A stretch of 64,000 nt of DNA from Pseudomonadota bacterium. Its GTDB lineage: Bacteria > Myxococcota_A > UBA796 > GCA-2862545. The notes under the pieces were generated by a model. That model saw only the letters and a program-made list of their open reading frames with translations. It made no database searches and was not told the origin of the DNA. Of the stretch, positions 1 through 64,000 are shown one piece after another. The DNA is taken from assembly GCA_023954855.1 (NCBI GenBank), contig JAGSGY010000003.1:62001-126000 (forward strand). Reading direction: 5' to 3'. The translations under genes were made by a program, and so were the position numbers. Position 1 is the first letter of the stretch. Every line of letters starts with the position of its first letter.

Positions 1-1
1 C

Positions 2-676
2 GTCACCGACCCCGAACGCAAGCGCAAGATCATCGGAGAGGTCTTCATTCGCGTGTTCGAGGACGAGTCCAAGCGGATCGAGAACGCTCCCTTCCTCGCA
101 CAGGGCACGCTGTACCCCGACGTGATCGAGTCCATCTCGGTACGTGGCCCCTCGGCGACCATCAAGTCGCATCACAATGTCGGTGGACTTCCCGAGGACA
201 TGGCCTTTGAGCTCGTGGAGCCGCTGCGGGAGCTGTTCAAGGATGAGGTCCGCGAGGTCGGCGAAGCCCTGGGTCTCTCCGAAGGGCGCGTCTGGCGTCA
301 GCCGTTTCCGGGCCCAGGCCTGGCAGTTCGTTGTCTCGGGGAAGTTCGCCGAGACCGCCTCGCCACGCTGGCGCGTGCAGATGCCATCGTCCAGGAAGAG
401 ATCGAGGCTGCCGGCCTCACGCGATCCATCTGGCAGTCGTTCGCCGTGCTCTTGCCCGTCCGCTCTGTCGGCGTGATGGGGGACGAGCGCACTTACGAAG
501 AGGCTGCGGTCATCCGCGCTGTGCACAGTCAGGACGGCATGACCGCGGACTTCGTGCACCTGCCCTACGAGCTGCTGGGCAAGCTGTCCGCTCGCATCAT
601 CAATGAGGTCAAGGGCGTGAATCGCGTCGCCTACGACATCAGCTCGAAGCCCCCGGGCACCATCGAGTGGGAGTAG
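2..676 (+). CDS. guaA: GMP synthase (glutamine-hydrolysing), C-terminal part
   Basis: The frame is open from the left edge of the window, so this is the last 224 residues of a gene starting upstream. GMP synthase aminates XMP to GMP using glutamine and ATP. Visible here are the end of the ATP-pyrophosphatase domain and the C-terminal dimerisation domain. Family signatures are the [14 protein letters not shown] segment and the very conserved C-terminus [12 protein letters not shown], which ends exactly as in typical GuaA proteins. The gene converges on the TPR gene at 684 with only 7 bp between the stop codons and no clear terminator. The cytoplasmic purine-biosynthesis role follows from the family. 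Confidence 0.97.
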
Positions 677-683
677 CCCTCCC

Positions 684-1508
684 TTAGGGGGCGTCGTCGA
701 GTCGGTCGGGATCGAGGCCCAACCACTCACACGCCTCTCGTTCCAGCGCCGCACCGACCCACTCCACGAACTCTTCGTAGGTCGCTGCCTTGTCCAGGTT
801 TCGCTGGAAGAAACGCATCGCCTCAGGACGGCCTTGTGGGTCCGGGGCCTCGGCAGGTGTGCCAAGCACGATGCCGCTGATCCGCGGTGAGAGTGGCGGG
901 TCCTCGGCCTTGAGTTCGTCGAGGAACGGGGCGGGTTCTACCCGCATGGGAATGCCGGCCCAGAATTTCCGCAGCAGCGGCGCGAGGCCTTGAATCGCCT
1001 CTTCAATGGCAGAGGACCACTGGGCGTCGGTCCAGTGGTTCGGCAGTGGAAACGAGTGCGGGTCGAGCCGGTTGGCCATCATCAACGCGCCCACGGACTC
1101 CGTTCGGCGGTCCTGGGCTTCGAGAATCAGGCTGAGCTGATAGTGCGCGAGGGCATCTTCTGGTCGCCTACGTGCCACCTCTCGGACGACTTCTTCGGCC
1201 CCCTCAAGGTCGCAGATTTCGAAGCGGGCGAGCCCGAGACGTAGCAGCGATTCGAGATCATCTCCGACGAGCTGAACGTGCCGCTGGAACGCCATGACAG
1301 CGCCCTCTGGGTCATTGGCGTCGAGTAGCGCTTCTCCCAACAGATAGAGCCCGTCCGCATAGTCGGGCTCTTCGTCGAGAAGCTCTTCGGCCTCGAGAAT
1401 CGCTTCCTCGAAGTCGCCTTGGGCGAGTGACGTCCGCAGACCCTTCAGCCGAAGCTGAAGGCGTGTCTCGGGGTCGAGAAGCCAAGGTCCCGAGACGGCG
1501 TCATCCAT
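684..1508 (-). CDS. TPR protein with degenerate minimal-metalloprotease-like C-terminal domain
   Basis: A 274-residue protein. Residues about 20-150 hold TPR-like helical pairs (for example EEPDYADGLYLLGEALLDAN). The last ~70 residues resemble the minimal MMP-like (DUF1025) metallopeptidase domain: an FFQRNLDKAA segment corresponds to the usual YRRNLER stretch, and REACEWLGLDPDRL falls where that family normally has HExxHxxG. Neither zinc-binding histidine is present, so peptidase activity is unlikely; a binding or scaffold role is inferred. No signal peptide is seen, so it is probably cytoplasmic. Its ATG overlaps the stop of the upstream gene by one base (TGATG), suggesting translational coupling. 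The exact function is unknown. Confidence 0.8.
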   Translation of the reverse strand: MDDAVSGPWLLDPETRLQLRLKGLRTSLAQGDFEEAILEAEELLDEEPDYADGLYLLGEALLDANDPEGAVMAFQRHVQLVGDDLESLLRLGLARFEICDLEGAEEVVREVARRRPEDALAHYQLSLILEAQDRRTESVGALMMANRLDPHSFPLPNHWTDAQWSSAIEEAIQGLAPLLRKFWAGIPMRVEPAPFLDELKAEDPPLSPRISGIVLGTPAEAPDPQGRPEAMRFFQRNLDKAATYEEFVEWVGAALEREACEWLGLDPDRLDDAP

Positions 1509-2389
1509 CAGCGAAGCATGAAGAAGGCGCCGGCGGCGACGACAAGAAGCGCAAGGCCTCCGATCGCGACGAGGGCAAGCCCGGCACCAGCAGCCTTGGC
1601 GGCGGTTCCGCTCCCGCCTTCTTCGTCATCGTCGAAGTCAACCTGCGGACGCTCGGGAAGCGCGTTCAGCCCGCTGCCCACGCCCGCACCGGCGCTGACC
1701 CCGGCGAGTCCACCGCGGAGCGCGATTGCGAAGTGAGCGAACTCTGCGATGTCCTTGCAGAGGTCGATGTCGGTGATCATCCACTGCTCGAAGCTCTCTT
1801 CCTCTTGACGGCTATTCATGCGGCCGCTCTCGTAGAGAGGAAGGGGAGCGCGGTCGAGGACCGGCTGATCAGGTGCCACGTCGAACGGGACGCGCGCATT
1901 GTTGCGCAGCCAGCGCTTGACGGCGTAGCGCGCGGTGAGGGTGCCAATCGGAATGCCACCGAGCGGCGAGGCGAGTCCCTCCACTTCATCACCGGTGGTT
2001 GTGCCGCCGTAGACGAGCTCGAGCAGGCGAACCTCGTTGGCCAGCTCGCCCTTGGCCGAGACCAAGAGCTGCTTGGGACTCTGACCGCCGGTGTAGGCGT
2101 TGGGCCAGTCGCCGTCGTTGGCACGGGACTTCGCGGACTTGGCCATCTCATCTTTGATGATCTCGTGCGCCCAGCCGATCAAGGCGCGCGACTCCGTCAC
2201 GTTGACAATGCCTTCGCCAAAGCGGGCACAAGCGTTCTGACAGGGGCCCGCACCGTCGCCTTCGCCGAGGCGGGACGTCGAGATTGCGTAGTACCAATCA
2301 GCAAAGCGCTGGGCCATTACCGAGCCAGATTCGGCGTCGCCGCCGCGCCAGCTGCGGAACAGCTCCTTTGTGGACCGCTTGTCGCTCAT
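1508..2389 (-). CDS. Tail-anchored protein with sigma-factor-like N-terminus, function unknown
   Basis: Start chosen at ATG 2389 (MSDKRSTKELFRSWRGGD). The open frame runs further upstream, but that part overlaps the phosphopantetheinyl transferase gene and reads as non-coding. The 293-residue product begins with a short segment resembling ECF sigma region 2 starts (LFRSWRGGDAESG). Then come a mixed alpha-helical middle, an acidic low-complexity linker (FDDDDEEGG), and a C-terminal hydrophobic helix of about 22 residues ending FFMLR, typical of a tail anchor. I cannot identify sigma regions 2.4 or 4, so a functioning sigma factor is unlikely. It is coupled by a 1-bp overlap to the TPR gene downstream, suggesting they act together at the inner membrane (inference). 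Confidence 0.75.
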   Translation of the reverse strand: MSDKRSTKELFRSWRGGDAESGSVMAQRFADWYYAISTSRLGEGDGAGPCQNACARFGEGIVNVTESRALIGWAHEIIKDEMAKSAKSRANDGDWPNAYTGGQSPKQLLVSAKGELANEVRLLELVYGGTTTGDEVEGLASPLGGIPIGTLTARYAVKRWLRNNARVPFDVAPDQPVLDRAPLPLYESGRMNSRQEEESFEQWMITDIDLCKDIAEFAHFAIALRGGLAGVSAGAGVGSGLNALPERPQVDFDDDEEGGSGTAAKAAGAGLALVAIGGLALLVVAAGAFFMLR

Positions 2390-2460
2390 GTCGTTCGTCT
2401 CCGTGTGATCCGGATGGTACGCCGCTCTCAGGAGCGGTGCAAGGGGCTGCCCGGGCGATG

Positions 2461-3144
2461 TCAGGCCATGGTTGGAGCGATTCGTACGCTCGTGAGCAAT
2501 CGCCCTTCGAGCCATGCATAGCGAGCATCGACCTCGAAGGGCCCTTCGCCGTTCTTTAGGTGCAGCGACACACGTGCTGCTCCCTCCAAGTCAGGGTCGA
2601 CCTCAGCCTCGTGAAAGCCGACGTATCGCTTCACATAGGGGTCGATGGCCTTGTAGATCGACTCTTTGATCGAGAAGCGCAAGACGAGGGCGAGCCACTG
2701 GTTCTCTTCGGGTAGCGCCTGGAGCGCCTCGAGCTCGGCGGGTCGAAGGATCTTCGGTGCGATCGACATTCGAGCCGGGAGGTATTCCTCGACATCGACG
2801 CCCAAGGTGCGTCCGTTTGCGCGAGCAACCATTGCCACGGCGATCGTGCGCTTGTGCGAAACGGATCCTGCGACTCTTGGCGGAAGCTTGGGTGCACCGC
2901 GCTCGTCCGGCAGAGCTGCGGGGAGCTTCATGCCGAGCTGAGCAGCGGCACTGCGGAGTGCGAGGCGTCCACCGACGAATTGCACCTGTCGAAACCCTCG
3001 AAGCTCTTTGGCGAACTCCGCTTCCTGCGGCGCAAGTCGGCTGAGGACGGCATCGGGCACGGGGCTCGGCGTCTCGGGTAGCGAGACCGCAGTGACGACT
3101 CCGTGGGGGGTCGCGTGGTGGTAGAGCGGCTGGTACACACTCAT
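2461..3144 (-). CDS. 4'-phosphopantetheinyl transferase superfamily protein
   Basis: A 227-residue protein of the Sfp/EntD class, which transfers the phosphopantetheine arm of CoA to a conserved serine of carrier proteins. In order it shows GRLALR and GAPKLPP in the N-terminal half, SVSHKRTIAVA (the substrate-loop segment), LGVDVEE (Mg2+-binding Asp/Glu) and FSIKESIYKA (the WxxKEAxxK-type motif with the catalytic Glu). The length matches the Sfp family rather than the shorter AcpS. Its ATG overlaps the stop of the aldolase gene (ATGA), so the two are probably co-translated. The carrier target cannot be told from this window, which has no polyketide or nonribosomal peptide synthase. Confidence 0.92.
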   Translation of the reverse strand: MSVYQPLYHHATPHGVVTAVSLPETPSPVPDAVLSRLAPQEAEFAKELRGFRQVQFVGGRLALRSAAAQLGMKLPAALPDERGAPKLPPRVAGSVSHKRTIAVAMVARANGRTLGVDVEEYLPARMSIAPKILRPAELEALQALPEENQWLALVLRFSIKESIYKAIDPYVKRYVGFHEAEVDPDLEGAARVSLHLKNGEGPFEVDARYAWLEGRLLTSVRIAPTMA

Positions 3145-3761
3145 TTCATGAACTCGCGTAGGGCGCGGAGGCGGGACACCTCGCGTCGGTCCATCGGTTC
3201 TATCGTACCGAGGGCCTCTGCGGCGTTCAGGATGTGTGCCGTGTGTTCCAGGGTCTCGATCCGGATCAGGGCCTGCTCAAGCGTGTTCCCCACCGCGACA
3301 GCACCGTGTCGTTCCAGAAGCACGACGTCGGCTGCGCGCACGGTCAGGCCGACCCGTTCGGCCAACTCGGAGGTCCCCGTCAGCGCATACGGCACCACCG
3401 GAACGGGGCCGGTAATCAGGGCGGCCTCTGGAAGGAGGTCCTCAGGAATACCTTTGCCTACCAAGGTGCGGGCGACAGCGAGTGGTGGGTGCGCGTGGAT
3501 GATCGCCTGCGTTTCTGGGCGCGCCGCGTAGCAAGCGAGGTGCATGGCGAGCTCGCTGGTGGGGCGTGGGCCATCGGGTGCGAGCGGAGCGCCCAACGCA
3601 TCTACGGCGAGAACGTCCTCCTCGGTAAGGAGTCCCTTTGCGCAGGACGTTCGGGTCACCAAGAACCCGTTTTCGTGACGCACAGAGAGATTTCCATCCA
3701 TGCCGGCAAGCAGACCGCTTTGGTGGAGAAGACGCGCAATCTGGACGATTCGTGAACGCAT
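3141..3761 (-). CDS. Class II aldolase/adducin family protein
   Basis: A 206-residue protein of the L-fuculose-phosphate aldolase type. Features are GNLSVR near residue 23, Glu70 in PTSELAMH, and metal-ligand histidines His89 and His91 in IIHAHPP plus His152 in LERHGAVAVG. These lie at almost the same spacing as E73/H92/H94/H155 of FucA, so a zinc-dependent aldolase (or related sugar-phosphate lyase/epimerase or methylthioribulose dehydratase) is expected. Substrate cannot be assigned. It is the first gene of a leftward operon running into the phosphopantetheinyl transferase, and it diverges from topB. No strong Shine-Dalgarno precedes the ATG. Confidence 0.9.
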   Translation of the reverse strand: MRSRIVQIARLLHQSGLLAGMDGNLSVRHENGFLVTRTSCAKGLLTEEDVLAVDALGAPLAPDGPRPTSELAMHLACYAARPETQAIIHAHPPLAVARTLVGKGIPEDLLPEAALITGPVPVVPYALTGTSELAERVGLTVRAADVVLLERHGAVAVGNTLEQALIRIETLEHTAHILNAAEALGTIEPMDRREVSRLRALREFMK

Positions 3762-3778
3762 GGTTGGCGTTGGTATCC

Positions 3779-3807
3779 TTGACCCATTGCGTTTGCATCC
3801 CTATGAG
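3779..3807 (+). promoter_or_regulatory. Candidate sigma-70-type promoter of the topoisomerase III gene
   Basis: TTGACC at 3779-3784 and TATGAG at 3802-3807 are separated by 17 bp, in the divergent region between the aldolase gene and topB. The predicted transcript would start near 3813, giving a ~20-nt leader that carries the AGGAG Shine-Dalgarno just before ATG 3834. It is a match by eye only. Confidence 0.45.
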
Positions 3808-3833
3808 TGGGCCCCGAAGATCCTAGGAGCGGC

Positions 3834-6572
3834 ATGGGCAAGCGGCTGGTGATTGCAGAGAAACCGAGCGTGGCGCGCGACATCGTGGGCGCGATTGGCG
3901 GTTTTGATGACCACAACGACTACTACGAGGGCGAGGACTACATCGTCACGTGGGCACTCGGGCACCTTCTTGAGCTCGCCGAACCACAGGTCTACGACAA
4001 GGTCTGGCGCAGCTGGTCCATCAAGAACCTGCCGATCATTCCCGAAGAGTTCCAGATCCAGCCGCGCGACGGTCAGAAGAAGCGGCTGGACATGATCAAG
4101 CGGCTGGGAAAGCGCAAAGATGTCGCGGGCAGCATCAACGCCTGCGATGCCGGTCGCGAGGGCGAGATGATCTACCGGCGCATCGCCGAGTACGCGCAGC
4201 TCGAGAAGAAGCCCTCTGAGCGGCTGTGGCTGCAGAGCATGACGCCCAAGGCCATTCGCCAGGGCTTCGATGCGCTTCGTCCCGGGGCAGAGCTAGACAC
4301 CCTCGGTGATGCCGCCTGGCTCCGCGCCGTCGGCGACTGGCTCATCGGCATGAACGCGACCCGCGCGCTGACACAGCGCCTGAAGTCTCGCGGTGAGAAG
4401 ACGGCTTGGTCCGCCGGTCGCGTCCAGACTCCGACGCTGGCGCTGCTGGTCGCCCGCGAGCAGCTGATTCTCGCCCACGTTCCTCGTCCCTACGTCGAGC
4501 TTCTGGCCACCTTTTCACGGCCGGATCAGACCTGGGAAGGGCGCTTCCACGACGAGTCCCTCAAGAACCCCGACGACCGCGACGCTCGTGCTTCGCGCAT
4601 GTTCGATCTCGACCGCGCCACCCGTCTCCAGACCGAACTCGCGACGGTGGTCGAGGCTGGAGCCCCCCTCGGTGCGGCACGTGAGACGCGCAAGAAGCGC
4701 CGCGAGAACCCTCCGTTGCTCTTCGACCTGACCACGCTCCAGCGGGAGGCAAACCGGCGCTTCAGCTTCAGCGCACGTCGCACCCTCGACGCCGCGCAGC
4801 GCCTGTACGAGGGCCACAAGGTCCTCACCTATCCCCGTACCGACTCGCGCTACCTGCCCGAGGACTACCGCGAAACTGTGATGGAGATCCTTGGCTCGCT
4901 GACCGAGCTTGAGGACTTCTCCACGGTCGCGGACAAGGTGCTGAACGAGCCCAAGAACCTCGAGAAGCTCCTCGACTCCTCGAAGATGACGGACCACTTC
5001 GCCATCATCCCGACAGGCACGCTGCCGGAGGAGCCGCTCACCGGCGACGATGCACGCATCTACAACCTCGTCGTCAGGCAGTTCCTAGCTGCGCTGATGG
5101 GTCCGGCAATCTGGGCCGTCGTCGAGCGCTTTGTCGACGTCGCGCTGCCCAGCGAGACCATCGCATTCCGCACCAACTCGAAGAGCCTGGACTTCCCGGG
5201 CTTTTACGAGGCCTTGGGTCGCGACGCCCAGGACACTGACCTTCCCGCACTCGTACCCGGCGAGACCAAGTGCACGGGCATCGACTCGAAGGTCGAGGAA
5301 TCGCAGCGACTGGACAAGGACACCAACCCGCCACCGCGCTTCAGTGAAGCTCAGCTGCTTCGCATGATGGAGACGGCCGGCGAGGTTCTCGACGATGACG
5401 AACTGTCCGAGGTCATGAAAGGGCGGGGGCTCGGAACGCCTGCGACCCGCGCCGACACCATTGAAGGCCTCGTTCGCAAGGGCTACGCCCGCCGTGTCGA
5501 AGGAAAGCTTGGGCCGACTTCCAAGGCCATGCGCTTGCTCGACGTGCTGAGTCAGCTTGACGTGCCGACACTCGCGAGCCCGCAGTTGACGGGCGAGTGG
5601 GAGTCCGCCCTCCAGCAGGTTCAGGAAGGCTCGTTGACGCGCGCGGATCTCCTGGCGCGTCTCGTGGCATACACCCGCCAGATCACCGAGGCCGTCACCG
5701 GCTTTGAGCACGAGGACCTGTTCGCTGGTCGCGGTTCGATCGGGACCTGCCTGCATTGTGGTGGCGCTGTCCTTGAGTCCGCTTGGGGATACCGCTGCGA
5801 GAAGAACGTGCAGGCCGACGACACCTGCTCGTTGATCGTCTGGAAGGACCGTGCAGGTCGTTACATCGATCGCGACACCGCCTCGGTCTTGCTTCGCGAT
5901 GGCAAGGTGGGGCCGATTGGTGGCTTCGTCGACCGCTTTGGCCGTCAGCTCGAGGGTACGCTGTACATCGAGAAGGACGACGAGAAGGGGCGCTGGGTCC
6001 TGCGGACCGAGTTTGGCGACCCGCCAGAGGACCAGGCCGAGGAAGTGCGCGATGCACTCTTCCCGTGCCCCGATCCGGAGCACGAGAACTGCCAGATCAT
6101 CGAGACCAACCTTCGCTACGTCTGCAAGAAGATGCTCGAAGGTGAGGTGAAGCGTGGGCCGGTGCTGCCCCGCACGGTCTGTCATCGCGAGATGCAGCCC
6201 TCCGAGGTTGAGGCCTTCTTTGGCGAAGCTGCGAAGACTGCGATCTTCCCGGACTTCATCTCCAAGCGAGGCCGCGCCTTCAAGGGTGCGCTGTTCCGCA
6301 AGGAGACCGGAAAGCACGGCTTCGAGTTCCCGCCCCGCGAGCCGAGAAAGCCGGCCGCGACCGCGGGCGCAAAGAAGAAGGCGACTTCGAAGAAGAAGAA
6401 GGCGACCTCGAAGAAGAAGAAGGCGACCTCGAAGAAGAAGGCGACCTCGAAGAAGAAGAAGGCGACGACGACGCGCAAGAAGAAGGCGACGACGACGCGC
6501 AAGAAGAAGGCGACGACGACGCGCAAGAAGAAGCCGGCGACCTCTACAGAGACGGACGCGACAGGGACCTGA
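3834..6572 (+). CDS. topB: DNA topoisomerase III (type IA) with lysine-rich tail
   Basis: Start chosen at ATG 3834, preceded by TAGGAGC and giving the canonical N-terminus MGKRLVIAEKPSVARDI; an in-frame GTG at 3807 lies 5' of that. The 912-residue enzyme passes one DNA strand through a transient break. The Toprim domain (about 1-150) shows AEKPS and DAGREGE. The catalytic tyrosine is Tyr333 in LTYPRTDSRYL. LGTPATRADTIEGLV lies in the C-terminal half of the core. A zinc-ribbon-like region follows (CLHCGG near residue 640), with further cysteines to about residue 780. The last ~55 residues are a run of KKKATS and KKKATTTR repeats resembling histone H1-type tails, probably adding nonspecific DNA affinity. 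It is a monocistronic or lead gene, 27 bp before the next ORF. Confidence 0.95.
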   Translation: MGKRLVIAEKPSVARDIVGAIGGFDDHNDYYEGEDYIVTWALGHLLELAEPQVYDKVWRSWSIKNLPIIPEEFQIQPRDGQKKRLDMIKRLGKRKDVAGSINACDAGREGEMIYRRIAEYAQLEKKPSERLWLQSMTPKAIRQGFDALRPGAELDTLGDAAWLRAVGDWLIGMNATRALTQRLKSRGEKTAWSAGRVQTPTLALLVAREQLILAHVPRPYVELLATFSRPDQTWEGRFHDESLKNPDDRDARASRMFDLDRATRLQTELATVVEAGAPLGAARETRKKRRENPPLLFDLTTLQREANRRFSFSARRTLDAAQRLYEGHKVLTYPRTDSRYLPEDYRETVMEILGSLTELEDFSTVADKVLNEPKNLEKLLDSSKMTDHFAIIPTGTLPEEPLTGDDARIYNLVVRQFLAALMGPAIWAVVERFVDVALPSETIAFRTNSKSLDFPGFYEALGRDAQDTDLPALVPGETKCTGIDSKVEESQRLDKDTNPPPRFSEAQLLRMMETAGEVLDDDELSEVMKGRGLGTPATRADTIEGLVRKGYARRVEGKLGPTSKAMRLLDVLSQLDVPTLASPQLTGEWESALQQVQEGSLTRADLLARLVAYTRQITEAVTGFEHEDLFAGRGSIGTCLHCGGAVLESAWGYRCEKNVQADDTCSLIVWKDRAGRYIDRDTASVLLRDGKVGPIGGFVDRFGRQLEGTLYIEKDDEKGRWVLRTEFGDPPEDQAEEVRDALFPCPDPEHENCQIIETNLRYVCKKMLEGEVKRGPVLPRTVCHREMQPSEVEAFFGEAAKTAIFPDFISKRGRAFKGALFRKETGKHGFEFPPREPRKPAATAGAKKKATSKKKKATSKKKKATSKKKATSKKKKATTTRKKKATTTRKKKATTTRKKKPATSTETDATGT
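6371..6538 (+). repeat. Tandem coding repeats for the topoisomerase Lys-rich tail
   Basis: This is in-frame repetitive DNA. The first half consists of ~15-18 bp units encoding KKKATS or KKKKATS. The second half is three copies of a 24-bp unit encoding KATTTRKK. The arrangement suggests expansion by slippage, and copy number is likely to vary between strains. Confidence 0.85.
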
Positions 6573-6599
6573 CGGACCTAGACCCGCCAACTGCGATAT

Positions 6600-9500
6600 A
6601 TGGCGGGGATGGTCCGCATCCGAATCACAGAAGAGCATGAGGGCATCGAAGGGGTGACCCTCTACGAGGCCCTCGCACCCTCAGGGCGCACTGTAGCGGG
6701 GCCCCGTGTGGCCATCGTCGGGGGCATCCATGGTGATGAGCCCGTCGGCCTTCGGGCACTTGACCGGCTGCGCGATGAGAGTGGCAAGCTCGTCGCGGGA
6801 AGCCTCCTCGCTGTGGTTGGGAACCCCGTGGCCTCGGGCATGGGCCTGCGGCACACGCCGGATGGCCAGGACCTGAACCGGCTCTTCGATGCCAAGACAC
6901 TGGACCGGCTCGCGCACGCACCCGTCCAGTCCCTGAATGCGGAGGAGCGGCGCGCACGGGCGATCGGCCCGCTCCTGGCGGGAGTCGACGCCATCCTCGA
7001 TCTCCACTCCACGTCGCGGCCAGCGCCCCCGTTCTTGCTGTTTCGCGATGATCAGCGGCACCAGCGCCTAGGCCTCCGGCTTGGCGTCGAACACCTCGTC
7101 ACCGGCATGCATGAGAGCAGCGTTGTGGCCGGCGGTCTGGCCTGCAATGCGGGCCTGAACTCCGGTGAGCGCACAGCTCGCCTCGGCTTCACCTTCGAGG
7201 CGGGCGAGCACACGGCGCCCGGAAACGCCTCCCGAGCCTGGGATGTGGTCACGCGGCTTCTGCACGCACTGGGCATCTGGGCCGACGTGCCGGAGCCCGC
7301 CGATATCGAGCCTCGAGTCTACGAGGTCATGGAGCGCTTCGCCCAATCCCCCGAGGGAATGGAGCCGTGGCGCTTCGTTGGATACTCCGGAGCGGAACGG
7401 GGGAGCGAGAGATCAGGCCCCCCTCGACAGCTTCAGAGCTTCGAGCACATCGAGGCGGGTGAGGTCGTGCTCAAGCGGGGAGGGCACCACGTCGTTCGCG
7501 CTGCAGCGCCGTTCACGATGCTCATGCCGGCCCCCACCGCAGGACCTGGCGCAGACCTTTACTTCATGCTCCAGCCACGGCACGGCGGCCTGATGCGCGC
7601 GGAGGGTCCCCGAACGGATCTCGAGGCGCGTCGCGAGGCCGAGGCCATCGAGCGCATGCTCGACCTCCTCGATGCCGATGGCTTCGACCAGGGTGCCACA
7701 CAGCTCAGTTTCGACCCGAGGGTGGTACTCGGTCTCTGCGCCTCAGAAATCGAGCGCATCGCGACGCTGCCGGAAGGAAGCCCGCACCGCCGCCTGTCCG
7801 TAGTGGGCCGGGGAGACTGGGGGAGCGGCGAGAGCGACCGCCGGGCTGGGCAGCGCTACCGTCGCGCGATGCGTCGAGCCATCCGTACGGGCGTCAGCAT
7901 TGATCGGTTCCAGTTGCTGCGAGGGGCCTCCCTCGGCTGGCTTGACGCGCTGACCGGTGAGGGAATGGGGCAATTGCTCCGCGAGCGAGCGCTGCGGCCC
8001 GACGTCTCCGACATTCGAATGTACGTGTCCGACCGCCAACCTCATACGGTGAGCCTGCTCGTCCTCGGGGATGTGGATCTCGCCCTGCGGACCGGCGACT
8101 ACCGGGCGGCGCGGGTGGCCGTGGTCGTCGAGGCGGCCACCGTCGAGCCCGACGAGGGTGAAGTGCGCGTGCACGTCGTGCGATCTGGGCTCCTCTCTGC
8201 TCGTCGCGAGGTCCTCGTCGCAACCCACCGCTTCCTGTCGGTCTTGCGTCGGCAGCATCGGGCGCTGCTTCAGAGTCCGGCCCTGCGCGTGGTTCACGAG
8301 AAGCTCCCCAACGGAACGGGTCCAGATGGCGCGCTGATTCCACGGCCCGGCCAGCTCGAGCCCATGCGCGTCGCACTTCGCTCTCTTCAGGTGCAGCGTT
8401 GGTGTGAGCAGCTCGACCCGGCTCTAGTACCCGGCGAGGTTCTCTCGACGCCCGCCGAGCGTGGTCAGTGGCTCGCAAGGACGGTGGTGGCCTCCGGGGT
8501 GCACGACCTCGAAGCACTAAAGACGATCCTTCGGCAAGAGGAGCAGGGCTGGACGGTCGACGGCGCGGCGCTGTCTCGCTGGACGGCGGACCCGATGAGC
8601 GTCGCTCCATCCCCGCCGCAACCGGCTCATGGGCCAAGGCAGCCGCTGTCTGCGGCCGAGGTCGACGGGGACTCCCTCGAGCGCTGGATTGGCTGGAAGC
8701 GCTACCTGCGCACTGGGCAGCTGATTCCGGGCACGCAGGGCCGTGATGTGGGCCTTGCACTCACGACCCACGAGATTCACCGCCGCATCGCGCAGATCTA
8801 TGCCCGAGCTCGGGCCCTCGGGGCTGACCGGCCCGGTGACGTACGCGTCATCGTCTGTGGTGACGGCGCCATGCCACGGCGGGAGCGCCTCGACACCGGC
8901 AGCGAGGTTCTTGCAGCACATCGAGGTGTGCTCCGCGACCCGAATGTGTCCTATCTTCGCATTCAGCACGCCTCTGGCACACACGCTGCTTGGCTGAAGG
9001 ACTTCTTGCAGCACCTTGCTGCACGTCCGAACGGAGCAGCCTCTGCGGCAGTTCAGTGGGAGCCAGACCACGGCGCAAGTATCAACGCCATTATGTTGGC
9101 GACCCGCGAGCGGGGCGCACCGACGAGGCCCTTCTCGTTGGACGGGTGGCGGATTCGAGCGTGTGGCGTCGCCCTGCAGGCCTTTGCAGAACAAGAGCGT
9201 GAGTACGAGCTGGCGCTGTTCACGGGTCAGCGTGGTCTCGAGAACACCGAGCTCCTCGCCTTTGCACGGGCGCACGCGGAAGGGCTGCTGATCCAGGGTG
9301 GTGGGCGACTGCTTGCGGACGGCGGACCCGTCGACCCCGCACAAGCCTCGGCCTTTGGCGAAGAGCAACTGGGGCGCTGGATTCGGCGTCTACGCCGTGC
9401 CTCGAAGGAGCCGGGTTGGCCGACGACCGACGACCCTGCCGCAGTGCGAAGGGCGGTGGCACATCTCGGACTAGAAGACGCGGTACTCGGACTTGCGCTA

Positions 9501-9662
9501 GTCTCCGCCGCAGCATCCGAGGATACTGTGGTGCAAGCCGCTCACTCTACGTGGGAGGCGATTGTTCCTTGGCCGGGTTCGCGATGGGCGGAGCTGCTCG
9601 GAAGCGATTACACGGCAGCATCTTCCAGTACAATCGACCGCGCTGAGCGGAGGACCCTGTGA
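6600..9662 (+). CDS. Aspartoacylase/succinylglutamate desuccinylase-like protein fused to a large unknown region
   Basis: A 1020-residue protein. Residues about 30-230 form an AstE/AspA-type zinc carboxypeptidase-like domain: GGIHGDEPVGLRAL supplies the His and Glu zinc ligands, ILDLHST the third ligand, DGQDLNRLFD the substrate-arginine segment, and TFEAGEH the likely catalytic Glu. Such domains deacylate N-acyl amino acids or similar amides. The family is usually 300-350 residues; here some 650 further residues, Arg-rich and apparently globular, match nothing I know. No signal peptide is evident. ATG 6609 (MVRIRITEE) is an alternative start. The stop overlaps the GTG of the GAF gene (GTGA), so translational coupling is likely. 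Confidence 0.8.
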   Translation: MAGMVRIRITEEHEGIEGVTLYEALAPSGRTVAGPRVAIVGGIHGDEPVGLRALDRLRDESGKLVAGSLLAVVGNPVASGMGLRHTPDGQDLNRLFDAKTLDRLAHAPVQSLNAEERRARAIGPLLAGVDAILDLHSTSRPAPPFLLFRDDQRHQRLGLRLGVEHLVTGMHESSVVAGGLACNAGLNSGERTARLGFTFEAGEHTAPGNASRAWDVVTRLLHALGIWADVPEPADIEPRVYEVMERFAQSPEGMEPWRFVGYSGAERGSERSGPPRQLQSFEHIEAGEVVLKRGGHHVVRAAAPFTMLMPAPTAGPGADLYFMLQPRHGGLMRAEGPRTDLEARREAEAIERMLDLLDADGFDQGATQLSFDPRVVLGLCASEIERIATLPEGSPHRRLSVVGRGDWGSGESDRRAGQRYRRAMRRAIRTGVSIDRFQLLRGASLGWLDALTGEGMGQLLRERALRPDVSDIRMYVSDRQPHTVSLLVLGDVDLALRTGDYRAARVAVVVEAATVEPDEGEVRVHVVRSGLLSARREVLVATHRFLSVLRRQHRALLQSPALRVVHEKLPNGTGPDGALIPRPGQLEPMRVALRSLQVQRWCEQLDPALVPGEVLSTPAERGQWLARTVVASGVHDLEALKTILRQEEQGWTVDGAALSRWTADPMSVAPSPPQPAHGPRQPLSAAEVDGDSLERWIGWKRYLRTGQLIPGTQGRDVGLALTTHEIHRRIAQIYARARALGADRPGDVRVIVCGDGAMPRRERLDTGSEVLAAHRGVLRDPNVSYLRIQHASGTHAAWLKDFLQHLAARPNGAASAAVQWEPDHGASINAIMLATRERGAPTRPFSLDGWRIRACGVALQAFAEQEREYELALFTGQRGLENTELLAFARAHAEGLLIQGGGRLLADGGPVDPAQASAFGEEQLGRWIRRLRRASKEPGWPTTDDPAAVRRAVAHLGLEDAVLGLALVSAAASEDTVVQAAHSTWEAIVPWPGSRWAELLGSDYTAASSSTIDRAERRTL

Positions 9663-10516
9663 ACTTCACTGTGACCGCCACGGATGGCGAATCCGTCAAG
9701 ATCGATGCGCCAAACTGGATGATGGCGCTCGGTAAGGCGATGGCGTTCTTCGAGTACGACCCCAAAAAGATGGGCCGTTGGGTCTGCGTGCCGAGTGCGA
9801 CAGGCGACATTCACATCGACGATCCGGTTCTGAACAAGTCATGGACTGTGAAGCCTGACCAAGAAATCAAGATCGTCGTCCGCCAGTCGAACATGGTCAT
9901 CGAGGAGGAGCCCGAAGTCGCTCGCGTCGATGACAACGACGACTCCACGGTCGACTTCTCGTCGAATATGGCGCCGATTGCGATGCCTACGTCCGCGTTG
10001 GCAGAGGTTCAGGAATGGGAGCCTGAGAAGGTCTTCTCTGAAGAGAGCCTCGCTGAGCGTCTCTTCGACCTGTCCTTCGACATGATGGGCGTCGGCCCCC
10101 AAGAGGCCTGCGCTCTCGCAGCCGACCTCGTCAACGAGTTCATCGGCACCGAGAGCACCATCGCGTACCACGCCTCGATCAACGATGAGGCCATGCATGT
10201 TGGCGCGGTCACGGGGTCGCTCGAGAGCATCCTCGAAGGCAAGTCCGTGCCCTTTGGCGAGGGCCTTGCGGGCACCTGCTTCGACATGGGAACCCCCATC
10301 GAGGTCAAGAACTCCGAAGAGGACCCGGCAACGCTGTTCGGGCTCGACGAGGATATCGACGTCGAAGTGCGCCGCATCATCTGTGTCCCGGCACAGAACG
10401 AGAACGGAATCTTCGGTGTCCTCCAGATCGTGAACCCCGACGACAGCAAGGGCTTCGACCCCGAAGTCCTGACCAGCGTCGCACTCACCCTCGCCGGCGC
10501 CCTCGCCGGGCTCTAG
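9659..10516 (+). CDS. GAF-domain protein with novel N-terminal domain (paralogue 1)
   Basis: A 285-residue acidic protein starting at a GTG that overlaps the preceding stop by 4 bp. Residues 1-80 form a small domain with the pattern NWMMALGKAM, GRWVCVPS, GDIHIDDP and SWTVKP, shared with the next gene. After an acidic linker (about 85-125), residues ~130-285 form a GAF domain ending in GIFGVLQIVNP. GAF domains bind small ligands such as cyclic nucleotides, tetrapyrroles or amino acids, or sense redox state; the ligand cannot be predicted. There is no output domain, so it probably acts by protein interaction. The tandem paralogy with 10526-11713 is clear in both domains. Confidence 0.82.
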   Translation: MNFTVTATDGESVKIDAPNWMMALGKAMAFFEYDPKKMGRWVCVPSATGDIHIDDPVLNKSWTVKPDQEIKIVVRQSNMVIEEEPEVARVDDNDDSTVDFSSNMAPIAMPTSALAEVQEWEPEKVFSEESLAERLFDLSFDMMGVGPQEACALAADLVNEFIGTESTIAYHASINDEAMHVGAVTGSLESILEGKSVPFGEGLAGTCFDMGTPIEVKNSEEDPATLFGLDEDIDVEVRRIICVPAQNENGIFGVLQIVNPDDSKGFDPEVLTSVALTLAGALAGL

Positions 10517-10525
10517 GAGAATTCG

Positions 10526-11713
10526 ATGCGCTACGAGGTCCGAAGCCAGGACGACGAGCGCGTCGTGACCCTCGAGGCAGTCGACTGGATGATGGCCATG
10601 TCCGCGGCCATTAGCCAGTGGAACGTTCGGGTCAGCGGCTGGAGTTGCTCGACTCGCGCCAACGGTGATGTCCACGTCCACGACCCGGGCTCGGGTCGGA
10701 AGTGGGTCGTCTCGCCCCTGCGTACCGAGACGTCTCGCCGCCCGCTGCGACGAGGTGGGGCGAGGACGAGCACAGCTGCACCTGCCCCTCCGCGCGTGGG
10801 CAAGAGCCTTGCCGCTCCGCCACCGCCGGCCGTGCGTAGCCTCAAGCCCTCGATGGCTCCGCCAGCCTCGCCACCGGCACCGCCAGCCGCAGAGGACGCT
10901 CCACCGCTTCCAACCGGCGTCAAGCCCCAGGCCCCAAGCCCTGAGCCTCCGCCACGTCCGGTTGCAGCCGAGCCGAAGCTCAAGCACGAAGTCACGGCCG
11001 CGCCCGTCGATCAAGAGGAGTCGAAGCCAATCCTCCGTGCGGCTCCCGGTCCCCACGTGCAGATGCCCACAGAGCCGGCGGTTCTTCCGGACTACGGCGC
11101 CGAGGAACCGGCCCCTCCCGTCACCGGAGAGTACGCGGTCGGCCCGGTGGTGCCCCTCGAGACTGCCGCCCCTTCCATTGCCAAGGAGGGCCCTCCGCAG
11201 GCTTCAGGGGCCGTCACGCTTCGGCCTGAGAACCTCGCAGAGCGTCTCTTTGAGCTTGCCGACGAGATCTCTGAAGCAGTCACAGCCTACGAGGCCTGCG
11301 AGCTCACCCTTGACCTGTGCATGGACGCCGTCAAGTGTGAGGCGGGCAGCATCCTCCGCGGCAGCCTCAACGACCAAGCCCTCACCTTTGTCGCATGCGC
11401 GGGGCCCGCTGGTGACGCCCTGGTCGGGCGCAAACTTCGCTTCGGCCGAGGCATTGTCGGTTTTGCCTTCGACATGGGCTTCACCATCGTCGTGAACGAC
11501 GTCGACGCGGATGAACGCCACCTCACCAAGGTCGATGACGAGACCGGGTTTCACACCAAGAACGTGCTCTGCACCCCCATTCGCAGTGAAGATGAGCACT
11601 TTGGCATCCTGCAGCTGCTGAACGTCAACGGCGGTTTCCAGGGCTGGCACGTGCAGGTGGCCGAATCCTTGGCGCAGTCGCTTGCGGCCGCCCTCGCCGC
11701 AGGCCTGCACTAG
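10526..11713 (+). CDS. GAF-domain protein with novel N-terminal domain and Pro-rich linker (paralogue 2)
   Basis: A 395-residue paralogue of the upstream gene, with AGGAG shortly before the ATG. The N-terminal domain (1-75) repeats the pattern DWMMAMSAAI, SGWSCSTR, GDVHVHDP and KWVVSP. Residues ~80-225 are a Pro/Ala-rich low-complexity linker, absent from paralogue 1, which instead has a short acidic linker. The C-terminal GAF domain (~235-395) begins LAERLFELADEI, as in paralogue 1 (LAERLFDLSFDM), and ends HFGILQLLN. Tandem duplication followed by linker divergence is the simplest history. It is four bases from the methyltransferase gene and so likely in the same transcript. Confidence 0.82.
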   Translation: MRYEVRSQDDERVVTLEAVDWMMAMSAAISQWNVRVSGWSCSTRANGDVHVHDPGSGRKWVVSPLRTETSRRPLRRGGARTSTAAPAPPRVGKSLAAPPPPAVRSLKPSMAPPASPPAPPAAEDAPPLPTGVKPQAPSPEPPPRPVAAEPKLKHEVTAAPVDQEESKPILRAAPGPHVQMPTEPAVLPDYGAEEPAPPVTGEYAVGPVVPLETAAPSIAKEGPPQASGAVTLRPENLAERLFELADEISEAVTAYEACELTLDLCMDAVKCEAGSILRGSLNDQALTFVACAGPAGDALVGRKLRFGRGIVGFAFDMGFTIVVNDVDADERHLTKVDDETGFHTKNVLCTPIRSEDEHFGILQLLNVNGGFQGWHVQVAESLAQSLAAALAAGLH

Positions 11714-11717
11714 CCGG

Positions 11718-13424
11718 ATGCTCGATCAGCTCGCGCCCCAAGAACGCGCGATGTTGGTGCACCGCTGGCAGGAGCTCGCATCGGTCCGGGACCTTCCTTG
11801 GGCCCGCGAGGCGCTCACGTCTGATCCAGTCGGGGGCGCCCTCAGCGTCGACCTGAGCCAGCCCGCAAGAGGGGACTGGGATCGGGTTCGCGACGGGCAC
11901 AAGAAGACCGCGCTCGGACAGGTGTTTACGCCACCGAGGATGGCCCGCGCGCTGGCCGAGACACTACCGGGGATTCCAGCCCGGGTACTCGATCCAGCGT
12001 GCGGAGACGGTTCATTACTGGCCGCGGCGGCAGACATGATGGTGGCTCGCGGTCTCTCGCCCACAGACGCACTGTCTAGGCTAGAAGGGTGGGACCGTGA
12101 TCCTCACGCTGCTTGGCTTGCGCGTGCTCGCCTGATCGAGTGGTCCGCGGCCCATGGCGGGGCTGGGGTTCCGTGTATTCGCGTGGTCGATGCGCTCGAA
12201 GCAGAGCCTGTGAAGCCCGTGGATGCGATGATCGCGAATCCGCCGTACCTCGAAGCCAAGCGCATGCGTGGCGCGGCCCCAGGCCTGCGTGAACAGCTGG
12301 CGGCTCGCTATCCCCAGCTGACCGGCGCATGGGATCTCTATGTGGTCTTCTTGCTGCGGGCCGCGGAGCTCCTCTCCAAGAACGGAAGCGCGGCCTTCCT
12401 CGTGCCCAACAAGATCCTTCAAGCCCGCTACGGCCGTCACCTACGCGCTCAGTGGATTGGGGCCACCGAGGGGCCGCTGCGCATTGAGGGTGTCGTCGAC
12501 TGCGCGATGCTCACCCCCCGTCCGTTTCCGGGCACGAGCGTCTACCCGGTCCTGCTCCGCTTGAGGCGCGGTGACGTGGACTTTTATCAAGCGCGCCGAG
12601 CAGCCACGTGGGACCAGCTCGAGCAGTCCGACCCCCAAGTGGTGACGCACAACACCGTCCAGTCCGTCGGGGGCGAACACCCCATCTTCGTGCCGTTCAA
12701 CGGTTGGCAGGCGCTCGAGGAATGCTTCAACTTGGGTAGGCTCGAGGGCATCGCCAAGGTGGCCTCGACCTGCTCGTTTCACAAGAAGGGTCTGCGGGAG
12801 CTCTTCGTCACGTCCGAGAAGCCCGAGGCATACGCCTGGCCGTATCTGGGGGGGAAGAGCCGGGCGCGGCGCACCGAAGTTTCCTGCTTTGCGGTGGACT
12901 GGCGTGGCTATTGGATTTCGTACGACCAAGAGGCGCTGCGGACCACACACCAAAACCCTCTACCAAAACTCCAGGTGTTCGCTCGGCCGAAGGCCATTCT
13001 CTGCCAGCACGCGCTCAGGGTCCGGGCCTACGCCGATCACGACGGCACGTACGTCACAAAGGATGTCTACCCGGTGGCTTGGCCTGTGGACCCAGCCTGG
13101 AGCCTCGACGCCCTGGTGACCCTGCTCAACAGCACTGTGTTTACGGCGCTGTACAACACCCTCTTTCAGGGGGTGCGGGTCAGCGGGGAGACGTACCATT
13201 ATCTCCCCGCGTTTCTGCACCAAGTACCCGTGCCAGACCGCGCACACGGGGCTCTCGCGGGCCTAGAGCCCTTGGCCCGACCCCTTGCGAGTGGAGGATT
13301 CACGGCGGAGCTCTGGGATGCCGCGGACCGGGCCATTGCGGAGGCCTATGGCGTGACCCCAGGGGCTCTCGACCGCCTCCGCGAGGTTTACCTTCGTCGT
13401 GTGGGGGCCCAGACGCCAGGTTAG
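11718..13424 (+). CDS. Solitary N6-adenine DNA methyltransferase (Eco57I/TaqI-like)
   Basis: Start chosen at ATG 11718, just after the GAF stop; an in-frame ATG at 11682 would overlap the GAF gene. The 568-residue protein has GQVFTPPRMA, the SAM-binding motif I VLDPACGDGSLL (about residues 95-106) and the catalytic motif IV ANPPYLEAKRM, the order of gamma-class N6A methyltransferases. The C-terminal ~300 residues, including FPGTSVYPVLLRLRRGD and the LLNSTVFTALYN segment, look like a TaqI-type target-recognition region. There is no PD-ExK nuclease domain (type IIG enzymes are longer) and no restriction gene nearby. It is therefore probably an orphan methylase with a regulatory or housekeeping role, or the remnant of an R-M system. 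Confidence 0.88.
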   Translation: MLDQLAPQERAMLVHRWQELASVRDLPWAREALTSDPVGGALSVDLSQPARGDWDRVRDGHKKTALGQVFTPPRMARALAETLPGIPARVLDPACGDGSLLAAAADMMVARGLSPTDALSRLEGWDRDPHAAWLARARLIEWSAAHGGAGVPCIRVVDALEAEPVKPVDAMIANPPYLEAKRMRGAAPGLREQLAARYPQLTGAWDLYVVFLLRAAELLSKNGSAAFLVPNKILQARYGRHLRAQWIGATEGPLRIEGVVDCAMLTPRPFPGTSVYPVLLRLRRGDVDFYQARRAATWDQLEQSDPQVVTHNTVQSVGGEHPIFVPFNGWQALEECFNLGRLEGIAKVASTCSFHKKGLRELFVTSEKPEAYAWPYLGGKSRARRTEVSCFAVDWRGYWISYDQEALRTTHQNPLPKLQVFARPKAILCQHALRVRAYADHDGTYVTKDVYPVAWPVDPAWSLDALVTLLNSTVFTALYNTLFQGVRVSGETYHYLPAFLHQVPVPDRAHGALAGLEPLARPLASGGFTAELWDAADRAIAEAYGVTPGALDRLREVYLRRVGAQTPG

Positions 13425-13433
13425 GGGGCGCCC

Positions 13434-14174
13434 ATGAACGAAACCCTCGACCGTCTCGCTGGTGACTGGTCCGTCTTTCAGCTTCGCGACGGGCACCGCT
13501 TCTCGACCGACGACCAGGTGTGTGCCTGGCACGCTACCCGTGAGATGCCGGATGCCCTCGATGCTCTCGACCTTGGGTCCGGCATTGGCTCGGTCGGACT
13601 GCTCGTCCTGCATCGCCTGGCGCCTGAGGCCAAGCTCGAAGGCATCGAAGCTCAGGACGTCAGCATCGCGCTCGCGCGCCGGTCGGTAGCGCACAATGGT
13701 CTCGCAGACCGAGTGAGCTACCACGACGGTGACATCCGCGACCCTGGCGTACTCCAAGAAGGGCGGCGTTTCGAGCTGATCACCGGCTCGCCGCCGTACT
13801 TCCCACTTGGCACCTGTGTCGTCAGCCCCCATCCCCAGCGCGCCGCATGCCGCGTTGAGCTTCGCGGATCTGTGATGGCCTACGCGGAAGCGGCACAGCG
13901 GTGGCTTGCGCCTGGCGGTGGCTTCTGCTTCGTCATGGCCTCTGGGGACGAGCGTGCGGAACGCGCTCCCGAAGAGCACGGCTTCACTGTGCTCTCGCGC
14001 ATCGACTACCTCTTCCGAGAGGGCCGACCGCCGACCGTGTCCACGTTCTTCTGCCGGCGCACCTCCGAGGGGCCATTCCCCGATCGTCGGCACGAGACCG
14101 TCGTTGTGCGCGACCGCCATGGTGAGTGGACTCCCGAGTACCTCGCGATTCGGTCAGCCGTAGGTCCCTCCTAA
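13434..14174 (+). CDS. TrmN6/YfiC-like SAM-dependent methyltransferase
   Basis: A 246-residue class I methyltransferase. Motif I is LDLGSGIGSVGLLVLHRL (about residues 44-61), the acidic end of beta 2 is EGIEAQ, and motif IV is TGSPPYFPLGT. The (N/S)PPY signature and overall length fit tRNA1(Val) adenine-37 N6-methyltransferases (TrmN6/YfiC) and related enzymes. Another small-molecule or RNA adenine target is possible. It starts 9 bp after the DNA methyltransferase stop, so the two adenine methylases are adjacent and co-oriented. Expected to be cytoplasmic. Confidence 0.85.
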   Translation: MNETLDRLAGDWSVFQLRDGHRFSTDDQVCAWHATREMPDALDALDLGSGIGSVGLLVLHRLAPEAKLEGIEAQDVSIALARRSVAHNGLADRVSYHDGDIRDPGVLQEGRRFELITGSPPYFPLGTCVVSPHPQRAACRVELRGSVMAYAEAAQRWLAPGGGFCFVMASGDERAERAPEEHGFTVLSRIDYLFREGRPPTVSTFFCRRTSEGPFPDRRHETVVVRDRHGEWTPEYLAIRSAVGPS

Positions 14175-14210
14175 GCAGGCGTCAGGCTAGGATGAGCGCC
14201 GGAGGCGACT

Positions 14211-15437
14211 GTGCGCATTCGACAGTCTGTTGCTGCTACTCACCCCGGACGTCGCCGGGAAATCAACGAAGACCGCGTACTGCGACTCCCCGACGAGCGC
14301 ATCTTCGCGGTCGCCGACGGAATGGGTGGTCCGGGCGCGGGGGATGTCGCTGCGGACTTGGTGCTCGACGCAGTGAAGGATGCCCGCAGCGGCCTCGCTG
14401 CGGCCCTCGCCGCGGTGGAACTGGACCGGTCAGCGCAGGCTCGCGTCGCGGTCACGGACGCGATGACCCGCATCTTCGGCGACGCGAACCACCGAGTTCG
14501 CGACGCTGCCAACCGCTCCGGCCGCAGTCAGATGGGCAGCGCCCTGGTCCTGCTCACGTTCGTACGGAACTTCGCGTACATCGCTCACGTGGGCCATGGA
14601 CGGGCTTACCTATATCGGGGTGGGCGCCTCACCCAGCTCACCGAGGACCACTCGGTCGCCGAGCTTCGGTACCGTCGTGGCCGGATGACTCGGGAGGAGT
14701 ACGAGCAGAGCCCGGACCGGCACGTGCTCTACCAGACTCTTGGAAGCGGCGCCGATGTGGACGTGGATGTAGCCGAGGTGCGGCTCGCTGATGGCGACCA
14801 ACTTCTCCTCTGCTCGGACGGGCTCTCGCGCGTGCTCTCGGAGGACGAATTGCTGGGCGCGTTTGCGGCGGCGAAGCTTCCATCAACCCTGCGCACGCTC
14901 ATTGGCACCGCAAACCAGAAGGGTGGCCCAGACAACGTGTCGGCCATTGTCCTCGCGGTCGAGACCGACGCCGAGGACGACTCGCTCGAGGTGCTGACCT
15001 CCGGCCTCGGAGATTCGGCGCTGTTTCGTGATCTCAATGGGCCTGAGCGGCTCTGCATCGCGCCCTATCTCGAGGAGCACACCGCACAGAAGGGCGAGGT
15101 CCTACTCGAGGACGGCGCTTTTGCGGACCGTGCATTCATCGTCCTGGACGGAGAGCTGACCTGGACCCGTGGGCGCCGTGTCCTGGCCTGCTTCGGCAAG
15201 GGCGAGGCCGCCGGCGTCGTGCATCTTGCGCGTGAAGTGAAGCATCTCGGCGAGTTGAGCGCGAGCAAGGACAGTCGGGTCGTCGTGCTGAATCGCGACC
15301 GTTTCCAAGAGCTGCTGCGCCAGAAGCCCGACATTGGCGCCCGCGTCGCCATTGCGTTGCTCGACGAGGTGGGTGGCCACATGCGGGATATGGCGGACCG
15401 CCTCCAAGCCATCGAGCGCGTCGCCCGCGGGGAGTAG
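14211..15437 (+). CDS. PP2C-type Ser/Thr phosphatase with C-terminal cNMP-binding-like domain
   Basis: A 408-residue protein starting at GTG 14211 (MRIRQSVAATHPGRRREINED). Residues 1-240 are a PPM/PP2C phosphatase with the metal-binding acidic residues in NEDRV, AVADGMGG, CSDGLSRV and GPDNVSAIVL, so activity is expected. Residues ~270-400 fold like a cyclic-nucleotide-binding domain (GEVLLEDGAFADRAFIVLDG), but the phosphate-binding cassette is not conserved, so cNMP binding is doubtful. It converges on a paralogue with the same architecture (15447-16649), the stops 9 bp apart. It probably reverses Ser/Thr kinase phosphorylation, as with the two kinases in this window (inference). Confidence 0.9.
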   Translation: MRIRQSVAATHPGRRREINEDRVLRLPDERIFAVADGMGGPGAGDVAADLVLDAVKDARSGLAAALAAVELDRSAQARVAVTDAMTRIFGDANHRVRDAANRSGRSQMGSALVLLTFVRNFAYIAHVGHGRAYLYRGGRLTQLTEDHSVAELRYRRGRMTREEYEQSPDRHVLYQTLGSGADVDVDVAEVRLADGDQLLLCSDGLSRVLSEDELLGAFAAAKLPSTLRTLIGTANQKGGPDNVSAIVLAVETDAEDDSLEVLTSGLGDSALFRDLNGPERLCIAPYLEEHTAQKGEVLLEDGAFADRAFIVLDGELTWTRGRRVLACFGKGEAAGVVHLAREVKHLGELSASKDSRVVVLNRDRFQELLRQKPDIGARVAIALLDEVGGHMRDMADRLQAIERVARGE

Positions 15438-15446
15438 CTCTCCCGC

Positions 15447-16649
15447 CTAGCTGCGGGTGAGTTCCTTGTTCGTGGTCCGGAGGCGCTGCGAGAGCGTCGC
15501 AACCAGCTTCCACAGCAGAAGGTTGCCGAGGGTCGGCTCCATGACGCAGAACTCGCGGAAGGTCTCACGCTCGATACAGAGCAGATGGCCGAAGCCCTTC
15601 GCGACGATGTCGGCGGAGCGCGGCTGGCGGTCCACCAGCGATAGGTCGCCAAAGTGCTCGCCCTCGGAGAGCGTGGTGAGTTCCTGGCCGTCGGCGACGA
15701 CAGAAACTTCGCCCTGAACCACCACGTAGAGGGTGTCGCCGATCTCCCCCTGCTTCACGATGCGCTGGCCTGGCGTGACGAACAGCTCGCTCACAATCCG
15801 ACCGACACGCAGGCGCGCGTGGAACGGCAGGTCCTCGAAGAGGAACAAGCTCTCCATCGCCTTGGCGCGGGCAGCGACGGTCTCGGCCTCGAGAACGGCC
15901 TCGGGCTCGATTCCGATGACGGTGATGTTGTCCCGACCACCGCCGCGCAGGGCAGCCTCGATGAGCTCGTCGACGCCCGCGGTGAGGTTGTCGTCCTGAA
16001 TGAGGGTAAGCATCTCGGTCGCTTGAACCGGATCCGAGAGGCCATCCGAGCAGAGAAGAAGTCGGTCGCCGTCGAGCAGTTCGACGTGAAGCGTGTCCGC
16101 GCGGACATTCGGGTAGAGCCCGATGGCGCGGGTGATCACGTTTCGGTACCGGCTGGTCGCCGCCTCTTCGGGAGACATCGCACCGGTGCGGATCAGCTCG
16201 TTGACCATGCTGTGGTCTTCGGTGAGCTGCCGCAGCTGTCCCTCGCGCACGAGATAGGCCCGACTGTCGCCGACATGAGCCACGAAGGCGGCGCCGCCAC
16301 CGATCGCGGTCACGACTAGCGTTGTCGTCATGCCCTGTCGGCCTGTGGCGCTCGCGGCCTCGTACACCCGCTTAGAGGCGGCGTTGGCGGCTTGGTCGAG
16401 CAGCTGGAGCACCGTGTTTCGGCTCTCGCGATTTGGGTCCGCGGCGTAGGCGTCGACCGCGGCCTGGATCTGCGGCGCGTAGGCCTGGAAGGTATTGACG
16501 GTGATCGCGCTCGCGAGCTCACCGGCCTTGCGCCCACCGACCCCGTCGGCCACCACGAAGACGCCAAACTCATCGGTAGCGAGAAGCGAGTCTTCGTTGT
16601 GCTTGCGCTTGAGGCCGACGTCGGTCCTAGCGTGAAACTTCAGCATCAT
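15447..16649 (-). CDS. PP2C-type Ser/Thr phosphatase with C-terminal cNMP-binding domain
   Basis: A 400-residue paralogue of the converging gene. The PP2C domain (1-240) shows the motifs HNEDSL, VVADGVGG, CSDGLSD and GRDNITVIG. The C-terminal domain (~270-390) is a better cyclic-nucleotide-binding match than in the paralogue: GDTLYVVVQGEVSVV is followed by EHFGDLSLVDRQPRSADIV, close to the phosphate-binding cassette and retaining the Arg but with Asp for the usual Glu. cAMP/cGMP control of dephosphorylation is therefore plausible but unproven. Two consecutive Met codons start the protein; the first is used. The 5' side faces the cytochrome gene 69 bp away. Confidence 0.9.
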   Translation of the reverse strand: MMLKFHARTDVGLKRKHNEDSLLATDEFGVFVVADGVGGRKAGELASAITVNTFQAYAPQIQAAVDAYAADPNRESRNTVLQLLDQAANAASKRVYEAASATGRQGMTTTLVVTAIGGGAAFVAHVGDSRAYLVREGQLRQLTEDHSMVNELIRTGAMSPEEAATSRYRNVITRAIGLYPNVRADTLHVELLDGDRLLLCSDGLSDPVQATEMLTLIQDDNLTAGVDELIEAALRGGGRDNITVIGIEPEAVLEAETVAARAKAMESLFLFEDLPFHARLRVGRIVSELFVTPGQRIVKQGEIGDTLYVVVQGEVSVVADGQELTTLSEGEHFGDLSLVDRQPRSADIVAKGFGHLLCIERETFREFCVMEPTLGNLLLWKLVATLSQRLRTTNKELTRS

Positions 16650-16718
16650 GAATCCCTGGTATCGGGCCGAACCATACCAAGCGGAGACGCCCGGCGGCTA
16701 GCAGACAACGGTGTGCTT

Positions 16719-17882
16719 TCAGTCCATTCTCAGCGGGATGCGCTGGGTCTGGAGGATGTCGTCGGTGAGTTCTCCACGCAGCGTTCGAACGAGCTGGACA
16801 ACCACAGAGGCTCGCCCGGTGGGCGCGTCAATCGGAAGGACAAGTTCAAACGGGACCGAGCGCTCCTCTCCGGCCGCGATGCGGGTGTCTGCGGTCGTCG
16901 CGTACGGCGGACTGGCGTCGAGCTCACGGGCAAAGTCGGAGGCGATCGCGTCGGAGCGCCATAGCTTGTCCGCATCCTTGATCTCCGCTTGAATCAAGAG
17001 GCGAAGTCCGGAGAACGGCGAGCCGGTCGGTATGTGGTGGCCCGCTCCGGTGTTCTGCACACGAACGGCGCCCGTGAGCGCGTCGCCACCGCGTACGGGT
17101 GTCGCCGTAGAGAGCTCGACAAGGAGGGTGAGCCCGCGTCCCTTGCGGTGGTCCGGTCGGTGGTCGGTTCCCATCGAGATGCCCGAGGCCCCTGGGCCTA
17201 GGTGGCAAGCCTGGCAGGTCACCCCGGCTTTGCCCTGGGGCGAGCGCTCCCACTCTCCGAAGGTGTCGTAGAGCGGCTTGTCCGCACCTGCCCACGTCAT
17301 TTGATGGCACGACGCGCAGAACGTCGACTCAGAGAACTGTGTGGACCACTGGGTGGGATGAGGGGCCTTTACGCCGGGTCGGCCGGCAATGACATGTCCG
17401 TCCCGCACATGGCAGCTCGCGCAGGTCACGCCCTCCGTGGCGAGAGTAGGGCTCCAGATCGGGTTGGCTGCGCGAAGGGTGTCCTTGCCGTCGGTCTGGG
17501 TGATTTGGTCGTGCTGCTCGAGAGCGGGGAGGTGGCAGCTGCTGCACTCCGCCGATCCCGATGCATGTGCTGCCTCGCGCCACTCATCAGAGACCGCGGC
17601 CCTGGAGTGCGCCCCCGCCGCCCAACTCTCGTGAGCTTGGGTGTGGCACGCCGCGCAGTTCTGGGCGGAAAGACTGCCCAAACCGTCCGGGATTGCGCCA
17701 ATCTCGAACGGCACCGACTCCGTCCAGAGGTCAATGATATCGGGCGGGACCCTGACCCGCGGCACTTCGGGGCGCGTGGCGTCGGCGGTGTCTTCGACGG
17801 TGCGCTTTCGGCCAAAGGGACCGGCTGCCACGAGCGTGAGCGCGAGCAACGCGAGGCTAGCCTTGCGGAAGATGGTGGGCAT
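16719..17882 (-). CDS. Pentaheme c-type cytochrome
   Basis: Start chosen at ATG 17882, which gives a signal peptide (MPTIFRKASLALLALTLVAA). The frame extends further 5' only into the upstream gene. The 387-residue protein has five CXXCH heme c sites: CAACH, CSSCH, CASCH, CASCH and CQACH, between about residues 75 and 240. A C-terminal ~150-residue beta-rich domain contains NTGAGHHIPTGSPF, a sequence type common in multiheme cytochrome c family proteins of deltaproteobacteria. It should be periplasmic and carry electrons; partners are unknown, and no terminal reductase is nearby. It lies 19 bp after the lytic transglycosylase stop, so it is probably the second gene of that operon. Confidence 0.9.
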   Translation of the reverse strand: MPTIFRKASLALLALTLVAAGPFGRKRTVEDTADATRPEVPRVRVPPDIIDLWTESVPFEIGAIPDGLGSLSAQNCAACHTQAHESWAAGAHSRAAVSDEWREAAHASGSAECSSCHLPALEQHDQITQTDGKDTLRAANPIWSPTLATEGVTCASCHVRDGHVIAGRPGVKAPHPTQWSTQFSESTFCASCHQMTWAGADKPLYDTFGEWERSPQGKAGVTCQACHLGPGASGISMGTDHRPDHRKGRGLTLLVELSTATPVRGGDALTGAVRVQNTGAGHHIPTGSPFSGLRLLIQAEIKDADKLWRSDAIASDFARELDASPPYATTADTRIAAGEERSVPFELVLPIDAPTGRASVVVQLVRTLRGELTDDILQTQRIPLRMD

Positions 17883-17901
17883 GAACGCTCGAGGGTGGGG
17901 G

Positions 17902-20523
17902 CTAGAAGTCGACGACGGTCTTGTCATCGAGGCGAAGCGTGCGGGGAGGGGCCACGACGGCCCCATCGGGGCCGTAGAGGTCGGTGTAGGTCGAGTAGTA
18001 GCCGCTCACGCGACGGACGTAGCGGCGGGTCTCGCGAAACGGGATGTGCTCGACGAAGGCGTCGATCGGCATGTCTGCGCCGGTGCCGCGCATCCATGAC
18101 GAGACGTTGTGGGGACCGCCGTTGTACGCGGCGACCGATAAGGGAAACACGCCATCGAAGCGGTCCTGAAGTAGCCCAAGGTAGGTGATGCCGTACTCCA
18201 CGGCGAGCACCGGGTCCTCGAGGTCGCCCGCGGTAAACCCGTCTTCGTGCCCGATGTCAGCCAACAGATGACCTGTCCGCGGCATGATCTGCATCGCACC
18301 GCGAGCGCCGACTCTGCTCACCGCGATGGAGTTGTAGGTGCTCTCGGCCCGCATCAGGGCCATCACCATCAGCGGATCAACGTCGTGCTCTCGGCCGTGT
18401 TCCCAGACGTGCTGATCGTGGGCGAGGGGATAGCCGAGAGACTTCGCGACCCGCTTCTGTCCGGCATCGCTGACCTGCTCGTCGAGTCCATGAAGGTACC
18501 GAGACGTATGGTGGTGGTCGCGGGTGTAGAGGAAGAGCTGGCGCCACTCATCGTCCTTGAGGGAGATCGCTCGAGCCGCCGCATTTCGTGGATGCGCGCG
18601 ACGACGGCGGGCGTCCTTGTACTCCTCGAAGAAGGCAGAGAACAGCGGGCCTGAATGGTCGTAGAGCCCGACCCGAGCCAGCTCGTAGGCCGTCTCGATG
18701 GCTGGGAACGCCTCGCCATGTTTCTTCACCAAACGGCCGAGCTCCCGGCCTGCCTCATAGCGGCTAAAAAACAGGCTCTCAGCGTAGGACGGCGGAGGCT
18801 CGGTCGGGGACCGAAGCAACAGGGTCGCAGATGGCGCCGGGGCCGGTTCACTCCGCATCGGCCAGCTAACCATGGCAAAGGCCTCTGCCCCGCGGACGAC
18901 GGGGCTCCAAGACGGAGAACCGGGTGTAAAGCGTTGCGTATACGGAGCGGGTGCACCGAGTGGTGGCTGAACCTCGAGAGGGTCTGGCCCCCACCACCGA
19001 CCACTTAGGCGATGCCAGACGGGGGCTTGCACATCGCGTGAGGCCGCCGTCATCGTTCCGTACCAGCTGTGGCGATCCGTGCGGATCAGCTCGTCGCGAT
19101 CGGCTCGGGCCTCGTCGGTCTTTCCCAGCTTGTCGTACGCGGCTGCACGCCAGTACCGTCCGCTGGTCCGCCGATACGCGTCCTTGTCGATCACGGTCGA
19201 AAACCCGCTGACTGCGCTCTCGGCGTCGCCTCCCATCAAGGCGGCGAAGGCCTTGAGGAACCGACCGCGCCGGCCTCGCCAACCTCCCCGTTTTTCGAGG
19301 GCCCCGAACGCTTCTTGCGCTCCTTCGTAGTCGCCGCCGAGCATCATTGTGCGGCCGACGTCCTCCTCCCGACGGGAAAAGCCTCTGGTCCGGGCGTACT
19401 TCTCGCGGCCGAGCTTCGCGTATACGGCGGCCTCTTGCCATCGCCCGGCCCGCCCGAGCACCTTCATCAAGTCGGCGGTGCGCTCACCTGTGGGGTGTTC
19501 GGCGTGCTCGGCTTCCCAGTGTTCGATGAGCAGGTCGTAGTGCCGCGTGCGCTTGGAGAAGACCTCGAGCGCTGTATCCACCCAGGCCTGCTGCCGCGCG
19601 TCACCGTCCGCATCTGCAACGAGCTCGAGGTAAAGGGCCCAGGCTTCTTCGATGCGCCCAGAATCCCGCAGGGACAAGGCGCGCTGCCGGCGCGCATCCA
19701 AGCTGTCCGGAATCTCGGCGCCGTCCACGCCTGAGGCGGAGAGAGCGGCCAGTCTCTCTTCGGCTACCCGGCCGGTCAGCGCTGCGGAGTAGTCTACGGC
19801 CAACTCGCGGAATCGTCGTACGGCCTCCTTGTCGCGGCCCGCGTTGAAAGCGGCCTCAGCACGGAGTAGGGCGATGCTCTCCGAGATGGGTGCTTCGGGG
19901 TGCTCCTCGTCGTAAGCCTCAGCGATGTCTTCGCCCTTCTTGCCTCGCCCAGAGAGGACCGCCGACTTGGCTCGAACGCGTTCGCAGGCGTCGACGTAGT
20001 CACCTGACGGGTACTTCTCGGTGTAGCGCTCGCACTCTCGGAAGGAAACCCATGGCTTGCCACGAGCGAGATCTTGCTCAGCCTCGAAGTAGGCGGCCAT
20101 CTCGGCGAGTGGGCTGGTGACCGCTCGTACCTTGGTGAACGCCTCGGACGCGCGGTTTGGACGGCCGTTATCGCGCTCGATCATGCCGATTGCGAAGTAG
20201 GCGGCGTTGCGGTCTTGCCCCCACTTCTTCTCGGAGACAAGTTGCTCCGCCAGCAAGAGTGCCCGCTCCGTGTCCGCATCCGCGAGGTAGCCGCGAATAT
20301 CGTCGATCGAAGGCGACTCGTCGTGTAGCGGCAGCACGGGGACATGGCGCAGGAACAAGCCCCGCGGGAGTGTCGCCGGCGACGTGGACCGCGCCTCAAC
20401 GCCGTCGTCTGCCACCACCAGAGGCTCTGGAGTCGACGACCCGAGCAGCAGGGCAAGTGCAGTCATGGGCGCGAGCGCTCGCAGAAAGCGGCTCGTGTTC
20501 ACGAGATGGCGCACGGAACTCAT
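17902..20523 (-). CDS. Slt70-like lytic transglycosylase with TPR-like solenoid
   Basis: Start chosen at ATG 20523 (MSSVRHLVNTSRFLRALAPM), followed by a hydrophobic signal segment. The 873-residue periplasmic enzyme has a long N-terminal alpha-solenoid (about 60-620) with TPR-like pairs, as in Slt70. The C-terminal catalytic domain carries the Glu in MALMRAESTYNS (~residue 725), then SRVGARGAMQIMP, a lysozyme-like GLLQ/M block, and AAYNGGPHNVSSWM. It cleaves the MurNAc-GlcNAc bond of peptidoglycan to form 1,6-anhydro ends. It is the first gene of a leftward pair with the cytochrome. The family usually has ~650 residues, so the solenoid is extended here. Confidence 0.93.
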   Translation of the reverse strand: MSSVRHLVNTSRFLRALAPMTALALLLGSSTPEPLVVADDGVEARSTSPATLPRGLFLRHVPVLPLHDESPSIDDIRGYLADADTERALLLAEQLVSEKKWGQDRNAAYFAIGMIERDNGRPNRASEAFTKVRAVTSPLAEMAAYFEAEQDLARGKPWVSFRECERYTEKYPSGDYVDACERVRAKSAVLSGRGKKGEDIAEAYDEEHPEAPISESIALLRAEAAFNAGRDKEAVRRFRELAVDYSAALTGRVAEERLAALSASGVDGAEIPDSLDARRQRALSLRDSGRIEEAWALYLELVADADGDARQQAWVDTALEVFSKRTRHYDLLIEHWEAEHAEHPTGERTADLMKVLGRAGRWQEAAVYAKLGREKYARTRGFSRREEDVGRTMMLGGDYEGAQEAFGALEKRGGWRGRRGRFLKAFAALMGGDAESAVSGFSTVIDKDAYRRTSGRYWRAAAYDKLGKTDEARADRDELIRTDRHSWYGTMTAASRDVQAPVWHRLSGRWWGPDPLEVQPPLGAPAPYTQRFTPGSPSWSPVVRGAEAFAMVSWPMRSEPAPAPSATLLLRSPTEPPPSYAESLFFSRYEAGRELGRLVKKHGEAFPAIETAYELARVGLYDHSGPLFSAFFEEYKDARRRRAHPRNAAARAISLKDDEWRQLFLYTRDHHHTSRYLHGLDEQVSDAGQKRVAKSLGYPLAHDQHVWEHGREHDVDPLMVMALMRAESTYNSIAVSRVGARGAMQIMPRTGHLLADIGHEDGFTAGDLEDPVLAVEYGITYLGLLQDRFDGVFPLSVAAYNGGPHNVSSWMRGTGADMPIDAFVEHIPFRETRRYVRRVSGYYSTYTDLYGPDGAVVAPPRTLRLDDKTVVDF

Positions 20524-20658
20524 AGAACCACCGACGTCGGTTCGGCTATCGAGTTCCGGGTTTTCTTGAATGTCTGGCCAGCGGCGCATACTGCAGCCCT
20601 AGCCCCCTTTCCCGCAGGCAGTGTACCCGCCGGGGAGAGGCTACGCCAGCGGGGAGGC

Positions 20659-22101
20659 TCAGCCTCCAAACCGCCACCCGACGCCCAGCCAGGCTGTCCC
20701 GAGCACGTGACCTTCCCAGACCGAGTCGTCACTGCGCGTGCGCTTGGGCGGAAGGCCGGCCAGTGCGGTGCCGCGGAGTTCAAGCCCCGCCGTGAGTGGG
20801 AGCGTCAGGCGCCCGCCGAAAGCGAGGTGGTGCGGCAGCACATAAGCGCCGACGATCTGCGCCTGGCGCAGGCCTACTCCAAGCAGTGGGGTGGGGCGGA
20901 CCCGCAGGGAGTTGCCCGCATAGCTGGCGCTGTGGCTCGCCCCGAGCGGAAGCAAGACGTCCGCGCCGGCCACGATCCGCAGCGCTTGGATGTCGTAAGC
21001 GAAACCCACGCCGAGTCCTATGCTTCCCGCGTTCACGGTAGCGAAGCTCGCCTCGGATGCGGTGGGATCCTGGAAGTAGAAGTCGGGGCTTCCCAGCCAG
21101 CCACCACCCAGGGCGACGTCGACCGAGGGTCCGGAGGCGGGGACCTCAGAGGTGGAGGTGCTTCGGGCGGACGGAAGGTCTTCGGCCACCGGGGCACCTG
21201 CACCTGCGACGCGCCAAGCCTGCTCACCCCGCACCACGAGAATGCCGCCCCGCTTGGCAATCACCTTGCCGATCGCCGGCGGCGGCGCGCCGGGGGCCGC
21301 AGTGAATCCCTCGACCCAGCCACTCAGGGCGTTCGGCTCCACGGAGAGCGTCACATCGCCCCGCTCGGTCGGGCCGAGATTCAGGGTCCAGCGCTCGAGG
21401 ATGCGGCCGTCGATCTCGGCGTGCACGAGGTGGCGCCCAGGAATCAGCTTGACCGTGCCCGACGCGTCGATCTTGGTCAGACGGCCGTCGACCATCAAGT
21501 CGACCCCTCGAGGAAGCTCGGCCACGAGAAGAGCGGGGAGTGCGGTCCGGATGTGCGCCCGCGTCTCTTCGTAGCGCGCGCGTCCATTGGCGTCGGCGAT
21601 CTCGTAGGGGGTGACGGCCTGGTCCGGTTCGATGGCAACGGCATTGGCCCACGGCGAAGCCACGACGCGCGCGTCGATGGTCTCCCTGAAGTCGGTCGCG
21701 CGATCATCGGTTGCGATGTCTTCCTCAAAGAAGCGATCGACCGCGAAGCCCTGGTAGGCGAGTGCCGCAAACAGGGCGCGTCGGTCCTCTTCATTGCGAA
21801 GAACCGTGACCTTCTCTGCCGGCAGAGCGAGCTGCTGCATGATGACCAGCTCGCCATCCAGGCGCGTCTCATAGGTGCGCGCATCCGTCAGTGACGCGGC
21901 GAGTGCCGAGAGGGCATCCTCGTCGGCTTGGGCCCAGCCGGCCCCTGCAGGCTGAAGGTCGTCCATCGTCAGGGCGAGCCCCGATTCCGCGGCGAGCACT
22001 CGGGCTCTCAGTTCAGCGGTCGGCTCGTCGAGAAAGAGGACATCACCGGCCAGTGCCGGACCACTCATCGCTAGAAGGGCGGCGGCAGTGATCAATCGCA
22101 T
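20659..22101 (-). CDS. PEGA-like, probable outer-membrane beta-barrel protein
   Basis: Start chosen at ATG 22101, which gives the signal peptide MRLITAAALLAMSGPALAG and overlaps the kinase 3' end by 10 bp. The 480-residue protein has an N-terminal region of mixed structure. Around residues 190-235 a PEGA-like beta repeat (RGVDLMVDGRLTKI then GTVKLIPGRHLVHAEIDGR) appears. The C-terminal ~180 residues have alternating polar/hydrophobic Gly-rich strands ending in LGVGWRFGG, typical of an outer-membrane barrel. Coupling to a Ser/Thr kinase suggests an envelope structure controlled by, or sensed with, that kinase (inference). The exact function is unknown. Confidence 0.78.
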   Translation of the reverse strand: MRLITAAALLAMSGPALAGDVLFLDEPTAELRARVLAAESGLALTMDDLQPAGAGWAQADEDALSALAASLTDARTYETRLDGELVIMQQLALPAEKVTVLRNEEDRRALFAALAYQGFAVDRFFEEDIATDDRATDFRETIDARVVASPWANAVAIEPDQAVTPYEIADANGRARYEETRAHIRTALPALLVAELPRGVDLMVDGRLTKIDASGTVKLIPGRHLVHAEIDGRILERWTLNLGPTERGDVTLSVEPNALSGWVEGFTAAPGAPPPAIGKVIAKRGGILVVRGEQAWRVAGAGAPVAEDLPSARSTSTSEVPASGPSVDVALGGGWLGSPDFYFQDPTASEASFATVNAGSIGLGVGFAYDIQALRIVAGADVLLPLGASHSASYAGNSLRVRPTPLLGVGLRQAQIVGAYVLPHHLAFGGRLTLPLTAGLELRGTALAGLPPKRTRSDDSVWEGHVLGTAWLGVGWRFGG

Positions 22102-23699
22102 GTGAGGGCCTCTTCGGAGGGCGTGCAACGCACTTCGCGGACAGAGTTGACAGTGGCTGTGCCCGAAAGGGCTTGGCCGAGGTAGGTCGCGTTCACCGAG
22201 CAACTTCCACCTGTGAAGCGCCGAAGACGGACTGCTTGCGAGCCACTTCCCGTGACGCCGCCACAGTTGACGGTCACGCTTGACGCGTCCGGCACGACAA
22301 ACATCGCGCGGTCGACTTCGGCTCCCCGCGCGGCCGGCTTGGGCTTCGGACGTGGGCGCGGCTTGGGTTGTGGAGCGGGCGCGGGCTCTGCGGGGACCTC
22401 TACGGCCTCCGGGACCGGTGCAACCTCGACGGGAATCGGCTCGACCTCGACGGGTTCTGGCTCGGGCTCGGGCTCGGGCGCAGGCTCCTCGACGACTACG
22501 GGCTCAGAGAGTTCCTCCGCCGCGGGTGTGCGCGACAGAGCCCCCATCGAGATGGCGATGAGCGCCACGAGCGCCAAGGCCCCAACACCCGCCGCGAGGC
22601 CGATCATGAGGGCCAGGCCGGTCGCCGCACGGGGAGGCACGCCCGTGGACCCGGGAGACAGTGTCGGTGGGTGGCCGGCAAAGTCCTGTGGGTCCGGGTG
22701 GACCACGTTGGAACGCCCAGCAGGAAGGGTGCCCTCGGAGAGGATCCCGGAAACGGTCTCGGCTTGATGTCCGAGGATGACGCCGACCTCTTTCACGAAA
22801 CGACGGGCGAAGGGTGTCAGCCTCTCACCGGGATAGGTCCGCGCCGCTTCTGCGAGGGTCTCACCCCATTCCGCTGCGGTCGGGCGATCGGACGCGGTGC
22901 CTGAGAGCGCAGCCCGCAGTCCATCGAGGATGGCGACGTTCTGATCGGCTTGTTCGGGATCGAGCCGTGCTTCGAGTCGAGCGATGGCCTCGTCCACGAA
23001 GGGCGCATGCCGATCGGGTAGAACGGGCGTGCGACCGAGAGGCTCGCCTAGAAGAAGCTCCGCGAGCGTCGCCGCCACCGCGTAGATGTCGCCGGCGGTG
23101 CCGCTATCCTCACCGAGGATACGCTCTGGAGCCATGTACCGCTCAGTGCCCATGCGGTGATGACCCGTCTCGGCTTCGCGCGTCTCCATGTTGACGCTCG
23201 CGACGCCGAAGTCGAGCACCTTGATCTCGCCATCGGTGGTGAGACGGACGTTCGAGGGCTTGATGTCGCGGTGAACCACACCGAGGGTGCCCTCACCGCC
23301 ATCTGGGGCATGGTAGGCGGCGTCGAGTGCCGCGCAGATCGCCGATGCGGCCTCAAGGGCGGCCGGCACCGGGAATCGGGTCTGCTGATGCTCCAGGGCC
23401 TCGATGACATGCTCCAGGTCGGCACCCGGAACGAAGTCCATGATGACCGCCCAGCGCTCCTCGAGCTGAACCAGATCGAGCACGGTGACGATGTGGCGAT
23501 GCGACAGCCTGCCAAGAATGCGTGCCTCATCGCGAAACCGGCGTCCGGCGTCTGCCGTGCCTTCGAGACGCGTGTGCAGGAGCTTGATGGCCACTCGCTT
23601 GCGAAACCCGGCGCCACTGTCCTGTTCAGCGAGAAACACCTCGCCGTACGCGCCGGCACCGATGCGCTCCTGCAGATGGAATCGACGTCCGTGGGCCAC
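22092..23699 (-). CDS. Membrane-anchored Ser/Thr protein kinase (PknB type)
   Basis: GTG start at 23699. The 535-residue protein has a complete kinase domain (about 8-270): glycine loop IGAGAYGEVFLAE, VAIK lysine, catalytic loop HRDIKPSNV, LDFG and MAPERI. After a juxtamembrane linker comes one transmembrane helix (~360-385), a Pro/Glu-rich spacer with PEPEPEPEP repeats (~395-460), and a small periplasmic Cys-containing domain with CGGVTGSGSQAVRLRRF. It therefore probably senses the envelope through its C-terminal domain and phosphorylates cytoplasmic targets. It is the middle gene of a lipoprotein-kinase-PEGA operon; the lipoprotein stop lies 2 bp upstream. Confidence 0.94.
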   Translation of the reverse strand: MAHGRRFHLQERIGAGAYGEVFLAEQDSGAGFRKRVAIKLLHTRLEGTADAGRRFRDEARILGRLSHRHIVTVLDLVQLEERWAVIMDFVPGADLEHVIEALEHQQTRFPVPAALEAASAICAALDAAYHAPDGGEGTLGVVHRDIKPSNVRLTTDGEIKVLDFGVASVNMETREAETGHHRMGTERYMAPERILGEDSGTAGDIYAVAATLAELLLGEPLGRTPVLPDRHAPFVDEAIARLEARLDPEQADQNVAILDGLRAALSGTASDRPTAAEWGETLAEAARTYPGERLTPFARRFVKEVGVILGHQAETVSGILSEGTLPAGRSNVVHPDPQDFAGHPPTLSPGSTGVPPRAATGLALMIGLAAGVGALALVALIAISMGALSRTPAAEELSEPVVVEEPAPEPEPEPEPVEVEPIPVEVAPVPEAVEVPAEPAPAPQPKPRPRPKPKPAARGAEVDRAMFVVPDASSVTVNCGGVTGSGSQAVRLRRFTGGSCSVNATYLGQALSGTATVNSVREVRCTPSEEALTCD

Positions 23700-23701
23700 G
23701 T

Positions 23702-24163
23702 TCAGCGTGTCTCGTCGACGATGTCGTAGGCGATGATCGCCTCCCAGGCGGCGAACTCTGCGCCACCACCCACCGGGCTGTCATAGTCCGAGTGGTTGTT
23801 CTGCTGCAGGCTCACGCGCAAGTGGACCTCGTTCGCGCTGTCGAGGTTCGGGCTGTCACCCGGGGCATGCGTGACCTGGTGGGAGAGAGCCTCGGGTGAG
23901 CCGATGTGTTCGTTCTCGAGCGAGATGTGGTAGTGGCCGACGCCGTCGATGGGCTCTGTACCGGCCAGATCGTGGTCAAAGTCCATCCCGTCAATGTCGA
24001 CCACCACGAGGAAGTCGATCGTTCCGTCCGCTTGCCGGATCAGCGGCTCATCTGCAGGGGGGTAGAGCAGTTCGATCGACGGCTCGATCGCTGAGCCAAG
24101 GTCCACTGCATCCGGGGCAGGGCACGCCGCGAGCAGCGGCAGGGCTACGAAAAGGCTTCGCAT
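23702..24163 (-). CDS. Lipoprotein of unknown function, kinase operon
   Basis: Start chosen at ATG 24163, giving a 153-residue lipoprotein with MRSLFVALPLLAACPAPDAV (lipobox LAAC). The open frame extends much further 5' but that part reads as non-coding and is antisense to the Rieske gene. The mature part is acidic and His-containing, including VGHYHISLEN, EALSHQVTHAPG and LRVSLQQNNHSDY, and resembles a beta-sandwich ligand or metal-binding domain; I cannot name the family. It directly precedes the Ser/Thr kinase gene, so it may be an outer-membrane or periplasmic sensor component for it (inference). Confidence 0.78.
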   Translation of the reverse strand: MRSLFVALPLLAACPAPDAVDLGSAIEPSIELLYPPADEPLIRQADGTIDFLVVVDIDGMDFDHDLAGTEPIDGVGHYHISLENEHIGSPEALSHQVTHAPGDSPNLDSANEVHLRVSLQQNNHSDYDSPVGGGAEFAAWEAIIAYDIVDETR

Positions 24164-24257
24164 GTTTGGGCACTCCAAGACGCACATTCTCACACACGCT
24201 CTAGGCCGTCGCTGGCTTCGGATCGAGGGGAAGGGTAGAAACTTGGCCGGAGACGCA

Positions 24258-24707
24258 ATGACCACGCTTCGAGACCTGCTTCGACTTCTTGTGAAAGGAC
24301 GTCCCGACGGACTCCGACACCGGTGGGTCTGGCGATGGCTCAGGACCGCCGAACCCACAAACGAGGTCGACAGAGCGCCGGTCACGGCCACGTCGGAGGC
24401 AGGGCTCGGCGAGCTACTCTGTCGGCTCGACGATCTCGCGGACGGTGAGGTCATCGAGGTCATGGTGGACGGTCGGCCTCTCGCGGTGTGCCGCGTTGGC
24501 GATGACGTATTCGCGGTGGATGGCACCTGCCCGCATGCGGGGGGCGCTCTCGCGGACGGCCAACTGGAGGGAAGCGTTCTCACTTGCCAGAGCCATGGCT
24601 GGTCCTTCGACGTGGTGACCGGCGATTGCGAGATGGACGACGAAATGTGCGTAGAGCGCATCCCCACCGTCCTCTCGAATGGCGAAGTGCGCTTGATGGA
24701 GCAGTAG
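24258..24707 (+). CDS. Rieske-type [2Fe-2S] protein
   Basis: Start chosen at ATG 24258 (MTTLRDLLRLLVKGRP), after a GGAGA; the frame is open further 5' but antisense to the lipoprotein start. The 149-residue product has the Rieske cluster-binding boxes CPHAGG and CQSHGW (CxH...CxxH) at about residues 90-115. The spacing and short length fit soluble Rieske ferredoxins such as dioxygenase ferredoxin components or NirD. No oxygenase or nitrite reductase gene is nearby, so the partner is unknown. The N-terminal ~40 residues are basic and Trp-containing (RHRWVWRWL) and could be membrane-associated. Confidence 0.9.
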   Translation: MTTLRDLLRLLVKGRPDGLRHRWVWRWLRTAEPTNEVDRAPVTATSEAGLGELLCRLDDLADGEVIEVMVDGRPLAVCRVGDDVFAVDGTCPHAGGALADGQLEGSVLTCQSHGWSFDVVTGDCEMDDEMCVERIPTVLSNGEVRLMEQ

Positions 24708-24816
24708 CCGCGCATTGGTCGTGCGAATCTGGACGCCGTCTGGCGGCGGGTTGGGCCAAAAAGTGTTGGCTGCTCCTGGCTAATTGAGTACCGTCTGAGG
24801 AGCTTGGAGGGAAGTG

Positions 24817-26160
24817 ATGGGCTCTGACCCGTCTTCCGTTTCGCCATCGCGCGAAGGGGCCGACCCAGGCCATGCCCGGTTGGCTTTGGAGTGTGTTGGC
24901 CCCGTCGATTCTGTGGTGCACCTTAGGGATGGCATCGTCGCCGACGTGCGTGGTCAGCTCGTACACACCCAAGCCGGTGCGACACTTGAGTCTCTGTTCG
25001 ACCCATCCGAGTCTGCTGCCGTAGCCGTTGCCCTTGGTCGAGGGTTTGTGGGGGCGAACGATCGCGTCTGGCGCCTGGCGGATGGATGCCGCGCGCTGCT
25101 GACGGCCGAGAGGCTGCACGATCGTTGGTGCATTGGCTTCCGCGACGTCACGGCGCTCGAGGCGGTCCGTGGCGAGGAGCGAAGGAACGCTCAGTCTGCA
25201 GCGTTGGCGGCACTGGCTGCCTCTGTCGCCGCGGAGCTCGCCACGTCAGTGAACGTGGTCGAAGGGCGACTTGAGCTCGCGCTTGAGATGTACCCCGACC
25301 TTCCCCCCGGGCTGGTCACGCAGCTCAAGATCGCCCTCGCGCATACACGTGAGATTAGCGGCAATACGCGTGCGCTCCGATTGGTAGGGCATCAATCCCT
25401 GGCTACGACAGCGTCCACAGCTCTTCACACCCTTATGGAGGGGGCGTGGACGGCAGCGGCGCCCCGCATGAAGGGAGCAGAGCGTACGGGCAGCATCCTC
25501 AGCACCCTCCTTGTAGGTGCCGAGCAACAGCCACTCACCCGTGCGCTCATCCACCTGCTGGTCGTTCTCGCCGATGAACCGAAGCGTGTCATTCACGTGG
25601 ACGCGAAATCCGACGGCGACGGCGTGATGATGCGTCTGAAGAGGCCGGGAGCCACCCGGGGAGGCAACCCTTTTGGCGAGTCCAGGGGCTTCGCGTTTTC
25701 GGTCGCACGGGGCCTGATCGAAGGCCTCGGTGGCGGCGTTCAGGGCTCGATCGCCTCCGACTCGGTGACTCTGACCCTTCGGCTTCCGCTCCCATCGAGA
25801 ACTCGCGCTCGCGCGAGGCGAGGGGAGGAAAGGGTGCTCATTGTGGGGGCCCCAGAGCTGCCAGACGTGCTCGCGCCAGTCCTTGAGCCAGAGGGCTTCC
25901 ATCTCGAGTGGGTCGCATCCGGGGACGAGGCGCTCGACCGTCTCGCCGGTGGTGGGCTAGCGGGCGTGGTCACCCAGTTGGTGCTTCCGGGCTGCTCCGG
26001 TGCCGCACTGGCGCGCCAGGTCGTGCGAGAAGGCGGCCCACCCGCGGTGATCCTCTGTCACGAGACCATGGCCTGTCTGCCGTCAAGGATCACGGTCCTC
26101 GCCCCGCCGGTGGCCCGTGGTCCGCTGCTTCGTGCGCTTGGGCGCCGGGTTCGTCCCTAG
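24817..26160 (+). CDS. Hybrid histidine-kinase homologue lacking catalytic residues
   Basis: ATG 24817 lies 6 bp after GGAGG. The 447-residue protein follows a PAS-DHp-HATPase-receiver plan but has lost the chemistry. A PAS-like region (~20-115) ends in GFRDVTALEAVRG. The DHp helix reads AALAASVAAELA (131-142), with Ala139 where the phospho-acceptor His of VAHE belongs. The N-box region LTRALIHLLVVLAD (240-253) lacks the ATP/Mg-binding Asn. The G2-like segment is GFAFSVARGLIEGLGG. The C-terminal receiver-like domain (~338-447) has LIVGAPE instead of the acidic pair and VVTQLVLPGCSG with Gln387 at the phospho-Asp position. A regulatory or scaffold pseudokinase is inferred. No transmembrane segment was seen. 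Confidence 0.8.
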   Translation: MGSDPSSVSPSREGADPGHARLALECVGPVDSVVHLRDGIVADVRGQLVHTQAGATLESLFDPSESAAVAVALGRGFVGANDRVWRLADGCRALLTAERLHDRWCIGFRDVTALEAVRGEERRNAQSAALAALAASVAAELATSVNVVEGRLELALEMYPDLPPGLVTQLKIALAHTREISGNTRALRLVGHQSLATTASTALHTLMEGAWTAAAPRMKGAERTGSILSTLLVGAEQQPLTRALIHLLVVLADEPKRVIHVDAKSDGDGVMMRLKRPGATRGGNPFGESRGFAFSVARGLIEGLGGGVQGSIASDSVTLTLRLPLPSRTRARARRGEERVLIVGAPELPDVLAPVLEPEGFHLEWVASGDEALDRLAGGGLAGVVTQLVLPGCSGAALARQVVREGGPPAVILCHETMACLPSRITVLAPPVARGPLLRALGRRVRP

Positions 26161-26177
26161 ACGGCCAAAGGCTGAGC

Positions 26178-26203
26178 ACAAAAAGCCCGCACGAAGCGGG
26201 CTT
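26178..26203 (-). terminator. Rho-independent terminator of rpmB
   Basis: Read on the minus strand, AAGCCCGC (26203-26196), the 5-nt loop TTCGT and GCGGGCTT (26190-26183) form a perfect 8-bp stem followed by a T tract. It lies about 35 bp after the rpmB stop. It may also help end rightward transcription from the kinase homologue. Confidence 0.85.
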
Positions 26204-26235
26204 GAGGTGGCAGGCTCAATGAGCTGCTCTCGACG

Positions 26236-26472
26236 CTAGAAGCGTGCGAGGTCCAGGCCAGACTGCTCGGCGAAGACCGAGAGGCCCTTCTTGTCGATGG
26301 TGCGAAGCGCACGGGTCGACAGACGAAGCGTCACGAAACGCTCGCCCTCTTCCCACCAGACGCGCTTGCGCTGCAGGTTGGGCAGCTGACGCTTCTTGGT
26401 CTTGATGTTGGAGTGGGAGACCTTGTTCGCGACGTTGGGACGCTTACCGGTCAGGATGCACTTGCGGGCCAT
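26236..26472 (-). CDS. rpmB: 50S ribosomal protein L28
   Basis: A 78-residue protein with the L28 signatures MARKCILTGKRP, VSHSNIKTKKRQLPNLQ and FVTLRLSTRALRTIDKKG. The length is normal. Only one cysteine is present, so it is of the C-minus (non-zinc-binding) type. It is followed by a clear terminator and preceded by a 118-bp gap that includes an imperfect hairpin (26536-26558, stem CGTCGGC/GCCGACG) with no T tract. Confidence 0.97.
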   Translation of the reverse strand: MARKCILTGKRPNVANKVSHSNIKTKKRQLPNLQRKRVWWEEGERFVTLRLSTRALRTIDKKGLSVFAEQSGLDLARF

Positions 26473-26590
26473 GGTGTGCTCCGTGAGGGAGTCCGCTGCA
26501 GGCGGACAGCCAGACAGGGAATACGAAAGTGAAGACGTCGGCGATTAACGGGCCGACGCCAACGACGCAAGGCACCAGACGACGAAGACT

Positions 26591-26758
26591 CTAGAGGTGG
26601 AAGTCGATGTCGGCACCGCCACGCTCGCGGTCTTCCGGTCGCTCATCGCGGTCCGGACCAGTCGGCATGGGTCGGTCGTGCCGAAGTGGCTGCCGCTCGT
26701 CGCGTCGTGCGCGCTCACGGTCTCGGCGGATGCGTTCGATAATGAAGGCGTCGAGCAT
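26591..26758 (-). CDS. Small conserved protein (MLDAFIIERIRR type)
   Basis: Start chosen at ATG 26758, which follows the strong Shine-Dalgarno AGGGAGG on the minus strand. The 55-residue product begins MLDAFIIERIRRDRERARRD and ends DIDFHL, with a highly charged, Pro-containing middle. The pattern of a conserved hydrophobic N-terminus, a variable charged centre and a short hydrophobic C-terminus fits a small conserved protein I recall from several bacterial genomes without a known role. It lies between a DUF2520-type gene and rpmB, all leftward. Confidence 0.7.
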   Translation of the reverse strand: MLDAFIIERIRRDRERARRDERQPLRHDRPMPTGPDRDERPEDRERGGADIDFHL

Positions 26759-26821
26759 GTGTGCCTCCCTTCCTATGTAGAGAATAGACACCCTTTGAAC
26801 ACCCGACAAGTCGGGTTGCTG

Positions 26822-27583
26822 TCACTTACCTGGACTCTTGTTCGACCCTAGGGTTTCACCGACTGGCTCTTTTGCACGGATCAACGCCTCGGCGCGGCGG
26901 GTGAGCGCTTCGTAGATCCCCAGCTGGTCGAGAAGGCCAAATTCTGCGAGGGCCTGTCGGTGCGCGGCGATGACCGCGTGATCACCGCGGGCAACAGGTC
27001 CGGTGAGGCTTGCCATCGGATCGTCGCCAGCGTTGGCGAGCGAACGAAGTGCAAGCGGCGCGAGGATGCCGGGTGCGTCGTCTGCTGGAACCCCCGCCGC
27101 CGTGAGGATCGCACTCGCCTCTGCGAGCAGCACGGTCGCAAAGTTCCCCGCCATGACCGCGGCGGCATGGTAGAGGCGCCGATCTCCGGGAACGACGATG
27201 GGGCGCATGCCTAGGCGCTTTGCAATGTCGTCGCCCAGTGAGACTGCCTTGGGATCGCCCGCAAGCGCTGCAGGCACGCCCGCGAGATCAGGCAACGCGT
27301 GAGGTCCAGGGAAGGTCATGAGTGGGTGGAAGCTTCCCGCAGGCCGATGCGGCCGGAGCACCTCGAATGCGGTGGCTCCAGAGGTGTGCAGTGCGATCAG
27401 CCCGGGAGGCAGGCCGCGAGACGCCTCTGCGATGGCATCGTCGGGAACAGTGAGAAGCACTCCGTCCGCAGCTGGTGGGATTGGAGTGTCGCGACCGAGC
27501 AAAGAGACGCCCACTCCAGCTTGTTCGAGGAGAATGGCGAGTGAACGGCCTAGGCGGCCGGGTCCGAGAATGGCGACATGCAT
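26822..27583 (-). CDS. Rossmann-like and DUF2520 domain protein
   Basis: Start chosen at ATG 27583 (MHVAILGPGRLGRSLAILLE); the longer open frame 5' of it is not coding-like. The 253-residue protein has a Gly-rich dinucleotide-binding loop GPGRLG at its N-terminus and motifs HTSGATAFEVL and SFHPLMTFPG, typical of the DUF2520 family related to pyrroline-carboxylate and ketopantoate reductases. The C-terminal half is helical (DUF2520). An NAD(P)-dependent dehydrogenase of unknown substrate is expected. It diverges from the enoyl-CoA hydratase gene across ~100 bp holding a 12-bp palindrome. Confidence 0.87.
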   Translation of the reverse strand: MHVAILGPGRLGRSLAILLEQAGVGVSLLGRDTPIPPAADGVLLTVPDDAIAEASRGLPPGLIALHTSGATAFEVLRPHRPAGSFHPLMTFPGPHALPDLAGVPAALAGDPKAVSLGDDIAKRLGMRPIVVPGDRRLYHAAAVMAGNFATVLLAEASAILTAAGVPADDAPGILAPLALRSLANAGDDPMASLTGPVARGDHAVIAAHRQALAEFGLLDQLGIYEALTRRAEALIRAKEPVGETLGSNKSPGK

Positions 27584-27631
27584 GGGTGAGGCTCTAGCAC
27601 GTGCGGTGGAGGCGTCTTTGAGACCATTCCA

Positions 27632-27643
27632 TACGCATGCGTA
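27632..27643. promoter_or_regulatory. 12-bp perfect palindrome between divergent genes
   Basis: TACGCATGCGTA is perfectly self-complementary and lies in the 103-bp region between the DUF2520 gene and the enoyl-CoA hydratase gene. It could be an operator for a dimeric regulator of either gene. No regulator gene is adjacent, so function is uncertain. Confidence 0.3.
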
Positions 27644-27686
27644 GGGTTCGCTGTCGATCGTGCTAGCGTTTACCTGTGGAGGCACC

Positions 27687-28460
27687 TTGGCCCTTGTACT
27701 GACGCAGACGGAAGATGGCGTATGCACACTCACCCTCAACCGCCCCGAGCGACGCAACGCACTGTCCTCTGGCCTTATCGACGCCATTCACGCCGGCCTT
27801 GACGATGCGGAGGCCGACACCGAGGTGCGCGCGATCGTGCTCACCGGCGCTGGAAAGGGGTTCTGCGCTGGCGGCGACCTCGCGGGAGGCATGGCTGGCA
27901 AAGCCTTTCTAGAAGGGCACCGCTCACGAGGTCGGTACGCGGAGTTGCTTGGACGCATTCCACGCTGCGAGAAGCCGGTTGTGGCCGCCGTCAACGGCGA
28001 CGCGCTCGGCGGTGGCCTCGGGCTGGTCGCGGCCTGTGACCTCGCGATCGCGGATCCGCGTGCGCGGTTGGGCACACCCGAGATCAAGGTCGGTCTGTTT
28101 CCGTGGATCATTCTCGCGCCGCTGCAGCGCCACGTCGGTCGCAAGGCTCTGATGGAGCTCGTCCTTACCGGCGAGCGCGTCTCTGCCGACCGGGCGCTCG
28201 AGCTTGGACTGCTCAATCGCTTGAGTGAGGAGGGCCAAGCACTTGCGGACGCTCAGGCACTGGCCCGGGTCGTAGCCAGTCGCTCGCCCGCGATTGTCGC
28301 CCTCGGAAAGAACGCGTTCGCTCGGGTGGCGGACATGGCCTACGATGATGCTCTTGCGTACCTGCACACGCAGCTGACCGTGAACCTCCTCACCGAGGAC
28401 GCCGCCGAGGGTATCGGGGCGTTCTTACAGAAGCGGGAGCCCAATTGGAAAGGCCGGTGA
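27687..28460 (+). CDS. Enoyl-CoA hydratase/isomerase family protein
   Basis: TTG start at 27687 is chosen because GGAGG (27678-27682) sits 4 bp upstream and it gives the usual crotonase N-terminus (ALVLTQTEDGVCTLTLNRPE); a GTG at 27660 is possible. The 257-residue protein has the CoA-binding/oxyanion segments GFCAGGDL and NGDALGGGLGLVAACD and the conserved GTPEIKVGLFP. One of the two catalytic Glu positions of hydratases (in the NG.a.GGG..l block) is not obvious, so isomerase or another crotonase activity cannot be excluded. Overlaps by 4 bp (GTGA) with the biotin-carboxylase homologue, implying a shared pathway such as acyl-CoA catabolism. Confidence 0.9.
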   Translation: MALVLTQTEDGVCTLTLNRPERRNALSSGLIDAIHAGLDDAEADTEVRAIVLTGAGKGFCAGGDLAGGMAGKAFLEGHRSRGRYAELLGRIPRCEKPVVAAVNGDALGGGLGLVAACDLAIADPRARLGTPEIKVGLFPWIILAPLQRHVGRKALMELVLTGERVSADRALELGLLNRLSEEGQALADAQALARVVASRSPAIVALGKNAFARVADMAYDDALAYLHTQLTVNLLTEDAAEGIGAFLQKREPNWKGR

Positions 28461-29794
28461 TCAAGCGCGTTCTCATCGCAAACCGCGGCGAGATCGCACG
28501 GCGCCTCATTCAGTTCTTCAAGGATCGCGACATCGAGACGGTCGCGGTGTTCTCCGAGCCCGACGTTGACCAACCCTGGGTTGAGGAGGCCGACTACGCG
28601 GTCTACTTGAACGGGCGCACGGTGGCCGAGACCTACCTAAATGCGGATCGAGTTGTCGCGGCGGCAATGGATTCGGCCGTAGATGCCATCCATCCCGGGT
28701 ATTGCTTTCTTGCCGATCGGCCCGAGTTCTACGCCCTGACGGACGCCGCGAATCTGTTCGTGTACGGCGCAGGAAGCTCGTTGCTGTCGGTTGCCGGGGA
28801 CCGCTTGGCCGTTCGAGAGGCGGGCCGTGAGCTCGGGCTCGACGTGGTTCCTGGTTCGGATGTGCTCACCAACGAGAGCGACCTGGTTGCCGAGGCCGTC
28901 GCGGTGGGCTTTCCGCTCTACGTTAAGGCCCAGCACTCCAGTCGGGCTCGGCGTGTTGAGGCCCTCCAAGACCTCCCGGCCGCCCTCACGAGCATGCAGG
29001 AAGAGAAGCTCGATGGGCTATTTCTCGAGCGCGCCATCGATCGACTTCGCTACGTAAGCGTCGTGGTCGTGGGCGATGACGAGATCGGCTCCATGCCCCT
29101 CGGCGCCGTAGAGTCTTCGGTTCGGGTGCGGCAGCAAACCTGGGTCGAAGAGCTGGGTCCAGAGGTTGTCGAAGGGGACCTAGGCTTGGGCCTACAGGGA
29201 GCCTCGGTAGCGCTCGCAGACCAGCTCGAGTGGCGCGGCGTGGGTCGCGTTCGTTGGGCCCTTTCAGGGGGGACAGCCTTTCTTATTGGCTTCACCCCGC
29301 GTCTTCCTACTGGCTACTCGCTCACCGAGGCCGTTCATGGACTTGACCTACTCGAGGTCCAGCTGAACACGATCAACGGCCAGCACCTTGGGTGGGGGCA
29401 CCTCGACACGCAGCCCACCCGACAGGGACTGCAGCTTCGCCTCATCCATGGCGATGCCGACGGTGTGCGGACCGAGGGCACCCTCTCGAACTTCACGCTT
29501 CCCCAGTCCGAGGGGGGACTGCTGGTCGAGACGGGACTTGAGGCCGGCCTGCTCTTGGGGCCGGACACCGAGCCCTTGCTCGCCAAGATCACGGTCCTCG
29601 CCCCGACGCGTCAAGCGGCCATCGTCAAGGCACGCTCTGCGCTCGCCAAGGTCGAAGTCGAAGGGGTGGCGAGCAACCTCGAAGCGCTGCACGCGCTGCT
29701 CGAGGACATGGCGTACTGGGAGGGCGAGGTGGATCTCGACACGCTCCCTCGCATTCTCCGCGGCCTTTCAGAGGGATCTGCCGCCGCGACCTGA
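28457..29794 (+). CDS. Biotin-carboxylase homologue with lost catalytic motifs
   Basis: GTG 28457 overlaps the hydratase stop (GTGA); an in-frame TTG at 28445 is an alternative. The ~445-residue protein starts like a true biotin carboxylase (KRVLIANRGEIARRLIQFF) and keeps DAIHPGYCFLADRPEF. However, the ATP-grasp glycine loop GGGGRGM of AccC reads HSSRARR, RRHQK reads VRQQT, and EMNTRLQVEH reads GFTPRLPTGY, followed by SLTEAVHGLDLLEVQL. ATP and bicarbonate chemistry is therefore probably absent. The canonical AccC in this same window (52296-53645) retains every motif. A regulatory or structural partner, or a repurposed ligand-binding protein, is inferred. Confidence 0.83.
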   Translation: MIKRVLIANRGEIARRLIQFFKDRDIETVAVFSEPDVDQPWVEEADYAVYLNGRTVAETYLNADRVVAAAMDSAVDAIHPGYCFLADRPEFYALTDAANLFVYGAGSSLLSVAGDRLAVREAGRELGLDVVPGSDVLTNESDLVAEAVAVGFPLYVKAQHSSRARRVEALQDLPAALTSMQEEKLDGLFLERAIDRLRYVSVVVVGDDEIGSMPLGAVESSVRVRQQTWVEELGPEVVEGDLGLGLQGASVALADQLEWRGVGRVRWALSGGTAFLIGFTPRLPTGYSLTEAVHGLDLLEVQLNTINGQHLGWGHLDTQPTRQGLQLRLIHGDADGVRTEGTLSNFTLPQSEGGLLVETGLEAGLLLGPDTEPLLAKITVLAPTRQAAIVKARSALAKVEVEGVASNLEALHALLEDMAYWEGEVDLDTLPRILRGLSEGSAAAT

Positions 29795-29883
29795 CGCGAT
29801 GCGGAACGCGACGATGGGCTGACCGCGTTGCGGACAAGCGCTCTGCTGGGCTATGTCGGCGCTTTCCGCTGCGACATGCCGTC

Positions 29884-30267
29884 GTGGCCAGACTGGAGGC
29901 TTCGTTGCGAAGCTACCGTCCAAAGCGTGTCGGCGAGATGATCTTCCGCGAGCTGGCCATGCGCCTGCGAACCGAGGTCAAGGATGACCGGGTAGGAGAC
30001 ATCTCCATCACCCGCGTTGAAGTCAACCGCGACCTCTCGCGAGCGACCATCTTCTTCCTGCCGCTCGGAGGCGGCGCGGTCACCGACGACATCGAAGACG
30101 GTCTGGTCGAGGCTGCCAAGCAGCTCCGGGGCCCGATCGGTCGCGAGCTTCGCCTGCGCCACGCGCCCGAGCTCGTCTTCGTCGAAGATACCGAGCACGA
30201 CAAGGCCCTTCGGGTTGCGTCCCTGCTCGACCAGATCGCCAACGAGCGTGGCGAGGGCCGAGAGTGA
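29884..30267 (+). CDS. rbfA: Ribosome-binding factor A
   Basis: A 127-residue protein with GTG start. RbfA binds the 30S subunit during late assembly and cold adaptation. Typical features are RPKRVGEMIFRELAMRL, GDISITRVEVNRDLSRATIFF and GRELRLRHAPELVFVED, forming the KH-type fold of the family. It overlaps truB by 4 bp (GTGA). nusA and infB, often upstream in other genomes, are not present; the 89 bp before it show nothing recognisable. Confidence 0.93.
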   Translation: MARLEASLRSYRPKRVGEMIFRELAMRLRTEVKDDRVGDISITRVEVNRDLSRATIFFLPLGGGAVTDDIEDGLVEAAKQLRGPIGRELRLRHAPELVFVEDTEHDKALRVASLLDQIANERGEGRE

Positions 30268-31238
30268 AGCCCGGATTTCTGGTCATCGACAAGCCGGCTG
30301 GCATTACCTCCCACGACGTCGTGGCGGCGGTTCGCGCTGTGACCGGCATCAAGAAGGTGGGCCACACGGGGACCCTCGACCCGTTCGCAACCGGTGTGCT
30401 GCCCCTCGCGCTCGGTGCAGCCACTCGTCTCATCGAGTACCTCGACGAGAGTACGAAGATTTACGACGCGACGATCCGCTTCGGCTCGGCGACCGACACG
30501 GCCGACCTCACCGGCCAGGTCATCGCCGAGGCACCGCTGCCGACCGCAACGGATGCCGAACTCCAAGAAGTGCTCGCGGGTTTCATCGGCGAGCAAGGCC
30601 AGCGCCCACCGATGTACAGCGCCGTCAAGGTCAAGGGCAAGGCCCTCTACAAGTACGCGCGCAAGGGCGAGATCGTCGAAGTCGCTGAGCGTCGCATTAC
30701 CGTGCACGACCTTGAGGTCCTGGAGCGCTCCGACGAGCAACTTCGCCTGATGATCACCTGCAGCCGCGGCACCTATGCTCGTGTGCTTGCCGACGACATC
30801 GCCATCGCTCTCGGGTCGCGAGGACATCTCATCGCTCTTGAGCGGCCCCGTTCAGGACCGTTTCTCCTAGAGGATGCGCTGTCCATGCCGGCACTCGCGG
30901 AAATCGCCGCGCCTGACACCGGCCGTCCGTGGCCCGAGGTGCTGATGTCCCGCAGGGGTCAGAAGACCGAGCGCGTGCAGTGGCGAGCCCGCGATATCGT
31001 CCGCGAAGGCGTGCTTCCCTGGTTCAGGCGGCCGCTCGATGTGCTCACGCACTACCCCCTCGCTGACGTGTCCGAGTCCGTCGCCAAGCGCATCCGCTCT
31101 GGTGGTGCTCCGCCGCCACCACCCAAGGGAGTCGAGGTCGGCAGCCGGTTCCTCGCCGTATGCGCGGATGATCTGGTCGCGATGATGGAGGCAACGCCGC
31201 GCGGCGCACGGGTTCTCAAGGTCATTCCGCCGGCGTAG
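30264..31238 (+). CDS. truB: tRNA pseudouridine-55 synthase
   Basis: A 324-residue TruB. It converts uridine 55 in the T loop of tRNAs to pseudouridine. Catalytic Asp39 lies in GHTGTLDPFATGVL; GFLVIDKPAGITSHD starts the protein, and PPMYSAVKVKGKALYKYARKG and CSRGTYARVLADD are further motifs. A C-terminal PUA-like region (~250-324) is present with a proline run PPPPP. It is the second gene of rbfA-truB and is followed by rpsO after 144 bp. Confidence 0.96.
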   Translation: MKPGFLVIDKPAGITSHDVVAAVRAVTGIKKVGHTGTLDPFATGVLPLALGAATRLIEYLDESTKIYDATIRFGSATDTADLTGQVIAEAPLPTATDAELQEVLAGFIGEQGQRPPMYSAVKVKGKALYKYARKGEIVEVAERRITVHDLEVLERSDEQLRLMITCSRGTYARVLADDIAIALGSRGHLIALERPRSGPFLLEDALSMPALAEIAAPDTGRPWPEVLMSRRGQKTERVQWRARDIVREGVLPWFRRPLDVLTHYPLADVSESVAKRIRSGGAPPPPPKGVEVGSRFLAVCADDLVAMMEATPRGARVLKVIPPA

Positions 31239-31330
31239 CGCAGCCTTGACGAAGGGCCCCAGACGGGGCATAGGCACCCCCGACCGGACAATCTTGTTCG
31301 GCGAACTCACCATGCCGGTGCTGACGGTAC

Positions 31331-31376
31331 CTTGGGTTGACGCCAGCCCAAGCCCTGTTGCCACCGGGTCGAGGAG
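31331..31376 (+). promoter_or_regulatory. Leader hairpin and Shine-Dalgarno of rpsO
   Basis: CTTGGG (31331-31336) and CCCAAG (31347-31352) form a 6-bp stem upstream of GAGGAG (31371-31376) and ATG 31383. In many bacteria S15 represses its own mRNA through leader structures; this hairpin is a candidate but the S15 recognition geometry cannot be confirmed by eye. Confidence 0.3.
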
Positions 31377-31382
31377 ACACTC

Positions 31383-31652
31383 ATGGCGCTCACCGCTACC
31401 GATACGAACGCGATCATCGAAGAATACAAGACCCACGATGGCGACACTGGCTCGCCGGAAGTTCAGGTTGCGATTCTGACCGCCCGTATCCGTTACCTCA
31501 CCGAGCACTTCAAGGTTCACCACCACGACCACACGTCGCGGCGCGGCCTCCTGAAGATGGTCGGACAGCGGCGCAAGCTGCTGAAGTACCTGCGCAACTC
31601 CGAGGCCGAGCGTTACCAGACGCTCATCAAGCGCCTCGGTCTCCGCCGCTAG
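31383..31652 (+). CDS. rpsO: 30S ribosomal protein S15
   Basis: An 89-residue S15 with the family signatures [39 protein letters not shown] and [17 protein letters not shown]. Normal length. It binds 16S rRNA helices 20-22 early in assembly. It lies in the conserved order truB-rpsO-pnp and is followed by its own terminator. Confidence 0.98.
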
Positions 31653-31659
31653 GTTCATG

Positions 31660-31689
31660 GGGCGACACTCTCGGGTGTCGCCCTTTGTC
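31660..31689 (+). terminator. Rho-independent terminator after rpsO
   Basis: GGGCGACAC (31660-31668) pairs perfectly with GTGTCGCCC (31675-31683) around a 6-nt loop, followed by TTTGTCC. It lies 8 bp after the rpsO stop, so pnp may have its own promoter or depend on read-through. Confidence 0.8.
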
Positions 31690-31968
31690 CTTTCGAGGAC
31701 ACCGTTCTTTCGTCACTACTGAGTCCTACAAGGCGTGTTCCGCAGCTCTTCACGGGCTGAGCGCGGTCTGACCCCACAATGAAGTGGGTGATGCCCTCTG
31801 CTCAATCCGGGTAGGTCTGTGGGTCACGGAACCGTCTGGGGGCGACAACGCACACACGTTGCTGTGTTGCGTCCTCTGACAGCGCGCTGTCGGTTCAGTC
31901 ACACAATCAATACGGCTCTCCCAAACCGGGACGAGCGGAGTCTGTTTAGGCTCCAAACAGGAAACTAC
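31690..31968 (+). promoter_or_regulatory. pnp leader region
   Basis: The 316-bp rpsO-pnp gap holds the rpsO terminator and this leader. No confident promoter hexamers are seen. Just before the start, CTGTTT (31942-31947) and AAACAG (31955-31960) form a hairpin that abuts the Shine-Dalgarno AGGAAA at 31959-31964. In E. coli, PNPase autoregulates through a leader stem-loop; a similar role here is inference. An open frame reading into pnp from 31819 is not coding-like. Confidence 0.35.
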
Positions 31969-34068
31969 GTGAATCACGTTGTGAAGTCCGTCGAGATCGG
32001 CGGCAAGACCATTACCTTCGAGACCGGCAAGTACGCCAAGCAGGCGTCCGGCGCCGTCGTCGTCAGCACCGGCGACACCCGCGTTCTCGTCACCGCAGTT
32101 GTCCAGGCGGGCGACCGCCCGTTCGACTTCCTGCCCCTCACGGTGAACTACGAGGAGCGCAACGGCTCGTACGGTTCCATCCCCGGCGGCTTCCTCAAGC
32201 GCGAAGGCCAGTCCGAGCGCGGCACCCTCATCGCCCGCCTCATCGACCGTCCGATTCGCCCGATGTTCCCGAAGCACTTCCGTCAGGAACTGCAGGCCAT
32301 CGCGACCGTGATGTCCTTCGACGCGGACAACGAGGCCGACGTCCTCTCCCTCTGTGGCGCCAGCGCGGCGTTCCACATCTCGAACGCGCCGATGAAGGAA
32401 GCCGTTGCCGGCGTCCGCGTCTGCAAGGTCGACGGAGAGTACATCCTCAACCCCGGACTCGAGGAGCGTAACGGCTCCACCATCGAGCTCGTGATTGCCG
32501 GCACCAAAGAGGCCATCACCATGGTCGAGGGCGGTGCTTCCGAGGCCTCCGAGGAGGAGATGCTCGACGTTCTCGACCTCGCCCACGCCGCGATCAAGAA
32601 GATCATCGCTGTCATGGACGAGCTTCGCGCCGACGCTGGCGTCGAGAAGGTCGAGGTTGCGCCTCCGCACGAGGTTGATGCCGCAGTGACCGAGTTCATG
32701 GCCCAGGCCCTGGACGACCTGATCGTCGCTCTCGCCGTTCGCGAGAAGCACGCCCGCAGCGCCGCCCTCAAGGGCGCCCGCAACAAGTGGATTGCCACCC
32801 TCGTCGAGGGCGAAGACGACGCTGCCGTCGTCAAGTCCAAGACTGGCGACGCCAAGGTTGCCTGGGACCGTCTCCTGCGCGGCCACATGCGCTCGACCGT
32901 CATCGCCACGGACACCCGCCTCGACGGCCGCAAGCCGGCCGACATTCGCGGCATCTGGAGCGAGGTTGGCGTTTCGCCCCGCGCCCACGGCTCGTCCATC
33001 TTCACGCGCGGTGAGACCCAGGTCCTCGCCACCATCGCTCTCGGAACCGAGCGCGACGGCCAGCGTCTCGAGCTGCCCACGGGCAACATCGAGCGTAAGT
33101 GGATGCTCTCGTACCGCTTCCCGCCGTACTCCACCGGTGAGGCCCGTCCGCTCCGCGCCCCCAAGCGTCGCGAAGTCGGACACGGAGCGCTCGCGCACCG
33201 CGCCCTCACCCCCGTCATCCCCGACGAGGAGAACTGGCCGTACGTCATGCGCAGCACCTGTGACGTGCTCGAGTCCAACGGCTCGTCCTCGATGGCGACC
33301 GTCTGCTCCACCAGCCTCGCGTTGATGGACGCCGGTGTGCCGATCAAGGCGCCCGTCGCCGGCATCGCCATGGGCCTCATCAAGGAAGGCGATGACTTCG
33401 CCGTCCTCTCCGACATCCTGGGCGACGAGGATCACCTCGGCGACATGGACTTCAAGGTCACCGGTACTGCCGAGGGCATCACTGCCTTCCAGATGGACTG
33501 CAAGATCATCGGCGTGACCCGCGAGATCATGGCCAAGGCCATGTCGCAGGCCCGCGAAGGTCGTCTGCACATCCTCGGTGAGATGGCGAAGACCATGGAC
33601 ACCCATCGCTCCGAGATGGCTGACCACGCTCCGCGCATCACGACGATTCACATCAACTCGGACAAGATCCGCGACCTGATCGGCCCTGGTGGCAAGGTCA
33701 TCCGCGGCATCCAGGAAGAGTGCGGTGTTCGCGTGACCGTCGACGACTCGGGCAAGGTGGACGTCGCTTCGACCGACGCCAAGAAGACCGAGAAGGCGAT
33801 GAACATGATCCGCGAGATCACGCAGGAAGCCGAGATCGGCGCCCTCTACCTGGGCATCGTCAAGCGCGTCGTCGACTTCGGCGCCTTCGTCGAGATCTTC
33901 CCCGGAACCGACGGCCTGGTGCACATCAGCCACCTCGCCCACGAGCGCGTTGAGCGCGTGACCGACATCCTCCACGAGGGTGACGAGGTTCTCGTCCGCG
34001 TGATCGACGTCGATCGCTCTGGCAAGATCCGCTTGTCCCGCAAGGAAGCCCTCGACAGCGCAAGCTGA
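31969..34068 (+). CDS. pnp: Polyribonucleotide nucleotidyltransferase
   Basis: GTG 31969 is chosen because AGGAAA precedes it and MNHVVKSVEIGGKTITFE matches family N-termini; it gives 699 residues, the usual length. PNPase degrades RNA 3'-5' by phosphorolysis. It has two RNase PH-like domains: the first includes RNGSYGSIPGGFLKREG and RPIRPMFPKHFRQE, the second RGETQVLATIALGTERDGQ and SSSMATVCSTSLALMDAG. These are followed by a KH domain with IRDLIGPGGKVIRGI (~565-580) and an S1 domain with VVDFGAFVEIFPGTDGLVHIS (~630-650). It ends in LSRKEALDSAS, with a strong terminator 20 bp beyond. Confidence 0.97.
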   Translation: MNHVVKSVEIGGKTITFETGKYAKQASGAVVVSTGDTRVLVTAVVQAGDRPFDFLPLTVNYEERNGSYGSIPGGFLKREGQSERGTLIARLIDRPIRPMFPKHFRQELQAIATVMSFDADNEADVLSLCGASAAFHISNAPMKEAVAGVRVCKVDGEYILNPGLEERNGSTIELVIAGTKEAITMVEGGASEASEEEMLDVLDLAHAAIKKIIAVMDELRADAGVEKVEVAPPHEVDAAVTEFMAQALDDLIVALAVREKHARSAALKGARNKWIATLVEGEDDAAVVKSKTGDAKVAWDRLLRGHMRSTVIATDTRLDGRKPADIRGIWSEVGVSPRAHGSSIFTRGETQVLATIALGTERDGQRLELPTGNIERKWMLSYRFPPYSTGEARPLRAPKRREVGHGALAHRALTPVIPDEENWPYVMRSTCDVLESNGSSSMATVCSTSLALMDAGVPIKAPVAGIAMGLIKEGDDFAVLSDILGDEDHLGDMDFKVTGTAEGITAFQMDCKIIGVTREIMAKAMSQAREGRLHILGEMAKTMDTHRSEMADHAPRITTIHINSDKIRDLIGPGGKVIRGIQEECGVRVTVDDSGKVDVASTDAKKTEKAMNMIREITQEAEIGALYLGIVKRVVDFGAFVEIFPGTDGLVHISHLAHERVERVTDILHEGDEVLVRVIDVDRSGKIRLSRKEALDSAS

Positions 34069-34085
34069 AGTCGGCTCCGATGAAG

Positions 34086-34116
34086 GCCCAGGGTGGTGCA
34101 AACCGCTCTGGGCTTT
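34086..34116 (+). terminator. Rho-independent terminator of pnp
   Basis: A 12-bp stem (34086-34097 with 34102-34113, including two G-U pairs) closes the GNRA-type loop GCAA and is followed by TTT. It begins 18 bp after the pnp stop. Confidence 0.85.
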
Positions 34117-34158
34117 CGTGCGTCTGGAGTACACTCGCGGTCCGCCCAGGAGGCCCCC

Positions 34159-34611
34159 GTGGAGTTTGCACCGCCCGCCGCTGAATTGTCTGAAGACGCC
34201 GTCGCCGCTCTTGCCATCGCCATGCGCGACGTGGCCCGCGCGGATGGCGAGCATCCTCGTGAGATGGCCCTGATTGCCGAGCTCACTGGGGGAGCAGCGA
34301 TCGGTGATGGCCCGGCAGATCTCGGAACGGTCGCCCGACCGAGTGAGCAGGAGGTCTTCCTCAAGTCACTGGTGCTCGTCGCGCTGGCGGATGGCGAAGT
34401 CACGCCCGGCGAGGGTGCTGTGATTCAAGACTACGCCTCGCGACTGGGCCTCGGCTCGAAAGAGGTGGCTCGCTGCACCACGGATGTGGCCTCGGCGATG
34501 CTCGCCCAGTTCCAAGGCGTGAAGACCTTCCGTGAGGACGTCGTAGCCATCGGAGAGCGCATGGGCCTGGACCGCTTCAGCATCCTGCATGCCCTCGACG
34601 GCGAGGCCTAG
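34159..34611 (+). CDS. TerB-like (tellurite-resistance TerB fold) protein
   Basis: GTG 34159 is supported by AGGAGG at 34148-34153. The 150-residue protein is all-helical with two TerB-like repeats marked by acidic turns: MRDVARADGEHPREMALI (~26-43) and LVALADGEVTPGEGAVIQ. TerB-fold proteins bind metal and are linked to stress or membrane-associated functions. No tellurite-resistance operon is nearby, so the name describes only the fold. It probably has its own promoter, as it follows the pnp terminator. Confidence 0.78.
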   Translation: MEFAPPAAELSEDAVAALAIAMRDVARADGEHPREMALIAELTGGAAIGDGPADLGTVARPSEQEVFLKSLVLVALADGEVTPGEGAVIQDYASRLGLGSKEVARCTTDVASAMLAQFQGVKTFREDVVAIGERMGLDRFSILHALDGEA

Positions 34612-34689
34612 GTCACAGACCGCTGACAATCGTCAGTCGAGGTCGCGGTGAGCGCGAAGATTCGCTAGGGTGCGGCGCCCGGAGGCCGC

Positions 34690-36528
34690 ATGTACCGCTA
34701 CGCCATTCTCCTTTCTGTTGTCCTTTCTGCCTGCGGAAAGGGTGAGGGGGACACAGCCGACACCGCGCCTCCCACGCGCTGTGAACTCCTCGACCGGACC
34801 GAGCGGAGCTACGAGGCGGGTGGAACCGGCGGACTCAACGGTGTGGCTGGCGACTTTACGCTCTCCACTCGGGGCGGTTCCTACACCTACTCGACGGACT
34901 GGAGCGGGTGCGACACCCTGGTCTTCATCCTCAGCAACCCGCGGCAGAACGGTAGCTTTGCGAACGCCGACATCTGGGCCGAGGACCACTGGCCGCTGCT
35001 CGCAAACAGCCCAGACAACGTGCACTACTTCTTTGTGCCAAGCGAGGACCAGGACGTCGAAGGGCGGCTCGCGGTGATCGAGCAGGGCATGGCTTCGGTC
35101 TTAGCAGGCCTCCCGGAGGCGGAGCGCACCGCCTGGGAAGATCGCCTGCACTACGTCACGACCACCCCATCGGGTGTCGGCGGCTGGCTCGGCGGCATGC
35201 TCCTCAACCCCGCCTGGGGCATCGTCATCGACCCTGCGCAGAACGTCCGCTACATGGGCAGCTTCGCGGACAAGGACCGCTACGACAGCGGTGTGGGGTG
35301 GTTTGCCCCGAACCTCTCCAAGGCTGCCAACGAAGCACGCTACGCGAACTTTGTCGTCCAGCGACAAGAGCGACTGGATGACGAGGACGTCACCATCGTT
35401 GAATTGTGGCAAGACGAGCAAGTGCAGGGAAGCCCACGCATCGAGGTCTCGCTACCCGATGCGGCCACGATGGCCAGCTTCGATACGCTCGAGTACGACC
35501 TCACGACGAACTGCGTGGGTGAGGGGGAGTTCGGAGACTGTCCCGCATGGGACTATCTGGTCTACATGTACCAGTGCGATGACGCGGTCGACGCCGTCGA
35601 TGCGCACGCGACAACCGCCTGCCAGCCCCATGTGCCCGAGGTGGTGGGAACCTGCGTTCGCGACGGATCCGACACCACCGACACGTGCCGCAATGACACC
35701 GACTGCGACGACGGCGTCGCTACCACCTTTGCATGCTCAGGCTACCTCGAGTCCATCGCCGCTGACACCTTGACCGGGGCCTGTGAGGACCCCCTTGGCG
35801 GCGCCAGCGACGGCACCTACACCTGCAATGATCAGGGCACTGGCTACAACGACCTCGTCTGCCCGTGTGGCACCGAGACGGGTCGCTGGATCACGACCTA
35901 CCACCGCGAAGGGCGCTGGGTCCACGATGCGACGCCGTTCCTCGCGCTCCTGCAAGCCGGCGGAACCAAGACGTTCCGGTTCTCGACTTCACAGCAGTAC
36001 GACCTGACGCTCAACTTCCGGCTGAGCAACCGCGGCATCGGCTACCGCCCCACCTCGCTGACCCGGTTGTACCGGGGTGGGTACTACAACCCGACGATCA
36101 ACGAGTCCTACCAGCCCATGGACGTCGCCGTGCCCAGCGGAGCGGCCCACGTGGAGCTCGCCACGATTACGTCCGGACACGGCGGAGGCCAGCTGAACTG
36201 CGGGGAGTTCTGCCACACCACGAACCACGTGTTCGTCGACTCCACCGAGTTCGTGATCGAGGACGACTGGGTCGACGTGAACGACGGCTGCGAGCAGCAG
36301 GTCGACATGGGCACCGTGCCGAACCAGTACGGCACCTGGTGGTATGGCCGCAATGGCTGGTGCCCAGGCAAGGAAGTGCCGGTCGTTCGCAATGACCTCG
36401 ACGGCATCGCCAACCCCGGCAGCACCGTCACCTTCGACCACGAGACGTACGGGCCCAACGGCATCGATCTCAACGGCGGAAACGGCGAACGCATCGAGTT
36501 CGATAGCTGGCTGGTCGTGTACGAATAG
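34690..36528 (+). CDS. PNGase F-like (peptide-N-glycosidase) lipoprotein
   Basis: A 612-residue lipoprotein: signal [20 protein letters not shown] (lipobox LSAC), then a Thr/Asp-rich stretch. The N-terminal ~200 residues are unassigned. From ~250 on, motifs fit the two jelly-roll domains of PNGase F: CPAWDYLV in the first and, in the second, [20 protein letters not shown] followed by [16 protein letters not shown]. PNGase F cleaves the Asn-GlcNAc bond of N-glycoproteins and uses acidic residues. The Glu in CGEFC and the Asp in WDY are candidates, but I cannot confirm the catalytic alignment. A Cys-rich insertion (~310-390) is unusual. It is expected on the cell surface or in the outer membrane and may act on host or prey glycoproteins (inference). 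Confidence 0.83.
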
Positions 36529-36562
36529 CTCCGCAGCGGTTAGTCGCCGCGCGGAGGTTCGA

Positions 36563-37015
36563 ATGTCGATGCCAGTCGTTCAGGTCGTGGTTCTGCCCCA
36601 CGCGGAGGGCCTCGCGCTGCCTGCCTACCACACGCCACTTTCGGCAGGTTGCGATCTGCGTGCGGCGCTGACCGAGACACTGGTACTCCAACCAGGGGAC
36701 CGTTTCCCCGTGCCGACGGGACTTCGGATTGCGATTCCCGCCGGCTTCGAGGGGCAGGTCCGCCCTCGCTCTGGTCTCGCACTTCGCCACGGGGTGACGG
36801 TGCCGAACGCGCCCGGAACCATCGATGCTGACTACCGGGGCGAGCTGATGGTCCTGCTGGCGAACCTCGGGTCGGAACCCTTTGCGATCGAGCACGGCTC
36901 CCGGATTGGCCAGCTCGTCATCGCTCCGGTGGTGCAGGCGGAGTTCGCGGTGGTCTCTGACCTCGACACGACGATTCGTGGAGACGGGGGCTTCGGGTCG
37001 ACTGGAACGAGCTAG
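36563..37015 (+). CDS. dut: dUTP diphosphatase
   Basis: ATG 36563 follows GGAGG (36553-36557); the frame is open further 5' but inside the PNGase gene. The 150-residue trimeric dUTPase hydrolyses dUTP to dUMP and PPi. Motifs in order: SAGCDLRA (I), [11 protein letters not shown] (II), [20 protein letters not shown] (III, catalytic Asp and Tyr), RIGQLVIAP (IV) and [10 protein letters not shown] (V, the C-terminal glycine-rich arm). All five are intact. Confidence 0.97.
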
Positions 37016-37051
37016 GGTAGTGGGTCGGATGAATCCGTCGGAGGCTAGTGG

Positions 37052-37882
37052 ATGAGGACTCTCGCGCTCGTGACCGCAGTGTGCTTGATGGCGTGCACGC
37101 CGCAAGACGACGAGGTGGTCACCGACGACTCCTCTGGCGAGCCCGAGGCTTTGTCGGTCGTGGGATTCAACGTGGAGTCCGGCGGCGCCTTTGATGACCG
37201 CCTGGTCGATGTCTTCGCGAATGTGCAAGGCGAAGGGATCTGGGGGACCACTGAGACCCTCAACGCATTTTGGCCTGAGAAGTTCGCAGCCGCGGCGGCG
37301 GACGACGGAGTGGCGTTTCATTGGGTGATGGGCGAGACGGGCTGGGAAGACCGGATCGCGATCCTCTGGGACGACGCGCGCTTTGAGCTGCTCTCCCACG
37401 AGGAACTGCAGAACATCAACGTGGGCGGCACGGCTCGCGCACCACTTGTCGGGCATTTCCGCTCCCGTTCGACGGGTACCGAGTTCTTGTTCATGGTGAA
37501 CCATCTGTGGCGCAGCGAGACCGCATCACGGCACGAACAGGCACGCTTACTCAACGCCTGGGCGCTCGAGCAGACGCTGCCGGTGGTGGCAGTGGGCGAC
37601 TACAACTTCGACTGGGAGGTGGTCGGGGGAGAGAACGACCACGACCAGGGCTACGACCTGATGACCGCAAACGGCGTCTGGGAGTGGGTCCGCCCCGATG
37701 TGCTCATCGAGACGCAGTGCTCATCGAGCTTCGACTCAGTCCTCGACTTCGTCTTTGTGGCTGGAGCCGCACAGAGCTGGGGCGGCACCTCCGAGATCCT
37801 CGAAGCGCAGAGCAACTACTGCCCCGACAATTCAGGCACGTCGGATCACCGTCCGGTCCGCGGCGACTTCCTGATTCCGTAG
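37052..37882 (+). CDS. Endonuclease/exonuclease/phosphatase-fold lipoprotein
   Basis: A 276-residue lipoprotein: MRTLALVTAVCLMACTPQDD (lipobox LMAC). The mature protein has the EEP (DNase I-like) fold: VVGFNVESGG at the first strand, VNHLWRSE, GDYNFDWE (DxN metal/catalytic motif), LDFVFV and SDHRPVRGDF (catalytic His). Phosphodiester or phospholipid substrates are possible (nuclease, inositol phosphatase or sphingomyelinase-like). Location is probably periplasmic or outer membrane. Converges on the Cys-rich lipoprotein 4 bp away. Confidence 0.88.
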   Translation: MRTLALVTAVCLMACTPQDDEVVTDDSSGEPEALSVVGFNVESGGAFDDRLVDVFANVQGEGIWGTTETLNAFWPEKFAAAAADDGVAFHWVMGETGWEDRIAILWDDARFELLSHEELQNINVGGTARAPLVGHFRSRSTGTEFLFMVNHLWRSETASRHEQARLLNAWALEQTLPVVAVGDYNFDWEVVGGENDHDQGYDLMTANGVWEWVRPDVLIETQCSSSFDSVLDFVFVAGAAQSWGGTSEILEAQSNYCPDNSGTSDHRPVRGDFLIP

Positions 37883-37886
37883 CCCT

Positions 37887-38144
37887 CTACTCGCAGGGAG
37901 GGCAGGTCTCTGAGGACTCGAGCAGCTGCCCGTCGGTACACGTGAAGCGCTGCGCGTCACAGGCGAAGTAGGCCGTACAGTCGGTCTCGTTGAGGCGCTC
38001 GAAGCCGAGGCAAGACCCGACGACATCGACTTCGTCGAGGCCGCAGGCGACGCGCTCGTCGTTCACTCGTTCGGTAGCCCGCTCACAGAGCGCTTGGTTG
38101 TCGGCGCACCCACAGAGCAGGACCAGCGCGAGAATCGCTCGCAT
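37887..38144 (-). CDS. Small Cys-rich lipoprotein, function unknown
   Basis: An 85-residue protein: MRAILALVLLCGCADNQ (lipobox LCGC) then a ~70-residue mature domain with eight cysteines besides the lipidated one, enough for four disulfides. The Cys-rich spacing (including CPPCE at the end) resembles no family I can name. Its ATG overlaps the ffh stop by one base (TGATG), so it is translated from the ffh message. Confidence 0.68.
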   Translation of the reverse strand: MRAILALVLLCGCADNQALCERATERVNDERVACGLDEVDVVGSCLGFERLNETDCTAYFACDAQRFTCTDGQLLESSETCPPCE

Positions 38145-39700
38145 CAGCGCTTCCGGTTGTTCTTGCGCGCCTTGCGAGCGGCCTTCTGCTTGCGACGCCG
38201 CTCCGCCTTCTCGGACGGGGTGAGCGTCTTGCGCGCTGGCTCGGGGTCGCCCATTCCAGGCATGCCGGGCATTCCGGGAAAGCCACCTCCCATGCCAGGG
38301 AAGCCACCGCCGCCACCCATGCCGCCCTGCTGCATCTGCCGCTGCATCTGCTGAAGCTGGCGCTGCGCGGCTGCCGGGTTCTGCATCATGCCGCCGAGGC
38401 CCTTCATCATGACCTGAGCCTGCTGGAAGCGCTCGTGGAGCGCCGCGACGTCTTCGATCGAGCGACCACAGCCACCGGCGATGCGGGCAAACCGCCCCTG
38501 ATCGAGGACGGCCGGGTACTTGCGCTCCTGCTTGGTCATCGACTGAATGATGGCGAGTGTGCGGTCCATCTCGCGGTCGTCGAGCGCCTCGGCGGGGATC
38601 TGGTTCAGCATGTCGCCCATGAAGGGGATGCGGGCCATGATCTCGCGGATGGGTCCCATCTTGCGGACCGTCTGCAGCTGGCGCACGAAGTCGTCGTACG
38701 AGAACTGGCCCTCGAGGAGCTTGGCGGCGTCGGCCTCGGCCTGGTCCTTGTCGACGTGGCGCTCGAAGTCCTGCATGAGACCGACGACATCGCCGAACCC
38801 GAGGATGCGCTGCGCGAGGCCCTCGGGACGGAATTCCTCGAGCTTGTCGAGTTCTTCGCCCTGTCCGAGGAACTTGACCGGCTTGCCGGTGATCGACTTG
38901 ATCGACAGCGCCGCACCGCCGCGGGCGTCGCCGTCCAGCTTGGTGAGGATGAAGCCGGTGAAGTCCATGCGCCGGTCGAATTCGGCCGCCGTGGTGACAC
39001 TGTCCTGGCCGATCATCGAGTCGACGACGAAGAAGACGTTGTCGGGCTTCACCGTGGTCTTGATCTGGACGATCTCTTCCATCAGCGCATCGTCGACGGC
39101 TAGGCGGCCGGCGGTGTCGATGATGACGACATCGCGACCCACGTTGCGGGCCTGCTGAATTGCGAGCTTCGACAGCTGGACCGGGTCCATGCCGTTGATC
39201 GAGAACACCGGCACGCCGAGCTTGCGACCGATGATCATCAGCTGGTCAATGGCTGCCGGGCGGTAGATGTCCGCGGCGACGAGAAGCGGCTTCTTGCCCT
39301 CGGCGAGCAGCTTCTTCGCGAGCTTGCCAGTGGTCGTCGTCTTGCCCGAGCCCTGCAGGCCGATCATCATGATGACGGCGGGGCTTCCGGACAGATCAAT
39401 GCTCGTATCGACGGGCCCCATGAGCTCGACGAGCTCGTCGTAGCAGGCCTTGATGAACCAGTCCTGCGGGGTGACCTTGACGTCCTGGCCCGTGGGACCC
39501 TTGACCGGGACGATCTCTCCAAGCGCGCGCTCCTTCACCTGTGCGATGAAGGTCTTGACGACGCCGAACTCGACGTCGGCCTGAATCAGAGACGTGCGAA
39601 CTTCGCGAAGCGCCTCGGCGATGTTGTCTTCAGTGAGCTGCGCCTTGCCTTGCAGCTTGAGCTTCGCGTTTCTGAAGCCTGAAGTGAGCACGTCCAGCAT
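38144..39700 (-). CDS. ffh: Signal recognition particle protein Ffh
   Basis: A 518-residue SRP GTPase. It binds 4.5S RNA and signal sequences for co-translational membrane targeting. Motifs: N-domain start MLDVLTSGFRNAKLKL, GLQGSGKTTTTGKLAKKL (G1), DTAGRLAVDD (G3), TKLDGDARGG (G4) and a Met-rich M domain. The C-terminus is longer than usual: Gln/Met-rich followed by repeated GFPGM/GMPGM units and a very basic tail ending KNNRKR. An SD (GGAGG) precedes the ATG. It is followed by the small lipoprotein with a 1-bp overlap; 60 bp separate it from purN upstream. Confidence 0.97.
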   Translation of the reverse strand: MLDVLTSGFRNAKLKLQGKAQLTEDNIAEALREVRTSLIQADVEFGVVKTFIAQVKERALGEIVPVKGPTGQDVKVTPQDWFIKACYDELVELMGPVDTSIDLSGSPAVIMMIGLQGSGKTTTTGKLAKKLLAEGKKPLLVAADIYRPAAIDQLMIIGRKLGVPVFSINGMDPVQLSKLAIQQARNVGRDVVIIDTAGRLAVDDALMEEIVQIKTTVKPDNVFFVVDSMIGQDSVTTAAEFDRRMDFTGFILTKLDGDARGGAALSIKSITGKPVKFLGQGEELDKLEEFRPEGLAQRILGFGDVVGLMQDFERHVDKDQAEADAAKLLEGQFSYDDFVRQLQTVRKMGPIREIMARIPFMGDMLNQIPAEALDDREMDRTLAIIQSMTKQERKYPAVLDQGRFARIAGGCGRSIEDVAALHERFQQAQVMMKGLGGMMQNPAAAQRQLQQMQRQMQQGGMGGGGGFPGMGGGFPGMPGMPGMGDPEPARKTLTPSEKAERRRKQKAARKARKNNRKR

Positions 39701-39760
39701 GGGATCTAGCCTCCGAACGTCCGCCTTTAACCGGCCGGGCGCATTGTGTACGCGCGGCCG

Positions 39761-40378
39761 CTACGGAAGAAGCAATCTCGCGGCCGTGTCGGGCGGGATT
39801 CCGTCGTCCAGCAACCCCTCGGCGGCCCAGCGCATCACCCGTGGGTACAGCTTGTGTTCCGCCTTGAGGATCCGCTTGGAGAGCGCGGCGGCATCATCCC
39901 CATGCTTCACCGGCACGACCGCCTGGGCTGCGATGATTCCCGTGTCCATGCCGGCGTCGACGAAGTGCACCGAGCAGCCGCTGACCGCCACGCCAGCGTC
40001 AATCGCCTGCTGCTGAGGTGCTAGGCCAGGAAACGCCGGGAGCAGCGACGGGTGGATGTTGAGGATGCGTTGGGGGTAGGCCTCGACCACCACCTCTGAG
40101 AGGATGCGCATGAAGCCGGCGAGCAACACCCAGTCGATGTCGTAGGCCTGAAGAAGGCGTACCAGGTCGCGATCATAGGCACGACGCTTGGAGTAGGCCT
40201 TGTGTGGCAGCACCGCGGTCGGGAGTCCTGCGTCCGTCGCGAACTCCAGAGCCTTCGCCCCAGGTCGGTTCGAGACGACAAGCGCAATCTCACCCGGAAT
40301 GCGCTTGGACTTTGCCGCTTCCGCGAGAGCGCGGAGATTGGAGCCACGCCCACTGACGAGCACGGCAAACCGGGTCAC
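39761..40378 (-). CDS. purN: Phosphoribosylglycinamide formyltransferase
   Basis: A 205-residue GAR transformylase (10-formyl-THF dependent). Motifs: [11 protein letters not shown] (phosphate-binding), [21 protein letters not shown] (catalytic Asn and His) and [13 protein letters not shown] (catalytic Asp). The GTG start overlaps the purM stop by 4 bp (GTGA), so it is coupled to PurM. A slightly divergent [13 protein letters not shown] segment replaces the common PSLLPKYPG. Confidence 0.96.
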
Positions 40379-41385
40379 GTGAGGTCCACGCCGTCACCCA
40401 CGACGATCTCGCCGATGATGACGCCACCGAGGTGTACGGCGGCGGCCTCAGCCTGTTCGACCGGAAGCACGAGAACCATGCCCACGCCACAGTTGAAGGT
40501 GCGAAGCATGTCGGTCTCGGTGAGGTCGCCGACTTCGCGCATGAGGCCGAAGATCGGGGGCTCAGGCCATGAGCCCCGCACAAGCTTGGCGCCGAGTCCA
40601 TCAGGGAGGACCCGAGGAAGGTTGCCGGGCAGACCACCGCCGGTGATGTGCGCGGCGGCCTTGAGGCCAAACTCAGAGCGAGCCCGAAGCACTTCTTGCA
40701 CGTAGATCTTCGTGGGCGCGAGGAGGGCCTCACCGAGAGGACAGCCTAGCCCGCCGGGGTCGACTTCAAGGTCGAAGCGACCGCCATCGACGAGTAGCTT
40801 GCGAGCGAGCGAGTAGCCGTTGCTGTGGATGCCCGTCGAGGGGAGGGCGACCAGCACGTCGCCGGCTGAGACGGTGGAGCCGTCCATGATCTCGGCGCGC
40901 TCCACCGCGCCGACCGAGAAGCCGGCGAGGTCGTAGTGGCCCGGAGCGTACATGCCCGGCATCTCCGCGGTCTCACCGCCGATCAGCGCACAGCCAGCCT
41001 GGCGACAGCCCTCGGCGATGCCCGAGATCACCTGCTCGGCGACGTCGGGGGAGAGCTTGCCCGTCGCGAAGTAGTCGAGAAAGAACAGGGGCTCTGCACC
41101 GGTGACGATGATGTCGTTGACGCACATGGCCACGAGATCGATGCCGATGGTGCTGTGCGCATCGAGCTGCTGAGCCACCAGCAGCTTGGTTCCAACGCCG
41201 TCTGTACCCGAGACGAGCACCGGATCTTCGTACCGCCCCATGAGCGAGAACAAGCCACCAAAGCCGCCGAGGCCACCGAGGACCCCAGGGCGCGTGGTGG
41301 ACTTGGCGAGCGGCTTGATGCGCTCAATGAGGGCGTCCGCGGCGTCAATGTCGACACCAGCATCGCGGTAGGCATCTCTGGACAT
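40375..41385 (-). CDS. purM: Phosphoribosylformylglycinamidine cyclo-ligase
   Basis: A 336-residue AIR synthetase. Typical segments are [27 protein letters not shown] (metal/ATP region), [24 protein letters not shown] and [17 protein letters not shown]. Normal length. It is the first gene of a leftward purM-purN operon in de novo purine synthesis. Upstream, at 41473-41505, is a strong hairpin that may be a terminator or attenuator. Confidence 0.97.
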
Positions 41386-41472
41386 CGGTCCTCCAGCAGG
41401 CGCGGGCGAGTAACCGGTCGAATCGGCGAGGGGACGGCTTGTGACCGAACCGCCACCTTGCGTGCCACAAAG

Positions 41473-41505
41473 GGGAAGGCCCGCACCACCGAAGTGGAGC
41501 GGGCC
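41473..41505 (-). terminator. UUCG-loop hairpin upstream of purM
   Basis: Read on the minus strand, GGCCCGC and GCGGGCC (41505-41499 and 41484-41478) flank CCAC/GTGG with a one-base mismatch and a closing TTCG tetraloop, followed by TTCCCCTTT. It lies ~120 bp after the LysM-lipoprotein stop and ~93 bp before purM. A terminator for the former is the simplest reading; attenuation of purMN is an alternative. The rest of the 239-bp gap (41386-41624) holds nothing else I recognise. Confidence 0.5.
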
Positions 41506-41624
41506 AGGGGGTAGGGTGCCGAGCCCTGTCCGGCGAGGAGAGGGAGCGCATGGAACCTCGTGCTCAGCGAATTCCGAGCAGTGAGGCGGAGACCGTGGAC
41601 CGAGCTCGGCACCCCGGAGAGAGG

Positions 41625-42296
41625 TCAGTCGAGGTCCTCGGCGTCGACCACCACGTCCGCGAGGACCGGCAGTGCGAGCTCGTCACCTGGGCGGAGGCGC
41701 TCGAGGTCGACGGAGGGGTTGTACGCTTCGATGAGCCAGACGGGCAGACCACCTTCGGCGGCGGCGATACCCCAGGCCGAGTCCCCGGTCCGGACTCGGT
41801 AGAGCGCGTCACCGACGGTGCCACCGCGGCTGGCTAGGTAGCGCTCGACGCGCCGCGTCTTGTGCTCTTCACGAAGGCTGGCGAACATCTCGAGGGCGTC
41901 GGCTTCGAGGGCGAGCTTCACTTCAGTCCCGACCGGGTACTGTCCATCAAGGGGCAGCTCGGAGAGGTCTGCGATGTCCTCGACCGGAGTCTCTGCCCAG
42001 CGAGCGAAGTGGGCGAGGGTCTCACCACGCTGCAGGGTGAAGGTTGACACCTGGGGGGATGAGGCGTCGAGGGACTCCGCGGGTTCGCTAGCCTCGACGA
42101 GAGAGGCGGTGGGCACGCCTTCGGCGAGCATGGCATCGCCGTAGTCCGCTTCGACGATCAACGAAGCGGGGGCCAGTCCCTCGGAGGGCTCGGGTGCGAC
42201 CTCCGAGACCACGGCGACTTGGGGAGTAGGGCTCACCTCGTCACCGCCGCAGGCGGCCAGGGCAAGGACGAGAGAGAAGGGGAGCAGACGGTACAT
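41625..42296 (-). CDS. LysM-domain lipoprotein
   Basis: Start chosen at ATG 42296 ([20 protein letters not shown], lipobox LAAC); the frame is open further 5'. The 223-residue protein has an N-terminal Pro/Ala/Glu-rich stretch. Two LysM-like motifs follow: [19 protein letters not shown] (~105-125) and [18 protein letters not shown] (~175-195) ending with [15 protein letters not shown]. It should bind peptidoglycan in the periplasm. No enzymatic domain is present. Confidence 0.85.
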
Positions 42297-42476
42297 GATG
42301 CCTCCAGACCGGGACCGCAGAAGTGCGGGGGTCGCAAGGAGACACAGCAGACTGCGTGCCACGAGCTCGATCGGCATAAACACCGACTCTGCCTGTTGAG
42401 GGGCCAACCTAGCCGGCCGTCGAATCTACACGTCGACGCAAGCTTGCGTGCTTATGTGTATTTCGCGTCCGACTGA

Positions 42477-43232
42477 CTAGAAGTAGGCCGCAACATCCAG
42501 CATAAGCGTGGCTTCACGCGCGCCGGCAGGCCGCTGGGACGGGCTCAAGCCGACCCAAGTACCGACGGGAAGAAGCAGCCCTCCGCGTACCCGAAGTCCG
42601 TCGATGGGGTCCACTCGGAACAGGCCGGCGAGATCGATGGGTGAGGTGTCCCAGCCGCGCAGACTCAGCTCGGTCGTGAAGCCGGCCATGTCACCGATCG
42701 CCGTGTCGAGGCCACCTGCGGCTTCGAACTGAAGGCGCGTTCCCGGAAAGGGGTCCACGGCGCGTGCGCTGGCCACGCCAAGGGCACCCCTCGCCAACCA
42801 GGTGAGGCTTCCAGAGGCCTCGCTTCGGTACTGGGTGACCGCACGGGCTCCGGCGCCAGGCCAGAGGTCGCTCGATGCGTTCGTCCAGCTCCAGGCACCC
42901 TCACCGATGTTGGCATGGACCTCGAGTCCAACGGTGACCGTGGGGATCACCGTGTAGTAGCCGCCAATCTGGAGGTTACCGAGTGAGCCGTCGCGCCCTT
43001 GAGGGGTTCGGTAGGCGCCGTACGGAATGCGCACACCGAGGTGGAGGTCCTCGCGAGCCCAGCGCAGCTGCGCGGCAGTCAGGGTCGTGCCGCCGTCGCT
43101 ACCGACGACGAACTCCTGGGCGACGGTCACGCCCGTGCCGGCGTCGATGTCGGCGATCTGGTGTCCAGAGATCACCGATCCCGCGGAGGCCACAGTGGGG
43201 AGCACGCATGCAAGCAGAACGAGGCGGTTCAT
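42477..43232 (-). CDS. Probable outer-membrane beta-barrel protein
   Basis: A 251-residue protein with a signal peptide (MNRLVLLACVLPTVASAGS). The mature part has regular amphipathic beta strands, many Gly/Trp/Tyr residues and a final strand ending in LMLDVAAYF (C-terminal aromatic), as in outer-membrane barrels. It overlaps the upstream lipoprotein stop by 4 bp. Function unknown. A 14-bp palindrome (42436-42449) lies in the 180-bp gap after it, without a T tract. Confidence 0.72.
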   Translation of the reverse strand: MNRLVLLACVLPTVASAGSVISGHQIADIDAGTGVTVAQEFVVGSDGGTTLTAAQLRWAREDLHLGVRIPYGAYRTPQGRDGSLGNLQIGGYYTVIPTVTVGLEVHANIGEGAWSWTNASSDLWPGAGARAVTQYRSEASGSLTWLARGALGVASARAVDPFPGTRLQFEAAGGLDTAIGDMAGFTTELSLRGWDTSPIDLAGLFRVDPIDGLRVRGGLLLPVGTWVGLSPSQRPAGAREATLMLDVAAYF

Positions 43233-43990
43233 AGTCCGGCCTCCCAGGCGCTTGGAATCAGTGAAGCGCGGCGACGAGCAGCCAAGAGTTCCACGATGGG
43301 AGCCTCCGAGAGTTCAAGGCGCCAGGGGCCTTGGGTGAACAGGTCACCCGTCCCCGCAATCTGAAGCCGAATGGCGTCACCCGCGGCGAGCGCCTCTGGG
43401 CTCTCGAAGCATCGAACACCGGCTCCTGCGTCCGTATCTGCGAGCGCGTAGTCTTCGCGGGAATCGGGCTGCACCTCAGCGGTCAGGCTGTACTCGGCGG
43501 CCTGGACCCAGACATCGAGTTCCAGAGCGTCTTCGCTGGGACGCGAGAGAAGCAGGCAAACCGACCCGTCGACCTCGCCGACCGTCGCGTCGAGCACATG
43601 GATGTTGTCGCTCACCTCGAAGACTGCGGTGCCTTCGGTGCCGTCGGGGAGGTGGACCTCAGGCCCGTGCGCGATCTCGAGCGGGTCGTAGACGGTCCAT
43701 CCGCAGCGGCGGTCCGACTCCCAGGGTGCGTCGGGGCTGAAGCGCACCGTGTCGCCCGTGAGCGTGACCTCGCCGGGGACGCGCCCGCCGTCGAGCAGAT
43801 CCATGACCTGGATCAGGTCGTTGAGCGGGTAGTCATCCGGTACAGCCACACCCCGCATCGACACCACGAGATCTTGGTCGGGCGAGAAGGCCGTCTGTCC
43901 ATCAAACGGAGCAATCCAGCTGGCGTCTCCAGATTCAGAGGCGTCAGCGCATCCGATGAGGATGGCGAGAAGAAGCAGCTGCGCGCGCAT
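43229..43990 (-). CDS. Lipoprotein of unknown function
   Basis: Start chosen at ATG 43990 (MRAQLLLLAILIGCADASES, lipobox LIGC), giving 253 residues. The N-terminal part after the lipobox (SWIAPFDGQTAFSPDQDL) resembles an Ig-like beta domain as found in bacterial surface proteins with SBBP or BIg-like domains. The ATG of the following barrel gene overlaps its stop (ATGA), so the two are likely one unit at the outer membrane. No family recognised. Confidence 0.68.
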   Translation of the reverse strand: MRAQLLLLAILIGCADASESGDASWIAPFDGQTAFSPDQDLVVSMRGVAVPDDYPLNDLIQVMDLLDGGRVPGEVTLTGDTVRFSPDAPWESDRRCGWTVYDPLEIAHGPEVHLPDGTEGTAVFEVSDNIHVLDATVGEVDGSVCLLLSRPSEDALELDVWVQAAEYSLTAEVQPDSREDYALADTDAGAGVRCFESPEALAAGDAIRLQIAGTGDLFTQGPWRLELSEAPIVELLAARRRASLIPSAWEAGL

Positions 43991-44046
43991 TGAGTTCCTC
44001 GGTTCACGCGAATCTAGCACGTCGCGAACCGCACACGCGCGCCCTT

Positions 44047-45315
44047 TCAGCGCTTCTTCTTGACCTTGGAGCCGCCTACCGCTGGGCGCCCGCTGTCCTT
44101 GAACTCCAGCGTGCCGGCGAGCTTGATCATCGCGCCGGTCCCATCGACCTCGGTGATCTGCACTTCGGTGGTACGACGGGCGCCCCCAGTGCGGTGCACC
44201 CCTGGAACGCTGGTCGCGAGCGAGTCCTCGATCGCCTTGAGGATCACGCCATGCCCGAGGGCTGCGAGGGGGTCGACCATCACCGCACCTGGGGATTTGC
44301 CTCTCTCCTCGACCTCGTTGGGCGTGAGCTTCACACGTGCGCCCTTCACCTCGACGTCGCCCTCAGCGTGGTAGTCGCGCCACCATCCAGCGCCCTTGAC
44401 CCGCCAGAGCCGCAGGTCCATCTCGAAGCCAGTGTGCGAGATGGCGATGCCGGTCGGCTCGACGACCACATCATGGCTCACAGCGCCCGCTTCGAAAGAA
44501 GCCCGCTTCGCCAAGGCGAGCAGGCTGTCCGGAGAGATGTCGAGACGCCACCCGCTCGCGGGCACGACGGAGGGCACCTTCGCGGTCGACGATCCCGGCG
44601 CCATCGTGAGCATCTCAACCCGCACGCCAGAGTCGACGGGGAGGATGCGGACGGCACGAAGTGGAAGTTCGTCGGCCTCGAAGCGGGTCAGCCGCACGGG
44701 CTTGGTGCGCTCCTTGACCGCTTCTTGGACCCATTCTTTGAGTGGACCTTCGGCGAGCGTCGCAATCTGGCGTCCGCCGCTGCCAAGGTCGACGGACACT
44801 TCGCGGACGTCATCGGGTCGCGCGAACACCTCCCAACCCTCAGCGGTCTTCGTGGCCCCGAGCTCGGTGTCCAGCGACACCACTGCGTCGATCGGGACGG
44901 TGCCCTTGGCCGGGCCGAGCGTCCAGCGCACCGAACCCGAGAGCTCCGCGTCCACCGACAAGCAGCTCTCACACCCGGAGCTGGGTGAGAGTTCGAGCGA
45001 GTCAATCGTGAGATCCGGCCGAACCTTTCCGCTCACCCCGAGGGGACCACGGATCGGCAGCTCGTCGTTGAGTGCGCCGCCTTCCCGCAGGGCCTCGGCC
45101 AAGATGGCGTCCAAGAGAGGTTCAGACAGGGAGACGACGGCGTCAGGCTTCCAGTTCGCGCCCGGGGCCCCGGGGATTGCGAGCGCTGCCTCGCGTGCCG
45201 CCTCATAGTCGTCGAGCACAGAGCTCGGACAGCCCGCGAGGAGCGTGCATCCAAGAATGAGCGCGAAACTGCCGGTGTTCTGCAAGCGGCGTGGACGTTG
45301 TGCGCGGTCTGGCAC
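44047..45315 (-). CDS. Lipoprotein of unknown function, possibly lipid-binding
   Basis: GTG 45315 is chosen because GGAGGAAGC precedes it. The 422-residue lipoprotein (ALILGCTLLAGCPSS) contains two related halves with segments VVSLSEPLLDAILAEAL and GWRLDISPDSLLALA, beta-rich, with many conserved-looking hydrophobic positions. That resembles large lipid-binding or AsmA/BPI-like proteins but I cannot confirm it. The C-terminus is basic (KVKKKR). It diverges from the HEAT-repeat gene; both start regions share ~125 bp containing a small hairpin (45370-45387). Confidence 0.65.
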   Translation of the reverse strand: MPDRAQRPRRLQNTGSFALILGCTLLAGCPSSVLDDYEAAREAALAIPGAPGANWKPDAVVSLSEPLLDAILAEALREGGALNDELPIRGPLGVSGKVRPDLTIDSLELSPSSGCESCLSVDAELSGSVRWTLGPAKGTVPIDAVVSLDTELGATKTAEGWEVFARPDDVREVSVDLGSGGRQIATLAEGPLKEWVQEAVKERTKPVRLTRFEADELPLRAVRILPVDSGVRVEMLTMAPGSSTAKVPSVVPASGWRLDISPDSLLALAKRASFEAGAVSHDVVVEPTGIAISHTGFEMDLRLWRVKGAGWWRDYHAEGDVEVKGARVKLTPNEVEERGKSPGAVMVDPLAALGHGVILKAIEDSLATSVPGVHRTGGARRTTEVQITEVDGTGAMIKLAGTLEFKDSGRPAVGGSKVKKKR

Positions 45316-45440
45316 GCTTCCTCCAAATCGGCGACGTAGCGTCGCTCTAGAAGCCTGGACGACCGAGAGCCGTCTTTCTTCAGACGGACCTTCATGCGAT
45401 CGGCACTTCGCGGACGTTAGCCTTGAAGTGGAGGCAATGC

Positions 45441-46652
45441 ATGGAGACCGACGATCCCCGCGTCGCGCTGGGCGCCAAGGACGTGAGCACTCGAGCGGCT
45501 GCGGCTCGCGATCTCGCGCGCATCGGCACAGCCGACGATCTGGAGCGGCTGGTGCGCATGGCGCTCACCGAGAAGAGCTCAGCCATTCGCCTCTACTCGG
45601 CGGCGGCGGCCGCGGACATCGCCTCACGTGGCGGAGAGGACCTCATCGCGCTTCGCCCAAAGATCGAGGAGTGGCTACGCCCAGCGGATCCCGCGGCAAA
45701 CCCGAGTCTGCTGATGCTCTGGTCCCCATTTCCAGAGCGCGCGATCATCAAGCGCTTGTTCCGCATGGTTCGAGACCCTCGAAATGCCGTCCGTGCCGGG
45801 GCCATTGTCGCGTTGCGCCGCATGGCGTTGTCTGCGCGTGCCTTCGACGTGTCGCTCATCGAGGCCCTTGCGGGTGAGTCTGCGCGAAAGCTGACCCCCG
45901 ACGCAGCTCTAGAGCTCGCGAAGCTGGCGGGGGAGCTCGGCTGGGCCCACTCCGACGATCTGCTGCGCAAGCTGGCCACACAGAGCGAGCAGGTGCGCGA
46001 GGCTGTCGACGCCGCCCTGGAGCGCAACCGCTCGCGCCAGGATGTCGCGACGTACGCCGGCTTCTGGACCTGCACGGGCCTGGACGTTGCCGAGAAGGGC
46101 GAACCCGGAGACGCCGGCTGGCTCGCGATCATCGACGGCTCGATGCAGGGCCCGGACGGGTCTCTCGGACAGCTGACGTTCGACGCCGAGGGCCGCTTTC
46201 AGCTCGGCGACGAGCCCGCCCGGCTGTTGTTCGCGGCGCCACCGGGTGAGTTTTACGAGCGGCGAGCCGTGATTCAAACGGCGCAGAAGAGCTGGTGGCG
46301 ACAGGACGGTTCGGCGCTCGTCGACCTTCTCGAGGACCGAGCCGACGCCCTCGCGCCTCAAGCGTTCCCTGCCATGGCACCCGCGCTCGACGCCATCGAA
46401 GGCGCTGCCGGCGTGCGAGCCCGGCTGATCGCCCTGTGGGGCGGTCGCAAGCTCGACGAGGCAAAGCAGGTCATCGATGACCTCACGGCAAAAAAGAAGC
46501 CTCGCAACGACCTGTGGTTCTGGAAAGCCCGGATCTACGCCGAGCTCGACGACCCACGCACCGTCCGCTCCTCTGTCGAGACCTTCCTCGCCAAAGCCAA
46601 GAAGAACGCCCCGTACCGCGCTCAGGCCGAGCAGCTCTTGGCCTCACTCTAG
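45441..46652 (+). CDS. HEAT-repeat-like protein, function unknown
   Basis: ATG 45441 follows GGAGG (45430-45434). The 403-residue cytoplasmic protein has a helical N-terminal half with HEAT/armadillo-like units (AIRLYSAAAAADIASRGG, RDPRNAVRAGAIVALRRMAL). A distinct central domain (~205-285) includes WTCTGLDVAEKGEPGDAGWL, and a TPR-like C-terminus ends in DDLTAKKKPRNDLWFWKARI. Neighbours (valS) do not suggest a role. Scaffold function is inferred. Confidence 0.75.
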   Translation: METDDPRVALGAKDVSTRAAAARDLARIGTADDLERLVRMALTEKSSAIRLYSAAAAADIASRGGEDLIALRPKIEEWLRPADPAANPSLLMLWSPFPERAIIKRLFRMVRDPRNAVRAGAIVALRRMALSARAFDVSLIEALAGESARKLTPDAALELAKLAGELGWAHSDDLLRKLATQSEQVREAVDAALERNRSRQDVATYAGFWTCTGLDVAEKGEPGDAGWLAIIDGSMQGPDGSLGQLTFDAEGRFQLGDEPARLLFAAPPGEFYERRAVIQTAQKSWWRQDGSALVDLLEDRADALAPQAFPAMAPALDAIEGAAGVRARLIALWGGRKLDEAKQVIDDLTAKKKPRNDLWFWKARIYAELDDPRTVRSSVETFLAKAKKNAPYRAQAEQLLASL

Positions 46653-46761
46653 GCTGTCTACGCGGGCCTTCGACGCGCAGGGGCACAGACCGTAGCGGCT
46701 TGCACTTGGGCCTACGCTCGGAACCGGATAAGTCGCGGCTTCCCTCAAGAGTGAGAGTCGC

Positions 46762-49404
46762 ATGTCCGCCGAAGAGCTCCCGTCCGCCTACGATCCCGCT
46801 GCCGCCGCCGAGAAGTGGTCCGTCGCCTGGGCCAAGGCTGGCGTATTCGTCGCGGACCCGAACGCCGAGGGCGAGCCCTACAGCATCGTGATCCCGCCTC
46901 CGAACGTGACGGGCTCGCTGCACATGGGTCACGCGCTGAACAACACGCTTCAGGACGTGCTGATTCGCTACAAGCGCATGGATGGCTACAACACCCTTTG
47001 GGTGCCCGGCGTCGACCACGCAGGCATCGCGACCCAGTGGGTGGTCCGCCGTCAGATCGAAGCCGAGGGCCTCGACTTCCTTGAGAACGGCCGGGACGAT
47101 TTCCTAGAGCGCGCCTGGGCCTGGAAGGGCCAGAGCCAGGCCAACATCACCAACCAGCTGAAGCGCCTGGGCGTGTCTTGCGACTGGACGCGTGAGCGTT
47201 TCACCCTCGACGCCGGCCTCGCAGATGCGGTCGCAGAGCATTTCTGCAAGCTCTACGAAGACGGCTTGATCTACCGTGGCGAGCGCCTGATCAACTGGGA
47301 CCCGAAGGACGAGACCGCGCTCTCGGACCTCGAGGTCGAGCACGAAGAAGGCGTCGCGGGAGAGCTGTGGAGCTTCGCCTACCCACTCGCCGACGGCTCC
47401 GGTGAGGTGGTCGTCGCCACCACCCGTCCCGAGACGATGCTGGGCGATACCGCCGTAGCCGTCCATCCGGATGACGAGCGGTACAAGCACCTCGTTGGCC
47501 AGTCGGTGAAGCATCCCTTCGTCGATCGCCTGATCCCGATCGTGGCCGACAGCATCCTCGTCGACCCCGAGTTCGGAACCGGCTGTGTGAAGATCACCCC
47601 GGCGCATGACTTCAACGACTTCGAGGTCGGCAAGCGCCACAACCTCCCGATGATCAACATCCTCAACCGCGATGGTTCCATCAACGAAGAGGGGGGCCGC
47701 TTTGAGGGCCTCGATCGGGTCGACGCCCGCAAGGCCGTCAAGGAGGCCATCGAAGAGCTCGGTCTGTTCCGTGGCACGAAAGAGCACCAGATGAACATCG
47801 GGCGCAGCCAGCGCTCGAAGGCCATCGTGGAGCCGATGCTGTCCACCCAGTGGTTCGTGAAGATGAACCCGCTCGCCACACCCGCCCTTGCGGCAGTCGA
47901 GCACGGCGCCACCAAGTTCGTACCCAAGCAGTGGGAGAACACCTACTACGCCTGGCTTCGCGACATTCGCGACTGGTGCATCAGCCGTCAGCTGTGGTGG
48001 GGCCACCGCATTCCCGCCTACTACTGCGATGACTGTAAGCACACGATGGTGCTCCGGACGGCTCCCGAAGCCTGCGATGCCTGCGGCTCGGCGAACTGGC
48101 ACCAGGACGAGGACGTGCTCGACACATGGTTCTCCTCGGCTCTGTGGCCGTTCTCGACCATGGGTTGGCCCGAGAAGACGGAAGATCTCGCGAAGTACTA
48201 CCCGACCAGCGTGTTGGTCACGGGCTTCGACATCATCTTCTTCTGGGTCGCGCGCATGATGTTCGCCGGCATTCACTTCACCGGCCAGGTGCCGTTCGAC
48301 GACGTGTACATCCACGCACTCGTTCGAGACGAACACGGCAAGAAGATGAGCAAGACGACTGGCAACGTGGTCGATCCGCTCGTGGTCATCGACGAGTGGG
48401 GTGCCGACGCGTTCCGCTTCACGCTGATCGCCTTTGCGGCGCAGGGCCGCGATGTGCTCTGGAACCCGAAGCGGGTCGAGGGCTACCACCGCTTCACGAC
48501 CAAGATCTGGCAGGCACTCCGCTACTGCTTCCTCGACGCCGAGGCCTACGACCCGACTGCGCCGATGGAGTTCGGCCCCTACGAGCACTGGATTCGCGCA
48601 CGCTCTGGTGCTGCCACCGAGCGGGTGCGCAAGGCCATCGACGGCTACAAATTCAACGAGGTCGCCACCGAGATCTACCAGTTCGTCTGGGGTGAGTACT
48701 GTGACTGGTACCTCGAGCTCTCGAAGACCACCCGCTACAGCAAGGAGTTGTCCGAGGCCCGCAAGAACGGCACTCGCCACGTGCTCTTCGAGACGATGGG
48801 CACCATCATGCGTCTCATCCACCCGATCATGCCGTTCCTCAGCGAGGACATCTGGAGCCGCTTGCCCGGCACCGAGGGCTTTGTCGCAACGGCGGCCTAC
48901 CCGACGGTCGATGAGTTCCCGCAGGACCAGGCGGTTCTGGATGAAGTGGCGCTCCTCCAAGAGACCATCACCGAGATCCGTCGCATTCGCGGCGAGATGG
49001 AGCTGTCACCCCGCGTGGGACTCCGCTTCCTTGTCGCTGACGACGCGCTCCTTGCGACGCTCCAGGCGCACGCCAGCGCGCTCGACGACCTCGCGGGCAT
49101 CCAGATCGAGGCGTTGACCGACCGTCCCACGGGCGTGGCGACGGCCGTCGTGCACGGCATCGAGTGCCTGATTCCACTCGAGGGTGTCGTGGACTTCGCT
49201 GAAGAGGTGAAGCGTCTCGACAAGGTCCTCGCCAAGGTCGACAAGGACGTCCAGCAGCTCGACCGCCGTCTCTCGAACCCGAAGTTCGCCGAGCGCGCGC
49301 CCGCCGAGGTCATCGCCGAAGTGCGGACCAAGCTCGAGGCGGCAAAGTCCCGCCAGGCCACGCTTCGCGCGAGCCGTGAACGCCTTGCCCAGGCCCTCGC
49401 ATGA
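46762..49404 (+). CDS. valS: Valyl-tRNA synthetase
   Basis: An 880-residue class I synthetase charging tRNA-Val. It shows PPPNVTGSLHMGHAL (HIGH motif region, ~residues 46-60), a long editing domain containing TTRPETMLGDTAVAVHPDD, KMSKTTGNVVDP (KMSKS motif) near residue 530, and a C-terminal coiled-coil arm rich in charged helices (~815-880). Full length. It overlaps nadC by 4 bp (ATGA), forming valS-nadC-birA. Confidence 0.98.
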   Translation: MSAEELPSAYDPAAAAEKWSVAWAKAGVFVADPNAEGEPYSIVIPPPNVTGSLHMGHALNNTLQDVLIRYKRMDGYNTLWVPGVDHAGIATQWVVRRQIEAEGLDFLENGRDDFLERAWAWKGQSQANITNQLKRLGVSCDWTRERFTLDAGLADAVAEHFCKLYEDGLIYRGERLINWDPKDETALSDLEVEHEEGVAGELWSFAYPLADGSGEVVVATTRPETMLGDTAVAVHPDDERYKHLVGQSVKHPFVDRLIPIVADSILVDPEFGTGCVKITPAHDFNDFEVGKRHNLPMINILNRDGSINEEGGRFEGLDRVDARKAVKEAIEELGLFRGTKEHQMNIGRSQRSKAIVEPMLSTQWFVKMNPLATPALAAVEHGATKFVPKQWENTYYAWLRDIRDWCISRQLWWGHRIPAYYCDDCKHTMVLRTAPEACDACGSANWHQDEDVLDTWFSSALWPFSTMGWPEKTEDLAKYYPTSVLVTGFDIIFFWVARMMFAGIHFTGQVPFDDVYIHALVRDEHGKKMSKTTGNVVDPLVVIDEWGADAFRFTLIAFAAQGRDVLWNPKRVEGYHRFTTKIWQALRYCFLDAEAYDPTAPMEFGPYEHWIRARSGAATERVRKAIDGYKFNEVATEIYQFVWGEYCDWYLELSKTTRYSKELSEARKNGTRHVLFETMGTIMRLIHPIMPFLSEDIWSRLPGTEGFVATAAYPTVDEFPQDQAVLDEVALLQETITEIRRIRGEMELSPRVGLRFLVADDALLATLQAHASALDDLAGIQIEALTDRPTGVATAVVHGIECLIPLEGVVDFAEEVKRLDKVLAKVDKDVQQLDRRLSNPKFAERAPAEVIAEVRTKLEAAKSRQATLRASRERLAQALA

Positions 49405-50252
49405 ACGTCGCCACACTCGCCTCTCTCGCCCTCGACGAAGACTGGGGGCCGGGAGACCTGACCACTCCTGCCTGTATCGGCCTCGAAGTGGAGGGAGACG
49501 CCCTCATTCGTGCCCGCACGGATCTTGTCGTCAGCGGGCACAGCTTTGCGCGAGCCATCTTCACTGAAGTCGGCCGGCGCTTGGGCGTTGCCGTGAACTA
49601 CGAGGCGCTGCTTCCCGAGGGTTCAGCGGTGGCCAAGGGCGTGGCTGTCGCACGCATCACCGGTCCGGCGCAAGGCATTCTCATCGGCGAACGACCGGCG
49701 CTGAATGGCCTGATGAAGCTGTCGGGCATCGCCACCCATGTGGGCGCCTACACCCGGGCCAAGGGCTCGCATCCCATGCGCATTGTCGACACGCGCAAGA
49801 CCACGCCGCTGTGGAGAGCCCTCGAGAAGGCCGCTGTCCGGCATGGTGGTGGGCATAACCATCGTTTTGCGCTCTACGACGGGGCGATGGTGAAGGACAA
49901 CCACATCGTCGCTGCAGGCGGCATCCACGAGGCGGTGACTGCGGTCAAGGCCAGCTGCCACCACCTGGTCAAGGTCGAGGTCGAGGTCGACCGCATTGAC
50001 CAGATCGAGGCCGCCATCGAGGCGGGAGCCGATGTGTTGTTGCTCGACAACATGGATGACGCCACGCTCGAAGCGGCGATCGCCGTCGCTCGGGCAGCGG
50101 ATCCTCGCGTCGTCCTTGAAGCGAGCGGCAACGTCACCCCTGAGCGGATCCGCGGGATTGCCGAGAAGGGGCTCGACATCGATGTCGTGAGCTCTGGTGG
50201 CCTGATTCACCAGGCGCGTTGGATCGATCTCGGCATGGACATGGCTGAGTGA
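49401..50252 (+). CDS. nadC: Nicotinate-nucleotide pyrophosphorylase (carboxylating)
   Basis: A 283-residue quinolinate phosphoribosyltransferase of NAD synthesis. Signatures: DEDWGPGDLTTPAC, ERPALNGLMKLSGIAT, RIVDTRKTTPLWRALEKAAV, YDGAMVKDNH and EASGNVTPERI. All typical active-site Arg/Lys/His residues are present. It overlaps birA by 4 bp (GTGA). Confidence 0.97.
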   Translation: MNVATLASLALDEDWGPGDLTTPACIGLEVEGDALIRARTDLVVSGHSFARAIFTEVGRRLGVAVNYEALLPEGSAVAKGVAVARITGPAQGILIGERPALNGLMKLSGIATHVGAYTRAKGSHPMRIVDTRKTTPLWRALEKAAVRHGGGHNHRFALYDGAMVKDNHIVAAGGIHEAVTAVKASCHHLVKVEVEVDRIDQIEAAIEAGADVLLLDNMDDATLEAAIAVARAADPRVVLEASGNVTPERIRGIAEKGLDIDVVSSGGLIHQARWIDLGMDMAE

Positions 50253-51004
50253 GCCTTCCGGCAGATCTCAGCGAGCTCTCCTCCCGTGCGGCTGCGCGTG
50301 GACTAGGCCCCGTCTCAGTGGTGGCCCACACGGGCTCGACGAATGCCGACCTCAAGGCGCTCGCACGAGCGGGTGCCGTGCATGGCTCCGCCTACGTCGC
50401 TGACGCACAGAGTGCGGGTAAAGGGCGGCTTGGCCGAGACTGGGTGTCGCCGCCAGGTGAGAACCTCTACCTCTCAGTGCTGCTCCGTCCTTCGCTTCGC
50501 TTCGACAGGGTTCCGCTGATCTGCCTGGGGGCCGCCGCGGTCCTGGCAGAGATCGCAGGCACACCGCTTCACATCAAGTGGCCGAACGACCTGCTTGCTC
50601 CCGATGGCCGCAAGGTGGCTGGGCTCCTCGCTGAGGCTGAACAACGGGGTGGGGTGCTGCAGTGGCTCGTGCTCGGCATCGGCGTCAATGTGCGGTCTGC
50701 CCCCGACACCGTGCCGGCGACGAGCCTCGGCTCCCTCGGCGGCCAAACCGACCGCACCGAGCTCGCGCTCGCGCTGCTCCAAGGGCTTCACGCGCTACCA
50801 GATCAAGTGGCGACACGACCGCAGCAGGTGCTCGCGCGCTGGCGTGTGCACGCCAAGATGCTCGGTGAACGCGTGCGGGTGGCGGGTCATGAGGGCAGGG
50901 CCGTCGATATCGACACGGACGGTGCGCTACTCGTCCAGACTCGCTCCGGCGTCCAGCGTGTGCTCGCGGGAGACGTCGAGATGGTCGCTCTCCCAGGCCG
51001 GTAG
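50249..51004 (+). CDS. birA: Biotin--[acetyl-CoA-carboxylase] ligase (monofunctional)
   Basis: A 251-residue biotin protein ligase without the N-terminal DNA-binding domain. Features are GSTNADL, AGKGRLGRDWVSPPGENLYL (biotinyl-AMP loop), IKWPNDLLAPDGRKVAGLLA and GIGVNVRS; a small C-terminal domain follows (~205-251). It should biotinylate the carrier encoded 4 kb away (55355-55885). The 3' end overlaps the converging membrane-protein gene by 78 bp. Confidence 0.95.
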   Translation: MSLPADLSELSSRAAARGLGPVSVVAHTGSTNADLKALARAGAVHGSAYVADAQSAGKGRLGRDWVSPPGENLYLSVLLRPSLRFDRVPLICLGAAAVLAEIAGTPLHIKWPNDLLAPDGRKVAGLLAEAEQRGGVLQWLVLGIGVNVRSAPDTVPATSLGSLGGQTDRTELALALLQGLHALPDQVATRPQQVLARWRVHAKMLGERVRVAGHEGRAVDIDTDGALLVQTRSGVQRVLAGDVEMVALPGR

Positions 51005-51328
51005 CTGGTCCGCTCCTGCGCTCAGGGCCTCGTACTTTGACCGTGCCTGGCGTTCTTGCATGCGCTCGAACACAGCGCCGGTGGAGGTGACCGAACGGCC
51101 GAGTACGGCGACGATCGAGGTGCCACCCGCGGCGAAGGGAAAGGTGATCCAGCCAGCCCTGAGGATGCGCTCAAAGTTCGTGTACTGGTCCCACCCGCCC
51201 TCGTCCCCAGCAAGCTGGGCAATCGACATGGCGAGAATGCCCCACACCGGAAGAAAGACGAGCAGCGCGATGCCAACCCGGATCAGACACCCGGCGAACA
51301 GGCCCTGCTGGACCTCGCGCTCACTCAC
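50927..51328 (-). CDS. Small two-helix membrane protein downstream of lgt
   Basis: GTG 51328 overlaps the lgt stop by 4 bp (GTGA). The 133-residue product has two hydrophobic helices (IRVGIALLVFLPVWGILAM and, after a ~20-residue loop, RAGWITFPFAAGGTSIVAVL) with a charged C-terminal tail. The open frame 5' of it is not coding-like. Coupling to lgt suggests an inner-membrane accessory; function unknown. Its last 78 bp overlap the birA coding end on the opposite strand. Confidence 0.72.
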   Translation of the reverse strand: MSEREVQQGLFAGCLIRVGIALLVFLPVWGILAMSIAQLAGDEGGWDQYTNFERILRAGWITFPFAAGGTSIVAVLGRSVTSTGAVFERMQERQARSKYEALSAGADQLPAWESDHLDVSREHTLDAGASLDE

Positions 51329-52191
51329 GCCGCTTCTTCTGCGCGGGTGGCCTGATCGGGCTTGAAGTCCATGGCCCAAGCCTTGTGGCCCTTGTGATCG
51401 AGCGACGCGAGCAGCGCCGCGCCGGCGACAAACATCGCGACCGCGCCCCACTGTGCCGGGGTCAGGGAGAAGTAGCGAGCGTCGGCGTATTGGAGATCGA
51501 CGTTGCGAAGGAAGTCGAAACCAAAGCGCACAGGTGCGTAGACCACCGCGAAGGTGCCGAGGAAGAAGCCTGGCGGGCGGTCCTTCTTGCCGAGCTGCCA
51601 AAACAGCGCGCAGACAAGCAGCATGAACAAGGCTTCGTAGAGGCCGAGCTCATGGCGAACACCGCTCACGCCACGTAGGCCATCCGGCCAAGGACCGAAG
51701 CCGTGGTCGAAGTCCATACCCAAGAAGAAAGTGGTCTCTCGCCCAATATGGTCGTGCACGCTGGCGCACCCGAGACGTCCGAACAGCCATCCAAACGGAA
51801 AGCCGTAGGTGATGACATCTGCGTAGCGAAGTCCGGGCAACGGGCGAATCCACTTGAAGAAGAGGATCGCGCCGAGCACCGCGCCGAGGAATCCACCAAA
51901 GGAAGAGAAACCTTCCCAGATGCGAAGGATCGCCCAGATGCCGTCTTCTTGAAGCCGCTCGGGGTGGTAGGCAACCACGGTGACCACGTGGGCCATCACA
52001 AAGCCAGACCCGACGATGCAGGCTGCTGCATCGACGATGTCACGTGGGTGCATGCCGAGCTTCAACCCGCGATAGCGGGCGACCTCGAGGCCAACGATGA
52101 TGCCGACAATGACCAGGATGGCCCATGAGTCGAGCGGGATGGGGCCTAGGTTGTAGACGCCCAGCTGGAAGAAGGGGATTGCGGCAAACAC
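51325..52191 (-). CDS. lgt: Prolipoprotein diacylglyceryl transferase-like protein
   Basis: GTG 52191 is chosen since it follows GGAG by 8 bp and gives FAAIPFFQLGVYNLGPIPL, like Lgt N-termini; more 5' sequence is not coding-like. The ~288-residue inner-membrane enzyme would attach diacylglycerol to lipobox cysteines. Motifs: WEGFSSFGGFLGAVLGAILF, FGWLFGRLGCASVHDHIG (Lgt signature, with Cys-His-Asp instead of the common GNFINGE) and ELGLYEALFMLL. At least six hydrophobic segments. It serves the many lipoproteins of this genome. It diverges from accC across 104 bp. Confidence 0.9.
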   Translation of the reverse strand: MFAAIPFFQLGVYNLGPIPLDSWAILVIVGIIVGLEVARYRGLKLGMHPRDIVDAAACIVGSGFVMAHVVTVVAYHPERLQEDGIWAILRIWEGFSSFGGFLGAVLGAILFFKWIRPLPGLRYADVITYGFPFGWLFGRLGCASVHDHIGRETTFFLGMDFDHGFGPWPDGLRGVSGVRHELGLYEALFMLLVCALFWQLGKKDRPPGFFLGTFAVVYAPVRFGFDFLRNVDLQYADARYFSLTPAQWGAVAMFVAGAALLASLDHKGHKAWAMDFKPDQATRAEEAA

Positions 52192-52295
52192 CAGTTGATC
52201 TCCGGTGACCCTGCCTAGCTTTCTGCTCTGCGAGATGCACGCGTGGACGCGAGGGCTCCCACTCCATACATTCGCCGACCACTCTGAGGAGCCGA

Positions 52296-53645
<1,350 letters not shown>

Positions 53646-55370
53646 ATGGCCCGCGCACTACTTCACCGCGTCGGCTCTCCGCTCTCCCAGGAGCTCGACG
53701 ACGCTGAGATCGCTCGCAATGGCGAGTTCCAGCAAGATCTCGATGAGGCGCTGAACGACAAGCTCGACCAAGTCCGCGCAGGCTGGGGCGAGAAGTACGT
53801 CAACCGCGTTCATACAAAGGGCAAGCTGACCACTTGGGAGCGCATCAATGCACTCAAGGATGAAGGCTCTCGCGTCTTCGAAGTGGGCACGCTCGTGAAC
53901 TGGGGCGTCGAGTTCGCGGGAAGCCGTCGGCCCGCGCCCGGAGCCGGTGTGGTCACCTGTTTCGCCCGCGTCGCGAACCGCTGGGTTGTGATCATCGCGA
54001 ACGACAACACCGTGGCGAGCGGTGCCTGGTGGCCGAAGACCCCCGAGAAGATCGAGCGAGCACAAGAGATGGCGCTGCGGCTCCGCCTTCCGGTCGTCTA
54101 CCTCGTGGATTGCTCGGGTCTGTTTCTGCCCGAGCAGTCTCGCTCCTTTGCGGGCGCGACGGGCGCCGGCCACATCTTCAAGAAGAACAGTCTGCTCGCC
54201 GCGAATGGCGTGCCGCAGATCGCGGGCGTATTCGGTGACTGCATCGCAGGCGGCGGGTACATGCCCATCATCAGCGACCGCGTGTACATGACCGAGTCGG
54301 CGTACATGGTGATCGCGGGTGCAGCACTCATTCGCGGTGCGAAGTCCCTGAAGCTCACGAGCCTCGACATCGGTGGCCCTGAAGTTCACGTTCATCAGTC
54401 AGGCTGCGCCGACGTGCGTGTGCCCGACGACCCGGCCGCGCTGACACAGATCCGCAACGAGGTCGAGCGTCTGCCGACGAGTGCCGCGGAGTTTTACCGT
54501 CACGGCGTCGACGCGGCGCCGCCCACCTTTGATACCCACGAGCTCACGTCTCTGTTTCCGCCCGACTTCCGCCAGGGCTACGCCATCGAGCAGGTCATCG
54601 CCCGGCTCGTCGATCAGTCGCTCTTCCACGAGGTGTTGAGCGGCGTGGGCCGCGAGATGGTCGTTGGACTCGGACGGGTGTCCGGCCTGTGGTGCGGCTT
54701 CATTGCGAACCGACAGGGCCTCGTAGACGAGCCAGGCCGCGGCAAGCGGGCGGGTGGCGCCCTCTACCGTGAGGGCATCGCGAAGATCAGCCAGTTCTCG
54801 CGCGCTTGCAACGCCGATGGCATTCCGATCATCTGGCTTCAGGACATCAGTGGCTTCGACATTGGTGCCGAGGCCGAGCGGCAGGGCCTTCTCGGATATG
54901 GCTCGAACCTGATCTACACGAACAGCACCAACGACGTCCCAATGTTCACGGTGTTGCTCCGAAAGGCATCCGGCGCTGGCTACTACGCCATGAACGGGCT
55001 GCCCTACGACCCTGTGGTGCAGCTCTCGACGCCCATGACCAGGCTCGCCGTGATGGAGGGCCGAACGCTGGCCATCGCGACTTACAACTCCAAGCTCGAC
55101 GACGACTTCGAGATCGCCACCGACGACCCCGAGGAGCGGGCGGCAATCGAGAAGGGGATGGCCGACACGGCCGCACGCATCGAGGCCGACATGGACCCGG
55201 TTCGCGCCGCTTCGCGCATGGATACCGACGAGTTGGTCCCGGTGAGTGAGCTTCGGCCTTGGCTTGAGTGCCTGGTCGAGTCGGCCTGGCAATCCGCCGG
55301 TTATCGCCGGGTGAAGAACCCGCGCATCTGGTCGGTTCACGACCTGGAGGTCCTGTGTCCAACGCGCTGA
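53646..55370 (+). CDS. Acyl-CoA carboxylase carboxyltransferase subunit
   Basis: A 574-residue carboxyltransferase with two crotonase-fold halves (beta- and alpha-like), as in the single-chain carboxyltransferases of propionyl-, methylcrotonyl-, or geranyl-CoA carboxylases. Segments: [60 protein letters not shown] in the N-half; [35 protein letters not shown] and [16 protein letters not shown] in the C-half. Substrate cannot be fixed from sequence; the last motif resembles methylcrotonyl/propionyl types. Translationally linked with accC and the BCCP gene (16-bp overlap). Confidence 0.93.
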
Positions 55371-55885
55371 AGATCGATGCAGGACTTGGCTCGCCGACGG
55401 TGGGCACCTTCATGCCCCGCTTGGACCTGGGGGCCGCCCTTGTCGAGGGTCAGGTGGTCGGCACGCTCCGCAAGGCGGGCAAGACCCTCACGCTCCGCGT
55501 ACCCCCCGGATGTGCCGGGGTGGCGATCGAGATCGTGCCCGCCGGCAGCTGGGTCGAGTACGGCGCCGTCCTCGTTGTAGCTGGCGAGGGTGGGGGAGCA
55601 GTGGCGTTCACCGCCCAGTCCGCTCCTGACGAAGCCGATGTCCCCGAAGGCGTGCAAGTCATCCGCGCCGACACGGATGGCACGGTGTACTTGCGCCCCG
55701 ATCCGGCCTCTGCGGCATTCGCGGAGCCGGGCAGCGAAGTCTCGGCCAACGCGACGCTCGCGCTCGTCGAAGTCATGAAGACATTCTCGCCCGTTCGCGC
55801 TCCCCGTGCGGGAAAGCTCATTCGGGTCTGCGTGGATGAGGCCACCTCGGTAGAGGCGGGCGCTCCACTATTCTGGCTTGAATAG
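55355..55885 (+). CDS. Biotin carboxyl carrier protein with tandem lipoyl/biotinyl-like domains
   Basis: GTG 55355 follows CTGGAGG and gives 176 residues; further 5' the frame overlaps the carboxyltransferase. Two barrel-sandwich domains are seen: the first (~15-80, [20 protein letters not shown]) lacks a biotinyl lysine, the second (~100-176) has [19 protein letters not shown], with the biotin attachment Lys in EVMK-T rather than the usual EAMKM. It should carry carboxybiotin between AccC and the carboxyltransferase. The duplicated, lysine-less first domain may serve assembly. Confidence 0.88.
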
Positions 55886-55958
55886 GCGCCTCGGCCGCAC
55901 TCGAGCCTGCTGGCCCGCCGAGCGTGTGCTAGCCTCTCGGAAGCGCTTTGGAGGGTCT

Positions 55959-56960
55959 TTGCGCCTGGCGACCACCATCTTCGGAGTTCTCGGTCTCACG
56001 CTTTTCTCGGCTTCGGCCCAGGCGGCATGCACCGCGGTCTACCCCGTCGACCAACTCATCACCGACTTGGCGAATGCCGAGAAGGGTGTTCGCGATTCCG
56101 ACGCGGGCGTTGCAGGTCCAGCGGCCGCAAGCCTCGAAGCGGGCTTGCCTTGCCTTGGTGAGATCCTTCCGACCATCGTCATTCCGCGGACCTACCGCGC
56201 AGTGGCTGGCGCTCACTACCTCAACGGCAACATGGAGAAGGCGCGCGCCTGGTTCCAGACCGCCATCGAGGCCGACTCTCAGTTCGACTACGGGATTGAC
56301 GATCTCGGCGCCGATAATCCGATGCGCATCTTCTACGCGGAGTCCCGCGAGGGCGCCGACATCGCGCCGGTTGCTGTCGAAGGCATGATGCTGCTCGAAG
56401 GCGGTACACACTACCTCGATGGGCGTCGTTGGACCGAAGCTACGGCGACGCTCGAGCGTCCACACCTGTACCAGTACGAGGCAGAGCAGGTGCTCACCAA
56501 GCTGATGTTCGGAAACGACTTCATGCCTGCCGTCCTCGTCATCGACGAGTCCTCGGCAAGCGACGTGGGCTCCTCCAAGCCCGAGAAGCCGCCGAAGCAG
56601 GCGAAGGCCGGCAAAGAGCCCAAGCCTGGCAAGCCGCCGAAGCCAGCCAAGACCAAGCCCGCCGCCGGAACGACCGATGGCTTCGTGAAGCGCGAACGGC
56701 CGTGGGAAAAGACCCCTCTGATGGTCGGCGGCGTGGCCCTGATGGGCGGTGGTGTGGCCGCGTATGTCGCGAGTAGCGGCACCCGCGGGAAGTTCAACGA
56801 GTCCAAGGACGAGGCATCGCTCACCAAGTTCCAGAAAGCGACCAACCAGTTGGTCATCGTCTCTGGCGTGTTGGTTGCAGCGGGTGCAGGCACCCTCACG
56901 TGGGGCATCATCGTCGACGCCGGCGGAACTCCGCTGCCCGGTATCAACGTCCGCTTCTAG
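55959..56960 (+). CDS. Exported TPR-like protein with C-terminal membrane helices
   Basis: TTG 55959 follows GGAGGG and gives a signal peptide (RLATTIFGVLGLTLFSASAQA). The 333-residue protein has a helical N-half with TPR-like ALNGNMEKARAWFQTAIEA-type repeats (~80-170), a Lys/Pro-rich linker (PKQAKAGKEPKPGKPPKPAK), and two C-terminal hydrophobic helices (MVGGVALMGGGVAAYVAS and VIVSGVLVAAGAGTLTWGI). The carboxylase/kinase neighbours suggest nothing specific. Together with the kinase directly downstream (0-bp gap), it may be a signal-transduction partner (inference). Confidence 0.75.
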   Translation: MRLATTIFGVLGLTLFSASAQAACTAVYPVDQLITDLANAEKGVRDSDAGVAGPAAASLEAGLPCLGEILPTIVIPRTYRAVAGAHYLNGNMEKARAWFQTAIEADSQFDYGIDDLGADNPMRIFYAESREGADIAPVAVEGMMLLEGGTHYLDGRRWTEATATLERPHLYQYEAEQVLTKLMFGNDFMPAVLVIDESSASDVGSSKPEKPPKQAKAGKEPKPGKPPKPAKTKPAAGTTDGFVKRERPWEKTPLMVGGVALMGGGVAAYVASSGTRGKFNESKDEASLTKFQKATNQLVIVSGVLVAAGAGTLTWGIIVDAGGTPLPGINVRF

Positions 56961-58340
56961 ATGGCCACCGCAACCCTTCCCCTCGTGTGGAGGGGGCGAA
57001 GTGGTCGGACCTATGTGCCGCAGAGCGGGGGGCGTCCTCGACATGGGGTCGCGTCCGTTGTGCGACGGGTCACCGGGGACGGGGGCCCTGCCGGCACCTC
57101 TGCCATCCCCGACGGAACACCGCTTGCGCTCAAGCTCTGGAACGAAGGCGACGAGGTTGCCCTCGACCAGCTCCAAGAGCAGGCACGGGTTCTGGTCGAG
57201 CTCTCGTCGAGCGACGATGAATTGCCGTGCCCGAGGCTCTACGATCTCGTAGGTACGCCGCTCGTCACCGGTCTGGTGATGGAGTGGTGCCCCGTCGACC
57301 TCGAGCTCTGGTGGCGAGAGAAGCTCGCCGAGCCCGATGCCTTTGGTCGGCTCATGGCGACGATGGCCACCGTGTGCAGGCGGGTGAGCGACTACCACGT
57401 CTTCCACGCCCAGCGCAGCGGACTCGAGTCGGGCCACGGGGACCTCAAGCCCAGCAACATCCTGATGGCAGCGGATGGCCGATGGCTGCTCTCGGACTTC
57501 GGTAAGCCCCAGGTCGCGGAACCTGACGACTCACCTTGGGCGAGCTCCCGCGTCATCGTCGGAACCGAGAACTACGTAGCCCCCGAGCTGCTCTTCCACG
57601 CCGACCAGCCATTTCCTGCTGCGCTCGACACGTGGTCGCTCGTGGCGAGTTGCTTTGCTCTGCTGCAGCTGCGCCGGCTGATTCTCGACGACGGCGTCGT
57701 GCCGCGAAATGGGACGCGCTCCCCTCGGTTTCGGATGCATCGCATTCACCAAGTGATCGAGGTCTACAGCGCCGATCCGACACGGTTCCGCGCTCGACCC
57801 CTGGACCTCGAAGCCTTCCCGGATCCACTTGAGCTTCCGGAGCAGGACCGTCGAGCCATCCGAGAGTCCGTCCGCGGCATCTTCCCAGAGAGTGGTGAGA
57901 GCTCGGAGAAGGCCATCTACGAGCTGCTCCTCGAGCTCTTCGACCATGGCATGAGCATCGACCCGGCACATCGCTACACGAGTGCCAGAGACCTCGCTGC
58001 GGCCTTCGAGGGGCTCACCCGACGGTACCTCGAGCTCTCAACGGTATCCGCGCGCAAGCCTGCGCCGAAGGGGCCTGCCCCCGAGACCCTCGAGATCCAG
58101 CGTCTGCGCCGGCTCGCCGTCGCCGCTGAGGCCCGCGCCGCTTCTCTGGAGCGCGAGCTCACCGACGTACGCATCGAACGCGACGAGGCGATCGCGGCCG
58201 CAGAGCATCGGCCGCCAGCACCCACGCCTCCGCTCCAGCGACTGCTGCCAATTGCGATCGTCGCAGTACTGGCGGTGAACCTGTTGTTGCTTGCCGTCGC
58301 AGGGGTCGGGGTCGGCGTGCTGATCGCTAATCTCAACTAG
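56961..58340 (+). CDS. Ser/Thr protein kinase-like protein, tail-anchored
   Basis: A 459-residue protein whose ATG directly follows the preceding stop. Kinase motifs: VAIK-type lysine in PLALKLWNEG, catalytic loop GHGDLKPSNIL (HGD in place of HRD, so a non-RD kinase), SDFGKPQ and YVAPELLF. The glycine-rich loop (SGGRPRHGVASVVRRV) is poorly conserved. A coiled-coil-like stretch (~375-425) and a C-terminal transmembrane helix (LLPIAIVAVLAVNLLLLAV) anchor it. Activity is plausible but the weak nucleotide loop leaves doubt. Followed by tRNA-Leu. Confidence 0.87.
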   Translation: MATATLPLVWRGRSGRTYVPQSGGRPRHGVASVVRRVTGDGGPAGTSAIPDGTPLALKLWNEGDEVALDQLQEQARVLVELSSSDDELPCPRLYDLVGTPLVTGLVMEWCPVDLELWWREKLAEPDAFGRLMATMATVCRRVSDYHVFHAQRSGLESGHGDLKPSNILMAADGRWLLSDFGKPQVAEPDDSPWASSRVIVGTENYVAPELLFHADQPFPAALDTWSLVASCFALLQLRRLILDDGVVPRNGTRSPRFRMHRIHQVIEVYSADPTRFRARPLDLEAFPDPLELPEQDRRAIRESVRGIFPESGESSEKAIYELLLELFDHGMSIDPAHRYTSARDLAAAFEGLTRRYLELSTVSARKPAPKGPAPETLEIQRLRRLAVAAEARAASLERELTDVRIERDEAIAAAEHRPPAPTPPLQRLLPIAIVAVLAVNLLLLAVAGVGVGVLIANLN

Positions 58341-58386
58341 CTTTGGGTGGCCGATTGGCCGTCCAAGGGCTACCGGAAGGGCCATT

Positions 58387-58472
58387 GGGGGCGTGGCGGA
58401 ATTGGTAGACGCGCTCGATTCAAAATCGAGTGGCCTTCGGTCTTGAGGGTTCGAGTCCCTCCGCCCCTACCA
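58387..58472 (+). tRNA. tRNA-Leu (anticodon CAA), CCA encoded
   Basis: The 86-nt gene has a 7-bp acceptor stem GGGGGCG/CGCCCCT (with one G-U pair), discriminator A and encoded CCA. The anticodon arm is CTCGA-TTCAAAA-TCGAG, giving anticodon CAA (reads UUG). A long variable arm (typical of class II tRNA-Leu) and T arm GAGGG-TTCGAGT-CCCTC follow. The 3' end lies inside the first copy of the tandem repeat (58455-58552). Confidence 0.95.
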
Positions 58473-58552
58473 AAACAAAGACATCCTCGCCGCACGGCGG
58501 GGATGTTCTGGTTGTGGGCGGAGTTTCGGCGAAAGCCCGTGCTGCGCGGAGC
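58455..58552 (+). repeat. Direct repeat copy 1 (tRNA 3' end plus terminator)
   Basis: A 98-bp unit starting with the last 18 bases of tRNA-Leu (GTCCCTCCGCCCCTACCA), then a GC-rich terminator hairpin, then a segment with TTTCGGCGAAA. It recurs 115 bp downstream with essentially one difference (GAGTTT against GAGGTT). Confidence 0.93.
58481..58506 (+). terminator. Terminator hairpin after tRNA-Leu (copy 1)
   Basis: CATCCTCGCC and GGCGGGGATG pair over ~10 bp with one G-U pair around a 4-nt loop, then GTTCTGGTTGT. Located 9 bp after CCA. Confidence 0.7.
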
Positions 58553-58569
58553 GCGGGACGGGACGTAGG

Positions 58570-58667
58570 GTCCCTCCGCCCCTACCAAAACAAAGACATC
58601 CTCGCCGCACGGCGGGGATGTTCTGGTTGTGGGCGGAGGTTCGGCGAAAGCCCGTGCTGCGCGGAGC
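58570..58667 (+). repeat. Direct repeat copy 2 (tRNA 3' end plus terminator)
   Basis: The second 98-bp copy, including the 18-bp tRNA 3' end without the rest of the tRNA and a second copy of the terminator hairpin (58596-58621). Only ~17 bp separates the two copies, so this is a local tandem duplication rather than an att-flanked island. The remaining gap to 58684 shows nothing else. Confidence 0.93.
58596..58621 (+). terminator. Terminator hairpin (copy 2)
   Basis: Identical to the hairpin at 58481-58506 and contained in the second repeat copy. It may reinforce termination after tRNA-Leu and faces the leftward gene at 58685. Confidence 0.6.
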
Positions 58668-58684
58668 AGGACGGGCGCTCCCGA

Positions 58685-59437
58685 CTAGTAGCGGCGACCC
58701 GCGTGCGACCAGCGGCCGGCAGAGAAGCGCGCTGCACCACGCTTGAGGAGGCGCTGAAGAGCCGACTTCACTTCATGGCCACCGAGCTCCGGGTAGCGTG
58801 ACCGCGCGCCATGACGAACGCCTGCGATGAGCACCGCTTCGAGGAGCCCCTTCTCGCTGACGCCTACGAGCCGCTCTTGGCAGGCTTGCTCGAGGTAGCG
58901 ATCGCGATCCAGATCCGTGGAACTCGACAGGTCGAGGGAGCGGGCCTGGGGCGTCTTGCTTGCGCGCTTCGTCTTCGTCGCCGGCTCGCCGCGTGGCGCA
59001 GTACGCGCGCCCTGGAAGCGAGCATCATTTCGGCGCGCTTCGGGTGCGCGGGCAACTCGGGGTGCCTGCGCACTAATCTCAAAGGGCGTGGCCTCGATAT
59101 CAGCCCAGCTCTTGACGATCACAGAGAGGTCGCGCTGTTCATTCATCCGGCTGTCGCGTCCGAGCTCGGAGAGGACGGCCCCGCGCAAGGTCTCGGGGAT
59201 GCGCGCGGCGCCGAGCGCATTGAGCTCGTGCACCAGGGAGGCAAACCCGGTCGACGGAAGGTCCGAGATCTCGCTGGGCATGCGCCCCACAAAGGTATCC
59301 AGGCCAGGACGGACCGAAGCAGAAAGCACATCGGATTCGCCGAGAGCCATGAGATCCGCCAGCGTGGAGGGTTCCACACCGCTAAGCGGACGTCGAAGCG
59401 CGTCCTGGATGGTGATCTCAAGAGTAAGTGCGTCCAT
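58685..59437 (-). CDS. Protein of unknown function with possible winged-helix C-terminus
   Basis: ATG 59437 (MDALTLEITIQDALRRPLSG) is chosen; a TTG at 59524 would add 29 residues (STPWEALLAYRLNLGAL), so the start is uncertain and neither has a good Shine-Dalgarno. The ~250-residue product has a helical N-half, a basic Ala/Thr/Arg-rich linker (~150-180), and a C-terminal ~70-residue segment (YLEQACQERLVGVSEKGLLE ... ALQRLLKRGAARFSAGRWSH) that could be a winged-helix DNA-binding domain. It diverges from the adenosyltransferase gene with almost no gap. Family not recognised. Confidence 0.62.
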   Translation of the reverse strand: MDALTLEITIQDALRRPLSGVEPSTLADLMALGESDVLSASVRPGLDTFVGRMPSEISDLPSTGFASLVHELNALGAARIPETLRGAVLSELGRDSRMNEQRDLSVIVKSWADIEATPFEISAQAPRVARAPEARRNDARFQGARTAPRGEPATKTKRASKTPQARSLDLSSSTDLDRDRYLEQACQERLVGVSEKGLLEAVLIAGVRHGARSRYPELGGHEVKSALQRLLKRGAARFSAGRWSHAGRRY

Positions 59438-59547
59438 GCCGCGAAGCGCACCGAGGTTAAGCCTGTATGCCAAGAGGGCCTCCCAAGGAGTGCTCGTAAC
59501 CCCATGCGAGGGCCGCGCGCTCAACCTGCGGCGAGGAACAGCACACG

Positions 59548-60120
59548 ATGCGTATCAGCAAGGTCTACACAAGGACTGGCGATCAAGGCACAACCAGGCT
59601 TGTGGGCAACCAGGAGGTCGCGAAGAACAATGTTCGGATCGAGGCCTACGGAACCGTCGACGAGCTCAATAGTGTGATCGGATTGGCCCGGGCACTGGTT
59701 CCAGCCGCCAGCTTCGACTCGGTTCTCGGCACGATTCAGAGCGAACTATTCGACGTGGGGACCGATCTCGCGACGCCCGCGGACGCGCGTTGGGACGGCA
59801 TGGTGCGGCCGGATGACGTCTACGTGACGCGCCTGGAAGGTTGGTGCGACACGTACAACGACCAACTCGAGCCGCTGAAGGAATTCATCCTCCCTGGTGG
59901 GGGTGTCGGCGCCGCCTTCCTACACCAGGCACGGACAGTCTGTCGACGTGCAGAGCGTCGAGCCTTGGACCTCATCGAGGCAGAGGAGGACGTGGGTCTC
60001 GAGTCCATGCGGTACCTGAACCGCCTCTCGGACCTTCTGTTCGTCCTCGCCCGCTTCGCGGCCTTCGAGGCTGGGCAACCCGAAGCGTTTTGGCAGAATC
60101 CAAACTCGCGCAGCCGCTAG
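59548..60120 (+). CDS. ATP:cob(I)alamin adenosyltransferase (PduO type)
   Basis: A 190-residue PduO-type adenosyltransferase making adenosylcobalamin. Typical: MRISKVYTRTGDQGTTRLVG, EAYGTVDELNSVIGLARAL, and the helix RTVCRRAERRALDL with the ATP-binding Arg/Glu; ends ESMRYLNRLSDLLFVLARF. Full length. It converges with the phosphoesterase gene, overlapping by 4 bp. A B12-dependent enzyme (for example methylmalonyl-CoA mutase, which would fit the acyl-CoA carboxylase) is not in the window. Confidence 0.95.
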   Translation: MRISKVYTRTGDQGTTRLVGNQEVAKNNVRIEAYGTVDELNSVIGLARALVPAASFDSVLGTIQSELFDVGTDLATPADARWDGMVRPDDVYVTRLEGWCDTYNDQLEPLKEFILPGGGVGAAFLHQARTVCRRAERRALDLIEAEEDVGLESMRYLNRLSDLLFVLARFAAFEAGQPEAFWQNPNSRSR

Positions 60121-61001
60121 CGCCCCGTCGCGAACGCGCCGCCAGGTTCCGGGGCGAAGCCCGTCCCATCGTGCAGGTAGCGCGACACGCCAAGGTCCTG
60201 GCCCGAGAGGTCATAGAGCCCCATGGCCGCGGCGCGCTTTTGCTCTGGGAGCCAAGCGTAGCCAGAGCTTCCGCAGTCGAGCACGGGGATCTTCGCGTCA
60301 GACAGCACCATCTCGGAGCGAAAGCCGTGGTGCACGTGCCCCGAGAGGATTGCGTCTGGCCGCACGGGCGCAGCATCCAAGGTGTCGACCAAGTCCTGTG
60401 CATTGATCAACCCGTGGTGCGTACGCGTGTACAGCTCACCGTGCCGATCCACAGGCGGATGGTGGATGCCCAGCAGAATGCGGCGCCCCTGCATCGACGG
60501 GTCAGCGAGAATCGCAGCGAGTCCCGCCAACTGGTCATTCGGGACGACGCCTGAAGCATGGATCAAGTGGGGGCGGTTCGGGTCGAGTCCAAGGAGCGTC
60601 ACATTGCCGATGTCGAGCCGGCCGACGGGCCCCTCGGACAAGCCCATCCACTCGCCGAAGAGCTCGCGGATGCGCTGTGAACGTTGTGCCCCCTGCGTGT
60701 ACACGTCGTGGTTGCCAGGGATGATCAGGGTGGGGAAGGCGTCGAGGATTGGCTGCAGGGCCTCGCGTGCCTTTGCGAACTCGGAGCTCAGCGACTGAGC
60801 AGTGAGGTCTCCGGTGATGAACACCGCGTCCGGGGCAAGCGCGACGACGTGTTCGACCAGGCTCGTCTGCACAGCCTCGGTGAAGTGGCTGTGCCGCCCA
60901 ACGACGTAGAGATTCACCGAACCCAGCACCCGCTTGGGCGAGAGTTCACTGAGCGTCGGAGGAACCTGCCAGTGGATGTCGGTCAGATGGGCAATACGCA
61001 C
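60117..61001 (-). CDS. Metallophosphoesterase
   Basis: A 294-residue calcineurin-like phosphoesterase with GTG start. The dimetal motifs are all present: TDIHW, GDLTAQS, PGNHDVY, HHPP and GHVHHG. Related to CpdA-like 3',5'-cAMP or lipid phosphodiesterases; substrate unknown. It is the last gene of a leftward operon; the stop of the upstream gene lies 1 bp before its GTG. Confidence 0.93.
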   Translation of the reverse strand: MRIAHLTDIHWQVPPTLSELSPKRVLGSVNLYVVGRHSHFTEAVQTSLVEHVVALAPDAVFITGDLTAQSLSSEFAKAREALQPILDAFPTLIIPGNHDVYTQGAQRSQRIRELFGEWMGLSEGPVGRLDIGNVTLLGLDPNRPHLIHASGVVPNDQLAGLAAILADPSMQGRRILLGIHHPPVDRHGELYTRTHHGLINAQDLVDTLDAAPVRPDAILSGHVHHGFRSEMVLSDAKIPVLDCGSSGYAWLPEQKRAAAMGLYDLSGQDLGVSRYLHDGTGFAPEPGGAFATGR

Positions 61002-61002
61002 G

Positions 61003-61380
61003 TCAGCTCCTAGGCCGCAGTCCGTAGCCGAGGCTGAGGACGGCCGCTATCACGACCATGAGCAAGGCCGACGCTGGCCCCGTGGGAATCGTGGTCCAGG
61101 CCACCTGCACAGGCAGCGTCTGGTCCCCGGCGATGAGCTCGGCTGTTCCGGACTGGGCCGGAACCCAGGGCACCTGTCCCTCAGCGTCTGAGATGCCGAT
61201 CGCCATCTCAGCCGAGTCGGCGAGGCCAGCCCGATGAATGACCCGCACCGTGGCCCCGTGCACCGGGTTGCCTCGGTCGTCTGTGATCGTGACGAGCGTC
61301 TCGAGGCCATCGACCGGCGGCTCCGAGAGCTCGACGGTCGCCAGCGCCGTCGCGAGCAGGAGTACGAACAGGCCGTTCAT
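61003..61380 (-). CDS. Small exported protein with Ig/carboxypeptidase-regulatory-like domain and TM helix
   Basis: ATG 61380 overlaps the upstream stop (ATGA). The 125-residue product has a signal segment (MNGLFVLLLATALATVELSE), a beta-sandwich-like region with DDRGNPVHGATVRVIHRAG (carboxypeptidase regulatory/CnaB-like pattern) and a C-terminal transmembrane helix ALLMVVIAAVLSLGYGL. The extended upstream frame is not coding-like. Role unknown; it probably pairs with the membrane protein upstream. Confidence 0.78.
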   Translation of the reverse strand: MNGLFVLLLATALATVELSEPPVDGLETLVTITDDRGNPVHGATVRVIHRAGLADSAEMAIGISDAEGQVPWVPAQSGTAELIAGDQTLPVQVAWTTIPTGPASALLMVVIAAVLSLGYGLRPRS

Positions 61381-62393
61381 GCCGATCTCCGCAGCGCAAC
61401 GTGGGTGCCACCAGTCCAGAGCACAAGCAGCAGAGGAAGCATGGCCATGGCAGCAGCTGTGGCCGAGGCCCCAAAGCCCGGCCACCCCAGACCGAGAGCC
61501 CCAAGACCCAGGACTGCCGTTCCAGCCATCTGGACGCGAACCGCGCCCCGGGCCTGGTAGGCCAACAGGCAGGCTCCCAGCACTGGCGGGAGTAGCAGTG
61601 TGAGGGTCCAGAACAGCGCCATATTCGGGGCGAGAGGACTGCAGAGCCATAAGTAGACAGCGAGTAGGCCGAAGACCCCAGACCAGGTCGGGAGTTCTTC
61701 GCGGTCGCCCCAGCCCGTGGCGACCACGATCGCGAGGAGAGCGGGGAGGGGAGTGGTCGCAAGATCGCCAACCTCGAACTGCTGTGCCCAGGCCGTCACC
61801 CCCATCGCGAACAGGAGTGTCCCGAGACCGACTGTCACCCAAGGTCCTCGTCGCCAGCCGGGAATGGCCGGTCGACCCTCGGCCCAACCGCCAAAGCCAG
61901 CCGAACCGAGCAGAAAGCCCGTGCCGACCGAGAGCGCGAGCCACTGCTGCCAGGTGGTCCAAACCGGATCCAGCAGGGTCCACGGAGTCGGGTTCCCCTG
62001 GGTGATCGCGGCGATGGCGGCAATCGTCGCGACGGGAAGGGCGATGCCAGCGCGCACCTGAGACACGGCGACCCCCAAGCAAAGCAAGCCCGCTCCGAGA
62101 AGGGTGCCCGTGGTCGTGTGGGGCATGACCTGTGCCATCGCTCCTGCTGTGACCAAGGAGAGACAGAGCCGGCCAGACATTCGGAGGGCGCTGACCGCCG
62201 AACTCGACTCCTTTGCCAGTCCCCACAGGCGCGCCGATAGGGGGGCGGCCACAAGCACCGCCGTCATCGTAGCGACAACCACAGGGGCGAGGCCACCTTG
62301 GGCTAGTTGTTCAGGCCCCCACACCACAGCTGCCGCTGCTGCGGGACCGGCCGCCTTCAGTGCAGTCCGGTGGGGTCGGTCAGATCGCGCCAA
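61377..62393 (-). CDS. Polytopic inner-membrane protein, function unknown
   Basis: TTG 62393 is supported by AGGAG 5 bp upstream on the minus strand. The 338-residue protein is Ala/Leu/Gly-rich with roughly nine hydrophobic segments, starting with a short basic N-terminus (ARSDRPHRTALKAAGPA). No characteristic motif was recognised; transporter or complex subunit both possible. It overlaps the next gene by 4 bp. The 57-bp gap to the MBL-like gene upstream may hold its promoter. Confidence 0.75.
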   Translation of the reverse strand: MARSDRPHRTALKAAGPAAAAAVVWGPEQLAQGGLAPVVVATMTAVLVAAPLSARLWGLAKESSSAVSALRMSGRLCLSLVTAGAMAQVMPHTTTGTLLGAGLLCLGVAVSQVRAGIALPVATIAAIAAITQGNPTPWTLLDPVWTTWQQWLALSVGTGFLLGSAGFGGWAEGRPAIPGWRRGPWVTVGLGTLLFAMGVTAWAQQFEVGDLATTPLPALLAIVVATGWGDREELPTWSGVFGLLAVYLWLCSPLAPNMALFWTLTLLLPPVLGACLLAYQARGAVRVQMAGTAVLGLGALGLGWPGFGASATAAAMAMLPLLLVLWTGGTHVALRRSA

Positions 62394-62450
62394 GCAAACT
62401 CCTGTCGGCCCTTGGTATCGCGCGCACGCCTGCTGTCCCGCCTCGGATTG

Positions 62451-63152
62451 TCACAGACGATCTGCAGCCGCTCGCAGCCGACCGCCGGGGTCATCCACCA
62501 CCGGTGAACCATGCGCTGGAATGACCGCGCGCAAGCCGTCGCGGTCGGCCTCTGCGCGTAGCCAGCTTGCGAGTTCGGAGGCTGAACTCAACATGCCCAT
62601 CCGACCGATGCGCGTCATTCCAAAGAAGCCAGAACTACCGATCAGCTCGACAAGCCAGCCCCCGAAGCCCGGCAGCCGGCCCTCGATGTTGAAGAGCAGG
62701 TCACAGACCACAAGCACGTGCCCATCTCCAGACGGAACCCGCAGCGCCAGTTCTGCCGGCTTGGTTCCATGGGGCTGCTCGAACCCCACGCCGAGGCTCT
62801 TCAGTCCATCCTCGCTGTGTGCGTGCACCTTTACGAGCTTCTCGACCCGCTCACGAGCGAAGCTGGGCGCAAGGACTTGGGCGGTGGGGAACCGCTCGGC
62901 AAACACTGCGGCATCGAGTCGATGCAGACCGCTCGGCACGACAATGTGCGTGATCGGCCCCATAGCGAGAAGCTCTGCGAGCACGTCCTCGCCCACCGCG
63001 ACCGGGGAGTGCAGCCACACGCCGCCGTCGTGCCTCACGACGACCATGTTCCGAGGCAGGGGGCCGCGCGGGAGTGTGCCGCGAATCACCCAAACGTCTT
63101 CCGCGACCCGCGTCAACGGCCCGTGGGGAAGTACATGCTCGGCGTAGGTCAT
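62451..63152 (-). CDS. MBL-fold-like (DUF4336-type) protein
   Basis: ATG 63152 (MTYAEHVLPHGPLTRV) is chosen, with TGGAG ~7 bp before it; GTG 63164 is an alternative. The ~233-residue protein has the layout of metallo-beta-lactamase-fold proteins (WVIRGTLPRGPLPRNMVVV, HSPVAVGEDVLAEL, GPITHIVVPSGLHRLDAA, AVIPAHGSPVV). The canonical HxHxDH metal motif is replaced by SGLHRLDAA, so hydrolase activity is doubtful; this is common in the DUF4336-like branch. It diverges from the MarR regulator gene, which probably controls it. Confidence 0.75.
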   Translation of the reverse strand: MTYAEHVLPHGPLTRVAEDVWVIRGTLPRGPLPRNMVVVRHDGGVWLHSPVAVGEDVLAELLAMGPITHIVVPSGLHRLDAAVFAERFPTAQVLAPSFARERVEKLVKVHAHSEDGLKSLGVGFEQPHGTKPAELALRVPSGDGHVLVVCDLLFNIEGRLPGFGGWLVELIGSSGFFGMTRIGRMGMLSSASELASWLRAEADRDGLRAVIPAHGSPVVDDPGGRLRAAADRL

Positions 63153-63184
63153 CAGAGTCTCCACATGTGGGCACCCGGGTTGCG

Positions 63185-63213
63185 TTGTTATGTAACTAGG
63201 TTGCGCTTATAGT
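63185..63213 (+). promoter_or_regulatory. Leaderless promoter of marR, with embedded palindromic operator
   Basis: TTGTTA (63185-63190) and TATAGT (63208-63213) are separated by exactly 17 bp. The predicted start point (63219-63220) coincides with ATG 63219, so the mRNA is probably leaderless; no Shine-Dalgarno is present. The -35 and spacer contain the palindrome GTTATGTAAC (63187-63196), flanked by two GGTTGCG direct repeats (63178-63184 and 63199-63205). This layout suits autorepression by MarR. Confidence 0.6.
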
Positions 63214-63218
63214 CACTC

Positions 63219-63677
63219 ATGGATGACGAATTCTACGAACGACTGGAGTCTGCGAAGCGGAACTCCACTGGGCAGCTGCTCCTTCGCTGTGCACGCCTGT
63301 TCAACCAACGTGCGCTGGAACGGGTTCGAACCGAGACAGGCGTTCGCGTTCGACCCGCACACACTGCACTCCTTCCTCACATCGACCTCGAGGGCACCCG
63401 GCTCACTACCCTGGCCGGACGCGTGGGTGTCAGTCGGCAGGCGGTTGCCAAACAAGTGCGCGAGCTTGAGCGGCACGGCCTTCTCGAACGCATGCCGGAT
63501 TCCGATGACGGAAGGGCTAACCTCGTCTGCTTCTCGGAGAGCGGCCGCGAAATGCTTCTCGAAGGCCTTCAAGTTCTCGGGCGGGTCGAGGGTGAGGTCG
63601 CGAATGAGCTTGGCCCGGCGCGCATGCAGCTTCTGAGGCGTACCTTGGCGGACATGGTCCGCTTCCTCGAGGACTGA
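63219..63677 (+). CDS. MarR family transcriptional regulator
   Basis: A 152-residue regulator. A winged-helix DNA-binding domain spans ~50-120, with LTTLAGRVGVSRQAVAKQVRELERHGLLER as the recognition part (recognition helix RQAVAKQVREL) and the wing MPDSDDGRANLVCF. The flanking helices form the dimer interface (LLLRCARLFNQRALERVR). It is transcribed divergently from the MBL-like gene, whose regulator it probably is; the ligand is unknown. A bidirectional-looking terminator follows. Confidence 0.92.
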   Translation: MDDEFYERLESAKRNSTGQLLLRCARLFNQRALERVRTETGVRVRPAHTALLPHIDLEGTRLTTLAGRVGVSRQAVAKQVRELERHGLLERMPDSDDGRANLVCFSESGREMLLEGLQVLGRVEGEVANELGPARMQLLRRTLADMVRFLED

Positions 63678-63689
63678 TCCAAAGAAAAA

Positions 63690-63713
63690 GGGCCACCCCA
63701 ATCGGAGTGGCCC
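63690..63713 (-). terminator. Rho-independent terminator of minE
   Basis: On the minus strand GGGCCAC and GTGGCCC (63713-63707 and 63696-63690) form a stem followed by TTTTTCTTT. It lies 21 bp after the minE stop and ~13 bp after the marR stop, so it may serve both. Confidence 0.82.
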
Positions 63714-63733
63714 TCGATCCCAAACGGGTCGGT

Positions 63734-63988
63734 CTAGCTGGCGCGTGCCGTGACGCGCTTGACCGGAATCGAGCTGACCAAGGCGATGTGTCCGTCCTCG
63801 CGGTTGAGGCTGAACTCCATCGAGTCACTGTCGATCTCGACGTAGCGCGAAATCACGTCCATGATTTCGTTCTTCATCGTCTCCAGTTGTGCTGGGGTCA
63901 GATCCACTTGGTCGTGAATGAGGAGGAACTTGAGGCGCTGCTTCGCGTCGTCCTTCGAGCCAGCGGCTTTGCCGAAGAAACGCTCCAC
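63734..63988 (-). CDS. minE: Cell division topological specificity factor MinE
   Basis: An 84-residue MinE. The N-terminal MERFFGKAAG resembles the membrane-targeting helix. The anti-MinCD segment is RLKFLLIHDQVDLTPAQL, followed by MKNEIMDVISRYVEID and a short beta-rich C-terminal domain ending in VTARAS. MinE oscillates with MinD and restricts MinC to the poles. GTG 63988 is used, but the frame remains open to the right edge, so the start may lie slightly outside. minD and minC are expected upstream. Confidence 0.93.
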   Translation of the reverse strand: MERFFGKAAGSKDDAKQRLKFLLIHDQVDLTPAQLETMKNEIMDVISRYVEIDSDSMEFSLNREDGHIALVSSIPVKRVTARAS

Positions 63989-64000
63989 AGTGGGGCCGAA

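Follow-up and report, generated by a model that had tools for sequence, protein, structure and literature searches.

A family-conserved hybrid histidine kinase homologue that appears catalytically dead in both its kinase and its receiver half

The window, the whole 64,000 nt stretch of DNA analysed here, carries a gene for a protein that is predicted to fold as a PAS-DHp-CA-receiver hybrid histidine kinase and has none of the residues needed for phosphotransfer, an architecture already proposed in the initial annotation and borne out by AlphaFold2 and by alignment to an intact paralogue. We consider this pseudokinase, with a probability of roughly 55%, to be a selected, catalytically dead descendant of a NosP-type kinase that acts by docking through its DHp dimer, without phosphorylation. 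Pseudo-histidine kinases and pseudo-receivers are already known; a hybrid kinase with both halves inactive and family-wide conservation appears to be new, and we found none in the part of the literature covered. The mode of action of bacterial pseudo-receivers has been called a mystery, and attention is only now turning to pseudo-histidine kinases (PMC12632262).

Results

Lost catalytic residues in an open reading frame

The gene forms an uninterrupted frame of 447 aa from the ATG at 24817 to the TAG at 26160, with a GTG one codon earlier (24814), a Shine-Dalgarno sequence, GGAGGGAA, just 5′ of the start and a position-specific GC content of 0.75/0.54/0.71. Codon bias and the strong Shine-Dalgarno had been put forward as an argument for selection; these alone would not prove it. 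An artefact or sequencing error was ruled out, as 10 other genomes have an open frame at the locus with the same residues absent.

Residues were assigned by alignment to G000:C145 (L002), an intact hybrid kinase encoded in the same genome. Ala139 occupies the phospho-acceptor His position and Val250 the N-box Asn column, G1 (DxGxG) is absent with its loop deleted, and G2 reads ESRGFAFS. In the receiver, the columns of the acidic pair hold Val343-Gly344, or Gly344-Ala345 if the strand is shifted by one residue, with no acid either way, and the loop at this site is one residue shorter than in the intact paralogue. The phospho-Asp is replaced by Gln387, the Lys by Pro430, and the Thr/Ser column is non-hydroxyl (Cys in one alignment, His415 in the alignment to the intact paralogue). 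The initial annotation had named the Ala139 and Gln387 substitutions, the missing N-box Asn and acidic pair and the eroded G2 box, and each of these holds. Neither the phospho-His nor the ATP-binding N, G1 and G2 boxes of HisKA kinases are present, and the acidic pair, phospho-Asp, Thr/Ser and Lys of PF00072 are likewise missing. The protein qualifies as a pseudo-histidine kinase, that is, a homologue lacking at least one kinase function by sequence, and its C-terminal domain as a pseudo-receiver, a receiver fold without the key catalytic residues (PMC12632262). Loss of the His alone affects 0.9% of HisKA domains and loss of the Asp 2% of receivers (PMC12632262). Among the 11 family members described below, no conserved substitute phospho-His or Asp was found elsewhere in the domains; His176 in helix 2 was rejected as an alternative, being Gln in the congener and not conserved in G020 either.

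Table 1 Positions of the pseudokinase gene, its domains and substituted residues, and its neighbours in the window.
Feature	Position	Strand	Basis
Rieske [2Fe-2S] protein gene, upstream syntenic partner (longest ORF from 24162)	24258..24707	+	Pfam Rieske, E 6.8e-17
Pseudo-hybrid histidine kinase gene (PAS-DHp-CA-REC), 447 aa	24817..26160	+	ORF list, Pfam, AlphaFold2, Foldseek
PAS-like domain, residues 32-111	24910..25149	+	AlphaFold2; 28% identity to congener, dN/dS 0.68, least constrained
DHp helices, residues 113-191	25153..25389	+	AlphaFold2; dN/dS 0.22, most constrained
Ala139 codon at phospho-His position	25231..25233	+	Alignment to intact paralogue
CA (ATPase-like) domain, residues 200-323, without N-box Asn (Val250), G1, G2	25414..25785	+	AlphaFold2, alignments
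Pseudo-receiver domain, residues 338-440	25828..26136	+	AlphaFold2, sub-threshold Pfam match
Val343-Gly344-Ala345 replacing receiver acidic pair	25843..25851	+	Alignment; Val-Gly invariant in 11/11 family members
Gln387 codon at phospho-Asp position	25975..25977	+	Alignment; Glu in 6/11 family members
Pro430 codon at receiver Lys position	26104..26106	+	Alignment
C-terminal ALGRRVRP, Arg-rich motif gained in the family	26134..26157	+	[LM]GRRVR in 8/11 family members
Terminator-like hairpin between pseudokinase and rpmB	26183..26203	-	Sequence
rpmB (ribosomal protein L28), downstream syntenic marker	26236..26472	-	Sequence; same neighbour across the order

Predicted fold

AlphaFold2, run as a single chain on the window protein with six homologues, returned a PAS domain, DHp helices, an alpha/beta CA domain and a (beta-alpha) receiver, with a mean pLDDT of 74.7 and a low pTM of 0.35. 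The top Foldseek matches to this model were PAS/LOV histidine kinases, with ShkA among the hybrid kinases; matches to PAS/LOV kinases, ZraS and RetS had a probability of 1.00 with a TM-score that was low over the full length, probably owing to a different domain arrangement. A profile of the family searched against PDB sequences matched ZraS, ThkA and receivers. The DHp-CA fold of HisKA kinases and the receiver fold are therefore both predicted by the structural check that had been suggested. The suggested HMM check succeeded only for the receiver, and there below threshold (18.5 bits versus a cut-off of 30.2, E 0.0024), while HisKA and HATPase_c gave no Pfam match in the pseudokinase. Of the claim that fold and length persist, the predicted fold stands and the length in part: with 447 aa the pseudokinase is shorter than the intact paralogue (531 aa) and is missing the N-terminal coiled coil as well as the lid region of the CA domain. 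Judged by eye, the protein is apparently soluble.

A family without the catalytic residue set

The window family (f1) comprises the window genome (G000) and G001, G003, G005, G008, G009, G010, G011, G017, G018 and G020, from seven genera; the congener, G001, shares 44-46% identity with the window protein. The named records for six members are MAGs labelled Deltaproteobacteria or Proteobacteria, one of them mislabelled. L078 (CAMCWU010000018.1) is titled Klebsiella pneumoniae and holds the locus with the neighbours seen in the family MAGs, so that its label is probably wrong.

In a tree of the syntenic kinases the family forms one clade with 100/100 support and a long stem. The His column holds A, R, G or K in 11/11 members, and the N-box Asn, the acidic pair and the Lys are absent from all of them, with Val-Gly invariant at the acidic pair. 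At the phospho-Asp column we found Glu (six members), Gln (one), Ala (two) or Asp (two), and the two with Asp lack both the acidic pair and the Lys. The orthologue comparison called for at the outset thus uncovered no member retaining the catalytic residue set, and a lone pseudogene with intact orthologues was ruled out, the family's syntenic relatives all being inactive.

Other positions are strictly kept. Invariant in the DHp helices, in an alignment of nine members, are Glu140, Gly150-Arg-Leu152, Leu154, Ala173 and Arg188; Glu140, which adjoins the dead His position, is invariant in the family. The members also gained a basic, Arg-rich linker before the receiver and a C-terminal [LM]GRRVR motif that all the other syntenic kinases and the canonical kinases compared lack; the 16 C-terminal residues carry a net charge of +4 to +6 in 10/11 members versus -3 to +3 elsewhere. 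In G008 the PAS region of the pseudokinase (L038, 2011-2205, + strand) matches better in another frame, as if by two compensating indels.

Purifying selection

Ratios of dN/dS were calculated by NG86 with a codon bootstrap. The pseudokinase gave 0.40 (0.29-0.52) for the window and its congener, below 1 in the test of selection that had been proposed, and 0.42 (0.33-0.54) for G018 and G009, both values being approximate because dS is above 1 (near saturation). In these two pairs the DHp helices had the lowest ratios (0.22 and 0.27) and the PAS domain the highest (0.68 and 0.56), and with 0.68 (0.38-1.13) between window and congener the PAS domain is nearly unconstrained. The f5 pair G024-G033, also without the His, N-box and receiver residues, gave 0.32 (0.25-0.40), with the CA domain lowest at 0.22. 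For the intact paralogue of G000 and G001 the ratio was 0.27 (0.22-0.36), and the pseudokinase evolves faster than this paralogue in the same two genomes (44% versus 63% identity). Neutral drift of the window frame at 0.5-1.0 substitutions/site would be expected to introduce 6-8 in-frame stops; there are none in any of the 11 frames. These codon comparisons indicate that the pseudokinase is under purifying selection, strongest in the DHp helices. Of the initial description as a repurposed, selected pseudo-two-component protein, "selected" is upheld by dN/dS and the open frames; "repurposed", in the sense of a new function, is something we infer, because the PAS domain is nearly unconstrained and 6/17 family loci are without the gene.

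Origin from a FIST-linked kinase locus

Throughout the order, the genes at this locus are arranged as Rieske ferredoxin, a NosP-like FIST gene, the hybrid kinase and rpmB. The Rieske gene was detected at E ≤ 1e-35 in 51/63 genomes of the order and in 0/8 others of the class. FIST and kinase genes are adjacent in G008 (f1), G031 (f3), G036, G039, G046, G048 and G050 (f4) and G040 (f5), and an ancestral-type FIST gene tested against the NCBI NosP model scored E 1.2e-59, under the model's cut-off. In G039 the coding sequence of the syntenic kinase (L122, 5363-7071, - strand) is broken into two overlapping frames; the frameshift behind this could be genuine or could stem from the assembly.

Within the family, Rieske and rpmB genes both flank the kinase at 7/11 loci; Rieske alone is found in G009 and G018 (the latter locus lying near a contig end) and rpmB alone in G003 and G010. 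The FIST gene is absent from 10/11 of these loci, and the only one left, in G008, is eroding (FIST_C below threshold). For FIST INDEPENDENCE, the only gene of the window genome is that of the intact pair at G000:C145. A FIST gene stands next to the kinase at ancestral-type loci such as those of G046, G048 and G036 and not at the window locus. From synteny and homology, the pseudokinase appears to descend from a FIST (NosP-type) sensor-linked hybrid histidine kinase. A constant FIST partner encoded elsewhere is unsupported: the assemblies of G005, G010 and G017 (90-94% complete), all keeping the pseudokinase, gave no FIST match. The intact paralogue was likewise set aside as a heterodimer partner, because the two do not co-occur consistently across the genomes, although the MAGs are incomplete.

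The kinase gene itself has been deleted at 6/17 f1 loci: in G004, G006, G013, G014, G016 and G019 the Rieske and rpmB genes are direct neighbours, separated by gaps of no more than ~140 bases, which points to clean deletion. No kinase was found at any f2 locus recovered. The function of the pseudokinase would thus be dispensable in some species.

Two features of the surroundings may be added. The rpmB gene faces the kinase in G000, G001, f3, f4 and f6 and has the same direction as the kinase in the other f1 genomes having rpmB, its orientation having flipped within f1. Divergently upstream of the Rieske gene lies a small putative lipoprotein gene (23702-24200, - strand, LLAAC signal), with similar genes in G005 and G017.

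Repeated loss of the chemistry across the order

Outside f1, 13 syntenic kinases with readable motifs were compared. The His is kept in 5/13 (G025, G034, G044, G031 and G040) and has elsewhere given way to A, V, C, Q, Y, N or R, depending on the lineage; the N-box Asn is kept in 2/13 (G031 and G040). Eight of the 13 have a complete receiver (acidic pair, Asp, Lys), and a ninth, G050, has the acidic pair and Asp on a contig that ends before the rest. With regain allowed, the fewest changes on the tree are four for the His, three for the N-box, five for the receiver Asp and three for the Lys; with irreversible loss, the His needs about six losses, by a hand count on a tree with weakly supported deep forks. 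The kinase is dead and the receiver intact in f4 and in G037 of f6, the receiver is dead and His and Asn are kept in G031 (f3) and G040 (f5), and both halves are dead in two f5 members and all of f1. Kinase-first and receiver-first losses both occur, and therefore there was no single order of loss.

A more far-reaching reading, which we think possible and on balance doubt, is that a complete hybrid two-component protein, staying at the same chromosomal site, became throughout a whole family a regulator that needs no phosphorylation, with a newly conserved Arg-rich linker and tail and with Val-Gly fixed where the receiver's acidic pair stood. On this reading the chemistry disappeared in several independent events within the order, and phosphotransfer may have been unnecessary for the selected function of the cassette since early in the order. 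The value of the locus lies in its graded states (kinase dead, receiver dead, both dead, deleted), with an intact FIST-kinase paralogue to compare; on this series one can test in which order the chemical steps were lost and what each loss costs, and those surfaces that stayed conserved once all chemistry was gone point to the role of the fold without phosphate.

Discussion

The ancestral cassette, in which a hybrid kinase accompanies a NosP-like FIST gene, resembles NosP-NosK, and an intact pair of this type persists in the window genome at G000:C145. In Pseudomonas, the NosP-associated kinase is NahK. The window locus differs in that the FIST gene is gone, a Rieske gene lies upstream, and kinase and receiver are unable to carry phosphate, whereas NosP inhibits an active kinase (PMC12570481). 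The pseudo-receiver is like other aspartate-less receivers in lacking the acidic pair, Asp, Thr and Lys, and the Glu at the Asp position in 6/11 f1 relatives recalls plant and fungal pseudo-receivers; unlike pseudo-receivers generally, it is fused to a kinase that is also dead.

The pseudokinase probably exerts its function through contacts with other proteins and not through catalysis. It would still dimerise through a folded DHp, keep a CA-like shell and have its receiver locked without phosphorylation. The preserved DHp surface might dock another two-component protein, either a receiver (as in DivL) or a kinase (as in RocA), and bias the activity of this partner, while contacts would be set by the pseudo-receiver together with the newly gained Arg-rich linker and tail, and the FIST sensor would no longer be needed. 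Docking through the DHp surface is favoured because known pseudokinases of this class, DivL and RocA, act by contact. RocA acts in this way on CovS (PMC7380576), as does the kinase RetS on GacS (PMC12148439); RocA works through its transmembrane domains, whereas the window protein looks soluble.

The main rival, in view of a gene that part of the family does without and a PAS domain nearly free of constraint, is slow decay: output was lost, and the cassette, with little or no function left, is being deleted lineage by lineage under relaxed selection. The clean deletions, the lack of a kinase at the recovered f2 loci, the faster evolution relative to the paralogue, the near-neutral PAS domain, the eroding FIST gene of G008 and the different replacements of the dead His would all fit. 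We nevertheless regard such a relic as unlikely, since dN/dS is clearly below 1, both for the protein as a whole and for its DHp, CA and REC domains, all 11 frames have stayed open across saturated dS, and an invariant Val343-Gly344 and a C-terminal motif are new.

Less probable still is a sensor reversed in the manner of DivL of Caulobacter, with the DHp helices binding a specific, perhaps phosphorylated, response regulator and the signal being relayed to another kinase. DivL, a sensor of a phosphorylated regulator, is a PAS-DHp-CA protein that kept the DHp fold after the same kind of His loss (PMC4211667), and these helices are the most conserved part of our family. However, DivL retains a conserved Tyr as well as its N, G1, F and G2 boxes, whereas the window protein has lost all boxes and adds a pseudo-receiver, and no receiver or regulator gene adjoins the pseudokinase.

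The positive C-terminal charge and the [LM]GRRVR motif could instead point to a binder of nucleic acids or anionic surfaces for which the kinase fold is merely a dimeric scaffold. We give this little credence: G003 is without the motif, drift at high GC favours Arg, and the basic patches may simply touch acidic protein surfaces. A phosphatase-only kinase, still dephosphorylating a regulator through the (E/D)xx(T/N) phosphatase motif that follows the H-box His, is very improbable, as Glu140-Leu-Ala-Thr143 of the window protein and ELAN of its congener fit ExxT/N but 9/11 members have Asp at the T/N position and the CA domain, the usual gate of this activity, is without ATP motifs.

Near this putative docking protein, a biotin-carboxylase homologue (window 28445-29794, + strand) also looks catalytically dead: its glycine-rich loop for ATP, which reads AGGGGRGM in intact paralogues, has become shorter, and IGFTPRLPTGY takes the place of EMNTRLQVEH. 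The copies that G001, G003 and G011 carry in the same block show losses of this kind, and the homologue looks like a second conserved pseudo-enzyme close to the pseudokinase.

Follow-up and report, generated by a model that had tools for sequence, protein, structure and literature searches.

An apparently undescribed lineage of probable biotin carboxylase pseudoenzymes in an order of uncultivated bacteria

Biotin carboxylase (BC) is among the best-studied ATP-grasp enzymes. The BADC proteins of plants are unbiotinylated homologues of BCCP in the heteromeric acetyl-CoA carboxylase, for which an inhibitory role was reported first and a role in assembly later (PMC11926652). The liu genes encode carboxyltransferase, crotonase and BC activities (PMC9636800). 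In the literature searched, the ATP-grasp fold and the term pseudoenzyme were named together only for TTLL12, an ATP-grasp-related pseudoenzyme of an unrelated eukaryotic family (PMC3520985). No conserved inactive BC was found described in this literature, which lay mostly outside subscription journals.

Here we report on a BC-like gene in a window of 64,000 nucleotides, by which we mean the whole stretch of DNA that was analysed. Its product, termed pseudo-biotin carboxylase (pBC), appears to belong to a pseudoenzyme branch of the BC family that is apparently undescribed. It shares with BCs (AccC and the BC domains of PccA, MCC alpha and pyruvate carboxylase) the three-domain fold, the length, the RG and HPG elements and the residues E201, D306 and Q310, at about 25–33 % identity. 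Unlike these enzymes, the window pBC lacks Lys116, the glycine loop, H236/K238, E276, E288, N290, Q294 and E296. It also has neither an attached BCCP nor a linked carboxyltransferase; context queries, which included the carboxyltransferase encoded in the window, found no such gene beside pBC. By analogy with BADC (PMC11926652), pBC may be an inactive paralogue of one of the subunits of acetyl-CoA carboxylase, retained in a non-catalytic capacity, but BADC derives from BCCP rather than from BC, and the two do not share descent.

Since its BC-fold gene is immediately preceded by one for a crotonase, the pBC locus also resembles liuC–liuD type pairs, in which, however, the BC is intact and a carboxyltransferase is adjacent. 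The order carboxyltransferase, crotonase, intact BC was seen at L142:3193-5312 and L236:1806-3916, an ordinary carboxylase cousin of the crotonase/pBC arrangement. The crotonases of these two loci are 32–37 % identical to that of the window, compared with 48–75 % for its own orthologues.

Gene, fold and active site of pBC

The pBC gene (28457..29794, + strand) starts with GTG at 28457 and encodes a full-length protein of 445 aa, the stop codon ending at 29794. The crotonase-family gene directly upstream (27660..28460, + strand; probably starting further in, near 27696) ends in ...CGGTGA at 28460, and GTGA forms a 4-base overlap with the start of pBC. Both the open reading frame and the overlap had been proposed in a preceding sequence-only reading and were borne out. 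A candidate ribosome-binding site, GGAAAGG, is located at 28447–28453. With an alternative in-frame TTG start at 28445, the overlap would be 16 bases. Scans for promoters and terminators around the pBC cluster found none.

The sequence-only reading had stated that the start of the N-terminal BC domain is kept. This was correct, but the retention is wider: Pfam models of all three BC domains matched within residues 2–430 (Biotin_carb_N, 3e-28; CPSase_L_D2, 8e-14; Biotin_carb_C, 1e-13). The best NCBIfam matches were end-to-end, to accC-type and urea-carboxylase models, with 197–222 bits at cut-offs of at least 597. Against TIGR00514 (accC; cut-off 626.5 bits), pBC scored 196.8 bits. The canonical AccC encoded in the same window (52296..53645, + strand) also remained below this cut-off (572 bits), yet it passed the cut-off of the PRK08591 subfamily (597).

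An AlphaFold 2 model of pBC, computed from a 35-row alignment, had a mean pLDDT of 94.7 and a pTM of 0.93, and the model of a distant orthologue from host family f2 reached a pLDDT of 93.2. The best PDB match was a nucleotide-bound BC, that of E. coli (3rv3; Foldseek TM 0.90, VIA Z 47.9, 436 residues). According to the models, the whole three-domain BC fold (N, ATP-grasp and C) is predicted to be retained in pBC, and the open reading frame, Pfam, NCBIfam and alignment results likewise indicate a complete fold.

Alignment with the BCs of the same genome showed that the glycine loop GGGGRGM is shortened to QHSS-RARR in pBC, that RQQTW stands in place of RRHQK, and that FLEMNTRLQVEH reads LIGFTPRLPTGY, by which the EMNTRxQVEH motif is lost. 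All three motifs are intact in the AccC of the window, which served as an internal control, and likewise in L002, L004 and L005, the three other BCs that this genome encodes. The alignment thus confirmed the difference between pBC and the AccC of the window that had been noticed from the sequence.

For a wider comparison, 35 pBC orthologue sequences were aligned, and the aligned positions were read with the catalytic roles and the E. coli numbering that we take to apply to them. Lys116 is replaced by Arg in all 35 sequences, Lys238, Asn290 and Glu296 are absent from every one (35/35), and the glycine loop is shortened or scrambled throughout (35/35). His236 is lost in 34/35 and Glu276 in 32/35. 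At the metal-ligand positions E276/E288/N290, the window pBC has Arg, Gly and Thr; among its bicarbonate/biotin residues, R292 and R338 are kept and H236, K238, Q294 and E296 are lost. Because orthologues with 39–73 % identity show the same losses, chance is excluded as a cause of the motif loss.

The active-site residues that remain differ by subclade. Those of family f1 mostly retain Lys159, Arg292 and Arg338, whereas those of f2 retain His209 and Glu201, with Asp at position 288 and, in most sequences, an acidic residue (Asp or Glu) at 290. The active site was thus inactivated first, and its later drift took a separate course in each branch. The subclade-specific residues might still allow residual binding of a nucleotide or an anion. 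Structural elements are retained across pBC (RG, HPG, DL..Q and the C-terminal TR...VRA), a C-terminal helix (APTRxAALVRARAAL) is conserved, and Arg116, Trp313 and Trp421 are new, near-invariant residues. Of the residues at the dimer interface of canonical BC, Arg16 is kept in 32/35 sequences and Arg366 is not kept, so that the canonical dimer is not assured for pBC.

Judged by these alignments, most residues for the binding of Mg-ATP, bicarbonate and biotin are lost from pBC and the BC fold is kept. We infer that pBC is unable to carboxylate biotin and works without BC catalysis. Its role is probably a non-enzymatic one, other than BC chemistry.

Selection, distribution and origin

Pairwise dN/dS values of pBC ranged from 0.05 to 0.23 (ten pairs). 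Between the genome of the window and a congener, dN/dS was 0.21 for pBC, similar to the 0.23–0.25 of the nearby crotonase, truB and pnp genes. Purifying selection on pBC is thus strong; its absence, which the sequence-only reading had named as a refutation, was not observed. Over longer times pBC evolves faster than canonical BC, as indicated by a mean identity within f1 of 45 %, compared with 70 % for one canonical BC orthologue group. With catalytic residues lost across orthologues and fold and purifying selection retained, pBC has the marks of a pseudoenzyme. The proposal of a pseudo-biotin carboxylase is strongly supported: the catalytic sites are degenerate in all 35 orthologues aligned, the dN/dS values are low and the BC fold is confidently predicted.

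In f1, pBC was found in 13 of the 21 genomes, including that of the window; the other twelve copies are 39–73 % identical to the window pBC. Order-wide profile searches detected orthologues in five of the six families seen, with 36 genomes scoring at least 404 bits. Two further genomes were recognized by motifs and context, G042 (367 bits) and G012 (a fragment at a contig end). The gene is carried by at least 37 of the 63 genomes of the order (37–38 with the G012 fragment). Bit score alone is not a clean classifier, since the pBC of G042 lies inside the canonical range and was identified by motifs and synteny, and some genomes of the order that scored as lacking pBC may hold a diverged copy. 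Clean losses in several relatives (G002, G020 and G004/G016) show that pBC is dispensable. There was no obvious pattern, by eye, between the presence of pBC and the number of canonical BCs per genome.

Outside the order, profile searches recognized pBC neither in the eight genomes that represent the rest of the class nor in the remainder of the phylum sample, where the four best scores (L233–L236, from other classes) belong to canonical BCs with intact motifs. Orthologues with intact motifs, which would refute the sequence-only reading, were sought in the order, the class, the sampled phylum and contigs from 84,980 species; the matches listed included none. In the contig scan, the top matches outside the pBC group were, among the matches listed, only of canonical type, and the closely matching named records, again among the matches listed, were all metagenome-assembled genomes of Deltaproteobacteria or Proteobacteria. 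A Bacteroidetes match (L151) was considered as a candidate pBC and rejected as a canonical BC.

In a BC/pBC tree built by a quick method, all pBC rows grouped together, apart from all canonical BCs, and were sorted largely by host family. The sole canonical-labelled row inside the pBC clade, L120, is the pBC of G060 under a second name. The simplest reading is that pBC would have arisen once, before the families diverged, and descended vertically with losses. Its exact canonical parent is uncertain because of the long branches.

Crotonase, DUF2520 and other neighbours

Rat enoyl-CoA hydratase has two catalytic glutamates, E144 and E164. The crotonase of the window and all aligned orthologues (L019-L030, L057-L061, L091, L126, L138 and L140) have Gly at the Glu144 position and keep Glu164. 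The pBC-linked crotonase is probably not an ordinary two-glutamate hydratase.

The crotonase gene lies directly upstream of pBC in 11 of the 13 f1 genomes with pBC. From stop to start codon the two genes are about −16 to +19 bases apart, a spacing that makes co-translation in f1 likely. Two f1 genomes (G006 and G015) keep pBC alone, and the reverse holds for G004/G016 and G005/G017, which have the crotonase and lack pBC. Both genes are absent from G002 and G020, in which the DUF2520 gene directly adjoins rbfA; the joint loss could be one deletion in each. No crotonase adjoins pBC at the f2 loci. In part of f4 (L091, L126, L138 and L140), the crotonase is one gene away from pBC, between DUF2520 and pBC, and the gene in between encodes a beta-keto acid cleavage enzyme (BKACE; L091:6372-7334, − strand). 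The functional pair that had been suggested from the overlap therefore stands as a tight arrangement in 11 f1 genomes but is weak as a general claim, and the shared crotonase neighbour expected from it is missing in G006, G015 and f2.

Among the genes around pBC, the most constant is one that the sequence-only reading did not mention, a divergent DUF2520 gene (26822..27586, − strand; COG5495-type, Rossmann-like), the reading frame of which extends to 27787 with conservation beginning near 27586. Of the 35 loci with sufficient flank, 34 carry it (L133 does not), and it either adjoins pBC or is separated from it only by the crotonase or by the crotonase and one more gene. It also persists in genomes where pBC was lost. 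We take COG5495 to be the DUF2520 group. Its relative Rv3603c has been linked through its genomic neighbourhood with the synthesis of pantothenate and folate (PMC3317503) and was also given as coaX (PMC7770189). The link of DUF2520 to pantothenate and folate is to be read with care, since the two groups are equated by our assumption and Rv3603c carries the second designation.

Downstream of pBC follow rbfA (29884..30267, + strand; assigned by position and similarity) and truB (30264..31238, + strand), both conserved in f1, f4, f5 and f6. A Rieske [2Fe-2S] protein gene (24162..24707, + strand) is located a few kb beyond DUF2520 in f1, f2, f4 and f6, though not at every one of the loci with enough flank. 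Between the Rieske gene and DUF2520, the window encodes a protein of 448 aa (24814-26160) without a Pfam match at E 0.001; related proteins are encoded in the same region of L019 and L030, and loci from further families gave weaker matches. In f2, for example at L128:5506-7322, two AstE/AspA-family hydrolase genes lie directly 3' of pBC. Their catalytic domain is also present in a large protein that is encoded in the window at 6600-9662, 19 kb from pBC.

Possible roles of pBC

We consider it reasonably probable that pBC is an order-specific, vertically inherited, non-catalytic BC paralogue of single origin, most likely a regulatory or assembly subunit. As a mechanism in its own right, the non-catalytic regulatory or assembly subunit is the most likely one, although we put it forward tentatively; it is favoured because plant BADC shows that acetyl-CoA carboxylase can include an inactive homologue of one of its subunits. 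The partner, which could be a BC, a BCCP or an acyl-CoA enzyme, would be bound through the retained BC surface (Arg16, the N-terminal RG/HPG elements and the C-terminal helix). The presence of Arg16 is compatible with an interface of the BC type, whereas the loss of Arg366 is not. In f1, the co-translated crotonase would probably share the metabolic context of pBC rather than be its obligate partner.

Next best, and unlikely by comparison, is a ligand-binding sensor, in which the remodelled cleft would bind a nucleotide, an acyl-CoA or a metabolite of the pantothenate pathway and signal to a partner such as the DUF2520 protein. In place of the ATP-binding Lys116 of canonical BC, pBC has an invariant Arg116, Trp313 and Trp421 are new and near-invariant, and a nucleotide-bound BC is the best structural match; the near-constant DUF2520 neighbour and the gene context of Rv3603c (PMC3317503) point the same way. 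However, the pocket residues other than Arg116 vary by subclade, unlike a conserved ligand site, and DUF2520 persists without pBC. Comparably doubtful is a neofunctionalized BC fold in which, after one ancestral loss, the Arg116 cleft would have been rebuilt for another metabolite, together with the DUF2520 oxidoreductase-like protein and, in some families, CoA enzymes (crotonase, BKACE).

We regard as rather improbable a dedicated complex of two subunits, pBC and the crotonase, in which pBC would act as a scaffold or hand over the substrate. The close spacing in f1, the crotonase one gene away in part of f4 and the unusual Gly at the Glu144 position of the crotonase are in line with such a complex. 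Against this, pBC occurs alone in G006, G015, G037, G028, G048 and G032 and the crotonase occurs without pBC in other genomes; these separate losses and the lack of an adjoining crotonase in f2 make it unlikely that such a complex is obligate throughout the pBC family.

A new catalytic activity on the ATP-grasp fold (another ligase, transferase or hydrolase reaction) seems very unlikely. It would fit the strong selection on pBC and, in f2, the acidic residues at both metal-ligand positions (288 and mostly 290) together with His209 and Glu201, but none of the sequences has Lys116, an intact glycine loop, Lys238 or Glu296, nearly all lack Glu276, and apart from Arg116 the subclades have no substitute catalytic residue in common. 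A decaying pseudogene or an assembly artefact, to which the divergence of the protein and its loss in some relatives might point, was rejected as having a negligible chance in view of the open frames in 35 orthologues, the dN/dS values, the conserved synteny and the confident fold.

The pBCs raise the testable possibility that acyl-CoA carboxylases of bacteria are under non-catalytic control in the manner of BADC. In current annotation pipelines, pBC genes would probably be called active acetyl-CoA carboxylase subunits, which would mislead the metabolic reconstruction of these uncultivated bacteria. Vertically inherited across the order, the pBCs constitute natural variants with which the BC fold can be probed without ATP chemistry. 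They have been kept over long evolutionary time in an order of uncultivated, Deltaproteobacteria-like hosts.
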